NCBI GenBank assembly: GCA_021904315.1 | Contig: CM038919.1 | Location: 5,146,001-5,210,000 of the forward strand | Length of the DNA: 64,000 bases | DNA from: Sphagnum magellanicum | Lineage: Eukaryota; Streptophyta; Sphagnopsida; Sphagnales; Sphagnaceae | Direction of reading: 5' to 3' | Shown here: in pieces, positions 1-64,000 of the stretch | Numbering within the stretch: the first letter of the stretch is position 1 | How the letters are laid out: each line of letters starts with the position of its first letter | Made by a program: the position numbers and the translations under genes | Notes under the pieces: model-generated | The model's database searches: none | What the model saw: only the letters and a program-made list of their open reading frames with translations | Told to the model about the DNA's origin: nothing

Positions 1-2215
1 GTGCTCCAGGTAATATTGGCACTAATTCTGACAGTGCTTTTGTTGCAAAGATTCTTTTCACCAAGCCAGTTTTGCTGGCATCAAAACTGATTGAAAGTTC
101 AATTTTGTTGTGCAAATGTGCAGGGATGCCTCTCTTTCACTGAAAATTGTGTGATACCCTCAGCTCACTCAGACTTCCTGCATCCATTCTCAAATGCAAG
201 GCCTATTGTTGCACCAGTTTTTCCTCAAGCCACCCAAGAGTTTGCAATGATGGGCTTGATTCTACTTGCAGACAAAAGCACAGAAACCATGGAAAAAATT
301 GTGGAAGCAGGTGGCATCCCGATATTGGTGAAGATGCTAGCTGCAACCGGGGGTAGAGGCAAGCTTGGAGCCAGCTGGAGTGAGGTACGCAATATGAAAG
401 TAGTTTTAAAACTTTCTGGAGTATGTCGGGCTTCTGATTCACCACAATGCTGAACTGGCCTGTAGTGCAAGCACACTATTACATCTCTTCCCCTTCATGT
501 AACCTTCTGGCATAATCAAGCATTTGGATGTTTACATTGTTAGCAATCTGAAACACTATCTGCTGACAGGGAGTTGCTTTGAAGCTTGGATCTTACAGTA
601 GTACTTTTTCACTCGAGAACTGAACAGTCATATAAATACAACTCCAAGTAGGCAGATGTAGGGGCTATCACCATTCACAATGCTGGAGATTCTGTTCTTC
701 CTTGTCTTCATCAGGTGTCTCATCCTCTCCATGACTGTGTTACAGATGGCAGCTGCAGCATTGTTGAGCTTGGCAGGGTGTGACAACGCCCGAGAAGAAA
801 TAATTCGGGTGGGTGGGATTGCATCCCTAGTTCAGGTTCTTAAGGGTGAGGGTGGTGCCTCAGCCTTCTCTCTCACAGGTACACTTCTTCACTATAGTGA
901 CATAATCTATTACACCATAATATGTGCACGCCATGTGTCTCAGTTGTCTTCATTTATATATTTTGAGTTTAGGACCAGAGTAGTTTCAAGATTTCAGATG
1001 CATTAAACTGTTAGGCCTATTTGTAGTGAAGTGCTGATGGTATATAGCTGTGCTTGGCTTTTTGTGAATGCCAGGGCTTGCTGCTATGGCACAGCTTCTA
1101 GGAGTACTTGCCCTTAACAACCAGGAGGCAAAGTTGCATATGGCAAAGGCAGGGGCTGTGAGGTGCCTTGTCGACATTCTGGTGGGAGGTGGGTGTCTAG
1201 CATGGGCAGCTGAAGGGGAGGGACGCACAAGAGAAGGCCCAGGGCTGGTAGCACTTGCCCAAGAAGCTGCTGCTGCAGCATTGGCCACAGTTGTCCTACA
1301 CTGCCCTGGCAATGCTGAAGCTGCTGTTGAAGCTGGTGTGATAGGCCCACTTGTGAGACTATTAGGCTCTCCTATCCCTGCTTCCAAGGTGGTTGGGGCA
1401 TCTGGGTCACCTGATAGTGGAGCAAGCTCAGCAGAAACTGGAGTAACACATGATAGCAACTCTAGGACAACAGATGTTACAGGGGAAGGAGGACCAGGGG
1501 CAGGACCAGAAACTGTGGAAAATTGTGCAACAGATTGGGAGGGAGGAAGTGGAGGGACTCGCATTGGAGGATCCTTAGCAGCAATGGCTGCACTTGGGAA
1601 CCTGGTGTCATGCTTCCCCCAGTGTCGGCATGAGATTGTAGATGCTGGAGGAATAATTAGGCTAGCCAATCTGCTACAGGATCAAGCAAGCCCAAAAGTC
1701 AAAGGGGAGAGCCCACCAGGTAGTGGAGTAGTCCAGGTTCCAGATATGGCTGCATGCCAAATCAAGTTACATGAAAGTGCTGCACTCGTGCTTGGATTGC
1801 TCACTGAAGGAGAAATAGGAGAGGCTCAAGAGCCTATTGGATTTCCTACTGATGAAATTAAGAGCTTAAGAGACCCATCCACAACTCCAAAGGGCAGCTT
1901 GTCTCTAGCAAGTATGCTCCACAGCTGTTTTATTACTATTGTGTGTCTGATTCAGCTCAAAATTCATCTTCATGTCATAAAGGCAAAATTAATCTGTTCC
2001 AAATGAAGTCTTACATTCATGTGCATGCAATGTAAGTTACCATGGAACATTGTTGCATGAGCTGTCACATGTGAAGTTGCTCATGGAGACAGGCCCATCA
2101 ACCTCAGTAAGGTACTAATCAAATCCATGGTACTTGATAAATCTTGACAGCAGCTCAGGCAGACGAAATGAATACTGATCAGGACTGTGACAACAAGAGG
2201 CAAGAACCAGCCCAG
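1..2215 (+). CDS. Armadillo-repeat protein, 3' exons (partial, spliced)
   Basis: I propose exons at 1-9, about 230-384 (218 and 239 are other possible starts), 746-878, 1075-1911 and 2151-2215. The GT/AG borders agree in phase from exon to exon: the codon split at 878/1075 gives Gly, and the one split at 1911/2151 gives Thr. The reading frame is open throughout. The product shows armadillo-type helices with the typical 'EAGGIPILVKML', 'VGGIASLVQVL', 'AGAVRCLVDIL', 'EAGVIGPLVRLL' and 'DAGGIIRLANLL' endings, that is, five repeat ends. Such repeats form a superhelical protein-binding scaffold; no enzymatic domain is visible. A Gly/Ser/Glu-rich loop of about 60 residues (around 1380-1560) separates two repeats. 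The N-terminus lies left of the window, and the C-terminal exon(s) after 2215 were not found. Repeat family is confident, exact gene identity is not. Confidence 0.72.
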
Positions 2216-4276
2216 GTATGTACAGTGTGAGGGTATTAGCAGGCAAGTTCAACCCTTCTACTCACCCCACTCTGCATCACAGGGTCACATCACCTCTCCT
2301 GCAAATAGATATGGTCCATCTTCCCACATGTTTTTGCCCTAACAACGGTTGATGCAGTATCACATGCAGGAACAGGAAGCAAAAGACCAGCTCGTTGAGT
2401 GACCTGTGAGTGTACCCCACTGTACAATATTTCAACAACCTGCTACAACCACCAAAGGAAGTTGCCAGACATCATCACAGAGTTCAAACAGCTTTCAACC
2501 TGGACCTTCAAGTTAGAACCTACCTTTCATGACCAGTATTTCATCAGAGTGAAGATCACCTGTGAAGACATCTGCCCAGCAGGTTGACACAATTTGATGT
2601 CTTCAAGCTGTGAATGTGGTCTTGCCTACATGCCTGCAGAGGCTGAGGTTGACCAAGCTGACAAGACCAGAGGCAATCATGTGACATCTTTTACACCAAA
2701 TGTCATCCAGAACAGTCCGCGACAGCACACAAATTCTCTCACTACACATGCTTTTGAAGCAACAGCTTTGGCAATTGGAATACACAGTTGCTCTCAAGAA
2801 ATGGTCGGAAAAACCTCATCTCCTAGGGAATGTATGCTCAACAGCCAATAGCAGCCATTCTGAGCAGAAACATGACAGAGTGTCTTCACCTGGAGGCACC
2901 TTAAATATTCTTGCAATGAACCAAGACAATCTACACGGCCTCTAGGAATGTGATGAATTCCTTGCAGACCCCCTTGAGATAAAAATGTGGCAGCAGAGGA
3001 TCCATGCTGCTGCAACTTTTCTGCATTCTGAAAGCTCTGGCAAGTGTCAGAAAATTGGACTCAAATGACCAAGTCAAGTTACCAAAGATTAAGCTAAACA
3101 AGCTGGACTAATCAGGAATTTAGCCAAGAAAAATTGCAGATCAGATGTGCAGGGAAAAAAACTATTGATACCACAAACTTTTGATCTTCAAATGATTGCA
3201 GTCTTCCCCTATATGACCTCATTCAGCATGTTCCAGGAAGGGTTCACCTCATGGCTTGTTTGGTACATATCTCTTAAAGCTGTGTTGAAATGATAGATTG
3301 CTTGTGTAGTCTCCCTGAGATGTTAGACCACTTTTGACATGATTTGCATTTCCTTTGTACAGAAGACCAAACATGTAAATTCTAATTAACAGACTACACA
3401 TGTAGACAACAAAGCAATCAAACCTCTCTGCCTAAACAAAATATCAACGAAGCTACAATTCCTTAGTCATAGTAAAGGTTATGTGACATTGTAAGGCAAC
3501 CAAATTGAACAATTGACAAATCAAAACTGTCACAAATTAGTTGAACAGCACACTCATAGAGATACCTCAAGGTTGAAATGCAGAGCATGGTTTTAAACTT
3601 CAAATTCCAAATCAATCGTTCCCAATGTTCAACTTTGCTTGCCTAGAAAATAGCCAACCAGAGTTTCAGGCTGGAAAAGTTACATGATAAATGTATGTCT
3701 GGAATACTGGCCCCAATAAAAAAGACAGAGCTGACACAAGGTGTATTGACATACCAAAATCTTGTATGTGTGTCACACAAGCCAACAAGATATACAAGAT
3801 TGTCAGAAGATATGTCACTATACCCAATCATCACAAGGTTGTACTCCCGGGATCTTCCACCTCTCAGCCTCCCACCCTTCTACTCCCTCTCCGCACTTTT
3901 TTGTTCCATCTCTCTTCCTCTGGGATTCTTCAATTTCCACCTTGTGACTGCTTGCTCGCTCTTCTTGAGGTGGAAAAGGACCTTGGTGGGGGTAGTTCTC
4001 CAGTCCTTTTGTGCTCCAGGTCCTCAAATATTCTGCTCATTAGGGTGAGCTCACCAGCACAAGGTGAATGATTGCCACCCTCTCATGATATAGCCCTTGA
4101 AAACAAATCCCCAACCCATCATTGTTGCCATCTACCTCTCTCTATCTCTATCTCACGCTCTCTCTCTCCCACCTCCTCCCCAACCTCTGACAGCTTAGCC
4201 TGGCAGCAGATATGAATATGCAGCTTACTAGATCCTTGTCTGTGGTGGTCTAGGAGCCTGTTACTCAGAAATGCTT
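2216..4276. other. Intergenic or downstream intron, no gene recognised
   Basis: A GT donor at 2216 suggests that the armadillo gene may continue, but I found no convincing next exon. Short open stretches around 2400-2950 and 3690-4070 have no recognisable domain. The last part, next to the 3' end of SMT2, is pyrimidine-rich. Confidence 0.4.
4131..4175. repeat. CT-rich microsatellite
   Basis: An imperfect (CT)n / (TCTA)n run lies about 100 bases beyond the SMT2 stop codon. It is simple-sequence DNA with no coding content. Confidence 0.7.
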
Positions 4277-5356
4277 CTAAGGCTTCCGGCAGACTAAGAG
4301 GTGCATGGGGCTGAAGATGCCAGTCTCGCCTCCCCGGGTTAGATGCAATGCAGTCTTGAACAACATCTCATGCACATCTACCACGCCCTGGGGTGCAATA
4401 CCTAGAAAGGACAAAAGGGCAATCACCACATGGTTGCGGTAATACGACAGCCGACCCATCTTCAGTCTCTTCCACCAGGGATGAGCCGGGGGCAATGCCA
4501 AGTCTCTGTCCTGCAACACTTCGAATCCGGCTGCTTTGGCAATCTCTCCCACCTCCTTGTAACTCCGCAATCCCGGGAGGGCATCCCCGTGTTCAATGCC
4601 ATGGATGATTTCCACATGCTCCGCATTGTCGGCCCTAAACTGGGGAGTCGTCACCCACTCATAGGTTACGTACAGATGCCCCGGTTTCAACACACGGAAA
4701 ACCTCGGCGTACACGTCCTGTAGCACGGGCGCATGGCAAGTCGCTTCGATGGAGTAGGCACCGTCGAAGCTATTGTCTTCGAACGGCATGTTCATGAAGT
4801 CCCCGCACACCACTTCGCAGAGATGATCCAGACCCGCCTTCTTGTTATGGCTCCTCGCACGAGCCACCTGATAATCATTGATGGTGATTCCGGTGACATG
4901 AGACTGCGAATGCTCCGCAATTGCACGCATGGGTCCGCCCACTCCGCACCCGACGTCCACCACCCGCTGCCCTGGTTTCAGCTGCAATAGATCAGCCACC
5001 TTCTCCTCGTGCAACCGCGTCTCATCCCGGTGCGATTTCCCAGGCACGGCAGGCGAGAAATGGAAGCTCTGTCCCCAACCCCATTCATAAATATCCGTCA
5101 CCAGGTTATAGAAAGTGTCTACCAGATTAGGCACATTCCCAGGAGTTTCGATCTGCTTCGGCTTCTCGAAAAACGCCGCGTACTGATGATAGTGCGACTT
5201 AACCTGCTCCCTTGTCAGACTCCCACCACCCAGCTCCACGGCACGCTTCCCTTTCTGTTCGGCAGCACCCGCAATGCACAGCGCGTAGTAAAATCCGGCA
5301 GCTATCACGCCTGCAAGTCCCACCATGCCCCAACCAGCCACACTCCCAACTTCCAT
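4277..5356 (-). CDS. SMT2: 24-methylenesterol C-methyltransferase (SMT2 type)
   Basis: An intact single-exon gene of 359 residues ending in TAG. The enzyme transfers a methyl group from S-adenosylmethionine to C24(1) of 24-methylene sterols, the second side-chain alkylation that leads to 24-ethyl sterols such as sitosterol, at the ER membrane. From the ATG at 5356: a hydrophobic N-terminal anchor (about residues 5-28), then 'EQKGKRAVEL', the sterol-binding motif YEWGWG (90-95), SAM motif I around DVGCGVGGP (134-142), IEATCHAP (203-210), YEWVTT (232-237), and the C-terminal ending GGETGIFSPMH...CRKP. The anchor followed by the KGKRAV segment, and the lack of introns, fit SMT2 rather than SMT1 (cycloartenol methyltransferase). 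The frame is open upstream to 5440, but the only upstream start-like codon there is GTG, so the ATG at 5356 is chosen. All key motifs are present, so it is probably functional. Confidence 0.93.
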   Translation of the reverse strand: MEVGSVAGWGMVGLAGVIAAGFYYALCIAGAAEQKGKRAVELGGGSLTREQVKSHYHQYAAFFEKPKQIETPGNVPNLVDTFYNLVTDIYEWGWGQSFHFSPAVPGKSHRDETRLHEEKVADLLQLKPGQRVVDVGCGVGGPMRAIAEHSQSHVTGITINDYQVARARSHNKKAGLDHLCEVVCGDFMNMPFEDNSFDGAYSIEATCHAPVLQDVYAEVFRVLKPGHLYVTYEWVTTPQFRADNAEHVEIIHGIEHGDALPGLRSYKEVGEIAKAAGFEVLQDRDLALPPAHPWWKRLKMGRLSYYRNHVVIALLSFLGIAPQGVVDVHEMLFKTALHLTRGGETGIFSPMHLLVCRKP

Positions 5357-5830
5357 TCTTCCGTAACCGGGACTCCCACCTTCCCCGACACCAGCTTCTT
5401 TTCTCCTTGTCCTTCCTGCTCTTTCCTTGCAGAGCTTCACTAATATTTCATCCCCACCTCACGCATGATTCTCCCCCCACCCACCCGCGACGGTTTGCAA
5501 GCACTGCTTGCCACCAGGCATTTAAGCTCAAGCGCGCGCGAGAGTACGAGGACTAGGATCCTTCACACTTTGCTCCGCGAGACAGCGCCGCCTACAAGGA
5601 GGCGGAGTGGCAGGAGGGGGGGGGCCAAGCAAAAGCCCTACGATCGAAGCTAAGCTGCGGGAGGTCAAGACGAGAGCAGAGTGGGAGGCAACGCCTAGGC
5701 GGCAGGCGGCGAGCGGTGGAGGCAGAGATTAGGCTAGGCTGCCCGGCCTCTCCTAGGCTAGGCTTGGTCTAGGAGGACGCTGAGCGGTGAGCTGACAGCT
5801 TGTGCTCGGCGCAAGGCCCATGTCCGCCAT
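5357..5830 (-). promoter_or_regulatory. GC-rich 5' flank / 5' UTR and promoter of SMT2
   Basis: The stretch just upstream of the SMT2 ATG is clearly richer in G+C and CpG than the AT-rich DNA that begins near 5840. This fits a CpG-containing promoter and leader. No convincing TATA box was found and the transcription start is unknown. Function is inferred from position and composition only. Confidence 0.4.
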
Positions 5831-7979
5831 CCACACATGTATCATCCATGTTCCTATGTATCCATGTGCCCAGGTATGGATGTACATATCAATTTATGGA
5901 GTTCACTTATTATCCATTCATTCAGGTTATGAAAGATTATGTGTGTAACATCAAAATGGGTTACTAGGGTTAGAAGTTGAAAATAATAATAACTAGTGTA
6001 GCATGTGTGGTTGGCCCAAGTTTGAACTCATTAGTAAACTAATTTTTCTTTTCAAAAGAGGAAATTTAATTGTAATTTTTCCAATCACAAAAACTTCTCA
6101 AAATTCAATATCTCTCACACTTGAGGTCTAAAAATTTTCAATTCATCTTCCTTAAATCCTACTCACTAAACGTTTTCCCACAATGCCAAAAACACACCCA
6201 AATTCCCTTATAATTTTCAGTTTTGACTTAAATGAATTTTCAGTGAAAATTTTGTTCAATATTCAATTTCTTCTTCATCATACACCAAAACATGATGAAA
6301 CCAAGGCAATGCACCCCTATTCATCAAGGGCTTTCCAATGGTACCAAGAGCATGGCAATTGGCATTGTTGTTTGGGCGATCAACATGACAAACAAAACAA
6401 ACTATGTTATTTCATTCACAAATACGGCTTCTAGGTAGAAGGATGGGGAAGCATAGGAAATAAATAATACAATAAATGGACCTTACTTTGAAAATCTTTT
6501 GACTATGAACCTAGACTTGGATTCATGAATTATGTAGTTAATTATTTTGGGTTAGGCATAATTGAAAGTTAATTTTGTGGACTTGATTAGATCCTAGAAA
6601 TAAATTTCAAATAATTTAATTCATCTATAGAAAGATGATCATTTTAAAAGTTTAATATGTGATATAATATTATGAATTGTAGTTGATGAATGAAAATGTT
6701 TGGAAGATGTTTTTAGGTGTAGATGAATGAGGTTAATAATTCATCCAATCCTCCCTTCAAATATATAATAGGTTGTGGGTGGAACTTTAGACTCACATTC
6801 TCTCCTTTGCATCATTTCATGTTGTTAGGTTGTTATTAAACCTTGGGAATAAGCCTTTGTGTAATGAACTCATTCACAATAAATTTATGTGCAATTTTGA
6901 TTATGAAATGTTCACAAAAGGAAACATATGTGTCTTTGGTGAATGAACCCCATGAACCAAGGTTTTTAAATGTGTGTGGTTAATTCCCCATTGAATGTAA
7001 CCCACATGAAAACCAAGTTTTCGGCATCTATGTGATCCTAGCCCAAAAACAAATGCCCACACTCTTCCATTACTCCTAAATCCTTAAACATTAAAATCTT
7101 TAACATGTCATTTTTCACTTGGTTGCATTTTTTCAATTTCAACTACCCTTTTTCATTTTAATTTGACCAATGCCAATTGATGATTGTGGAAAATACACAA
7201 GATAAAAGCATATTAAAGTTTTACATACATAAAGATTTGTGCCAATTTCCATAGTATAGTTGGAAGACACTATAATATTTCCTCCACATGGTAATCATTA
7301 GATAAGGTGGTTCATTTTTTGCATCACATTGGACTTTTTATGAAATGTACTTTATTCAAATGCCATAAACATATGGTGAAATCATCAATGTGACAAAAAA
7401 ATTATGGATTTAGATTGTCAACTTGAATAAGAATATGTAGAAAATGATGAATTTCAATAAATATATGACAAACATACAGTAATGGACTTTTAAAATGAAA
7501 CCATGGATTGTGGTTTCAAATATGTATGAAAATTCAAATGCATTTTTCAATATCCTTTCATCTTCAAATTCGTATAGGGGTTCAATAAATCATACATGTT
7601 AGAGAAACAAACATGAATTATTTTTTAAATAACAACAATTTGAAGCAACAGCTATGGACTTTTGAGTGACAAAATTTGGATTTTATTTTCAATAGTCCCC
7701 CTCTCAATCTTTTTTTGTTATTTTTCCCTAATAGATATGCCAAAGAGTTGTTTAACTGGCCTTTTGTTCATCTGAATTTTGTTAGTTCATTAATCACTAC
7801 ATAACCCACATTTAATGTAGGTTTTTTGGGGCTCTTTCATTTTAATGTTAAAATATGCACTTTTGAGAGTGTCAAGCATAGTCATTTTTTATATTGGTGG
7901 TTTTCACAACACATTAGGAATGGTCATCATGTTTCCTATCCATACTTTGCATTTGTTCTATCATGGTTGGGTTAATTGA
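5831..7979. other. AT-rich non-coding DNA
   Basis: Composition drops abruptly to AT-rich after the SMT2 promoter. I see no gene, only short chance open frames (for example 6183-6434) with no domain and no splice context. Confidence 0.5.
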
Positions 7980-8006
7980 GGGGGGGGGGGGGGGGGGGGG
8001 GGGGGG
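7980..8006. repeat. Poly-G tract (27 G)
   Basis: An uninterrupted run of G. It may be a real G-tract or a place where the assembly length is unreliable. Confidence 0.95.
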
Positions 8007-8160
8007 AGTTCAAACAAAATGTTTCCATCAAATTCTTGAGGAAATGAAGTTATTAAAACAATTTTGAAAGTATCAAAATCAATGTCTTAGATCGCATTTT
8101 TACATCATGACACCTTTTTCATCTTTTGTAAGTAATCAATGACACTTTGGGTCTATGAGT

Positions 8161-8500
8161 TTGATTCTACATATAATGAAGGTGAAGCAAAAAAAACAAG
8201 TGCAAATTGAGATGATGACAAAATATCAAATGGCATTGGGAGATAAACAAGTGTAGATTGAAATGGCAACTAAATATCAAATGATATTGGGATAAAAATA
8301 GGTGTAGATTGAGATGGTGACTAAAGATCAAATGGTATTAGGACAAAAACAGGTGCAAATTGAGATGGCGTCTAAAGAACATATGTGTTTGGGAGAAAAA
8401 TAGGTGCAAATTGAGATGATGACATAACATCAAATGACACTAAGAGAGAAATAATTACAATTGTAAGATGATGACAAAACATCAAATGGCACTAGGGTGG
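8161..8500 (+). pseudogene. Decayed coding tandem repeat, 51-bp unit (17 residues)
   Basis: Five full units start at 8197, 8248, 8299, 8350 and 8401, each exactly 51 bp, and a sixth follows with a one-base shift. Because 51 is a multiple of three, one frame runs through all units. Unit 1 reads QVQIEMMTKYQMALGDK, and unit 4 QVQIEMASKEHMCLGEK. The conserved core is V-x-IEM-x-(T/S)K-x-x-M-x-LG-x-K. There are no indels within the five units. All damage is point change: stop codons stand mostly where other units have CAA or CAG. The frame extends upstream to an ATG at 8176. I know no family with this repeat. The pattern of hydrophobic and charged residues could form a helix or coiled coil. It looks like the remains of a repeat protein, perhaps transposon-borne, now dead. 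Confidence 0.6.
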
Positions 8501-8757
8501 GAAAACATTTTGTACTTATAGACAAAATATGTAAAGCTTAACAAGGTTGGTCACTACCTAGGATATGAAGCATGTGGTTGATGTGGTCCTTCTTGAGTCA
8601 AAGACCTTAAAATAATACCACATTGCATTTTATAGGACTTGCAAGAAGAACTAAACATGGAAACACCATCACACTGCCATCATTTGTGTCATCATAGAGG
8701 TCAAAGACAAGTTAAGAATTAAGAGGTTCAACTTTCACTTATATAATAAGTTGTTTT

Positions 8758-9135
8758 GTTTCATTACTACAAATCATGACTTTTTCAACTGGAAATTTTG
8801 ACCAAAAAGTACCTTTATCAGACACTAATAAAAAAAACCACCTCGGTCATTTTGGTCAAGGCATTTTTGACATGACTAATTTGACTAGTGATCTTTTTAA
8901 CTAGTCGAATGGTGGATTATTTGACTAGTCAAATTAGCCAACAAAAATTTTGGGCAACAACTTTTTTGGGTCAGTTTTTAAATTTTTAAAATGTGTACTA
9001 AAAAATTTTAATTAAATGTAGGTAGGTGGGTCATAAAATAGGTTCATAGGTAGATGTTAGTTACCCACCTATAGGGCCTTAATCATAGATGTCCTTTATG
9101 ATTGGATTTCCAGTCATAAAGTGAGTCATAAATTT
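8758..9135 (+). mobile_element. Possible transposon end with GACTA motif cluster
   Basis: It begins with a motif CATTACTACAAATCATGAC (8763 on) that recurs, nearly unchanged, at about 18972. Many TGACTAG/GACTAG motifs follow in both orientations (8870-8935). Clusters of short motifs near an end are typical of subterminal regions of CACTA elements, and the CATTAC start resembles their CACTA end. No target-site duplication or partner end was found, so this is tentative. Confidence 0.3.
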
Positions 9136-9139
9136 TGGA

Positions 9140-9470
9140 ATTTTTACTAGTGATTCTAGGTTATTTTACCATAGGCCATTATTAGATATCCTATTGTAAG
9201 CTATTGTTGGCTATTTTAAGTTATTTTACCTTAAACTATTTGCTAATATTTTATCATAAGCTATTTTTGACTATCTTATCATAGGTTTTTAGAATTATTT
9301 TATTGTAGGTCATTGTTGGTTATTTTAGATTAGTTTTTATTGGCTATTTTTGGCTATTCTGGGTTATTTTTGGTTATTTTTGGTTATTATATTGTAGGCT
9401 ATTGTTGGTTTTATAGGTTATTTTACTAAAATTATTATTATTTATTTTAAATTATTATACCTTAGGATAA
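9140..9470. repeat. Degenerate minisatellite (TATTTTAGGTTATTTTACCATAGGC-like)
   Basis: About ten imperfect units of roughly 25-30 bp are built from GGCTATTTT, GGTTATTTT and TACCATAGG/TATTGTAGG words. At about 9430-9510 the orientation switches and the complementary words (AATAACCTAAGGTA) appear, so the right end is a loose inverted repeat. It is related, in opposite orientation, to the array at 33425-33870. Confidence 0.7.
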
Positions 9471-9509
9471 AATAACATATAATAGTTTAAAGTAAAATAA
9501 CCTAAGGTA

Positions 9510-12500
9510 TAACTTAAAGTTAGTAAATAGTTTAGTTAAAATAATTTAAAGTAAAAAACTAAGTTAATAAATTATGATAAAACATATGATGCTTTAAAAG
9601 TATAATAATTTATTATAATTTAGGTATAACATAAAACATAATAATTCAAAATAGTTTATATTAGCATGTCATCACAAACTTATTAGGCTTCATAGGTTCG
9701 TACAAATGTTGTTATGAAATTCAATTATTATAAGTTCATACAAAAATCATACAAATTTCATGTTATGGTTGATATGAATGATATTTTTATGTATTCAATA
9801 TCTTAAGTATTCAAATAGATGAAACATTATTTTTGAGTGACATATGTGAATGTTCATGTTTAATACACAAAAATCGCATAGTTTTATTTAAAATTACATC
9901 ATGATAATTGCATAGATTTAGTTAAAATGTAAATCATACGTACTTCACATCAAAACATCACAAGTAGAAAAGACATCATTTATATAGAAGTAATATGTAT
10001 ATTTTTTGTGCCACTTTTACACTTTGAAGTTCATGAATTTTGCATAGACATATTGTTTTACAATTTTTGCTCATATTTTATTAAAATTTCATGATATTGT
10101 ATGTTTGTGATGATAATAACTTAGCGTATAACTTAGAATATTTAAGGTATTCAAAACAACATAAAAAAAACACCTATTTATCATAGTAAATTATAATAAT
10201 GAATTATGTTAACTAGTATTAAAACATGATGTTTGTAAGTGACCCTAAAGTGAAAATACTTTAACCAAGGTGAAATCACCAAGGTGTAATGATTTTTTTT
10301 CACTTTTAAGATCTCATAATGATGTAGGCCAATGAATTACACCCAATTTTTGTGCTAGTGGGTGTACAACTCGTTTAAAGAAAATTTGATTTAATGCATT
10401 TAACACTTTGGAGTGTGTTTATTTGTGATACAAGCATGGGTGAATTTTTTTGGGTTTATTAGAAAAAATAAACTAGTTATTATTGGAAAGGACATTCATC
10501 ACAAATTTTATGAGCCAAAATTTGATAATAATAATAGTGCAATTTTTTTTTCATAAGTTCATATGGAATAGACATAAATGTCATTCATCTATTTATATTG
10601 TTTGAACATTGATGTCATGTGCATTGTTTAAACACGAATGTCATATGCCTATTCGTATTTTTAAAACATGGATGTTGTATGTATATTTGTGTTGTTTACA
10701 CACAAAAGTTGTGCACATGACTTTTGTGTTAAATAATGCACGACATTCATGTTTTAACAATATGAGCTTATGAAGTAACAAATTTGGAATGAATTTGGAA
10801 TGAACCCATGAAGCTTATAAATTTGTGATGTTGGCACAATTTGTATCAATACATTCAAAGAAAATAAAAGTATTGAATGCCATTCCAAAGCAAATTAACA
10901 AGTCAAATTTTGCAAACATACAAAAGACATTACACATATGTGCATACACCTAGTGTCATGTGCATATATGAAATTCAATGGATGACATCATTCCTCTATA
11001 ATATCAAAAGATTTTTTGTCATCAACATAATGCTTTTATGTCCACAAAAACATTCAACTCTTCAAAAATTACCCATGCAAAATCTAGAATCTTTATTTTT
11101 AGATGCCAAGAACTCTTCATAATCTTCACTACCCTCTACACAATAATGGAATACAAGCCCTCTTGCTCCACTTGTTTAGGCAAAAAGAAATAAGGAGGTG
11201 GATTAGGGGGTAAATTATCCAAAATCAACTACACAAGCCCATGGCTAAATCACCACCAACAAAAAAAAATCAATATGTTAGCATATGATATTTTGAAGGA
11301 CATTAATTATATGAAAATTTAAAAACATTGATTTTTTTTGCAAATATGGGACATAGTCACTAAAAAGGCATGTTGATGTTCAAACCAAGCTTGCATGTTG
11401 CTTTAGGAACAAGTGATTATAATTAGTATGAAAGAGGTGGGCTTATGGATGGAGTAACCATGGAATGCACCACAGTGCCAACATTTTGTTCCAATGTAAA
11501 CAAATAGGTAGTGTATAAAGTTTTGTTCCCCGTTAAACCAAATACATGATGGCTTTATTCATGCGCAACTTGATGAAAGTTGATCCTACAACATAATAGG
11601 TGCATGGTTTTTAATTTTTGCAAGCAAAAATTAAGAATTTACTATATTAATGAAACATTTGAATCGAATTGAAGATTCAACACAAACATGTGCCAACTAT
11701 GAGATCCAATATCCTTGAGCCAAGAGGCAAACATGTCTCCAACAACACTTGCATGAATGCAGGACTATGATCTCTTGCACCTCTCCAAGCTTCTTATGAT
11801 GTCTTCATGGGCAAACAACCATTTGGAAGATGATTTTAAATTGTATCCAACTCGATAGGATCTACAAGTGGATCAACTAATTAGTGAGACTCATGAAACT
11901 TGAAGGATCCCCTAGGCTTAGTGAGGACATTTGCATGAAAGAACAATGTCTGCTACAAAAAACTACATCAATGCACTTGAATTCCATAGAATACATGGAC
12001 ATATGATTAAGACTTAATCAACAAACTGAATATGGAAGAAGTGTGAGTATACAATACCTTTCTTGATTTAATGTGCATAGGGATGTTGTTGATGCATGTA
12101 TATTCTTTGGCAAGGATCAAAACCTTACTACCCCTTGCACAAAAAAAACAATTCCATGGCAGATGCATCATTAAAACTTTGCATTGTCATCCAACAAGTC
12201 ATTAACCATTGAGAATGCATATTCCTGATAACATTTTGTCAAATGAATTCCAAGGTGGCATTTGCATGCCATCCAAACAACCATGGATTGGCATTCTTCT
12301 TAGACAATCAACAATAATCATGTCCACATAAGATTATATAAAAACACCATCCACAATGCTAGACTACAATCTTAGCAACTGCATGTGCAAACAAGCCAAG
12401 CAAAAAAATGCACTAGCATAAGACATTCTATGTGTAGAAGGAAATTCCAATTAATTTTTTTCCAAAACATGAAAATGACCTTACATTCTTTAAAAACACC

Positions 12501-12765
12501 ATCAATTCTTTGAGGGCCAAGTGTGCGGATTCGAGAGCCTCAACAACATCAAATAAATGATATGGGATGATCTTCATTTGATAATTCCCAAGATTGTGAG
12601 AAACAAAGGTATTACATCATATGGGTGACATTATTATTTCCTGGGAACACTTGTAATCAAAACCATTGTGTGGATGGGAACCTTTGTTCAAGCATGGAAC
12701 CACCATGGGCACCAATAGAATAGTCACCCACATTTGTATCCACTTTTTTTCATTTTTGTCCCTTG
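9510..12765. other. AT-rich DNA with no recognised gene
   Basis: Long AT-rich sequence with no domain. From about 11900 to 12765 the minus strand may still be an extension of the decayed gene at 12770-14664 (short coding-like pieces between many stops), but I could not carry the frame with confidence. Confidence 0.4.
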
Positions 12766-12769
12766 CCTT

Positions 12770-14664
12770 TATGTCCTTTAAGCCCAACCATTGATGTTGG
12801 AATGGCTTTGGCCATAATAGAAGCTACTTGTAAGGTAATTTGCTCTACTTGTTCCAAATCATCATACGAAAAAATTTCAATTGAAGCACCACCAACATCA
12901 TGTATGGCTTGCTTAGCAACACACTCCTTATGAAAAGATGTCTTTGCCTACATGGGATTGTGCATTTGGGCACATATATCCAAATACCAACCCCTAGCCC
13001 CACGGTGTTTTGCACCCTAATTTGCCTCAATTTTAGGTGTGTACATAGTGGTTAGTGGTGCACCAAACTTCCATGCCATAAAAAACTTTGGTTTTGATTT
13101 AAAGCGGCTGTCTGGTCCAAGCACGAACCCCATGTACCTAGAAAAACAAGATGGAAATTAAAATGAAAATGCATTTCCATGATCCATGCAATCAAAACAC
13201 ATAATGTGGAAGATTGTAAAAGTGCTCCACAAAGGAAGTCTAAGAACAAGGAAAATGCAAACACTTTGTTTATAATTACATACTTAAATAATATTATTTT
13301 CATTACCTTTTCACAACTAAGTTGTTCCTAGTCATTGCCTTGAAATGGCACATTAAGCATAGAAAATTCACGAGGAAAAAACTCATTGAAATGAGTCATT
13401 TTCCATGTGTCCATATAATCCCCCAAAGTCTCACAAGTTCCTCCTTCTAAAATAATATTGAAATGCCCCCATTGCATGGTGTAAAAGCCAAACTGAACTA
13501 ATGCAACCTTGGAGAGCTACCAAACATTCATCCATCAAAAATTGAAAAGACATTCATTCATGTGCATATTGACAAGTTGTGAAATAAAAAGATGCAAGAA
13601 CATGTTTGGGAATATGTACATGCCACTATAATGTTCTTTTATTCAATCAAGGATTTAATGTTGGCCTAGTTGTTGACCCAAGTGGGAAGAAATTTTGGTC
13701 TCAAATTGCTTCATCCCCATTCCACCTTCTCTTGTGGATCCACTCTAATTGTGGCCACATTCACCATTTTTCCTTTGGTCATCTCCTCATAACCAACTTT
13801 TGCACATGAACCTTGAGTTGGGTGAGGTAGTCTGCCCTAAAAAAGGGATCAATAATGATGAGCAACTTCACCAATTCGCTCTTGTGTTGCTCCCTTGTTT
13901 TCAACCCAACTTACACCAAAGAAACCTCTTTGCATCCTAGGACCATTAATATTTTGTTTGTAAGTTTTTCTAGCCATGTGTTGTGCATCAAGAATTGCAT
14001 GTTGTAAATTTTTTTAAATGCCTCACAAACAACTTATCCATCAATGCATGTAAACAAAAAATTCATGAATAAGGTATTTAGAAATTATATGAAATTTCAC
14101 ATCATTTGATGATAATTATCAATTTATGGACTAATGAATAGATGGAAAAACATTTACCTTGAATAAGAATTCTTCCATGGCATGGACAGTCAAATGGTAC
14201 TAAGTCTTCCCAACTTTCTTGATGCATTTATCATATTATTCCTTTTTCATCACATTTTTCCATTTAGTTAAAGGTGTAAGACCCACCATATTCACCTTGC
14301 ATACAAGTTGCACAAACTTTGATGTCACATGTGCCCTCTTTGTTGCCCTGTATGCCCATTAAAAAAATCCATTAAAATTTGATGGATTGTTCTTATGTCA
14401 TTAACAAATAATATTAAGGGAAAATTGTATTCACATATTGACTCGATCCCTTATGGATTGAAATATCACCACAATTGTCCATGTTTGCATCAAACACCTA
14501 GTTTGCAACTTGGACATGCCTTGATTTGTTCTTGCATGAGCCTCATTGATGTATGGATACCAAGCTTGAAGTCTATGATTTCCATCGCAAACATGGGACA
14601 TCCTCCCCATGAGGTGATACAAAGAAGGTTTGGATTGGAAATATGCTTCAAACTCTTCATTCAT
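12770..14664 (-). pseudogene. Unrecognised decayed protein-coding gene
   Basis: Reading the minus strand gives successive coding-like blocks with few stops. 14664-14431 contains DGNHRLQAWYPYI. About 14340-14150 contains HVTSKFVQLVCKVNMVGL and PLTKWKNVMKK. About 13880-13700 contains SELVKLLIIIDPFFRADYL. About 13480-13310 contains FGFYTMQWGHFNIILEGG and TCETLGDYMDTW. 13037-12770 contains FHKECVAKQAIHDVGG and SYDDLEQVEQITLQVASIM. Blocks are joined by frameshifts and isolated stops, and the gaps around 14150-13890 and 13680-13490 could be introns or insertions. I do not recognise the family. In this repeat-rich setting a transposon-borne gene is the most likely source. That it was once coding is moderately sure; function is unknown. 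Confidence 0.45.
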
Positions 14665-15239
14665 TGCTTATAATGATTATCCCAACTATCTATCCTCTCT
14701 TGGGTGACATCAACAATGCATCCATTAACCCCTTTAAAAGAAACATAAAATATTATAGCTTATGAGTGGTAGCTTAAGTAGAAATCCCCTCTTGAGCTTT
14801 AAGATGTCATTCATAAGTGTAGGCCTTACAACCTATATGGAAATCATGCAACACAATGGAATCTCCATGATGTCATCTTCAATGAAAAAGGACCTAAAAA
14901 TAACAACATTTTAGATCTTGTTTATTCTCAAGAATAGAAGCTTGCTTAACATCAATGAAGGTGGGTTTGTTAGAAAGTCCTCTAGTTCTTCATAATCATC
15001 AATAGTCCAATTGTTAACATCATTTCATCAACCAAAATTGTTGCTAGTTCAATCAAATCATGTGAGGTGGAAGCATCATCCCACAAAATAAACCAAGAAA
15101 TTGTTTATGTGTAATAGAAAAGTTGCAACAATTAAACAAAAAAAGTGGGAGCATATGGTTTTGTAAGTTTTAAAGCAAAATCAAGTTTAGAAACTTGAGA
15201 AGGTTATAATGATAGATAAATGCAAAAAAAACCAGAAAA
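14665..15239. other. AT-rich spacer, no gene recognised
   Basis: This may hold the 5' end of the decayed minus-strand gene below 14664. No motif or start could be fixed. Confidence 0.35.
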
Positions 15240-15900
15240 TGAAAGAAGCTTGGAAATCCATATGTGTCAATGCATATGAAAAAACATGTAAATGACATAG
15301 CTTGAGGAAACATAGACATTGCAAAGTTGAAAAGTCATATGCCCCAATCCATATGACACATATGGAATGACTTGTAAATGATTAAATGTTCAATAGCTTG
15401 GAAAAATGAAAAAAACCAAAACTTGGAGATTACAAAGCTCCACTTAGCCGTGTGTGCCAATACATATTAAAACGTTTAGACAAGAGACATATGAGAAATG
15501 AAAAAAAAAAAAAAAAAAAAAACTAGAGCAAAAAATCTCAAAACCCATATGAAAATCTAAAAACTATATAGCTCAAGACCTTCCAATATGTTGGAAAAAT
15601 CTAGACAATAAATGTTTGAAAAATGGGAAAAAATCCAAAGAAAACAAGTTTGAAAAACATCAAATGCATATGCGCCAACGCACATGGAAAAACTCAAAAC
15701 CATAAAACTTGAAACCTTCGGAAATGTTGGAAAAATCCAAAGAAGTTGAGAGGTAGAAAAAGTTCCTTGAAAAAAATAGTTTGAAAAGCTTAAAATGTAT
15801 GTGTGTTGACGCATATGAAAAGAAGATATAAAAAAAGGCTGAAAACCCATATTCATTGGTGCATATGGGTGTGAAAGCTTGGGAATGGAATTAAAAAATG
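15240..15900. repeat. Spaced repeats with near-palindromic CATATG...CATATG core, plus poly-A run
   Basis: A core close to CATATGYGCCAAYGCATATG occurs at about 15258, 15340, 15447, 15668, 15797 and 15848, in sequence that repeats phrases such as 'GGAAAAATCCAAAGAA', 'TTGAAAAGC' and 'CTTGAGACC'. Unit spacing is irregular (about 50-220 bp), so this is a decayed tandem array. A run of about 22 A sits at 15501-15522. No coding content is evident. Confidence 0.5.
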
Positions 15901-16199
15901 AAGGGTGCATACCTTATCTTGAGTAGCTCAGCCTCTACATCCGCTTGAAAGTGCTATTGGATCTTTCCTTCTTCTCATTGTAAGGAAGCTTTGGTTTTTT
16001 TGGGGTGAAGTGCAAAGCTTTGTGACAACACCTTTGCTGTTGGAAAAAGGGAAAAGTGTGAGGAAAAGGAGATGAATCGGAAATCATGAAGGAATGTGAA
16101 GAAAGATACAAAGGATGGCGAAAAGAAAGGTCGTGGAAGTAGGATTTCTGATATAATAAAATGCAGTGTAGGACATATAATTTGATTTCTCCACCACGT

Positions 16200-16275
16200 T
16201 TTAAGTACATGCTTGATGGTATAGTGTGTTGCTCCAACACAATATTGGTGGTTGCAGGTTCAAACCCAAGGGGGA
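16200..16275 (+). mobile_element. tRNA-like (SINE-like) promoter head
   Basis: An A-box-like TGATGGTATAGTGTG (about 16213) is followed about 40 bases later by a B-box-like GGTTCAAACCC (16257-16267), the spacing of an RNA polymerase III type 2 promoter. The segment does not fold into a clear intact tRNA. A decayed tRNA-derived SINE is the likely reading. Confidence 0.3.
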
Positions 16276-16869
16276 GCGTGGGGGAGGGGGTCAAAGGCCT
16301 CACTCAGGCCAAAGCTTTTAACTGGCCAAATCTGATATTTGAATTTTTTTTTCCCTTTCCTTTCTTTCCCCCTTCTATTGAAAGTAGAAAATTTAGCAGA
16401 TTTGTCTTACTGGATTTTATACCGGAAACACATTACCAGATTTTGTATCATTGGATTTCCTTATTAAATTTCCTTACTGGATTTGTATGTTTATTTTTAA
16501 AACCAAATTTTTTTAGATTAGGTGAAGTGGCTATTCCACTGTTTCGATGTAGTTTGCTTTATAGTATTTAAGGTGCTCACTTTTTGAAGTAAAACAAGTG
16601 TGTTGTAATCAAAAGTTGATGAAGTTCTTGTGTATTTTTTTAATTCTGAAAGTTGTTTTTTCTAATTGTTGTTAAAAGTATTTTTTCATTGTAAGGTCTT
16701 TGAATTTGTATTTGCTTCGCATTTGTTTTTGTTGAATGTTTGTTTAATAAGTTGATAGGAAAATACTTTTAAGCTATTTGCATACCTATGTTGCAAAAAT
16801 AGATTTATTTTCTGCTCCTACATATTTTCACAACAAAACCTGGTAGTTCACCAAATGACGTTAACACCC

Positions 16870-17600
16870 TCCTTCCTAAAGTTTTTCTTTGCAAAAGACA
16901 ACAAATTGGCCAAATCACACATTTGATTTCCCCCCCTCTCCCCTCTTTCTCCCCCTTCTCTCCTAAAGTTTTTCATGCAAGAAAGGCTAAATTGGCCAAA
17001 TCAAACATCTAATTTTTTTCCCCTCCTTCTCTTCCCCCCTCCTTCCTAAGGGTTTTCTTTGCAATAAACAACAAATTGGCCAATCCACACATCTGATTTT
17101 TTTTCCCCTCCCTCCCTTCCTTCCTAAGGTTTTTCATGCAAGAAAGGCTAAATTGGCCAAATCAAACATCTGATTTTCTTTCCCTCCCTCTCTTTCTCCC
17201 CCCGCCCCCCTCCTTCCTAAGGTTTTTCTTTACAATAAACAGTGAATTGACCAAACCACACATCTAATTTTTTTCTCTCCCTCTCTTCCCCCCTTCCTTC
17301 CTAAGGATTTTCATGCAAGAAAGGCCAAGCTAGCCAAATCAACCATCTAATTGTTTTCCCCTCATTCTCTTTCCCCCCTCCTTCCGAAGGGTTTTCTTTG
17401 AAATAAACAACAAATTAGCCAAATCACACATCTGTTTTTTTTTTCGTCCCTTTCTTTCCCATCTCCTTCTTATGGTTTTTCTTTGCAAGAAAGGCCAAAT
17501 CAAACATCTAATTTTTCTCTCTTCCTTTCCCCCCCTTCCTTCCTCAGGTCTTTCTTTCTATGTAAAAAAGGTCACATCAACGCCAAAAAATAAATCAATT
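16870..17600. repeat. About 84-bp tandem repeat in alternating dimer form
   Basis: Nine units begin near 16882, 16967, 17051, 17130, 17220, 17306, 17390, 17475 and 17549. Each has a pyrimidine-rich part (CCTCCTTCCTAAGG) and an A-rich part with ATTGGCCAAATC. Two unit types alternate: type 1 has TTTTCTTTGCAATAAACAAC, type 2 has TTTTCATGCAAGAAAGGC. The higher-order unit is therefore about 168 bp. No reading frame is conserved. Confidence 0.75.
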
Positions 17601-18960
17601 TTCTTTTTCCTTCCTTTTTTTTCCCTCCTTCCTTTATTAAATTTTTTTCCTTTTTGCTACTCATGATAGTTTTATTTCATTTTCCTTCCCCATAATAACA
17701 TTAGGTTTTTTTCCTTCCCCTCTTGCATCATTTGAAATATGAAATAGAGTTTTTTAAAAAATTACATGCAAGTTCAACAATTATGCAAATCTTGATGTGT
17801 TTTATTTCTTTTTATTAACAATTTTAGGTTCCTTTTGGTTGGCGATAACATTTATGCAAATCGAATAGTGGTTAAAATATTTTTTGAAAAACATTTCCAT
17901 GACACACAAAATCCTAGACTATCCTCTTTTCATATGACATTACACATGAACACAATTATTTTTTTTGGCAACTTTACCAAATATGCTCTCATATATGTTT
18001 TGTGTGGTGAATATGTTGTACAAATAGTCAACTAAAAAAAGTTGCAAGCAATAAATCATGTCATTTAAAAAACATTTTAAATTTATTGATAATCCCCAAA
18101 ACTAAAAGGTACCACTTCAAATGATGATAACCACCAAAATCATGTATCATTATGGGCAATTTGGGTTCAAGGTTTTTTGGAATAAAAAAAATCTCACAAT
18201 CCAACAGGATTATGAGAACCCCATAAAAAATTGCAATAATTGGAAAATCCAAAATTAATTATAAATAAGGTTTTTTGGGACTTAAAATCATTTCCACAAT
18301 CCCAAGATTGGATCTATAGGTAGCATCTTGATTGTCATGTTTAAAATGTTAAATGCATTAATAACTTCTTGGAAACCCTAAATATTATTTAATTCCAATA
18401 ACTCCTTATCATTTATCTACTTAGTCAACTATTGTTAAACCTTACCAACACATGAAATTTTATGTCACCTAGAGCTATCACAAATTTTAAATGTTTTCTT
18501 CACTTAAATTACTTATGTTACTTAAATCCATTAATGTTTGTTTGACGACCAACATTATAGAAACATTTTGTGAGCGTTCTCTAGTTCTACACTTGGGATT
18601 GAGTTAAATTTACTTAGTGAAATCTACTTTAGTTTTTGCATCATGGCAAAATCTAATTTGAATTTTGCAATCTTTTGTCCTTTGTTTAAGAATGTTATTC
18701 CATTATCCATAAACACTGAAATAGATGGTTTTGTGGAGAGTTTTGAACGTGTTCATTGTGAGGTTTAAATTGCATGTTCATTCATTTTTGGTAGACTGAA
18801 AGTTACACGATGAAAATGGGGTGGTTGTTGATGTCACTTTCCAACAACCACTACATTTGAGCTATGGTAGAGTTTGGAAAGTTTATGTAAGGAATTACAA
18901 AGTCCACGATGAGGACATGTTGTGCCTTCACAATTTTCATTTGGTAGTGCAAGGATTGTT
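17601..18960. other. AT-rich DNA, no gene recognised
   Basis: Short open stretches on both strands have no domain. I see nothing else to support. Confidence 0.4.
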
Positions 18961-18964
18961 TCAA

Positions 18965-19215
18965 AAGAAACATTACTGCAAATCATGACCTTTTAAAAGG
19001 TTCAACCTAACCAAAATGTTTGTTTTGACTAGAAGTGATGTCCATCTTAACTAGTGGGTTGGGCGATGAAAGACATGTGTTCCTTTTTACTAGTACATTT
19101 GACTAAAGTGATAGTTTTGATTAGTTGTCAATTAGTCATCTAGTCAAAAGGGACAAATAAAAGAAAAAGGTAAGTCAAAATGACCATGCCTTAATCAAAT
19201 TGAACGTACTGATTT
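18965..19215 (+). mobile_element. Second possible transposon end with GACTA cluster
   Basis: CATTACTGCAAATCATGACC (about 18972) matches the motif at 8763 at all but two positions. It is again followed by GACTAG/TAGTC-type motifs (19030-19150) and then by a tandem repeat array. Two sequences with the same start and the same internal organisation suggest one element family. Confidence 0.3.
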
Positions 19216-19219
19216 GACA

Positions 19220-20130
19220 TTAGCTAGGTAGGCTTAGTCAATGCTACTTACATACTTAATTAACCTATTATAACTAACCTACTAGCTTATTAATTAAGCC
19301 AAGGTTACCTACCTAACATAATTTGTAGTCTATTAAATAAAACTTAAGTAATTCTTACTTACCTAGATAGTTTAAGTTAGGTAACCAAGTTAAGCCTAAC
19401 AAGGTACGTTATTACCTAAAGGCTTATATAGTTATAGGCTAGTTAAATAGGTCAAATATATCTACCTTATCAACCTACTCACCTTCCTACCTACTTACCT
19501 ACCCATTCACCCTACTCTACTTACTTAAAACATACATATTTACCTTACTTACATACCTACCTTAATAATTAGCCAACCACCTACTTACCTATTTACCTAC
19601 CTACATACTTACCCACTTATACTTATTTATTTACCTTACCTAATTACCTACCCACCCACTATACCCTACTTAATTAAAACATGCCTATTTACCTTACTTA
19701 CATACCTACCTTAAACAATTAACTAGCCAACCTACCTACCTACCTACCTACCTACCTACTTACCTACCCACTCACCATACCTTACTTAGTTGAAACATAC
19801 CTATTTACCTTACTTATATACCTACCTTAAACAATTAACTAGCCAACCTAACTACCTACCTACTTAATCACCTTAATAATCTCCCTACATCCTTACCTCC
19901 TTACATACCCTAACAACTTACTTACATACCTTAACAACCTACCTACCTACCTACCTACTTAATCACCTTAATAATCTCCTTACATCCTTACCTCCTTACA
20001 TAACCTAACAACCTATTTACATACCTACCTACATACCTACCCACCTATACCTATTCACTTACCCTAGGTCTATTACATATCAACTTATACCTACCTACCT
20101 ACCTATATCTACCTTTCTAATTACATCCTA
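19220..20130. repeat. ACCT/TACC-rich satellite with higher-order repeat
   Basis: Mostly ACCTACCT / CTTACCTA words. Larger units recur: TACCTTACTTACATACCTAC at 19541, near-copies at 19690 and 19806, each of the last two followed by TTAAACAATTAACTAGCCAA. The higher-order period is about 115-150 bp. Confidence 0.8.
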
Positions 20131-20399
20131 TTAATTTATTAGGTAGCTAGAATTATATTTAGGTTTACTAACTAGTTATTAGTTATTATTTAGGTAATTA
20201 TGTAGGTCTATTAATTAGGTAGCATATATCATCTAGCTACTATATAGTTCCTAACTACTACATACTAATTAATATTCATTTGTTTCATTTAAGTAAGACA
20301 TGAAGAACAAAATGCATTTCAAAGTTTGAATGTCAAAAAAGATTTGAAATGGAACATTTCAATAACAAAGTTTCACAAATGTTATCACAACATAAAGGT

Positions 20400-20465
20400 G
20401 TGGTGAGTTGGTTAAGGAGTTGGAAAATACGTGTGGTTGAAGAGGTCAAGGCTTCAACTCCCATT
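20400..20465 (+). mobile_element. tRNA-like (SINE-like) promoter head
   Basis: A-box-like TGGTGAGTTGGTTAAGG begins at 20401, and B-box-like GCTTCAACTCC is at 20451-20461. Spacing fits a tRNA-derived promoter, but there is no complete cloverleaf. Confidence 0.35.
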
Positions 20466-20469
20466 CCCT

Positions 20470-21680
20470 ACATGCCTAGGGGGTGCATTCATAATAACAC
20501 GTACCATAGCAAGTGTAACATTTGCTTTGTTTTTTCATGTTTTAAAGCTTAGTGTTTTAACATGGCACACTTCATCCATTAGTCATAATGGACACATTTG
20601 TAATCATAACAAATAGAAGGTGCCACATAGGTGGGCCCACATCACACGTCAACACCCACCTCAATCCTATGTGGGAGATTTGATTAAATTCTCGTGGGGT
20701 CCACAATTTGATTCAACATCCTATGTGTCAAAAGAAACAATGACTACAAAATGATTAACAATTCCTCTCCAAACATGATAAAACGTGGCCAACATGGATT
20801 CACACACGTCTAAGTATTTGATTTGTCATCATTTTGCTCAACATAGTAACCATCACCCCACATAAGAATTGCTTAATGACTGCAAATGAATACAATTACA
20901 TCACACATGTTATGGATTTGATATTAATACTATAGACATACATTAGTTAATGTAGAATTTTTTTTTATTTAAAAATAAATTGTCTATTCCACATGGCAAT
21001 CAAGAGTATGGACACATGGCAATTGATGACTCAACCAATGGCACTTGGTAGAATGTTTCTTTGACATGTGTATATAGTGGAACAGGATAGTAGTCGTTTA
21101 GAAGTGATGGTACATGCATTTGTTTATGACTATTGTGTCATATTGTAATGATATAACTATGTCATTTTCTAGTTGTTTTTTTCATGCTACTAACCTTTGT
21201 TAGTCATATAAAATTCATTACAGTCATTTATATTTTGCAAGAATACGACATCAATGATTGGGTTAAACATCCATAGTCATTCTTTGTTTCCCAAATAGCT
21301 AGAAAATATTTACAACTATTAGTTATACATGTTATGAGTCATAGAAATGTATAACTCTATAGTAACTAATTGTAAGTAACTAGTGGGACATCTAGCTACT
21401 TTCTACATTCAAATGTTAATCATTTCATACATAATACCACTAGAAATCAAATTTCAAATGAAGCCCCAAATCCCAAGTTCATGTGACACAAACCAACAAC
21501 TAAATGGAAGTTGTGCATAATACCTTAAACAAGTGATCCTTGACTCATTATCATATTACAAGTTATTTCACACAAAAAAAACACATAGTTTTTGTTTTTC
21601 AAAGAAACAAAGTGACAAACATTAAATATTAATGCCACAAGTTCAAAACTCATAGATCCACCTAGATAATTTTGTTGTAC
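20470..21680. other. AT-rich DNA, no gene; imperfect stem-loop near 20622-20675
   Basis: CCACATAGG and CCTATGTGG form the arms of an imperfect inverted repeat around 20622-20675. Further TTAGTCATATA/ATGTCATT words at 21100-21260 resemble those in the inserts of the CACTA element at 30 kb. No gene is seen. Confidence 0.35.
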
Positions 21681-21682
21681 CT

Positions 21683-24600
21683 TTAGTTCCACAATGTACA
21701 AGTGCATACTACATCTCGCACAAAAGCTTGGTCATTAGCTTCATGCGGGTGCATAAGTCGATGATGATGCAGATAAGCCTCTTGAAGGTCTACTTTAAAC
21801 CAAAATTCAAAAATAAAGGCACCATGGAACTTCTCGAGCCTCCAAAGGCCATTGATTTTGCTAGAAGCAACCTTCTGCTTCGGGTTTTTCAGATTTACCA
21901 ATACCATAAGTTGTCCAAATAAAAATTACATTCCACCCAACAAGTTAATGCATTAATTAACATTGGTTTCTTGATGGCACTACAACTAACACAAGTTAAA
22001 GGACATGGGAAAATATAGAAAATGCAAACAAAGCCAATAAAACATGCAAATAATTGGATGTGCTTACTGGAAGCGATGTAGTTTTTTTTTGGTTCCCTCC
22101 AATAGGTGTAATCATTCTCCCTCGTAGTTCCTTCCCAACCATCTGTGGTTGCAAGCAATTCCAATTAAGATGTTCACATTAATGTACATCCCATATGGCA
22201 TCTTCAAATTTGTAGAATTGATTGAATGAATGTTAACACCACACCAAAATGTGTATTTTACATGTCCAACACTTTGACCAAGAAAGGTTTCACCCACATT
22301 CATTTTGGAAGGAAAGAATTTATTCTTGAGAAAAACATTTGTTGGTGTAACTTTAGGTTTTAGAATAACCCAATCCTCACCCTCCACATTTGAAGGTGCC
22401 ATTGTCCGTTTCTTCATAAGAGTTTCCTTCACCACTTGTTCTATTGATGCTACTATGGTTTTCTGTGGTGGTGATTTTGTTCGATCCACATATTGAAAAA
22501 TGATCTTTTCCAATAAATGGGACTATGACCTTTCATTGCCACTCCCCACCATTGACGTTTCTAACAGCTCCACATTTTTCAAAGCCACTATTTCCTTTGG
22601 TCCCACAAGAGGTGCTACTTGAGATTGTACCTCAGAAGTAGATTGAGGTTTCAAAACAAAATTGTTAACATATATGTTCCTTTTCCCCCCCTAAAAAGAT
22701 GAAAAAACATACTCTTAATGTCATTGAGGGCTTAGGTTTGAATTTGTTGACTATCCAACATAGAAGCAACTTTGGCATCTATCTCATTTTGCTTAATCTC
22801 AATTGCTATAATTCGAGATGACAATTTTCCCGATAAAATCTATTGCACATAATCCACCCCACTACATTGTTTAGATGATTTTTATCTACTGAATCATATT
22901 CACATATTATTACATAGCTATGATTCACTTCCATTGAAATGACATAGTGTGTTAAAAATTCATTACCAAAATATGGACCACCAAAATGATTAACATCAGC
23001 AAATGAGATAAATAGAATGGGCAATAAACATGTTCTTAACACTACTGTCATAAAGTAAATGAAACTATACCCTTCTATATGTAATTCTATATTTACAAAA
23101 AAAATTTGACAAGTCAAAAAAAAATTGATTGGAAATTGTGAATAAAAATTAATAGGAAAATTCACCACATATGACCAAGGACAAGAAACTCTGGGAACTT
23201 CAAAAAATGGATAGACGACTAGAAATTCTAACTAATTTTTTCCTTGGCAAGACTTCTAGGAAATACTTATTAAAAAATACAGATAAGAACTCCTGAGATA
23301 TATGTAAAATTAAAATCTTTCAAAACTTTGGAAATTTTGAAAGAATGGGAAATTCAGGTCTACTATAATTTAAATAAACCAAAAGTTGAGAATGAATGAT
23401 TGCAAGGTTTCAATCTCTTATTGATGTTGGATAGATTTGTTTACATCCATGAAACTCTTTTGCAATCTCTGTCAAACTTAGACTATGTTATTTCTTCTTC
23501 CTCTACAACAATGAATGGAGTTCAATAATCTCTTCACAAAACTAATAGCAAAAAAAAATGAGAATAATAATTTAGTTTTAAAGAAAAGTAAGGTTGATTA
23601 ACAAATATTAACTTTGCATCTTTCCCTATTTTGCTCAATCGCCCCACATTACCCATATTCATCACTTTGCTCTTGGTGTTGGACATTTGTTCCACCTTTT
23701 TTTCAATCTCGAGGTTGGACCAATAAGACTTTTGCTTCTCCCAATGAGCAAGTTCAATATTTATTGGGTAGTCCCTTTTCCCCACCATGTATCGTGTCTT
23801 CAACATACACTACTATGTTTTCAATTGACTTTTCACAACATTCTTGAATCCAATCACATATAATTCATTTTCCATGTACTCGAAATCTTTGTCCAAAGCT
23901 GCCCTCAACTTCTACAAAGACTTTGAACTATGCCCATCCTATTCCACAACACTAATATCTAGAATATGGGGAATTAAGGTTTTTATTGTTTCATCCCAAA
24001 CATTTTTCCCCTCACATCCCCCATCTATGGCCCCCCTTGTGGTGAAAGCATGAAAAAAATAGTTAGTCGCATTAATGTTAATGATGCACCCCCAAATTCC
24101 TTGATAGACTCAACTGCGAGTCCAAAAGTGAAAACCATGAAAGGATAAGGAATTGGGGTATGTTCCCTAATTCGTAGCACTTCAGGGTAGAGGGGCATGC
24201 TAGAACTTTGGGATGGGGACTAGGACAAGTGACAAGCGGGTCAAGTTGGGAGTCCCGAAATTTCCAAAATTGGAACTCCTACAACTTTGGAGGCCCATAA
24301 CTTCTTGTGCAAACCTCCAATTGAGATGAGGTCTAAAGCCAAGTTGTAGCCCTCGTCGAGAGCTTTTCAATGATATGTGCCACACCACCTACACGCAAGT
24401 AAATGGGGCTATTCCTAACTTTTAGTGGTCTAGAGTCAAATTTGCAATTTGACTCCCAGCCCTTCTTTTCAACATAACTTATGTTTCAAGTACCCAAATG
24501 GGTCATGCGAGCCCACTTTAAACGTCTATGACCCCTAAAATCGCCCTCTGAAAATTCAGGATTCCATCAGGACTTGAATTCCCAAAGTGGAAGCCCACTT

Positions 24601-25546
24601 GGGAGTGTGTAGGTTCATTCCTTCACACTCTCTTACATTCCCGAGAGCATGAAATCTAACTCTCAGGCTTCACTCTTGGCCCGCACCTTTGCAAACCCTT
24701 GCCTTGGTCATGGGCCCAAGGCTAGGGTTGTGATAGTTAAAGTGTTTTTTAAAGACTGCATTTTCCATGTGGTAGTTTTCTATTGGTTTATATTTCATTT
24801 TTCACACAATGTTTTTTAATTGAATATCAAATTTGAGGCCAAATATGACATATAACATGATAAAAATTCAAAAAAATATTTTTAAGGACTATCCACACAT
24901 TCCTTGGTTCCTTTTTTCATGCTTTCACCCCTTGGTTTTACTTTAATCTTGTGAGGATTCTGCCCAACATTTTGTTTTGCCTTAAAAATGGCATATTTGC
25001 CTTTTTGGTCTATTTGTTGAACTGTTTTAACCATGCTTTTTGGATTCACCTTTATGACAGCTTTGACAAACACTTGTGGAACACTAGATTGGCCTACAAA
25101 TTGACTTCCATTCGGTTGAGGCACATGTACCCATGGCCTTGGGTATTAAAGTGCACCCATGAATGGCAACCCCCATGGTTGCAATTGTGTCAAAGTGGTG
25201 GTTACCATTGCCATTGAGGTGCAAGGGTTAGATTTGGAAGATCTGAAGAACTTACCATTACTTTCGACAGAACCTCAACAATAGTTACTGGCTTAGGGGT
25301 TGTCTTGGGCAACACCTTTGGTTTTTTCACCTTTGGTGTAGATGAATCAACAACCCCTTGAACTGCATCATGCACAAATTCCAAATCATCATTTGATTTT
25401 GTTTTCAACACCCACAAAAACATGTCCACCCCCATCCCTTGACAAGAACTTTGTACATTAAAAAATTTGATAGAACTAATATCTTCAAGTAAGTTCAAGA
25501 AAAATTCAATCAATTTAAGTCTTATGCTCAAATTTAATTGAGACAA
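21683..25546 (-). pseudogene. Decayed gene, possibly Ptta/En-Spm transposase-related
   Basis: Coding-like blocks in order on the minus strand are 25546-25202, 25124-24882 (Lys/Gln/Pro-rich), about 23940-23534, 22513-22112 and 21907-21683. The third block holds LRAALDKDFEYMENEL, YVIGFKNVVKSQLKT and HWEKQKSYWSNLEIEKK, then a Ser/Asn/Lys-rich tail. A Trp-based helix followed by a Ser/Asn/Lys-rich segment is what I would expect of plant Ptta/En-Spm accessory transposase proteins (PF03004), but I judge this by eye. The last block has NGLWRLEKFHGAFIFEFW and HPHEANDQAFVRDVVCT, unrecognised. Stops and frameshifts are frequent, and a GC-richer insert (24170-24735) splits the gene. The neighbouring CACTA element is on the opposite strand, so they need not belong together. 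Confidence 0.38.
24170..24735. mobile_element. GC-richer block, possibly a solo LTR
   Basis: About 565 bases are distinctly richer in G+C than both flanks and break the decayed minus-strand gene. There is no coding content. Length, composition and position would suit a solo LTR of a retrotransposon. I could not fix terminal TG/CA ends or a target-site duplication. Confidence 0.3.
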
Positions 25547-28150
25547 AAATCAAGTGTCATGGCACTATACATAAGTAGTTGTTTAATCTAAATCAAATAT
25601 ATTGAAGGTAATCCACTTTCTATAGTACATCCAATTGCAACAATTTAATACCCAAGCTATGAATTGAAACACATTTTTAGATTTCAATCCAACCACTTGT
25701 GGCCTTATTATGACATATATAAATAGGCTTTTAGATATTATGAATAATCATTCCTTTATGCATCATGCCATTTCAAGTAGTTATGTACTTGAATTACATA
25801 GGTTCATCACAACCTTTTCCTCCTACTACAAACAAATGTCAAAACAAACAACTTGACATGCATAATTCCACAATCAATCATTCAAATCTATTATAATTAA
25901 AATGAACTAAAGACATTGAAGATCTTACATGGACACTACACCAATGACAACACAAGTGGCATGAATGTAGATTCATGTTTCCAATGAGGAGAAAAGAGAC
26001 TCATAAATAAAATTTATTATGGACATTACACCAATGATAGCACGAGTGGGAGGAATGAGTTGAAGATAGTCTAAAAACTATTTGAGATCTAGGCATACAC
26101 CTTCAATCAACAACAATTTGAAAGGACTTTCCAGTTGAATCTATTCATCATGAAGCTTTCATCATTGGGATAATGCAAGTTCATCTAGTTGGAATCAACA
26201 AGATAGAATATTATTTATAGTCTATAGATTTTCCAACAGACTTAATTATGTCATCTTTAAGATTGAAATTTATATTTTGTTTAATAATGTAGATTGCAAA
26301 AATGTGATTTTTCATTTACCTACCTACTCCAAACCTCAATCTATCTATCCCACTTACATCTCAAGACACTTAGTTGTGATGTTAACAAATTTTTTTTCTC
26401 TTACTTGGGCAATATTTCAAGATATGGAACTACATATTGATGTTGGAAAAAAGACACAAAAAGAAGAACCAGAAGAAGTCTTCTTTTGTGTAGACCTAAA
26501 ACAAGTTTGTAGGAAGCTTCAAATGAGTTCAACCCATAAAAAATAAGAAGATTCGAATTTCAAAAAAACACTATGCTTGGTGTGTACTCATCATCATTTG
26601 TTTTCATCTCTGTAGATACTTCGTTGTCCATAATTTCTTTCAAATTATTGAAAAATTCAAAATGCTTTGAATCAACATGCCATTGATAATTGCTAGCCTT
26701 TTACTGTGTTGTAGTGGCAAGTTAGGTTCAAGTAGGAATGAGTGTTGTCAAATCCTCTTCACCACACAAGCCAAGTTACTATGTGGAAACACTCAACATT
26801 GTGCAAAGTAACTTCCCAGTGAGAACCGAAAATACAAGATCAACCTAAAACATAACTCATTCAAAAGGAAAAAAACAAACATTAAAGTTGTAAACATTTA
26901 GAAATGCGAAAAAGCTCACAACTTTGCAAAAAAAGAAACTCAAAAGGCTCCAATGATTAAGAATATAGTGGGAAATTCAAAACCTCATGCCAAAACCTAA
27001 ACTTGTGTCCTTAATTGTTCATTGGAGACAAGACAAATATTGAACACATACAATTCATTTGTTGCATCTTGCGGAAGCTTCAATAGATACACAAGGGATG
27101 CAACACGTGCATCTTTGGAAAGCTTGTAATCACCCTTCTTGTCTATGTAAATTGACACACTAATGTTAAGAAAATCATCCTCATCTAAGGTAATTGTGTT
27201 TTTTGCGTTGTGCATCTTTATAGGCAATATGTGGTGTGTAGTGTGCACACTAATCCCTCCATTCAAGTACTGAAACAAAATAAAAACCCGACAAATGAAA
27301 ACTTTCATAAGATTACAATGATAGATTCTTGGGATGAATGAACCCTAACCCTAAATTTTGCCGCTCAAGTTAAGCCTTGAACAACCATTGTTTTGGTGCA
27401 CAATGTGGCAAAAACCATACTAAAAAGTTGGGAAACCTCACAACACATATCAATATGGAATATAGGAATGCGAATTATGCAAGGTAACTGTTTCCAAAAA
27501 AGAAGAAAGCAAAGTCAAGTTATGCAAGTTCCTTTGCTCTACTTTTTCATTATTTTCCAATTTTGATCTATGAGGAATGTGCATTTACAAATATTCACAA
27601 ATAGAAGATCAAAAAATAGCAACATATGGATGTTTTACGATTTTAGATAACTGTGATCCAACAAGGCAAGTTCTCAAAAATTCGATTGTTACAAGTTTTA
27701 TTGTTATTGATAATTATACTTCTTAGCTACATTTGAATCTCAAACTAGATTTTGTTCTTTGGAGCCCCATTTTGAAAATTTTCAATACAATTTGCAAATG
27801 TACAACAAGATCATGAAAACAAGTGGGAGGGATGTTATGTTGGAATACCAACCTAAACAACATTCGCAACAACATAGCTTGCAACTTAACCAACCATGAA
27901 TTGGAAACCATGCCTAAGTCACATAATCAACTTGTGAGGAGTGCCCATTAACGACCTTTCCAATCATGGAAACATAGCTTCAATGAAGGTTTGGGTGAGT
28001 AGGTGATACAATAGGACCAAATTCAAATGATCTAGTCTTGAATGTTCTATGAACACCACTATACACAATCTAAGATCAATGTCTGATCATCCAATTTTTG
28101 TCTCACATTATTTTTGTGATTAGGAATGGCTTTTAATCAAAATTAGTTAA
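25547..28150. other. AT-rich DNA, no gene; small direct repeat at 25928-26050
   Basis: A phrase starting TGGACACTACACCAATGACA (about 25930) recurs at about 26020 with changes (ACATTACACCAATGATAGCA), so a 90-base segment was duplicated. Near 26700, GTTGTAGTGG could be a CACTA-type 3' end, but it is unsupported. Nothing else was recognised. Confidence 0.4.
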
Positions 28151-28167
28151 GGTAGTTATTTTTTGCA

Positions 28168-28536
28168 ATGGCATCTATCCTTCCAGATGCCTTGTGTAAT
28201 CCTCAGATATTACCTCTTTTGCATGTAAAAAAACAACAACATAGAGATGATAAGCTTTGGGTTAGGGAAGAACAAAGGGCAAGATTATACAATTTGAAAT
28301 GCCTACATTGTCCTTGCACCAAATGCAAAGGACACTTTTTATATACAATTGGGAATGTGAGGGGGCATTTGATTCATAATGAAAGAGATCTTCGATTTAG
28401 AATTTGGATAGGTCCATGCACTAGAGACTTATTAGATGAAGAGTGGGAGGAGGAATTTAAAAGACCAATAAAACAACAAACCCAACTTCTGAATTCTGCT
28501 ATTGGTATGCAAGTTATGGTAGTTGATGCATTCTAG
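28168..28536 (+). pseudogene. Transposase-associated Cys/His module (CACTA N-terminus)
   Basis: An open frame of 122 residues with LKCLHCPCTKCKGHFLY, GNVRGHLIHNERDLRF and WIGPCTRDLLDEEW. The C-x2-C-x-C-x2-C pattern followed by V-x2-HL fits the plant transposase-associated domain (PF13963) that precedes Tnp2. The frame stops at TAG (28534-28536). An acidic region continues downstream in the same gene with further stops. Confidence 0.6.
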
Positions 28537-28686
28537 CAACTAGATGATCCTATCTCATTCGAAGACAAATTGGTGGATGTTGTGGTTGATGTTTTTAGGG
28601 TAGTTGATGGATTATAACAAGAAGCAAATGAGGGTGACAAAGATGGTAATGGAGAAGTTCCATTTGATAACAATGGACAACAATCA

Positions 28687-29945
28687 TTGAGAGATGAATC
28701 TTTTGAAAATGTCCAACAAGAGCACAATTTTGATCCAGTGGCTTTGGAGGATGCAATGAAGGAATTGTATGTAGGCTCCAAGTGTACAAAGTTGGTAGCA
28801 ACAATTCTTTTTATGAACCTTTGCATGGTACATGGAGTCAATAATAGATTTTTATGGCATCATTTATTTCTTAAACCTGATTGTTTGCCCACCAACTATT
28901 ATGCTGTAAAGGTTGACACAAAAGTTTAGATTAAATTATGAGAATATTCATGCATGTCCTAAAGGTTGTGTCTTTTTTCGAGGGGATCATAGAGACGATG
29001 TCAGTTGTCCAAAATGTGGGTCTCCTTGTTACAAGGATGTGGTAAACAAGGTATTGTTTATGAAAGTGCTTCAACATTTTCCTATAATCCCTAGACTTCA
29101 AAGGTTGTTTAAGACACCTATAGTGCTTAAGTTAATGTTTTGGCACTCACAAAATAGTAGTCTAGATGGCCTTGTTAAACACCCATGTGACTGAAAGGCT
29201 TGGAAACACATTTAGTAGAAATTCCCTAATTTTGCAATAGATCCACAAAATGTGCATCTTGGACTTGCTACTTATGGTGTCAACCCATACAAATTGATTC
29301 ATTCGACATGGTCAACATGGCCTAGATTATGTTGCTGAATTTCAATTTAACTCCTTGGTTGACAACTAAGAAATTTTTCATCATGTTGGCATTGTTGATT
29401 CTTGGAAGGAATTTGTCACATCTTCCAACTTCGATGTTTATTTACAACCATTGAAGAGCTAATGCAAATATGGACTAGAGTTCCAATGTACGATGTGCAA
29501 AAACCTTTGTGCTCCAAGTCATTTACATTGAAAGGAATGTTGTTTTGGACCATCCATGATTTTCCTAGGTATGGGACAGTTGCAAGAGTCACACACCAAG
29601 GACTTGTCGCATGTCCAATATGTGGGCCAAAGTTTAGGGGTGAACACTCAGTGGAGCTAGGTAAACAAACCTACACTGGAACATGCCGATTGTTGACAAA
29701 GGGACACCCATACATATTAGTGAGAATGGCTAATCATTTCAATAGGAAATTAGAAACCCACCTAAGACCCAAATTTGTCATAGTAAAAGAACAATTGACA
29801 CGAACTGCATAGTACTAGTTTTGGTTACAATCGAGCAACAAAGATGGTGGAGCCGGGGACCCTTTCATAGAACATGGTGTGAAGCATCGTAATGTGTTAA
29901 ATGATTTGCCATATCAACAAGTATGTTGTTCCTTTAAATGTGCTT
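28687..29945 (+). pseudogene. Tnp2 transposase core (PF02992)
   Basis: Blocks follow the usual Tnp2 order. 28687-28929 has a leader ending LPTNYYAVKVDTK. The 28913 block has YENIHACPKGCVFFRGDH, a CPKCGSPCYKDV zinc-binding pair and PIIPRLQRLFKTP, then HPCD followed at once by TGA (29192-29194) where 'GKAWKHF' is expected. A region with stops still reads 'NVHLGLATYGVNPYKL' (about 29250-29300). The 29402 block has VYLQP-like DVYLQPLKS-type sequence, TLKGMLFWTIHDFPRYG, HQGLVACPICG and LLTKGHPY. A remnant GVKHRNVLNDLPYQ ends near 29920. It once catalysed cut-and-paste transposition; several stops make it inactive. Confidence 0.75.
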
Positions 29946-30039
29946 ACATTGGGGAACATTGTGATGTCATGCTTGCCATTCTTTGAAATCAAAACCTATG
30001 TTGCTTAAGTTTGTGAGTGTCTAGATATGTGAATCACTA

Positions 30040-30270
30040 TATTGTTTTTGTATAGAAAACATGTCATTTGTGACATATGTTAGTCATATACAAGTCAATG
30101 TCAAGTTGGTAGTAAGGTTTGTGAACAGCCAAGACTCCGACAAAGGTAGATTTTAGTCATAGGCTAGTCAATTTGTAGTTGCCTTGTGTCTGTATGTGGC
30201 AGCCTTTAGTCATAGAAAGGTCAAATATATAATGACTGATACACAATAAAATTTAGACCAGAGGCTGCAT
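30040..30270 (+). repeat. Insert-borne repeat, copy 1
   Basis: It lies in the gap between the Tnp2 core and DUF4218. It shares TTAGTCATAGGCTAGTCAAT (about 30153) and other words with the gap at 31385-31540, in the same orientation. Confidence 0.45.
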
Positions 30271-30479
30271 TGCATTATTTTTTGTGCTAATTTTGGTTTA
30301 ATGGGAGATTAAAAAATGTATGGGTTGGTGAAAATAAACCTAGTTACCCTGAAAAAGAAGGTTGACCATGAAAAAAATGGGTGTTGTGATTGATGCAAGA
30401 TTTTTTAATTCAGTTCACAATAAATGTAATGCATTATAAAAAAAAATTTGCTAAAAATATTCTAAAAACAATGACAAAT

Positions 30480-31290
30480 GAAAAAGATAGTGTGAAAGTG
30501 AGACGTGATTTGCAATGTAGGGGTATTAAACCACATTTGTGGTTGATTACCATCAACCTTTGAAGAGATGGTAAGATGTTGAAACCAATAGCCCCATACG
30601 TTTTGATAGTGATCAAGTTTGACTCTTTTTCAATAACCATTGAGAATTTGAAAACACCTTCAAGACATTTATTTGCAATGGGGAAACACATTAAGAAAAA
30701 GAATTTTGGTAGTCTAAAGTCACATGGTTACCATATTTTGATGGAACAAATTTTGCTGCTAGCACTACGAGGATGTCTTGCTCCTAGACCTTGAATGGTG
30801 GTGATGAGGATTTCCAAAGTGTTAAGGAATATACGTAATAAGGTTTGGAATCCTTCTGAGATTGATTCATTCCGAGATGATGTTGTAGTTTCTTTAGCAT
30901 TGGTAGAGATGCATTTTCCACCATCTTTTTTTGACATTATGACACATTTGTTGTATCTAATGGATGAATTAGATTTGTGTGGACCCGTTTCCATTAGATG
31001 GATGTATCTAGTGGAAATATACATGAAAACCTTGAAAACCTATGTGTGTGATATGGTTAAACCTAAGGGATCCATGGTTGAGGGATATATTAAGGATGAG
31101 TGCCTCAGTTTCATAACTGAATACTTGCAAAGGTTTGAGGTTGTGTAGCGTCGAATATGGGATGCTGATGAAGAAGAGGGTGATGTTGGTGAGGTACTTG
31201 AAGGGGCTAGTGTGAAATTCTTTATGTCCCTAGCCCTACGCAATGCTCATGCCCACCAATATGTACTCACCAACATATCCTTAATGCCAC
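30480..31290 (+). pseudogene. DUF4218 module of the CACTA transposase (PF13960)
   Basis: It starts with a short piece reading VRRDLQCRGIKPHLW, which in intact elements follows the Tnp2 core. Then come GSLKSHGYHILMEQILLLAL, a short break, and a clean block (30795-31148) with EMHFPPSFFDIMTHLLYLM, LDLCGPVSIRWMYLVEIYM and GSMVEGYIKDECLSF. The order and motifs are diagnostic of DUF4218. The block ends at TAG (31146-31148), and a trace HAHQYVLTN continues to about 31285. Confidence 0.78.
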
Positions 31291-31384
31291 TTTGGTTACA
31301 ATAAGTAATATCAAGTCTGTCCTTTCCATAATGTTTGTAATTAGAGCAATTTGATGTGTGGGTGGATTTATCAATGTACCATTA

Positions 31385-31540
31385 TTTTATCAATGTGCCA
31401 AAATTTATTCATATTACAGTCATTGTTAAGTTGTTAATAGTGATGATGTGACAAATTTTAATCATAGGCTAGTCAATTTGCAATTCACTTGGTTATAGAA
31501 GGAGCAGCCGTTAGTCAAATCTGTAGTTTTTTTTAATGGA
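31385..31540 (+). repeat. Insert-borne repeat, copy 2
   Basis: It lies in the gap between DUF4218 and DUF4216. ATCATAGGCTAGTCAATTTG (about 31460), CATTGTTAAGTTG and GCAGCCGTTAGTCA align with copy 1 at 30040-30270. Nested small elements or related introns are both possible. Confidence 0.45.
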
Positions 31541-31599
31541 AAATACATGGCAAGTTCCAGACCATGGAAGGTTAGAAGTTATTTAATAATTTAGGCTTT

Positions 31600-32390
31600 A
31601 TACATGGTATTTGTGAATGAGAAAGATGTCCAAATTCAATAATTTTGTAATTACTTTTGCAAGAAGTGGAAGGATGCGCATGGATCAAACCCAAATACAC
31701 CTCCTTTCATTGGCTGGGTGAAAAGTGATGTCCATGAGCACCCCATATAGACTCCAGCAACTTTGAAAATGTAGATAGGGTGCTACTATGTAGTAGTCCC
31801 TTTCAAACCGCACTTCGATACACTCGCATGAAGGCATATGGGAATCACTTTAGGGTGGAAGATTCAAAGAACATTTTGTTGTCCACATATGATAGTGGCA
31901 TTGCCTTAGTCTTTGATATGCCATCTATTGATATTAGAGATGTTTCTATGAATTATGTTAGAATATTAGAAAATATCTTCAAACTTGATTATGGTTTAGT
32001 GCGAACACCTATGATTCTTTTCATGTGCAAATGGGTCAAATGAGAGGACAATTAAGGCAACCCCACTTATGTATGAGATGATGTAGGATTCCTCACAATG
32101 AATTTTCACCATAAGTTGCCATTATTGTTGGAGCCCTTCATTTTTCCTTTTCAATCTACACAAATGGTTTTTTTATGACATCAAGAAGCCTAGTTGGAAA
32201 GTTGTTTTGTGAAAGGAAGCCCAATCTAAGAGAGAGGTGGCAGACACAAAAGATGTGTTCATTACGACAACCATGGAAACAAATGGTCTAAATGCTCTAG
32301 AAGCATTGCCCTCGCCACCAAGTTCAACTTCATTAATAGGAGCCATAGAGTTGTCCGAGAAGGACAATCTTTTAGCACTAGCAAGGTTTT
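31600..32390 (+). pseudogene. DUF4216 module of the CACTA transposase (PF13952)
   Basis: The middle block (31780-32043) reads AYGNHFRVEDSKNILLSTYD, then SGIALVFDM, NYVRILENIFKLDYGLVRTP and MILFMCKWVK, a close match to the plan of DUF4216 (YG-x-F-x-T..., G-x-D/N-Y-YG-x-L..., LDY, FKC-x-W). After it, DIKKPSWKVVL (about 32178-32210, another frame) is the usual end of the domain, followed by an acidic tail without function I can name. Confidence 0.72.
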
Positions 32391-32399
32391 AGGGTTATT

Positions 32400-33420
32400 T
32401 TGCATGTTGCATGTATTAGGCAAATCTTGGAAATTGCATTACATTACATGCAAAATTTGGCACTTTTTACAACTGTTATTTGGTGTCTTTATTCTTCATT
32501 CTTGAGTGTATTAAATTCCATTATGGAATCCATGAACACATTGTAAGATTTGAAAGTTTTTCATCAATTTGATGTTATGTTTTTATTTTTGATGATGTAT
32601 TGGCCAATGGCATTTTTTTGTGTTTTTGACAATTTAGACTTTAGTGAAAACCTAGATCACAAATATGCAAATGGATGTCAAACTTTTACAAAAGTCGTTA
32701 TAGAATTTTGTACATAATTAGCCATCTATGTATCATTACAAATAAGCCCTTTTGTAGTAATTAACAAGTTATATTTTTAGTTGTTGTCCACATCATGATG
32801 CAATAGTTGTATTGTAATCATTCCCAAGTTTTTACTAAACTTCTTTTTCACATCAATAAATGTTAAATAATTATGTAATGATTTCAATGACACCTTGGAA
32901 ATCCATGCCACATGATTTTTGGTAAGTCATTTTATAGTTAGAAAAAATGCCAAGCTATCCATTTAATAATAATGGCTTAATCATACATAAGTAATTTTAG
33001 AAGTCCAAATGCCACATCATAGGGTGGGACCCATTTTCCAACAACATATTAAATGTAATAAATAAATAAAATGCCATAACATCGTGACAATGTTTTCCAC
33101 ATCATTTTAAGCAATCAAAATGTAATCATAAATAAGATGCATATTCAATCATTTAAAAAAATGATAGCTCAACGATCCACGTTGACTTCTTATTTTATAA
33201 CATCCACACTAAAACCATAACACCATGAAATATGGTATATGAAAAATTATATATATATGTTCTACATTATTTTGATCCATTAATCATATGAATGGTTGGT
33301 TTATGACTTATATTTATTCCATGTAGATAATGAAGTTATAAAATATGACCTCTGTCATTGATAGAGTCATTTAGGACAACTAGTCATTTTTTCCTTGGTT
33401 GCAAATGACAAAATTTCTAT
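32400..33420. other. AT-rich 3' flank of the CACTA element
   Basis: Probably contains the 3' subterminal region. CTTTTGTAGTAATT at about 32751 resembles a degenerate CACTA end (TAGTG complement), but no pair was found. No gene. Confidence 0.3.
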
Positions 33421-33424
33421 TAAG

Positions 33425-33870
33425 GGATAACCAACAATAACTAACAATAACTTACAATATTATAGCCTGAGGTAAAATGGCTTAGAATAACCAACAATGA
33501 CCTATGACAAAATAGCCAATAATCGGTTATGATAAATAATTTAAAATAGCCAAGAATAACATATTATAGAATAATCAATAATAATTTATGATAGAATAAT
33601 CGAGAAGCCTATGATAAATAACATACAATAGCCTATAATAAAATAACCAACAATAACCTATGGCAAAATAACCTAAAATAACCAATAATCACCTATGATA
33701 GAATAGCCAAGTATAACCTATGGTAAAATAACCAAAAATGATGTATGGTAAAATAACCTAAAATAACCAATAATAACCTATGATATAATATCCTATGATG
33801 GAATAACTAAGAATAGTTTACAATAGATTAGCTTATAATAACCTATGGTAGAATTGTTAAAACTTGTCAA
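33425..33870. repeat. Degenerate minisatellite (AATAACCTATGGTAAAATAACC-like)
   Basis: About 15 imperfect units are made of AATAGCC, AATAACCAACAATAACCTA and TATGGTAAAATAACC words. It is the complementary strand version of the array at 9140-9470. Confidence 0.7.
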
Positions 33871-33944
33871 GAATTACATAGGGTAAAAAAAAAACATAAT
33901 AATACGTGATGATAAAAAAATTTCATTCATTTAAATAACAGTTC

Positions 33945-34006
33945 AATGGTTAAAGACTTTCTTTTCAAATATGGAGGTGAGAAGAATTGAAAGGTTCAAA
34001 CCTTCA
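33945..34006 (+). mobile_element. tRNA-like (SINE-like) promoter head
   Basis: A-box-like GTTCAATGGTTAAAGAC (33951) and B-box-like GGTTCAAACCT (33992-34002) are about 40 bases apart. It directly follows the minisatellite. No intact tRNA fold. Confidence 0.35.
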
Positions 34007-34009
34007 CAC

Positions 34010-35440
34010 TTGCACCGGTTGGTTAGTGGATTAGGTGTTTAGGTAGGCTAGGTTTTTAGCTCAGGTTAAGTAGCCTAATGAAGGTTCCTGAATGCCTAGC
34101 CTAGGTTCATAATTAACTATTAGTGAATTGATTATTAATGATTTATCTATTAGTGAATTCAATTAATAGTTGGCCATTTTCACCATAATAAATTTGTCCA
34201 ATTTCACTCAAAATTTAGTGAAACACATAGTGAACTTGAACAATGACTTCTAATGTATGTACATCATTATTAAAAATCTTATTTGTGGAGCTTAATGAAA
34301 ATGTGTCTTAGGTGTACATTTATAACAACTAATGACATGTGTTTAGGTGCACATCTATGAATACTAAATTTCAACAAGGCATAGGTCAAATCAATCTTTA
34401 CTGCCTATCCTAAACTAAAATTAATCCATATTTTTTGCCACAATTAAAAAAAAATTGTTTTTTCCTTCCTATTCATTCTCCTGCATATTATTGAATTCAT
34501 TTTATTTTGTACAATTTATAACCATTTGAATTTTAAATGTAGGAGACATGAACAAATGGACCATACTTTGCTTCCTTCAAATCCACCTTGTTCATTATCT
34601 TGTGTAACATTTTCTTGATAAATGTACCTTATTGGAAAACCCATATGGAAGTAGATTTAAATATTTCAATACCAATCCCCATTGCATTCAATATATAAGA
34701 ATGAATTTCATCCAACTATGTTATGACACATCCATTCATTTCATCCAAATGGATAATGTCATTCATCCATGAACATGTTCATCCATTTCTAGGTCAATGT
34801 TCAAAGCACAAGTTCTAGGTTCATGCATAAATCATCCTATTGTTTTCATTGTGCACCCATGATGAGTTACAATATTCGTATGTTACGTTTGTAGCTTAAA
34901 ACAATTTGGGGATTGTTGGTTCTTAGATTGAGGTGGAAAGAGTTTTAACTAGTATTGCATGTATTTGCACAAACCTATAATGCTTTTGATTGGGCATGTA
35001 CAATGTTGAGATGCTAATAAATATCTACAAGAATTGCCATGCTGATGCACTTGTTGGTGGGTTTTCATGGAGAAATTCATGGTAATGGAAGAAACCTTAG
35101 TGGATGAAAATGAGGATATAATTGCATCGCTTGGGCTTTTGGAGTTGAATGAAAGCAACAACAGGGTTTAGGTGACTGTGGTTTTTGTTTTTAAAATTTT
35201 TCAAGTCTCTTCTTCCTTCAAGTTTGATGGTTGTGTTTGTCAAAGTTGGTGTAATCAATTTGTTGTTTTTGATTGTCATAGGTCTTTGGAGCAATGTTTG
35301 GAACAAGATTATTACTTTAGAGCCCAAACCCTAGGAATTGGATGTGATGTAACCTAAAAATTTGTTAGGTTTTGAGTTTTTTTTGTTTTTTCCTTGTTAT
35401 GTCATTTTGCATTTGAGTTTGCTTGTTCTCTTAAATTCGA
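34010..35440. other. No gene recognised
   Basis: AT-rich sequence with short chance open frames. A few coding-like words appear at 35040-35170, but no domain. Confidence 0.35.
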
Positions 35441-35444
35441 CAAA

Positions 35445-35832
35445 GTTAGGGCAGAATTTCAAGACGTTTTGAGGTCAAAATTGGGTAATTTTTTTTGGAG
35501 GTTTTGGAGTCAAAGGTTTGAAAGGACAAATAGGGCAGATTTTGGGTATGAATTGGAAGGTACAATTGGGGGTGTTTGAGGGGGTGATTTGGAGGGCAGA
35601 TTTGGGAGCTATTTCGAAGCAAAAAGTGGGTGCAATTGGGGGGTTTTGAGGGGGTGATTTGGAGGGTAGATTTGGGGGTTATTTTGGGGCCACAAAAAAA
35701 AGGGTGGGTTTTTGAAGGGGTGATTTTGAGGGCAAATTTGGGAGTTGTTTTGGGCAAGAAGGGGGTGCAATTGGGGGGTTTTTGAGGGTGTGATATGGAA
35801 GGCAGGTTTGAGAGCTGGTTGGGGGGGGGGGG
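35445..35832. repeat. G-rich tandem repeat, unit about 65-71 bp, ending in a G-tract
   Basis: Units carrying GTTTTGAGGGGGTGATTTGG, then GGGCAGATTTGGGAG, recur with anchors near 35572, 35643, 35708 and 35779. The array ends in a nearly pure G run at 35819-35834. The strand is strongly biased for G over C. Proline-rich translations on the minus strand are a result of composition. Confidence 0.75.
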
Positions 35833-35959
35833 GAGGGAGGATTGAATTCAAAGGTGGCAAGACACACATTTCGAAGTTGGCATACAAGTGTATGAAACAT
35901 GAAAACATGCAATCAATTGACTTTAAAAAATGGTACTCATCCATTGGAAATTATTAACG

Positions 35960-38900
35960 TGATTTTAAAAGTAGATTAATTCCACTTAATTTGGCTTTGT
36001 CAAAGTTTTGTACCAATCTGAACTTTTTTATAAATAATTTTTTTCTTTTTTGCATTGCTTTGGATGATGTTTAACATTGTGAAACTCAACCAGAAAGTTA
36101 TTTGAAACCTACCCTAACTTACCTTAGAACTAGGAATCAACTTGATTTAAAAATTAAAAAGATATAGAACTAAAATTGACCCTCACATTAAACAACCGGA
36201 TTTAAAACTGAGTCCCAATTTTATAAAAAGAAAAAGAACCGAATCGAAACCAAAACCGACCCCATAAAGCTTTCTAAAACTGAAACTAGCAGTTCCTCCT
36301 AAAACCTAAGAACCTCACACAACACTAGCCAATATACATGCATTTTGCAATTTAATATTTTGCATCAACCTGTAAACAACTAGCAAATTATTTTCCAAAA
36401 ATATTGTCAACTTATTTATTAAACATATGTGGGCAACATTTTACTTCACTTTTTAATGGCCAATTGAAGTCCCACAAGTGATTTTACTTGCTTCATCATT
36501 GAACTCCATAGTATGAAACGTTAAAATTTGTATTTGAAAATAAGAGGTGCATATTCAGAAAATGTAAATTTACTCAAATCTGACCTTTAAATAACACATA
36601 AACAAGCTGATTTTGAATGAAATGCCATATTGAGATTAAAAATACTAGTTACACCCCTTGAATTTCCTTTGCCAACATTTCAATTCAACTATTGTAAAAT
36701 GAAAACCCTTTTTAGAGAACAAACAACCAAATAATGGTTGATCTATCAAGTGAAATGGTTATTCCAACATAGAATATTAGAATCCAAAAGATGATGCTGT
36801 ACATGTAATTCAAAAAATACAACATGGTCTTGATTTCTATTAGGTGTAATCTGAAGATTGAAGACCAGGTTATAACTTCCATTAAGTTATTGAAAAATGC
36901 ATCATGTTATTGAATTCTAATTAATAGGTATAATTTGAAGATTGGGGATCATGATTTATGTTATATACCTTTCTCAAGTTATGATAAAATTGCAACCCCT
37001 TTTTGAGTTTGGCTAAAGATTCCAAGTCCATGGTGTACCATATATGAGGGTAAGGGACCATCCAGTGTCATTGTGGGGTTAACTGAAAGATCCATGAACT
37101 ATGACAGTGTTGTACATTGAATTAAAGCCCATTTTTTCAGTTATTTCCCTTGACACCCATCAAGTACCATGGAAGAAAAAAATCAAAGCAAGTATTTATT
37201 CTCAGTGAAGCTCTCAGCTGCAGGCTTTAACAAAATTAGGTCCATGTTTTGCTTCACTACACAGGGGCCCTTATTCTGGTAAAGCTCGCAGTCTTGAGCT
37301 TAACCTAACACAAAAGACCTTCATCAATATATATTATAATTTGGAACCATTGTGATCATGTGTTTTCCTTGGGGTGATTTGGTTAACACTTAACATCGAG
37401 ACATGATTTCCTTGCAATGAATCAGAATCCTTTACAAACTTGGTCTTAAAATGAATGAACCAGCAAAGGTTATTTTTGGTTCCTGCGGGTTGTGTGTCTT
37501 TTGGCCTTTCTTTGGCCTTCCCTTTTTGTCTCCCCTGTGATGGTTCCAGCCATCGATCTTTTATTGGATTTTGTTATTTAAGTTTTTCTTCTTTTTAAAA
37601 CATGACCTAAAACCCTAAAAGATCTAGCAAAGGTTTTTTTATTTATTTTTAAAAACATGACCTAAAACCCTAACAGATCTGGCCAAGTTGTTGGCTTTAT
37701 GAAAAAGGTTTTATCTGGTACACTTGTGTCCTTTCATTTTTCACTCTTCATTCCTACTTTTTTGGGGGCCCTGCCTTCCTATGGGGACAGGATTTGGATT
37801 TGGTCCTACTTACATTAAAATTTCTCCTTTCAAATTATTGGTTCTAGATATGTAGATTGTAGTCACTCTAATGGTCTATTTTAATACCTTACATGGCAAG
37901 TGAGTCCTATTGGCCCACCTACTCACTAGAAAAGTTACACCTTATAAATTGAAACTAGTCACTTACCTCCAGTACCATTACATATGTTAAATAGTTGAAA
38001 GTTGGAAATAAATTGAATGACTTGAGGCCAAGGTAATTCTATAACTAAGGAAAGATTGATTGTGAACCATTTAGGCTAAGCACACCAATCTCCAAACACT
38101 GACTCGTCATCAAACCTCTGAATAGTGCATAGATGGGTTGGTGAACAAACGACAAAGCACCTCCCACCATTCAAAGCAGACCCTATGCACAATTTTGAAA
38201 CATGGGGTTTACAAATTTTCAGCTTTCAACTAGCGATATTGAATTTTTTTTTGTTTGGTTATGGGTGTGAAGTAGAACACTTGTTTTTTTTTAGGATTCC
38301 CTTCATCTAAAGGAAGTATTTGGTGATGGGTTTAGAGTTCTCATGTTCTAATGCACACAAATGAATACAAATTTGTAAAAATCCCAATGGATGGGCCTTG
38401 TAATGTTTGGTTATATGTGTGATTTAAGACAAATATAGTGATTATCTAACTCATTATGGGTGGGTAGAGTTTGGCGATGGGAGTTGAGCTATCACATTGA
38501 AAGGGATACACAAACAACTTAAATGGGTTGAAGCTTCAATTATTTTTCAATGCACATTTTAAGCTTAAAATTGTAAAACATCAAGAATTTATAACAATAT
38601 TTTCTTAGGATCCTATAATACCAAATTTATGAGCAACGTGAGGAACACAAAAGAGATTCTTAAAGCACCTTGCATTTTTCGCCAAAATAAGAACATCATA
38701 ATCACAATTCTAAGAGGTCTACGTCAATCCAATTGTTCAACAAGTCATTCATTTCTACTCCTCCTAACTATTCAAAACATGTCTTCATTATTAGCAAGTG
38801 TGTTGAATGAGTTTCAAACTTTCTTAAATATTTTAGTTCATAGTTGTTCAACCTAAAATAAAAAAGGAGAAAATAGATGTGAAAGTAGATGACCAATTTG

Positions 38901-39240
38901 ATGAATGCAAAACTCACACATAAATAAAGTTTACAATTTATTTTTTATTAAATGTCTATATTATTGTTGGGTACAACAATTTGTAGTCCAACAAGTAATG
39001 AGTGTAAAAAGAGTTTTTTTTGGTAAATTTCAACACTTCTAGTGCATTTCCAATTGAGGTTCACACCAAGAGTCAACACAACAATAGATGTGAATTTAGA
39101 ATGCAAATTTTTTTCATTTTTTTGACCCCATCTCTTCTATCGAAGCTTTCAAAACACTTGCATTTTTTTCATTTCCTAAAACACTTTTCAATTTCCTAGT
39201 CTTTGTTTAAGATAGAAAAAAACATACCTTTTATAAGCTT
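35960..39240. other. No gene recognised; two small tandem duplications
   Basis: A segment near 36830-36880 (GGTGTAATCTGAAGATTGAA) recurs near 36930-36965 (GGTATAATTTGAAGATTGGG). CATGACCTAAAACCCTAA at 37601 recurs at 37656 (period 55 bp). Base composition is slightly less AT-rich around 37000-37850, but no domain was found. Confidence 0.4.
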
Positions 39241-39246
39241 GAGACA

Positions 39247-39272
39247 CCCCCCCCCCCCCCCCCCCCCCCCCC
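39247..39272. repeat. Poly-C tract (26 C)
   Basis: An uninterrupted run of C. Its flanks do not resemble those of the poly-G tract at 7980. Confidence 0.95.
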
Positions 39273-42200
39273 TTGTTGGAGGCTAGGGCCAAGAGGACTA
39301 CTGCTAACATGATGTTTAATGCGTTTTATAGGAAGATTTGAAGAGGGTCAACCATGGACAAGAAGAATGTTACCTTAACCTACATCACACACAAGACAAA
39401 CATTAGCAAGAGTAAATAGGGGTTGTACTAGCAATATTGCAAAAAGCAAATGCACATATGAGTTGTTCAAAGAAGCAATGGATGCAATGTAAAAAGGGAC
39501 AATTTAAATAAGAGAGTTTATCAAGTTATGTCCAAAAATGCCCCTAGAACCTCATTTCGTAACCATCTAAAAGGCAAAACTAGCTTTGGGAAATTTGGTT
39601 TAGTACGTGTGCTAATAGAAAAGGACAATGCAATAGAGGTTGCTTGAACTTGTACATGTAAAAATGTATGAATCATTTATAACATTGCAACAATTCAAAA
39701 TAAAAATAGTTGAATTCATTCAAACCATACTTACACCATTTTGGGATGGTGTACTTGGAAACTATTAATGGTACTAGAAGTTTATAGAGCATAAGGTTTG
39801 ACCAACTAGTCCTACCATTCATTGTACACAAAATCTGCAAACATTCAACACAAAACTACAATGCAAATCACATTTAGAATTAAAATGAAACAAATATTTA
39901 AATAGGTAAACAATTAGAAGTTCATGTTTTAGGTAAACAACTTTTATATTAGGTTTATAACACCATACCCAAGTCCAATGAATGGTTGATTGGGTATATT
40001 CACAAATCAAAGAGTTAGTTTTTCATATATTAACCACCACTTACTATGCATAAAAAATGTTTTTGGGTATTATATACTCAATTGGATAAATTTAAAAACC
40101 ATCTTATATTCATTTGGATACCCAAAAACACTAGGTTCAAGCACTATTTGGCCAATCTTAAGCTCCCATATCTTGGGAATGTCACTTCCATTTTGTTCCA
40201 AATCATGTAATGCACAAAATTTCTGGGGCATTTAATTAAAATATATAGTTTATACTTTATTTAAATGTAAATAGGGTGCTTATAATTCATTATGAAAATT
40301 TATTTAGAATATATCTAAAATATACTCAATATATTTCAATATTTCCTAGCATATTAAAAATACCCTTTAATTTCAAGTGTTTTTTCAACAAACACATATA
40401 AGGACTAGTGACCTCCCTAGGTGTCACATTAGCCTCTCAAGACTCCTTATCAAGATTCTTAGGGTGTGCTTTAATTTTTAATTCATGAACGTATTCAACT
40501 ATGAATTATGCAACCAATGTAGTGGGTGGATTCCTATTAGCAAACATTATATATTTTCAAAAGCAAAAAACTATGTTAACAACTACATCAAACTCTACAA
40601 GCCAAGGACTTGGATGCAAAAAAATGCAAATTTATTTCATCATTCCTATCCAAAAAATTCCTAACTTAGTTTTAAAAATTGTAACAAGCGTAGTTTCTCA
40701 AAGAAATTAACATTTTTAAAATTTAGATCATTAGAAGAAATTTATGGGGTTTTATAATCATTTTATTTGCAATTACATGCAACTAAACATTGTTTGCAAC
40801 TAGTTTTTATCATTTTTACAACTATTTATTATATTTGGTCATACTTGCGATTATGTTACAATTACTTTGCAACTATTGATTTTTCATACTTTTAAAAGTA
40901 CAACTTTTAGTTTAATCTTCATTGAAGAAGGGTCATTTATGTCTCATTAGTTGCAAATGTGATCAAAATTAATTGTAGCCCTATGGGTTCATTAAAGGTA
41001 ATTTAGAGGGTTTTGGGGACGATTAAAATGTACAAGTATATAATGTGGGTATTTATGATGAATGTATTAATATTTTATGTACATTGTATTTAAAACATAT
41101 TAAACTATATCAATCATACATGAATGTATATATGTATATTTTGAATATATTCAAACTATATATTATAGAAATTAAAATAAAATTAAAATTATATTATTAA
41201 AATAATTGTTATGAAAGGATTTTATACCTACTATAATTAACATTTATTAATGTTATTAAATTTAAATATTACTACCTATAATAATTTATGTAGTTAGTAG
41301 GTAAATTAGGGTAGTATAAAATAGGTACTAAAAAATAATTGTAAATAAGCTGCAATTAAGTTGGTCACATTTGTAACTAAAATGTTTAACCCGTATAATT
41401 TGTCTTCTATTTTTTAAATGTGAAGTATACAAGTAGGTGTATTAGTGGTATTCAAAGTGCAAGTGTCATTCATTCAAGGGATGAACCAATATTAGAAACT
41501 TAGCTTTAAAAGTTAAACCCAAAATAAAATAGGATTATTAAATAATCCTATTTAATTATCATAGGTTTGCTTATTTGTGTCTTTAAGCCTACCCTCCTTA
41601 CCTATCTACATAGATGGGCCTAAGTTGTGTGGACATCTTATTGACTTTAAATTGAACAATCCAAATTTACTTTTATTAATTAAAAATATTAAATATTAAA
41701 TTAAGCCTAAATGTACCACATTTCATCAAATAATTGGCCTTCACAAAGATGGACACAATTAATATGCCATGTAGAATTTTTTAATTATGCCAAATTTAAG
41801 ACCATCTAGAATTAACAATGTGGATCTTTCAAAATAAAATGAAACTAATTTTGAAATATTCAAAAATGTTATCACATGTCAACACATTATTTGTTGTTAG
41901 TGTTAAACAAATCAATTAAACAACATGTATACATTCAATGACAAGATGAAAATGTATTTTACATTGACTTTTTTTTCCATCTAGAAACCATATCATTCGT
42001 GACTATGGTCACATGAAACTTGTCCAATGCAATTATGAGTTTTTAGTTGCATATGTCATCTACAATTAAAAACTACTTTTAATGACTAATCACAAAATCC
42101 CATTTTTCTTTTAGTGGATGGGCATGGATCACATGTTAAATTTGAATCAATAGATCATGCACAACAATTTGGATTAGTTACATGATTATTCTTCTTTCAC

Positions 42201-44325
42201 ACACATTAATGCACTACAACCCCTAGATGTGTTTTGTTTTGAAAATTTCACACAAAACAACATTTAAAATGGAAAAAACTAATGTAATGGTTAGAAACAA
42301 TTGCACCAATAACAAGACAAGATCAGCTAGGTGGAGGGCAAACCCATCCTTAGGCAATATGTTCAGAACCACTTCAAGGAATTCCTTGATTAAATAATGT
42401 TTTTGACCTTTTTCTTTAAAATGCATTTATAATTATAATTTATTTTTTCTCATGTTTATCCATTACATGGAAAAGTATATGGCCTAATGTATTCATTGTA
42501 ATCAAAACATGTGGGATTATTACAAATTTGTTTATTTAATTGCAATGGCCATTTTCAAAATGATGTTTTTGAACTTTGAAAATTCATAACTAAATTATAC
42601 GTACTCAATTAATTACATTAAAAATCAAATATAACATCATCAAAGGTACTTTAAAATTTTAATGTTTTCCAAAAAAAAAAAACCATGTTTCAAACTTGTG
42701 TCTTTGACCAAAAAGTTCAAAGAAAATAAATAGTGTTACATTTTTAAAAAAATTTAAATGCAATAATTTGAAACATCGAAATAAAAAATAAATTTTGATA
42801 TCATTACAACTTGGTAAGTATATTCACCAAAAAATTATAATGAAATTACTTATTTAAATGTTTCTTATATTTTAAAAGTTTGATGGGTCTAATAAAATGA
42901 AGGTGTAAGTTTTTGATGGTACCACTGAAGGATAGGAATTTTGCCTTCGGTGGGTAAACAAAGTGTTGGAGCAATCATTGTCACAATTTTTTTACCAAAT
43001 TTGGATTTAGGGTTATAAAAATATAGCCTTTAAACCTCATGGTCATGGATGACAAGACAAGGACAAGACCCTACGAAGTGAAATGCATAAAACAACAATA
43101 AACAACAACAAGGAAGATGAAGAGGGTTTAAATATGATGTCTATTAAGGAATCTAATGGAGGTTGATAATGGGGGGAAAATTTTGTGATAATTCATGAAT
43201 ATTGCAAGAATATTTAATTCTACATTAATGGGAGATGATTCTAATCATTCCCCTCCTTCATTTGAACACATTGATACTATGTGGAGATGTCAATGCGTCA
43301 TATGGTTGAATAAAAGAAGGTTTGGAAGATGTCAATGAATTAGTGGTTAACTTGGATAAACATACTTCATAACCTTCACAAGAATTTTAAATCCCTACCC
43401 ATCTTTTGAAGGTGTCAATCTTTTTTGTACTAAAAAATTATGTGAATAAAAAAAAAGGATTTCATATATTGGTTATTGGGAAAAAAATATAATTCAATTA
43501 TTTCTATAATAAAATTACCTTTATTCTCAAAATTCAAATATAATTAATATATGGTATGCCTTAGTAATAGGTATTAGAAACAAATTTTTAAAAAAAAAAG
43601 GTGCTTGAGAGACTTTTAATAGGTATTAATTGTTAATAGGTTCAATTAATAGGATGGGAATGGTGTAATACTAAGGTTCAAAGTAGAAGAGGTAGCGGTA
43701 ATGAAATGACATTTACTTGATTAGAACAAGGAGTTGATAAATGTTCAAGTGTAACAACTTGGTAGTTCACTTATATGAGTTGTAATGAACATTTTGTTTG
43801 TTTCAATTCTAAAACCCAAAACCTCATTTCATCCCATGAAAGTAAACCGAATGTTCATTGTTTGTAATGATTTTGTGAGTGCAAAACATTATATTTATCA
43901 TCTAAAATGTGAATTAGTATTGATATGTTTGTTGATGTGTTTAAAATTAAATTTGAGCATTTCATCCATGATGTATTTTTAGTCATGCATAATCACCTTA
44001 GTTCTTTCATTACTCTTCATGCTTTCAATTAAAACAAAAAAATCACACAAATATATGGTGCCAAAATTTGATGCACAAACATAAAATTTAAATTAAGTTT
44101 AGGCCATAAGGTGATTCAAATATGTGAATATTAAAAATGTAAATAAGAATAGGGTGGAAAAATTTCAAGCATCTTCAAATAATACCCCTCGAACAAAACT
44201 TTTTTTGATGGACATGTTTTTGCACATAGTGACCCTCCCTTCTCAAAGTACCAATCTTACCCAAGGTTTTTTATCATTAACCAACTTGTTTTCATTATGG
44301 CATTATATTCAAAGGAAACCAAAAG
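39273..44325. other. AT-rich DNA, no gene recognised
   Basis: No domain, no tandem array and no recognisable mobile element. It is among the most AT-rich parts of the window (especially 40300-42900), probably very old repeat remnants. Confidence 0.45.
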
Positions 44326-44329
44326 TAAA

Positions 44330-44380
44330 TAATTGTTAATTGGTTACTTTATAATCACATGTTGTGGGGTTCAAATTCTT
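44330..44380 (+). mobile_element. tRNA-like (SINE-like) promoter head
   Basis: A-box-like TTAATTGGTTACTTT and B-box-like GGTTCAAATTC (44368-44378) are about 30 bases apart. A weak match. Confidence 0.22.
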
Positions 44381-44827
44381 TAAGGAATACCAAAATAATG
44401 TCACACTGTCACCCTTTTTATATTCCTTTATATAGTCCTATTTGACCATGTTAAGACACAAAATGGATGAAATTGATGCAATTTGAAGTTGTAATGGTTT
44501 AAAATATGGTACTTATAAAATATTTGACACATTTTGATTCATTAATATTGATGGGGATCAAAATATAGGACAAAAAAGGACTCCACTAAAGACTAGGTCC
44601 TTTTTGTCCTTAATGGTACACCTTAAAAAATTTGGACCTTGTGACATTTGCATTATAATTTGTAATCCTATGATAAAGCGAATGGAAAGGGAAGTAGTTT
44701 CAATGAAATTAAAAAACATGAGAAAAAAGAAAGAGACAAAAAAAGAAACAAGAAGGGTGGCAATTTTTTTGACAGTGGTTAAAAAAACATTGAAAATAAC
44801 CATTGAAAAATGGGCAATAATAAAATT

Positions 44828-44882
44828 CATATTAGCTTGGTCTACTTTTGTGGTCTTGAAGAGACATGGGATTGAATCCATT
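44828..44882 (+). mobile_element. tRNA-like (SINE-like) promoter head
   Basis: A-box-like TAGCTTGGTCTAC (44833) and B-box-like GGATTGAATCC (44869-44879) are about 36 bases apart. Confidence 0.28.
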
Positions 44883-44884
44883 AC

Positions 44885-46835
44885 AATTTTCAAATATGTT
44901 TATGAGTTCACCCACTAAGGTGTGGAGGTGCTAACTTCAGCATCACATTTGAAGCTCAAAAACTAGCTAGTTTAGGGCAAAAGCTCAAATGTTAACAATA
45001 AAATGAAAGGTAAGGGGGAAAGGATTGGAAGATGATGATCAAAACTAGATATCACCAAAATTTATAACACAAGAAAAAAAAGAAAGTAGCAACAATTGGG
45101 AAAATGACAATCATAAACAATACCAAGAAAAGATGACATATTAGGAAGATATGATGAATGAAAGATAAACAATAAGAAATAATCATGAATAAAAAACCAT
45201 TACTTACAACACAACATGACCACTTGTGGAGTTAAAAGGGTAGGAATTGAACATGGTTACGACCAAAAAAACCCAAACATGATTAAAAGGGGAATCTTGG
45301 CACCTATTCTTGGTGGAAAAAACACAAACAAGATTAGAGAAGCTTGAGCATGCACAAAAGGAGGGGAAGCCAAAAAAAAGTACAAGGGAGCACAATTAGA
45401 AGGGGAGGGCAACAAAGAGCTTGAGCAAATGCATAGGCAAACAAATTCAATTACCTACAAAACCACAAGGAAGATGATGGAACTTATTTGCATTCATGTT
45501 AAAATACTTAGGTTTCCCACAACTCGTCGTCCCCATGACCATAATATGTAAAAACCCTTCCTTTTATTGAGGTTTGGATTACAAGCCATATTAATGATAA
45601 TACAAAAAAAATGGATTTATTTTGGGTTTGGTCCATTTTGCAAACATGGCGGTGGTGCATGTTTTTCAACACTGAATTGTCTACTTGTAGGGTGTAAAGT
45701 GTATGCTAAAAAAACACATGTTGTTTGGACATTTGTTTTTCACATAAGTAATCTCCCCTACTTTAAAGGCTAGATCTTTTCCATTTTTGCTCCAATTTGA
45801 GTGATCTAAATGACAATTTGTCACTAAGAGTTCAACACAATCTCATTGAATTCCAAACGCAAAGGAACAATATCTAATGATTTTTAAGCCCTTTGAGAGC
45901 TTAAATGTTTGGTCATTGGATTGTTTACTAGCCTCGTCTTTTCATGAGCGTAAAAAGTCTTGAACATTCCATATTTATTCCAAAAGGAAAATGAAGATAG
46001 AATTGTACAATTATGAACTCCCACAAAAGTGAAGAGGTGTGATATTTGAACCTTTTTTTAGAAAATATTTATACAACCATACATAAAAATATATAATTGA
46101 AATGCAAATCAATAATAAATCACAAAGATTAGCATGAACCTAAGCATACAATCCCTAGAAGGGGGAGAATTCTTATGCCTACCACTCTTTAAAAGTACAC
46201 ATAATATCTGTACTTAATGATAGCATTTGTCTTGTGCTTCACAATGGGTAAAGGATACTCCCAAAAAGGAAGGTTGGATCGGCAAGGCCTTGTCTGGACC
46301 GCTTATTTTGGGAAGGTCCCCACGTTATTACTTTACTTTAGAGCCTACATGTATAAAATCTAATCTACATAAACTTCAATTAACATAAAAAAAATTAACA
46401 TAATGGTCTTTTAAGCACTTGCCATTTTTTCCTTATTTTGCAAACATTTCCTATGAATGTTAAGGTTGTATCTTAAGGTGCTTGGTTAGAGTAATAAAAT
46501 CACATGGCAAGGATCACATGGCCAACCATGTGAATCTTTGCTTGTTGGTAGACACCAGGGTGTCCTACATCCCCTTCAACCTTCTCATCGACGTGCATTG
46601 AGGCAATCAATGATCTCCATGCAACTACAAACTTGCCAACAGCCCCTTATTGGTAAGAAAAACATCCACTATTGTGCCATCCTGAGGCCACTTCCACACA
46701 CCCCGAACTTTACAAACTATAAGTTAAGTTGTTTTAGGAAACAAATCAAGTTGATTGCAACACGAACTTGATACTTAATTTACAAACCCTTTTGGTGGTA
46801 CAATGGTCATTTACTTTGCAAATGTTTTGACCATT
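44885..46835. other. No gene recognised
   Basis: Short chance open frames only. A slightly GC-richer patch lies at 46250-46330 and at 46510-46710, with no domain. Confidence 0.4.

Positions 46836-46837
<2 letters not shown>

Positions 46838-46868
<31 letters not shown>
46838..46868. repeat. CAT/ATC trinucleotide microsatellite
   Basis: About ten uninterrupted CAT units. Confidence 0.95.
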
Positions 46869-46869
<1 letters not shown>

Positions 46870-46870
<1 letters not shown>

Positions 46871-48478
46871 AGGCCACATAGCATCCTTTGCACCTTCTTT
46901 TGTGACATGAGGCCGGTCTCTGTGTTCATCAATGGTTCTATAAATTACTAGGATGTGAGAAAGCAGATGAATTATATGTACGAGATACGACATTATACTT
47001 CGTAAGGAGTTGGAAGACGTGGATGACACTCCCTTGTTTTAGTAAATAAAGTGTGAAAAGCTTGGGGATTAGATGTGTTAGATAGCTTCCGATTGCCCAA
47101 TGGAAGGCAACATGAGGCTCACAAATAAGTAGATGGCCCATGACAACGTGGGTCATATATAAATTTATTTCTTTTCAAAATCCAAGAAAATTCAAATAAG
47201 GTACCAAACATGTTCTTCTTTGAAATAAAATTTGACATAGCAAAGTATATTATATACGATAAAATTGAAAGCTGAAATAAACTTTTTTTTTTCATTGTGT
47301 CCACATCACTAATTGTTATGACTATTCATGACACCTATTGTTTACTTCTATTAACTAGATGGGGGTGTAACCTAAAAAAAATGTCATATGTTTTTTGTGG
47401 GCGAAGGTTACAAACCCTAATTCAGCTTGGTGGCCGAACCGCTGGCGGCGTGATGCTTCAATGGTGCCAAATTTTTTGCTTATGATGTGTTTCTGTTTTT
47501 GGTTTGTTTTGTTGCTTTGCAGGTTATGACGAAGGGAGCTTGGTGAGTTAGTTTTTGAGATGGAGCGCAATTTCAACTACTTAATGAAAACTTTTCATGA
47601 GCTTTGTGAAGCACATTTCTATAAGGAGATTGGCAAGCAGATTGTTGGGGAGTGAAGGGATGAGGTTAGGAGTATTATATTTGAGGCAGGCTAAGGAGGA
47701 GCTCCAACTGCTTTTTGGGTGATGAAGAAAAAGCTAAGTGGCTAGACATTATGAAGACTCGAAGTGTGTGTAGGATTTGGATTTTGGGGAGTGGTAATTT
47801 GTTAAGAGTAAGACTTCATTAGGACTACTAGATTAGAAGCACCATGACAATTGAATTTCTGCTGCATTAAGAATCAAGAAAAGGTCTAAAGGTCTGGTAT
47901 GTTTTTTTGTAGACCAACACAAGGGAGATGATGATTGTGTGAAGGGTTTTTGGAGTGGTTGTGTGGCAACTCATGTGTGATAACTTTGGGGATCTTAAGA
48001 TGATGAGTGTGCAATTTGTTCCATCTTAAAGAGAGAGTACCAGTTGCATTTGTGGGAGCTCCGAGGTTTTTTGGGAAAGGGATACTAGAGAATAGAATAT
48101 ATTACCTTGACTGATCCTGCCGTGAATCTCTATCCAGTTTCTGAGAGGAATCATGTGAAGTTGTTAGATCACTCTCTGTGGGGTTTTTGTTGTTGGGCAT
48201 GAACTACCACTCCTGTGAAACAACATGTTAACTCTCAGAGAGGAAATCAAGAGTGAAACTGATCTTTTGTGGTCCATAGAAATAAGACGACAGAATGTAG
48301 ATGTCCACAAGGGTTTTGATTAAAAAGTAATACTTGAAGCATATCTGTCCATCTCATCTTTGTAAAACCTCAATCATATGCACCAATCTCTGTATGCTCG
48401 GTAGTTGGGATTTATACAATGGAGAAAGTATTTCCCCTTGTTTTTAGGTGACAGGGGTGCCTCCCAAATTCTTTTCTT
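46870..48478. other. No gene recognised; GC-richer patch near 47400-48250
   Basis: Composition changes near 47400 and the next 850 bases are less AT-rich. Short coding-like pieces on the plus strand contain stops. I could not assign a family; a retroelement relic is possible. Confidence 0.35.
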
Positions 48479-48479
48479 C

Positions 48480-48725
48480 ATTTTTATTTCTTTATTTTTT
48501 TGTTTTACAATGAGCCATTTTGATCAAATCATCACAAAAGAAAGAAAATGAAAAGAAAAGTGAAAATTAAGAATCTGCACACAGTAGGAGTTTCTCTGTG
48601 AAGATGTGAGGCCTCCCCTTTGGACCACCTCTATGAGTGAGAAGGGGAGAACTTTGGGCAAACTACATGGGATAAAATGAGGTGCTATTGAGAACACATT
48701 GGGAATATGGTGGGAACACAAAAAC
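48480..48725 (-). repeat. Repeat family R48, inverted copy
   Basis: Read on the minus strand, this segment aligns with 49860-50090: GTTCCCACCATATTCCCAAT..., CAATAGCACCTCATT, TTTGCCCAAAGTTCTCCCCT and, at its end, TGATGATTTGATCAAAATGG, matching the GATGGGCCAATTAAATAG region. It is the inverted copy of the pair. Confidence 0.55.
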
Positions 48726-49555
48726 TAACCCCTGGCCCCTAGGAAACTTAAGGGGAAAAAGATAGCTCTCCTGAGTGCGTGTTCATAGCTGCATGCAATT
48801 TCTATTCCTAAAACTGGTTGCCAGCATTTTTGGCTTGAACTAATACCCCTTCCATAGAGTGTGTGGGTACCTATTAGGAACCGCACTGTCAATTGGGTGC
48901 TCATTTCACCACTGTCAATAAGAATTTGTGAGGAAACATCTTGAGTTAGACAATTATCATTGCTCTTACACCAAAATTTTGAGCTTCATAGCATAATGCA
49001 AAACAGACAATTGTGCTAAACTTCATCAACAAATAGTGGATTGCTGATAGAGAGATGGTGGCCAATTTCAGGTTTAGCAGTGGCAGAAAAGTAAGTTACT
49101 TAGACCTTCATTTTGTTAGCATCCACCTTGTTCACATAGGCAAATTGAGAGGCAAGCTGTTTTCAAGAACTTTTTGGCATTTGTGTACTCAAAGTGCATG
49201 AGTGCTTGAACTTCTGTCTGCTTAAAAGCTATCTCAAATTAGTCAAACTATTTCTTAGTTAGGTTTTACACTACCATCATGATCCAAGAGGAGACCTCTC
49301 ATCAACATTATTTTTTAACAAATTTCATTCCACATGCAGCTAAGTTCTAGGCTTTTAATTATAACCTCTCTACTAGCTTGACAACTGGACCCAAGGGGTC
49401 CCTTTATAACCTCTGGGGTATCAAGTTGAGGCTCATATGATATCTTGCCAGGTCTCATGGAAGCATGACAAAGCATGACGAAGCATGCTTCTATTTTGGG
49501 GAGGGAAGCATTTTTAGGTTTCTATGTTAGGGAGTGCCCCATGTTCCAGAAATAT

Positions 49556-50150
49556 TGGTGATGGGCCAATCAAATGGCTCCTTCTGAAAAAAGAAAAAAA
49601 AACTGTGGGCACACCCTCTCACTAATTAATAGAAGCATTAATAAAGAAGTACTCCCAGCTGATAAATGGGGGTATTTTTTCCAGGCCAAAAATGGTGATA
49701 AACAGTTTTGGAACATAAAAATTTCATGCAGCCAATGGGAAGGTTCAGCATGCACTCAAAAGTGCCTTCATTTTTTTCCTTTTAAGTTTTGGGTGGTGGG
49801 GGGGGGGGGAGGATTTTTTTCTTTTTTCCTTTGTTCCCAACATGTTCCCTTTCAAGTTCCCAATGGGTTCCCATCAGGTTCCCAATATGTTCCCTCGATG
49901 CCCAAGGGTGTTCCCTATAGCACCTCGCTGTAACCCCATATGTTTTGCCCAAAGTCCTCCCCTTCTCACCTATATGGGTGGGCCAAAGGAAGAGACCTAC
50001 CATCTTTCCATAGAATCTTCTATAATGGGAAGTCTATGGAGTTTCAACTTTTTTTTGCGATGGGCCAATTAAATAGTCTCATTACCAAAAAACAAAAGTT
50101 GGGCTTGTCAACTAATTAATATGAAACAGAATAAGTACCCCCTCAAGTTC
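49556..50150 (+). repeat. Repeat family R48, direct copies with GTTCCCA minisatellite
   Basis: GATGGGCCAATCAAATGGCT (49561), then CTAATTAATAGAAG and AAGTACTCCC, recurs as GATGGGCCAATTAAATAGTC (50060), then CTAATTAATATGAA and AAGTACCCCC, about 500 bases apart. Between them lies a short GTTCCCAATATG-type minisatellite (49835-49915) and a G-tract at 49797-49809. Direct repeats framing about 400 bases could be ends of a small element. Confidence 0.5.
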
Positions 50151-50764
50151 GTGCCAAAACTAACATAGAGTGATTTTATGCGATTCCATGTTTGATCCAC
50201 AATAAGATAAGGGCATGTGAGGCCGAGACATTGTTTGCTTGGTGACGAGTAGGAAAGATGGAATAGTAGAAGAGAAAGGTGAGAGCATGAAAAAGTGGTC
50301 GTGTCTTACGTTCCTTGTTCTCATAGGAACAATTCCTAAGCAAATGGGATATTATGTAGCTCCTATGAACTTTCCAATACTCAAAGAATCTGTCTCTACT
50401 ACTAAACTTTCCAATACTAGGAGGTATGCGCTTGCGTCCTTTCAGCGAGCAGCTCATGCGGCACACTTTTTCATGGCAGGTTGTCTGAATAAGGGATGAC
50501 ACACGACTTTGTGCATACTGGAAGAGCAAACTTCATTAGCCATCTGCATGAACGAGTTGCATTCATGATCTTCAGCAAGATTGATTTCAAGAATGCATAC
50601 AGTTTTGCAGTCTGATGCCTTCCAGGCAAGCTGCACAGCTTGTTGCATGTGTCACTTCTTTGCTGGTAATCATACTCTCCTTCATTGTGGCCAGCCATAT
50701 GGTTGAATATACTCACATCATCTGCTCAAACATGCCAACACCTCAAAAGAAGATTGATGTTAAC

Positions 50765-51400
50765 AACCAATAGAGGATGGTGAGGAGAACAGACGGAAAT
50801 GAAGAACCGTCGATGAAAATCTGGAGTAGTAAGTGGTGGCAATAAATTACCTTACAGCTGTAACCTGTAGATTTTGTATAGAATTAGTAGTTGCTAATTT
50901 TATACTTGTGAAACTACTAATTTTATACTTGTGAAGCTCGGGGGAGAGCACAAGAGGCAGGTAGGAAAGAGGAATAGGGCAGAGATAACAGGTTAGGAAG
51001 AAGGGAGAATAGGGGCGAGGCGGAAGAGAAGCTTGTTGTGAAGAGAGTTAGACCTTCTTGTGCTCGTGGTTGGGTGGAAAGACTACGGAGTTGCAAAGAT
51101 GTTTTATATGAGGCTTAAGCGCTTTGGTTGTGACTATTTTGTAATTGGTTGAAGTTGTGTGGGTGACGGTAAGAAGAGGAAGAGGCTAGATTGGTCATTG
51201 GGAGTTGATAAATAAAAAACCACTTAAGTGGTCTGTGATTTCTTTAAAAGGCCCCTTTGTCTGGGCAACCAGTCCACTAAAGGGGCTGGTTTAGGAACTT
51301 CCTTGTGAGCGGGTTTTCTACCTTCTCTCTGACGTATTTGGACAGTGAAATTTAGAGGAAGGTGAGAAGGGGTCAGAGGGGGCTTAATAATTGACAATAT
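50765..51400. other. Insert in copy A, absent from copy B
   Basis: Copy A homology is continuous up to about 50762 (AAGAAGATTGATG) and resumes near 51402 (TTGCCCTCAATGGCTACTGC), while copy B has no such sequence at 57815-57835. Inside is a short direct repeat, ACTAATTTTATACTTGTGAA twice (about 50894-50935). The identity of the insert is unknown. Confidence 0.5.
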
Positions 51401-51960
51401 TCTTGCCCTCAATGGCTACTGCCTCAACAAATATGGATGTTTTGTATTAGTGAAAAAGGGACATTCTGAGTTTGCCCTTAAGAGCTCTGGAGCTGACACT
51501 GGGTGGAATGATATGATGCAGCGATGGCTGAATTGACTCTTATGGGAAATGCATATAAGCAACAAAAAGTGTTACTGGAATCCACAACATAACATGAGAC
51601 CAAACACGCCTCAGGTGAGTACAACTGTGTCTTGGAACGTCCACTCCAAAACTATGTATGTCAAGAAGTCTACAGAACAAAACTGCAGGCCTTGGAGATG
51701 GTCCTGTGTATACTTGGTACCTGGACTAATGAATTTGCAGAGGCTGTAGGATTGTGTGCAATTGTAGACCTCTCTTTGCCAGAGTGGTCAGCAGGGTGTG
51801 AATTCTCCTGGAAATACCATAAACAGCAAAAATCACATTTGGAGCTGCAAGTGATGAGTCTTTGCTGCAGATCTGCAAGCTCTGCTGCAGCCTCCAGGCC
51901 AAGATTTTCTACATCATCACCACCATCACTTGAGGGCACTCTTCTCTTTCAAGAAGATTC

Positions 51961-52880
51961 GCGGCATGTCAAGCCTCGGTAAGGTTCTTCCTGTTGCATT
52001 GAATTAAACCACATGTTCCACCGCTTGTGTGGGCCCTCATCAATTCCTTTGAGTTTCATTCTTGGGAACGTATTCTCCAAGCAAGATACTTAACGTTACA
52101 GCACTATGCGATCGATATGCACAATGCTTAGTATCCATCATTTACGGCTAGGACTAATGGGGTATCTAATCCCATTTGCTCCCCTAGCTTTTGTCTCTCA
52201 GTGTTAGTGTCAACCTAGTAGAGTGCTTTTGTCGTTGGTGTTCTTTCCAATCTCTACAGATTTCATCGTTCCATCGAAAATTCCCTCTACCAGTTCAGTA
52301 GTTTCCATTGCCTATCCAGGGTTGACCCTTGGGATTTGACGGTGGACTTAATAAGCCACCTACAGACACTTTACACCCAATCATTTTGGATAACGTTTGC
52401 ATTTTTTGTCTTACCACAATTGCTAGCACAAAATTAGTTGATGCTTATTCTTCAAATATTGTCATTGCTTTTTTTTTGAGAAAAGGAATTTACAACCTGT
52501 GGGCCTTCTACCTCCACACGACATTGCTTTGTCAAGCTTTCGCCCATTGTAGAAAATTCCCCATTGTTGCTTCCTGTAGGAGTTTGGGCCATATCTTAGT
52601 CCCAGTGTGGTTGATCATCCTTTCAGACTAACTATTAATTGTCACCTTGGTAAGCCATTGCTTCACCAACTAACTAATCAGACACAATCCTCTCTTGGGG
52701 CAGATTCCTCCTTTTTCTCTTCAGCCTATGGGGTATTAGCAATTGTTTCTAGTTATGGTCCCCCTCCCAAGGGCAGGTTCTTACACATTACTCACCTATC
52801 CACCATTATACACCACTAGGATGCTTCCCGTTTGACTTGCATGTGTTAAACATGTTTGATTTTCAAGTTCATATTCAAAA
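51961..52880 (-). pseudogene. rrn16: Plastid 16S rRNA fragment (nuclear, 5' two-thirds)
   Basis: The plus strand shows the complement of plastid 16S. Landmarks are AATTCCTTTGAGTTTCATTC (about 52053), GGGGTATCTAATCCCATTTG (about 52160), AAAGGAATTTACAACCTGTG, AGGAGTTTGGGCCATATCTT and AGTCCCAGTGTGGTTGATCA. It ends near the 5' end of the molecule (CTTGCATGTGTTAAACATG, 52838-52856). The 3' third of 16S is missing at the 51961 end. Small deletions and many transitions mean that it cannot be functional rRNA. Confidence 0.93.
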
Positions 52881-53107
52881 TGGAAAAAACTGTCTAGTGA
52901 TTATGAAAGACTTTTCTACTTTTGCGAAGACTCTTTGAAAGGAAAACTATATGACTTACAATTGCTATGACATAACATCCTTTGATCCGTGGGGAAGAGG
53001 ATCAAGTTGGCCCTTGTGAACAACTTGGTGCATTATCTTTCTTCAACCCTTCAAGCACAATATGACAAGAGAAACAAGCCATGGACTGGCCCCCATATTA
53101 ATGTAAT

Positions 53108-53433
53108 GGGATGTTTTAATCTATTTTTTAACAATGAATTTAGATTCAAAGAAAGATTTTAAAATGTCTAAGGTTGGGTTAAGATGGTCCCGTAATGCTT
53201 TCTTTTATCTTCCCATTGAAGTTTTCTTCACAAAACTTACCACTAATAGGGAAAGGGAGAGGGAAAAAGCACACTTGGAGAACATAGTACAACAAAGAGT
53301 TGTATGCTATGTTCGGGAAGAATGAATTGTTCTTTTAAAAAAAAATCTATTGATTTTCTTCCAATTGAATAATAACATATGTGTGAAATTTACTTCACAA
53401 GTGAGGTATTTGGTTCAAGTCTAGGATAACCCA
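53108..53433 (+). pseudogene. trnI-GAU: Plastid trnI-GAU: intron 3' part and 3' exon
   Basis: The stretch CACACTTGGAGAACATAGTA...GAGTTGTATGCTATGTTCGG (53270-53320) is the conserved group II intron tail. It is followed by the 3' exon at about 53399-53433 with TGGTTCAAGTCTAGGATAAC, the T-arm and acceptor of tRNA-Ile. The 5' exon is absent and base changes disrupt the acceptor stem. Confidence 0.85.
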
Positions 53434-53502
53434 ACTATGCCAGTGAAAATCACAAAAAAAACATTTGATTTGTTCATGCATGTTTCACTCGACTTGGGTA
53501 TA

Positions 53503-53540
53503 GGGGATATAGTTTAGTTGGTAGAAAGTTGCCCTTGCAA
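53503..53540 (+). pseudogene. trnA-UGC: Plastid trnA-UGC 5' exon
   Basis: GGGGATATAGTTTAGTTGGT then TTGCCCTTGCAA; the anticodon TGC is at 53536-53538, and the exon is the usual 38 bases. The plastid group II intron follows directly (TTGGGTCGTTGC...). The 3' exon is missing. Confidence 0.88.
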
Positions 53541-53940
53541 TTGGGTCGTTGCACTTACGGGTTGGATGCCTAATTGTTTAGGTGGTAATGATAGTATTTT
53601 TTATTTAAACCAATGGCTAACGTTTCTTAAGAATGGGGAAGAGGATTGGAACATGCCACTGAAAAACTTTACTAATACAAAGATGGGTTGTCAAAACCAT
53701 AGAAAAAGTAGGATGGGTAGTTGGTTAAATCTGGTATGGATCGTACATGGGCAATAATTAGAGTTGACAGCTCTCCTAGGGTTACATCATCTAAAATCCT
53801 TGGGGAAGAGGATCAAGTTAGCCCTTGCAAACAACTTGGTGCATTATCTCTCTTCAACCGTTCAAGCATAATATAACAAGAGAAACAAGCCATGGACCGA
53901 CCCCATCATCTCCACTTCGTAGAAACTACAAGATCACCCC
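53541..53940 (+). pseudogene. Plastid trnA-UGC group II intron, 5' part
   Basis: Conserved intron text can be followed: GGTTGGATGCCTAATTGTTT, AACATGCCACTGAAAAACTT, GGTATGGATCGTACATGGGC, GGGGAAGAGGATCAAGTTAG, ACTACAAGATCACCCC. It stops abruptly at about 53940, where host sequence shared with copy B resumes. The segment 53801-53905 is repeated at 52990-53097. Confidence 0.88.
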
Positions 53941-55255
53941 GATGTTGACTAATATATCCAATTTTTCACTAGAAATTCCCTATTGAACGATTCTCCTCAA
54001 AGCTACTCCAATGCATGATGTCAGAGTTCATTTTTTTCATTCTCCTATGGGACAACCTTTTGGAATGCTTCCTTGAATGGTTGCAAAATAAGATCACAGG
54101 TCACCTGAAGACAAAGACATTGTAATTAGGTAATTTATGCAAAGGTTGTAGCATGCTAATTTTTGAATTGTGCCAGGATCGAATTTGCAAATTTGCACAA
54201 GTAGGAAATGTTACCCATGTTAAAGATAGGAAACACATGCAACTAACAAATAACTCCCTAACTTTCATGAAGACATTTTTAGTTTATGAACCCTTGAAAT
54301 TGCCTACAATGGAGAGATCTCACGATGCCATTGAAGAATGGGATGAGATGTTTCTTTTGGTGAATCTAGTACAACTCACTAAAGCCAAATGTGGGAGGTC
54401 ACACCTGACTATCTTCCAAAGCAAAATTCCTAAAGAAAAGTGTCATTAATATTGAAAGTGTAGTTGTCAACTTGGATCAGCTCATGTTCATCAGTCTCAA
54501 TCTTTTCCCTAAATTCTTGGGGGTCAAGATTAATGAGCTCTTTCCCAATATCAATTCCAACAAAACATCTAGAGAAGATGGTTGAGCTTAAGTGCTTCTT
54601 GATCAGAGTGAACTTGAATGCAATGCATGTAGTGTCAATGGGTGCCCGAATGAGAGAAGCCTTCAAGGTCTTTATCTCTATTGCCAATTCAGCTTCATGT
54701 CTTCCTGCATAAGGAATGCAAGCACAAATAAATTTCTAGTAGCATTGTGATATAGGGAGTGGAAAACTAACCTTGGATCAAGTCATATGAGTACCATGAT
54801 ATGAATGTCATCTAAACACCAATAGTGAACGACTTGAAGCATTGACCTTCTAATTTGCATGATTAGTGAAAGTGATCAAAGAAGCTAGCACTTTCATGCA
54901 CCACATGTGTGCATGTAGAATTGGTGGGCAAAAGAGATAGCAGCTCATGTAAATGATCTGAGTGATGAGTTTGCAAAGTCAATGACAATGGTATACAAAC
55001 AATGTATATTGCCTTGTGGAACAATTTAATCATTGATCAACTTCACCTTAGACATGGGAATGATCCAGTTTCTAGTTGATTTCCATTTTGAGGATGTTGA
55101 TAAATCATGACTGAATATCCATCCAGTCCTGCCACAATGTGGAGTACTGCATTACATTAGGCAGTGTTCTCTGGGGGAATACTCTTATGGTGATGAGCTT
55201 ACTTGGTACAACCATATCATTGCCACCATACATTTTGTGCAGATAGTTGCCTATA

Positions 55256-55900
55256 CTAATTACTTCTACATATTAGGCAAATTAGGGCCATTTTTTCCCC
55301 AGGACCAAAATCATATTTTTCAGAGTGAAAAAATGAGAAAATTTGCATAGAAAAAACACAGCTAAGTTAGAATTACTTGACAATAGAAGAGTATCCACAG
55401 TGGCCTATAAATGTGTCACTTCAAACTAACACCCAATTCACTATGCTCATCCACTCATTCAACTTCCACATGGCTTTAGGAGCAAATTCTTGATTGGAAT
55501 ACTAGATATTTGCAGCAGATTGATCACTACTAGCCAATAGAAATCAACTGTTTGCAACGCAAGGACCCGATACTTGACAACAATTCAAGATGATCACACA
55601 TCTAAAACAGTCCACAAATTCCCCGAAGTATGGCATATCAAGTAGGTTCACACCTATTGTATGAAACAATTCTATATCAACGAGGTACATTCTGAGATTC
55701 ACATGGCTCTGCACATGAGGGAAACAAAGAACTAATGTAGCATGTCGATGTAACTGAGATGACGAATGTGCAATCATTTTGTACGGTATGACTTTGGAAA
55801 AGTGAAATCCTAAATGAATAGCACTAACACAAATGTCGATGAGTAATAAACTGAAACTATATCATGTTTAGCAGCGGGAACATGATAGCTCCTCCTGGGT
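55256..55900. other. Spacer between copies A and B
   Basis: No homology to copy B was seen and no gene recognised. It separates the upstream end of copy A from the VWA end of copy B. Confidence 0.4.
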
Positions 55901-55916
55901 CTTGCGCGTGTGCGAG

Positions 55917-56545
55917 TCAGATGAGTGCTGTAACCCATAGCCTCAATGTTTTCGCAAGATGCTCGAATACCAACGTTAGCTCCACCTGATTCACAGTAAC
56001 CACCGAGAATTTACCACCGCCAGCGTCAGCCATGTCCTTCAAACGTTTGTCGGTTGGCTCCGAACCAAAATTGATAGTCAAGAATTGCAACCTCGAATTC
56101 GCTTCCCTCATCTCATTAACAACAACCACAGGGTCTCTGGGATCGTTATCCTCGCCATCAATCAGAAAGATTACAATTGGGTCCACTCTCTTTCGTGAAA
56201 ATAACTTCTATCGTTCATAGCGAAGTACTGTAAGAATTTTTCACAGCATTGTAATATCCTGTGCCTCCACCTGCTCCTGGGTAAGAAGTGTATCGATCGA
56301 ATCTTCTTTCATGTCCTTTGCATTCTTATGCAGCTTTAGCCCCTTCATTGATCATAACTATTGAGACAGACTCGGGTGGATGATTTTCTTGCAGTCGGGT
56401 TCTCATAAAGTGAAAAACTACCTCGTAGAAACATCCTAATCAGTCGTTGTGAACAGAACTGAAATTAACCATCGTCGGTTGTACATCAGTACTGGCCATT
56501 GAACCAGATCTATCAATCACAAAGATAAAGTGGACATTCCTAATT
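55917..56545 (-). other. VWA domain of copy B
   Basis: VHFIFVIDRSGSMASTDVQ at about 56536-56480 carries an intact metal-ion site motif (DxSxS). After stops and a frame change, 56186-55917 reads IVIFLIDGEDNDPRDPVV, FLTINFGSEPTDKRLKDMAD and AGGGKFSVVTV. The Asp in DGEDN fits the third metal-site region. The frame ends at TGA (55917-55919), the likely C-terminus. VWA domains bind ligands through a divalent metal ion. Confidence 0.75.
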
Positions 56546-59500
56546 TTGTCTTCATGCTGGCACGTGAAGTGATGGCCATCATGAGTGATATGTTTCCAGC
56601 TGCAGGAGTGAGGGCTTGGAGTTCCTAGATTGGGTCATGCCACACTTTTTCTGTGCAGTATGAAATTTTCTCTGCTAAAGTCTTTGAAAGGGAACTGGAA
56701 TCTCCTTTGCTCAAAGACTTGTGGTCCCTGTGTGCACATTGGTAGTTGCAAATAGAGAACATATTTTGCTTTGCGTTGCTGCGAGGGTCCTTGATTTGAT
56801 GAGCTTCCAGTAAGCAAAATGAGTGGCCTCATCTTTTGGGGAATCGAAATCTGGGACATACTCGCGAGTTTCATGCCTTACACCCTGCATAAAAGAACAA
56901 TATTCTGATTGTGGCAAGATGTCCACGGTGTCCTCTATCACGATTTTGGTTGATTCATTGTCCTTTTCGTCCCCTATTTTCATTTGGGATACTGATTAGC
57001 AGTAGATGACATGACCTCGCAATGCCCTGCAATGCATTGCACACATCTCTACTGCCCCAGACTCGCCCCATTTGTAAGAACTTGCGCTCACAAATGTCAA
57101 TATCCTCAGATTCAGACACAAAATGGACACCTCTCATGTTCCCATGTGTTGTCTGATGATGCCCTAGGTGGCCCATTGGAAGTTCCCAATTGTGCTGCAC
57201 ATTCTCAGTTTGGCAGTGTGAGTGTGCCCCTTCATGATGCTCTTTGAATTCAGGAATTGGAATGTTGCACATCTTTCTCACAGGAGTCTGCTCAGAGACA
57301 CTCTCAAACTCAAAGACCATCCTTTGTCCATTGAACGTGCTGGTTGTCTTCTTCACAAGTTCAGTCTGCACCTCACGTTGCCTTCAGCTTCACACTCCTC
57401 GGAGCATTGGTGCACACTACTGCAGAAATGATTTGGTGTTGGTATGTCCAAGTTGTGAAAGTGATTTACAGATGTACACATTCAGTTGCATCCTTTCATG
57501 AGCAGATCATGGGACACATTTTTTCATGGCAGGTGTGCACCTCATACATGTGTGCATAAGGGATGATACATGGGTTTCTGCATTTTGGAAGAGAGCATTC
57601 TTCTTTACCTGTGTGTTCCAAGGAGTTGCATTTGTGATCTTCAGAATGATTCATTTGAGTGTGCATACAGTTTTGCAGTTTGATGCCTTCCCAGACAAGC
57701 GGCACTCCCTCCTGCGTGTGTGGCTTCTTAGCCAGCAATCATGCTCCCCTTCATGGCAACATGTACTCACAGCATCTGCTCACACATATCATGGTTCACC
57801 ACCTCAGAAGAAGATTGACACTAGTCTTGCACTTTAGGGTTACTACCTCAGGAAATATGGATAATTTCTATTAGCCAAAAAGGAATTTTCTCAACTTGCC
57901 CTGAAGAACTCTGGAGCTGGCACTATGGGTAAGTCTGTGGTTACATGATCTGCAGTGACTGTCATGGGAAACATATAAGCAACAGCTCTTGGGACTGGAA
58001 TCCACAAGGCGTCCATGAGACCTAACATACCTCACCAATATGGTTGTTTCCTGGAACCACTCCAAAATTATGTATGTTGAAGTCTTACAGACCAAAACTG
58101 TGGGCCTTGTAGATGGTGCTGTTGAGATTTGGTACCTGGATTAATGATGCTCTTGTCAGCAATGCAGAAACTGCAGGATTGTGTGCATTTGTGGCTCCCC
58201 TTGCAAGAGTGGTCACCAGAGTGTGATTTCTCTTCGACTCACCTTAAACAACACACATCACATTTGCAGCTGCAGAGGGTAAGTCTTTGTTTCATACGTG
58301 CAAGCTGTGCTGTAGCCTCCAGGCCAAGATTTTGTACATCACCAATACCATCAATGTCTATTGTGTTTGCCAATATCCAATCCTTCACTCAACATTCCCT
58401 CCTTATGAGCACTGCTCCTAAATACTTCTCCAATGCATGATGCCAAAGCTCATCCTTTCCCTTCTCCTGTGGCACAACCTCTTGGAATGCTTCCCTGAGT
58501 GGTTGTAAAATAGACTCATAGGTCACCTGAAGACATGCAGAAATTACAGTTAAGTAATCCATGCAGAGGTTGTAGTTAGCATGTAGCTGTAAATTGCACT
58601 AGGATTCGAGGAATTTGCTTGAGTTTGCACAAGTAGGAAATTTTGTCTGTGTCAAGTACAGGGAAAAAACATGCAACTAACAGATTTCTCTAGCTTCATT
58701 CATGAGATCAATTTCAGTTTACATCCTGGAAATTGCCAACAATGGAGGGATCTCATGGCATGGCACTGGGAATATGAGACGTTGCTATTAATGAATCTAC
58801 TATGTACAGGTCACTGCAGTGGGATGTGGGAGGCAACACCTTAGTATCTTGAGGAGCAAGATGTAGAGAAATGTCACTGATATCAAAATTGTAGTTGTCA
58901 ACTTGGATCAGTTCATTTGCATCAGGCACGACCTTTTCTTGGGAGTAAAGATCAACAAGCTCTTTCCCAACATCAACTCCAGTGAGACATCTAGAGAGGA
59001 TGGCTGAGCTTAAGTGCTCCTTGATCAGATTGAGCTTGAGCACAATGCGCTTAGTGTCAATAGGTGCCCAATCCATTACACTAATTTTGGCCATCTGTAG
59101 CTTGAGGTCCCTGGTGAAGCTCCTTCCATTGGAATGGGAATCATTCAAGGAATTGACAAAGTTTGCCAGATCAGCAATATTTTCCTACACAAGGAACACA
59201 ACCACAAATAAAATCTTTAACAACATCACAAACTAGTGAGCCTAAAACTAATCTTGGATCAAGTTGTACATGACTAATGTAAATGCCTTCAAGACAGAAA
59301 TAGTGAACACCTTAAACTTCAGATCCTGTTTAAGTTCATGATTAGTGGAGGTGATGATCAAAGGAAGCATTTTCATGCTACATGTGTCCATACAGAATTG
59401 CTGGACAAAAGTGAGAGTCACTCATCTAAATTGTCAGAGTGATCTGAGTTTGAAAAGTCAAGGATGTAATGGTTGACAACAATTTAAGAAAGCACATAAC

Positions 59501-60058
59501 ATAGTGAAATGAAGTCACTGATCAACTTTGTCTCTTACACATGTCAATGATGCAGTTTCTTGTTGACTTCCATTCTGAGGATGTTGATAAATTGAACAAG
59601 TGAATATCTATGAGTGCTGTCATAATGTGGAGCCAACATTAGGCATTTTTTTCTAGGGTGATAGTCCCTTGACAATGAGCTTACTTGATACTCTGGCTAT
59701 TGAAAGTGGGGTAGTGACACAACTAGAACTTGATCCCCATACATTTTGTGTAGAAAGTTGCCCATAGATTTGTTGCACATGTAGCAAATCTTCTTTTCAA
59801 ACTCCTCTTCAGTTCATCTTTGTCTGCATCATCCACATCCTTCAGATCTATGCAGAAGACACCCTTGTATTGGTTTTTGTCCTCCTTCACCAAGCCCACC
59901 CTGTTCTGAAAGTGCTCAAACACAGCTTCTGTGTCTTTGTCAAGATGAAAATCATGTGCCAAGAGAAAACAATTGAATATTTCACTCTCCATTGTTATTT
60001 AACATATAGAGACACAACAATTCCAAATCAAAATTGAAAGTAGAGACTATGTTTCTAG

Positions 60059-60475
60059 TCAGCACATTGTTAAAACTGCTGTGGTGTTCAGCTCACCAAG
60101 TTTAGAACAACCATGGTCCTCAGTAGTTGGCACTAAAGATACACATGATGCACACAACCTCATGAGTGGGGGTAGTAAGATTTTTCTGATTGTGCAAAGG
60201 TGGTGAATTATGTAAAGTTTGATTGTGAGGTCACTAGCCTTCTTATTGAAGCTGGTAATATCACTGAAGGCAGCATTGAGGATCAACAGAAGCATGTCCT
60301 GACTGCATTCAAAGCTCCCTAACCCTTCAAAGTCCAGTAACACATACAGACAATCACTTGTGAAGCACACTGCCATCCAGACACCATTGCTGCAATGCCC
60401 ACCTGCCATATCCAGCAGCAAGCCACTCAAGTGATTCAGCAGGTGAGACTTTCTGCTTCTCTGTTTTCCCATGGA
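60059..60475 (-). other. G domain of copy B (very-large-GTPase-like), P-loop damaged
   Basis: Reads SSMGKQRSRKSHLLNHLSGL, LLDMAGGHCSNGVWMAV and LYVLLDFEGLGSFE. The G1 loop should be GxxxxGK(S/T). Here the Gly before Lys-Ser is Arg, so nucleotide binding is probably lost, while the G3 motif DFEG is kept. After FNKK (about 60226) the next expected residues DFHLDKD appear only at about 59950, across some 275 bases without clear GT/AG borders. Confidence 0.6.
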
Positions 60476-61300
60476 GGATATTGCTATTACATCTCCAGTT
60501 CAACTCCCTGGTACTGTTTCATAGAGTCCAAATCAGAGCAGGTTGGCAAGTGACACGGTGTCCCAGTAGTTGAGGTCAGAGGAGACGCGAAGTCCTTCAA
60601 CAAGGGGCAAAGGTGTGTTGTTTTCTGCCCTGGCAATTTGTATGGGAACTAGGCAAACAACATGCCACATCCAATCCGCCATGCCAATTGCTGGCTGAGA
60701 ATCTGTCATGCAAGGATTTTGGAGTAAGGATTCTTCAAGAGTCTGCACATGGAAGTGTATCTCCAAGTCATGGAAGTCTTTGTCCTTGTCTCTCTCCAGT
60801 TTCTTGAGAGATGATTCCAAGAGTCATCTGCACCTGTCTCCAAGATCCTTGTCGATCACACTGCTGGATGTTCTCCATAGAAGGTGAAAGGAGAGATTAT
60901 GGCACTTGTCCTCATTGCTAACTTGGAATGCAGGGCTAATGGCATATTTATCAAAGATGTGATGCACATAGCCCATCTTGGGAAGGGATGAGTTGTCTGT
61001 GTTCGAAGGTTTTACATAGTGAGCTTGGGTATCTATAACTTTGTGGACTTTGCAAGACTCTGATGCTGAGGTTATCTCTAGCACTCAAGAAAAGATTTCC
61101 CTGGGTTCTGAAGAATCAGAGAAAACAAGGTGCATTTGTGACCCGAAGTTCACCACAGTTGCCTCCAAACTGTTGATGCTTGTGGCCCAAAATTCATGCT
61201 CTATTGTCTTCACATGTGACATCCTGTCATCAAGCACTAAGACATCTTGCTGAACAGCAGCCCCAGTTTCTTCCTTCCTGTCAGATCCTGTGCATGCATC

Positions 61301-64000
61301 AATGTATTCCCTTGTGAGTTACACTTGTACTATTCTTATGAATCCAACTCTTTCCACAGACCTTTTCAAACTATTAACTCTGACAGAACCCAGGTGATGC
61401 AGAATCCAATCCTGTTTGCAACTTGCAGACATGATTCATGCAAAAAATCTTAATCATAATCTTGCTCCTCACAATGACATGTCTCCAAATACATCACTCT
61501 GGTCGGATTCTGGAACAAGTGCAACAAACAATCTGTATGTGCATAGAGATTGTGCATCCCTGAAGAATGTATTTGTGCAGCTGATAGACTGTCATGATGT
61601 GCACTACACTAGTGTGTGTGTCTAGCAATTTGACTTGAACTTTGAACTGTGTAGATTCATCCTGGATTTGGTAGAGTTTGATGCAGCTAGCAGAAAAGGA
61701 AAAAATCCAAGAAAGTTACATGCTCTTGTTGCTTTGGAAAAAACAAGCAAGCAACTTCCATCAGTGGAGATTCAGGGCTTGAAAGGGCCTGTGAACCTTT
61801 TGGTGCAAGGCTTCATAGTTGTACATTGTCACTTCAAACACGCACATACAGTGGCTTTTATCAGGTCCACCATCAATCACCAATAATTCATAGAAAAATA
61901 AACAGATGATGTATACAAGGATTTCCCAGACACTTCATAGCACTAAGATCCTGTTGTCCAATACAACAGTGGGATCTTTACTGTGAATTGAAATTGAGAG
62001 AATGTTTACATGGAAATACTTGCAAACTTCTAATCCCTATTTGTACACAATCCAATAACATGCAACCTATCATAAGATCCATTATTTATCCATTATCTTC
62101 ACAACACAAGGAATGACAGTGTAACAAATCCTTTGGATCCTTGCAGTGTTTACAAAGAGCACAAACTTCCCTGTTGCGAAACCTACAAACAAGTCAAAGC
62201 CATGGATCCAATTTCATTTCATAACTCAAACTAAGGTCTGTTTGTTGCAGTACTTCACCTCTGGAAGAAGACAAACATCATGCAAACTTTATTTCTGGTG
62301 GATGGTATCACTACATTACCAGAAGTCAGAAAAGACTTTTTGTGGACATCCATATGTTCTACCACCTTCCTCTTCATGAAGTAGAAGCCCCACCTGCATC
62401 CATAAATAAATTTTGAAAGCTTTAGGGGATTGTCAAACGATAGAAAATCCAAAATGAATTTGTCAAATGCCCAATGTATATTTCAAGATGGAACCAAAAC
62501 AGAGTCAAGAAAGAGAGTGTATGGCCATAATTTGTCTACATTGAGGTGGATCCAGATATTATGCTTGTTCTCTCAATTGAAGTGTAGTTTGCAACACCTC
62601 AAATTGCTGAAGCTGCAATATTCTTCAATGTTGGCCAACACTAAAATTTTCAATCGGTTCACCTCACAATGAAGCCTCCAGCTCAATGTTGTGCATATGT
62701 CATCACTCAACAATTTTGTGAGTCAATTTGCTGTGAAATGCTAAGGAATCAGGCAGATCTCAACTGTGCTGTTGTACTTAGGTCTGTCAAAATACATCTT
62801 GATGACTGATGGTGGGCAGACTTAACATTCTCAAGTTCATTGACAGAGCTTTTGGTTGCATTTTCAATGTACATACATGCATATTCTAGCTCAAGTCAGG
62901 GGTCAAATATGGGAAGAACATCAGATGAAGCCATAATAATGAATGACATTTACATTTAATCAATAAATGTTCAGGTACTCCAATGTGGAAGGCAAGCTAG
63001 TAATCAACCTGCTCTGTGCTTTCATCAACCATTTTTGGTTTGGCATGGGCTAGTTCAACCTCCCCACAAATTAGTTGTCTTTTCCTTGCAGCATGTCTAA
63101 CACACACAAATTGTGTGCATGTGTAAACATCACTCATTCAAAATAGTCTTTGATGGTCTTTCCTACCTTTGAAACCAGATGTCTTGTGGCAACAAGGCAT
63201 GGATGATAGAACGCCTCATACATGTAGACAACTGTAAAGACACCTGATTTGGTTCCTCTCCATGGAGACAACCTGTGACACAATTGTGTGTTGATGGGTT
63301 CTGCACACGATGCTGCAGTATCTACAAAATTCTTCTCTGATGTATGAAGAAGGCTAGGTGGTAGACAGGTATAACTACACACATGCAAATCTTTGCAAAG
63401 TCCAAGCAAGATTATGGTAAAAACCCAAGTAAATTGATGAGTAGGAGAAAATTATGACAAGCTTCTGTATTGTAAAAAGTGCATGGAAAATCTGTGATCT
63501 TGAAGAGGAAAAGAAGCAGCTGGATAAGAAGGATTATACCTAGTTGCAGACTGTATCACTGTATTAAGCCTTGTACCATTGGCATATAATTACTTGTTGC
63601 ACACATTCTGTCTGCTATGTAGTGTATCCCAACAGATCAGTTTCTATGCTGTTGCTAATTTGCAGGCTGTAGTACACAATTTTAAATCAAGGTAACATTT
63701 GTTTTGAACTCCCTAGATTGTGTTGATGGTTCCATTTGCTATTATTTTGAGTGAAACCTCTGTGCCATGCCTTAATATCCTCAATTCTCGCAGAAGAAAT
63801 TTGAGTGTTGTTGATTCAGAACCTGACCGTCAGAATGCAACACTGAATGTGGATCACATCAGGTTTTTGTTGCACACAATAAGAATGCACTCTTAGTGAT
63901 GCATGGATAGCACACACAAAATTACAACAGGACGAAATTGAAGTGATAGACAGGTTCTCAAACTTTGGGAGTTTGATCCTTTTCATGGATCCTATGATAA
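61301..64000. other. Probably 5' part of the copy B gene, no domain recognised
   Basis: Composition remains like that of copy B rather than the AT-rich middle of the window. A coding-like minus-strand block at 63409-63134 (HTSEKNFVDTAASCAEPINT, GTKSGVFTVVYMYEAFYHPC) could be an upstream exon, but no family was recognised. No start codon or promoter could be set. The gene may begin beyond the window. Confidence 0.35.

Follow-up and report, generated by a model that had tools for sequence, protein, structure and literature searches.

How a stretch of plastid-like DNA came to lie within one of two neighbouring and related sequences of Sphagnum magellanicum, and whether it arrived there before or after those sequences were duplicated, is the question raised by the window described here, which is the whole stretch of 64,000 nucleotides that was analysed. 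The transfer of plastid DNA that gives rise to NUPTs is common in plants, and the reading that we favour, at a probability of about 0.9, is that of a methylated complex NUPT that was caught by end-joining repair in one of two gene relics. The two copies of the host sequence, the insert and its empty counterpart are laid out as follows.

50432-55209, minus strand: copy A, apparently a gene relic, from collinear blastn matches to copy B, with the strand taken from exon-like open stretches
57486-59691, minus strand: copy B, without plastid DNA, from blastn against copy A
51929-53940, no strand assigned: the whole plastid-derived insert, read as a complex NUPT, 2012 bases, from junction letters and plastid matches
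58353-58354, no strand assigned: the point in copy B where the insert is missing, CCATCA/ATGT, from a fine alignment of copies A and B

A blastn self-comparison of the whole window aligns the two copies in the same order throughout, namely A 50432-50757 with B 57486-57818 (70.9%), A 51390-51928 with B 57814-58353 (74.4%, E 1.8e-92), A 53954-54647 with B 58373-59069 (73.9%, E 1.9e-117) and A 54681-55209 with B 59163-59691 (70.3%), and a further collinear match of 30 bases (90%) takes copy A across 55226-55255. Collinear matches of 70-74% flank a single gap in copy B, which bears out the alignment on both sides of the insert that had been described in an earlier, sequence-only reading of this DNA, and copy A is interrupted twice, once by the plastid insert and once by 632 additional bases at 50758-51389. 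The same reading had spoken of a duplicated gene; the duplicated copies stand, but gene relic seems the better term in view of the stop codons and the codon-position counts. The exon-like piece beside the insertion site contains a stop in copy A where copy B is open (TAG vs CAG), and copy B in turn contains a stop where copy A is open. Across three exon-like pieces, with codon frames taken from the open stretches of copy B, the copies differ at 44/163 first, 29/164 second and 28/163 third codon positions; the third-position excess that was looked for in these pieces is absent, giving no sign of constraint since the duplication. To judge by their sequence, both copies look like gene relics. The insertion site in copy B sits within a short open stretch (58388-58248, minus strand), and the insert therefore probably struck former coding sequence. 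Outside the aligned part of copy B, and on the same strand, the window presents a weak similarity to URGCP-like GTPases at 60062-60499 (Pfam, 18.9 bits vs a cut-off of 55) and another weak one to VWA domains at 55920-56207 (Pfam, 22.4 bits vs a cut-off of 23.8).

The 632 bases at 50758-51389 are present in copy A and absent from copy B, and carry ATTGA near each edge, a possible target site duplication; they are perhaps a transposable element. They show short inverted matches inside themselves on self-comparison, and have no second copy within the window, where other matches are of 23 bases or fewer (E at least 0.42). Elsewhere, the window holds a sterol methyltransferase open frame of 393 codons at 4280-5458 on the minus strand (Pfam Sterol_MT_C and Methyltransf_11), which we take to be SMT2-like and which, like the CHG decay of the insert, is in keeping with a land plant; DNA transposon remnants at 28156-31145 on the plus strand (Pfam Transpos_assoc, below its cut-off, Transposase_21 and DUF4218), presumably of CACTA type; degenerate tandem repeat arrays at 16867-17500 (periods 77-170) and 19488-20047 (periods up to 149 bases); and a run of 27 G at 7980-8006 and of 26 C at 39247-39272 that, together with a handful of adjoining bases, make up an inverted repeat with widely separated arms.

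By blastn the gap in copy B falls between 58353 and 58373, and the fine alignment narrows it to 58353/58354. On the left, the last bases common to both copies are CCATCA (A 51923-51928, B 58348-58353), while on the right the nuclear sequence seems to resume with ATGT (A 53942, B 58354), following one unplaced G at 53941 that comes directly after the insert. Just past this ATGT, copy A is 7 bases shorter, net, than copy B, and since the ATGT match is short, the target may have lost as many as about 20 bases. The insert is bounded by nuclear DNA on each side, both flanks being homologous to copy B by blastn. In copy B itself, the sole match to the two plastid references (angiosperm-type rrn16 and trnI-trnA) is 18 bases long (E 2.3), in agreement with the earlier description of this copy as lacking plastid DNA.

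At the left outer joint, CCATCA passes directly into 16S sequence, with the rrn16 reference aligning from 51932 and, by eye, from the C at 51929. The 30 bases at 51930-51959 that had been proposed as filler at this junction are instead plastid 16S, as the reference gene aligns across them. A loose alignment of the rrn16 reference can also be carried a short way into the left nuclear flank, and the Rfam match overshoots 29 bases into that flank in one search and stops at 52080 in the whole-window run, so that Rfam does not set the left edge. At the right outer joint, the trnA intron (ATCACCCC) gives way to nuclear sequence. The outer joints look blunt and an inner joint shows CCCC, with a base-level certainty that is limited by decay and by the approximate references. 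The target site duplication expected of a transposable element was not found at the insert, where the outside bases CCATCA and GATGTT do not match each other.

The insert was compared with angiosperm-type rrn16 and trnI-trnA references, which are approximate and may differ from the plastome of the donor. Its parts are listed here, where the gene names within 53089-53940 (trnI and trnA exons, introns and spacer) are presumptive.

51929-52854, minus strand: plastid rrn16, matching the reference gene from about position 983 back to 44, 81% over 51932-52854
52855-52983, no strand assigned: 129 internal bases, which in local tests match the plastid references no more closely than shuffled sequence does
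52984-53093, plus strand: first copy of the trnA-UGC intron piece, with 83.5% identity to the reference intron over 52984-53074
53089-53940, plus strand: trnI intron 3' part, trnI exon 2, spacer, trnA exon 1 and trnA intron 5' part, collinear
53090-53093, plus strand: CCCC microhomology at the inner joint, common to the trnA-intron and trnI-intron ends as judged against the references
53278-53359, plus strand: group II intron domain V-VI remnant, RF00029, 33.9 bits vs a gathering score of 40, E 2.2e-4 in a 2.1-kb search

Across the whole window a single Rfam match exceeds its gathering score, that of SSU_rRNA_bacteria (minus strand, 52080-52892, E 2.2e-133), and under laxer filters, with 51900-54000 alone, this model (RF00177) reaches 549 bits (E 4.4e-173) over 51900-52900, again on the minus strand. 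As the Rfam 16S model covers bacteria, it cannot on its own point to plastids; the plastid origin that the sequence-only reading had put forward is supported by this 16S match in combination with the matches to the rrn16 and trnI-trnA references and with the group II intron remnant, which we take to be that of the trnI intron. The plus-strand sequence at 53149-53940 is 77% identical to the trnI-trnA reference and lengthens leftward to GCCCCC at 53089-53094 (none of 500 shuffles did as well), and the resemblance between the two trnA-intron pieces (52985-53093 vs 53796-53904, 90.8%) carries the first of them to 53093. The rrn16 piece perhaps runs on to its 5' end near 52900, a weak case in which, for the last 43 bases of the gene, 49 of 2000 shuffles were as good in an anchored test and 253 of 500 in a local one; the 129 internal bases may hold the 16S 5' end with its leader, DNA from elsewhere in an organelle genome, or genuine filler. 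As extended, the three plastid pieces span about 1.88 kb of the insert and account for all but these 129 bases.

Within the insert, reversed rrn16 is followed by the trnA-intron piece and then by the stretch from trnI intron to trnA intron. The usual plastome order is rrn16-trnI-trnA, all in one direction. Set against this order, a 16S part on the minus strand, a trnI-trnA part on the plus strand and a trnA-intron stretch that occurs twice make up the arrangement of a complex NUPT. The reversal, the repeated trnA-intron piece and the 129 internal bases had escaped the sequence-only reading. ARAGORN detected no tRNA gene anywhere in the window, as would be expected of trnI and trnA pieces that are split by introns and decayed. 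A plasmid collection searched with 53100-53950 only gave no match, and exact-pattern scans of viral contigs and genome contigs gave 0 matches. A phage collection yielded 24 matching records, and query coverage among the 20 listed reached at most 42% (67% identity), the listed matches being annotated as 16S rRNA or carrying no annotation.

The decay of the insert is strongly one-sided. Relative to the rrn16 reference, the 16S part has undergone 125 C>T/G>A changes vs 8 reverse transitions, with 14 transversions, over 915 sites, and the sequence at 53149-53940 shows 109 such changes vs 14 reverse transitions relative to the trnI-trnA reference, so that the excess of C/G to T/A transitions known from NUPTs is seen in both parts. 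Deamination-type change affects 44/120 CG (37%), 47/111 CHG (42%) and 34/273 CHH (12.5%) sites in the 16S part; 29/70 CG, 36/67 CHG and 55/282 CHH sites in the trnI-trnA part; and 3/6 CG, 2/5 CHG and 5/34 CHH sites in the 91 bases of the short trnA-intron copy. CHG change exceeds CHH change in both the 16S part (p 7e-10, Fisher) and the trnI-trnA part (p 6e-8). When the flanks are scored with copy B as the reference, CHG differences amount to 83/178 in the 16S and trnI-trnA parts together vs 32/147 in the flanks (p 3e-6), the flank counts mixing both directions of change because copy B is not the ancestor of copy A. No such excess over the flanks is found for CHH (89/555 vs 93/668, p 0.33) or CG (73/190 vs 6/16), and the contrast between insert and flanks therefore rests on CHG. 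Methylation of CG and CHG sites in plant nuclei would leave such a trace, from which we infer that the insert was methylated at these sites.

The raw identity of the insert to the plastid references (84% and 80% in its two parts, vs 78% between copies A and B) was discarded as a measure of age since C-to-T change dominates it, and transversions were used for timing for the same reason. These number 14/915 in the 16S part and 196/2014 in the A/B pair, so that by transversions the 16S part has diverged 0.29 times as far as half the A/B distance (site bootstrap 0.15-0.47), which would date the insertion to about 0.3 of the age of the duplication. With the trnI-trnA part alone the ratio is 0.93 (0.64-1.28), which is not decisive and which we read as an upper limit, probably inflated by donor differences, since the donor introns would differ from the reference ones; both parts pooled give 0.59 (0.41-0.80). 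Changes between A and T alone divide in a like manner, at 3/410 A/T sites in the 16S part, 9/414 in the trnI-trnA part and 46/1179 in the A/B pair, and for the 16S part gaps lead to a similar result, numbering 5 in its 915 sites vs 54 in 2009 sites of the pooled A/B alignment. The best reading of these data is that duplication came first and insertion later, the order that had been claimed at the outset, and it finds its support mainly in the empty site of copy B and in the 16S ratio.

The reverse order, whereby the insertion would predate the duplication and would then have been lost exactly from copy B, is compatible with the ratio and limits of the trnI-trnA part and with an insert-plastid identity that barely exceeds the identity of the two copies. 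It is nevertheless very improbable, considering that the target in copy B is contiguous and lacks plastid matches beyond the 18 bases noted above, that the 16S ratio lies well below unity even at its upper bootstrap limit, and that neither end joining nor slippage is expected to give an exact loss. The chance that plastid reads were joined to nuclear DNA by misassembly is smaller still and close to negligible: the identity of the insert to the plastid references is only about 77-84%, and its one-sided, context-specific C-to-T decay and the gaps in its 16S part are unlike live plastid DNA, which speaks, as far as letters alone can tell, for the true insertion assumed by the sequence-only reading. 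Plastid DNA may otherwise have travelled by way of the mitochondrial genome (an MTPT), or the 129-base stretch may be mitochondrial DNA, as its failure to match either plastid reference above shuffles would allow; however, nothing in the sequence demands a mitochondrial route, and we consider it improbable.

A variant of the main explanation, which we regard as a tentative possibility at somewhat less than even odds, holds that the pieces were not joined as separate fragments but arose by template switching on one plastid rRNA-operon template during repair, or by later rearrangement of a collinear insert in the nucleus; it is compatible with the main reading. The three assigned pieces are neighbours in the usual plastome order, and the second jump is a backward one with CCCC common to both ends, yet this clustering is partly built in, because only the rrn16 and trnI-trnA references were compared, and the 129 bases at 52855-52983 match neither above shuffles in local tests. 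The two trnA-intron copies have, over 91 bases, 8 deamination-type differences in common, where independent decay would give 2.9 (P 0.005), and 7 private ones, where it would give about 15. This excess of common decay fits a duplication after insertion, or donor differences; the common changes may be donor states, and 3 further common differences that are not of the deamination type indicate that the donor differed from the reference, so the signal is only a hint. A more specific proposal, that of backward template switching on a single rRNA-operon molecule together with CG and CHG methylation with an edge at the junctions, appears rather unlikely. If true, the paralogous empty site would serve as an internal clock for the decay of captured plastid DNA against that of its surroundings.

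The preferred reading, a complex NUPT caught by end joining, would entail the local duplication of a large gene to give copies A and B, both now relics, and a later double-strand break between the CCATCA and the ATGT of copy A. End joining would have closed the break with the capture of plastid rRNA-operon pieces in the wrong order and orientation, after which the insert would have been methylated at CG and CHG and have decayed by deamination, at CHG to an extent exceeding its flanks. Repair by end joining, already suggested by the sequence-only reading, appears to be the best mechanism given the form of the junctions, although the filler that was to mark the left joint does not survive. The layout of the locus, the empty site, the 16S identity and the spectrum of decay are observed directly; the break, its repair by end joining, the methylation and the succession of events are inferred from them.

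To our knowledge, the pre-insertion site of a NUPT is usually absent from the same assembly. The present locus differs from described complex NUPTs in that the empty site is visible in a neighbouring paralogous copy, and a limited search, by title and start of abstract, turned up no published work that appears to use paralogous empty sites of NUPTs; NUPTs in grapevine duplications have been counted (PMC3179966). NUPTs are reported to be captured at double-strand breaks by end joining, with joints that are blunt or have 1-7 bases in common (PMC6215612, PMC7037861, PMC3989485), complex inserts of several pieces with changed orientation are described (PMC6215612, PMC3989485), and the C/G to T/A bias of NUPTs is tied to methylation (PMC6376042). 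The insert in copy A shares with these complex NUPTs the presence of several plastid pieces of altered order and orientation at one nuclear place, and its joints look similar to theirs, which are blunt or have 1-7 bases in common, in that the outer ones seem blunt and an inner one seems to carry CCCC (PMC6215612, PMC3989485), while it is too decayed for the 90% identity cut-off of the latter study (PMC3989485). The strong C/G to T/A excess and the use of transversions for relative age likewise follow what is reported of NUPT decay (PMC6376042, PMC7037861). The ratio of reverse to forward transitions, 8/125 = 0.06 in the 16S part and 14/109 = 0.13 at 53149-53940, compares with 0.26 in young A. 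thaliana NUPTs as given there (PMC6376042, PMC7037861), a comparison that is indicative only, as method and reference differ. The kind of event is well known and involves no new mechanism, and the locus is instead a useful calibration case, in which a nearby paralogue with an empty site makes junctions, target change and relative age readable from one sequence, and in which the flanking DNA of the two copies provides a matched control for the decay of the insert.
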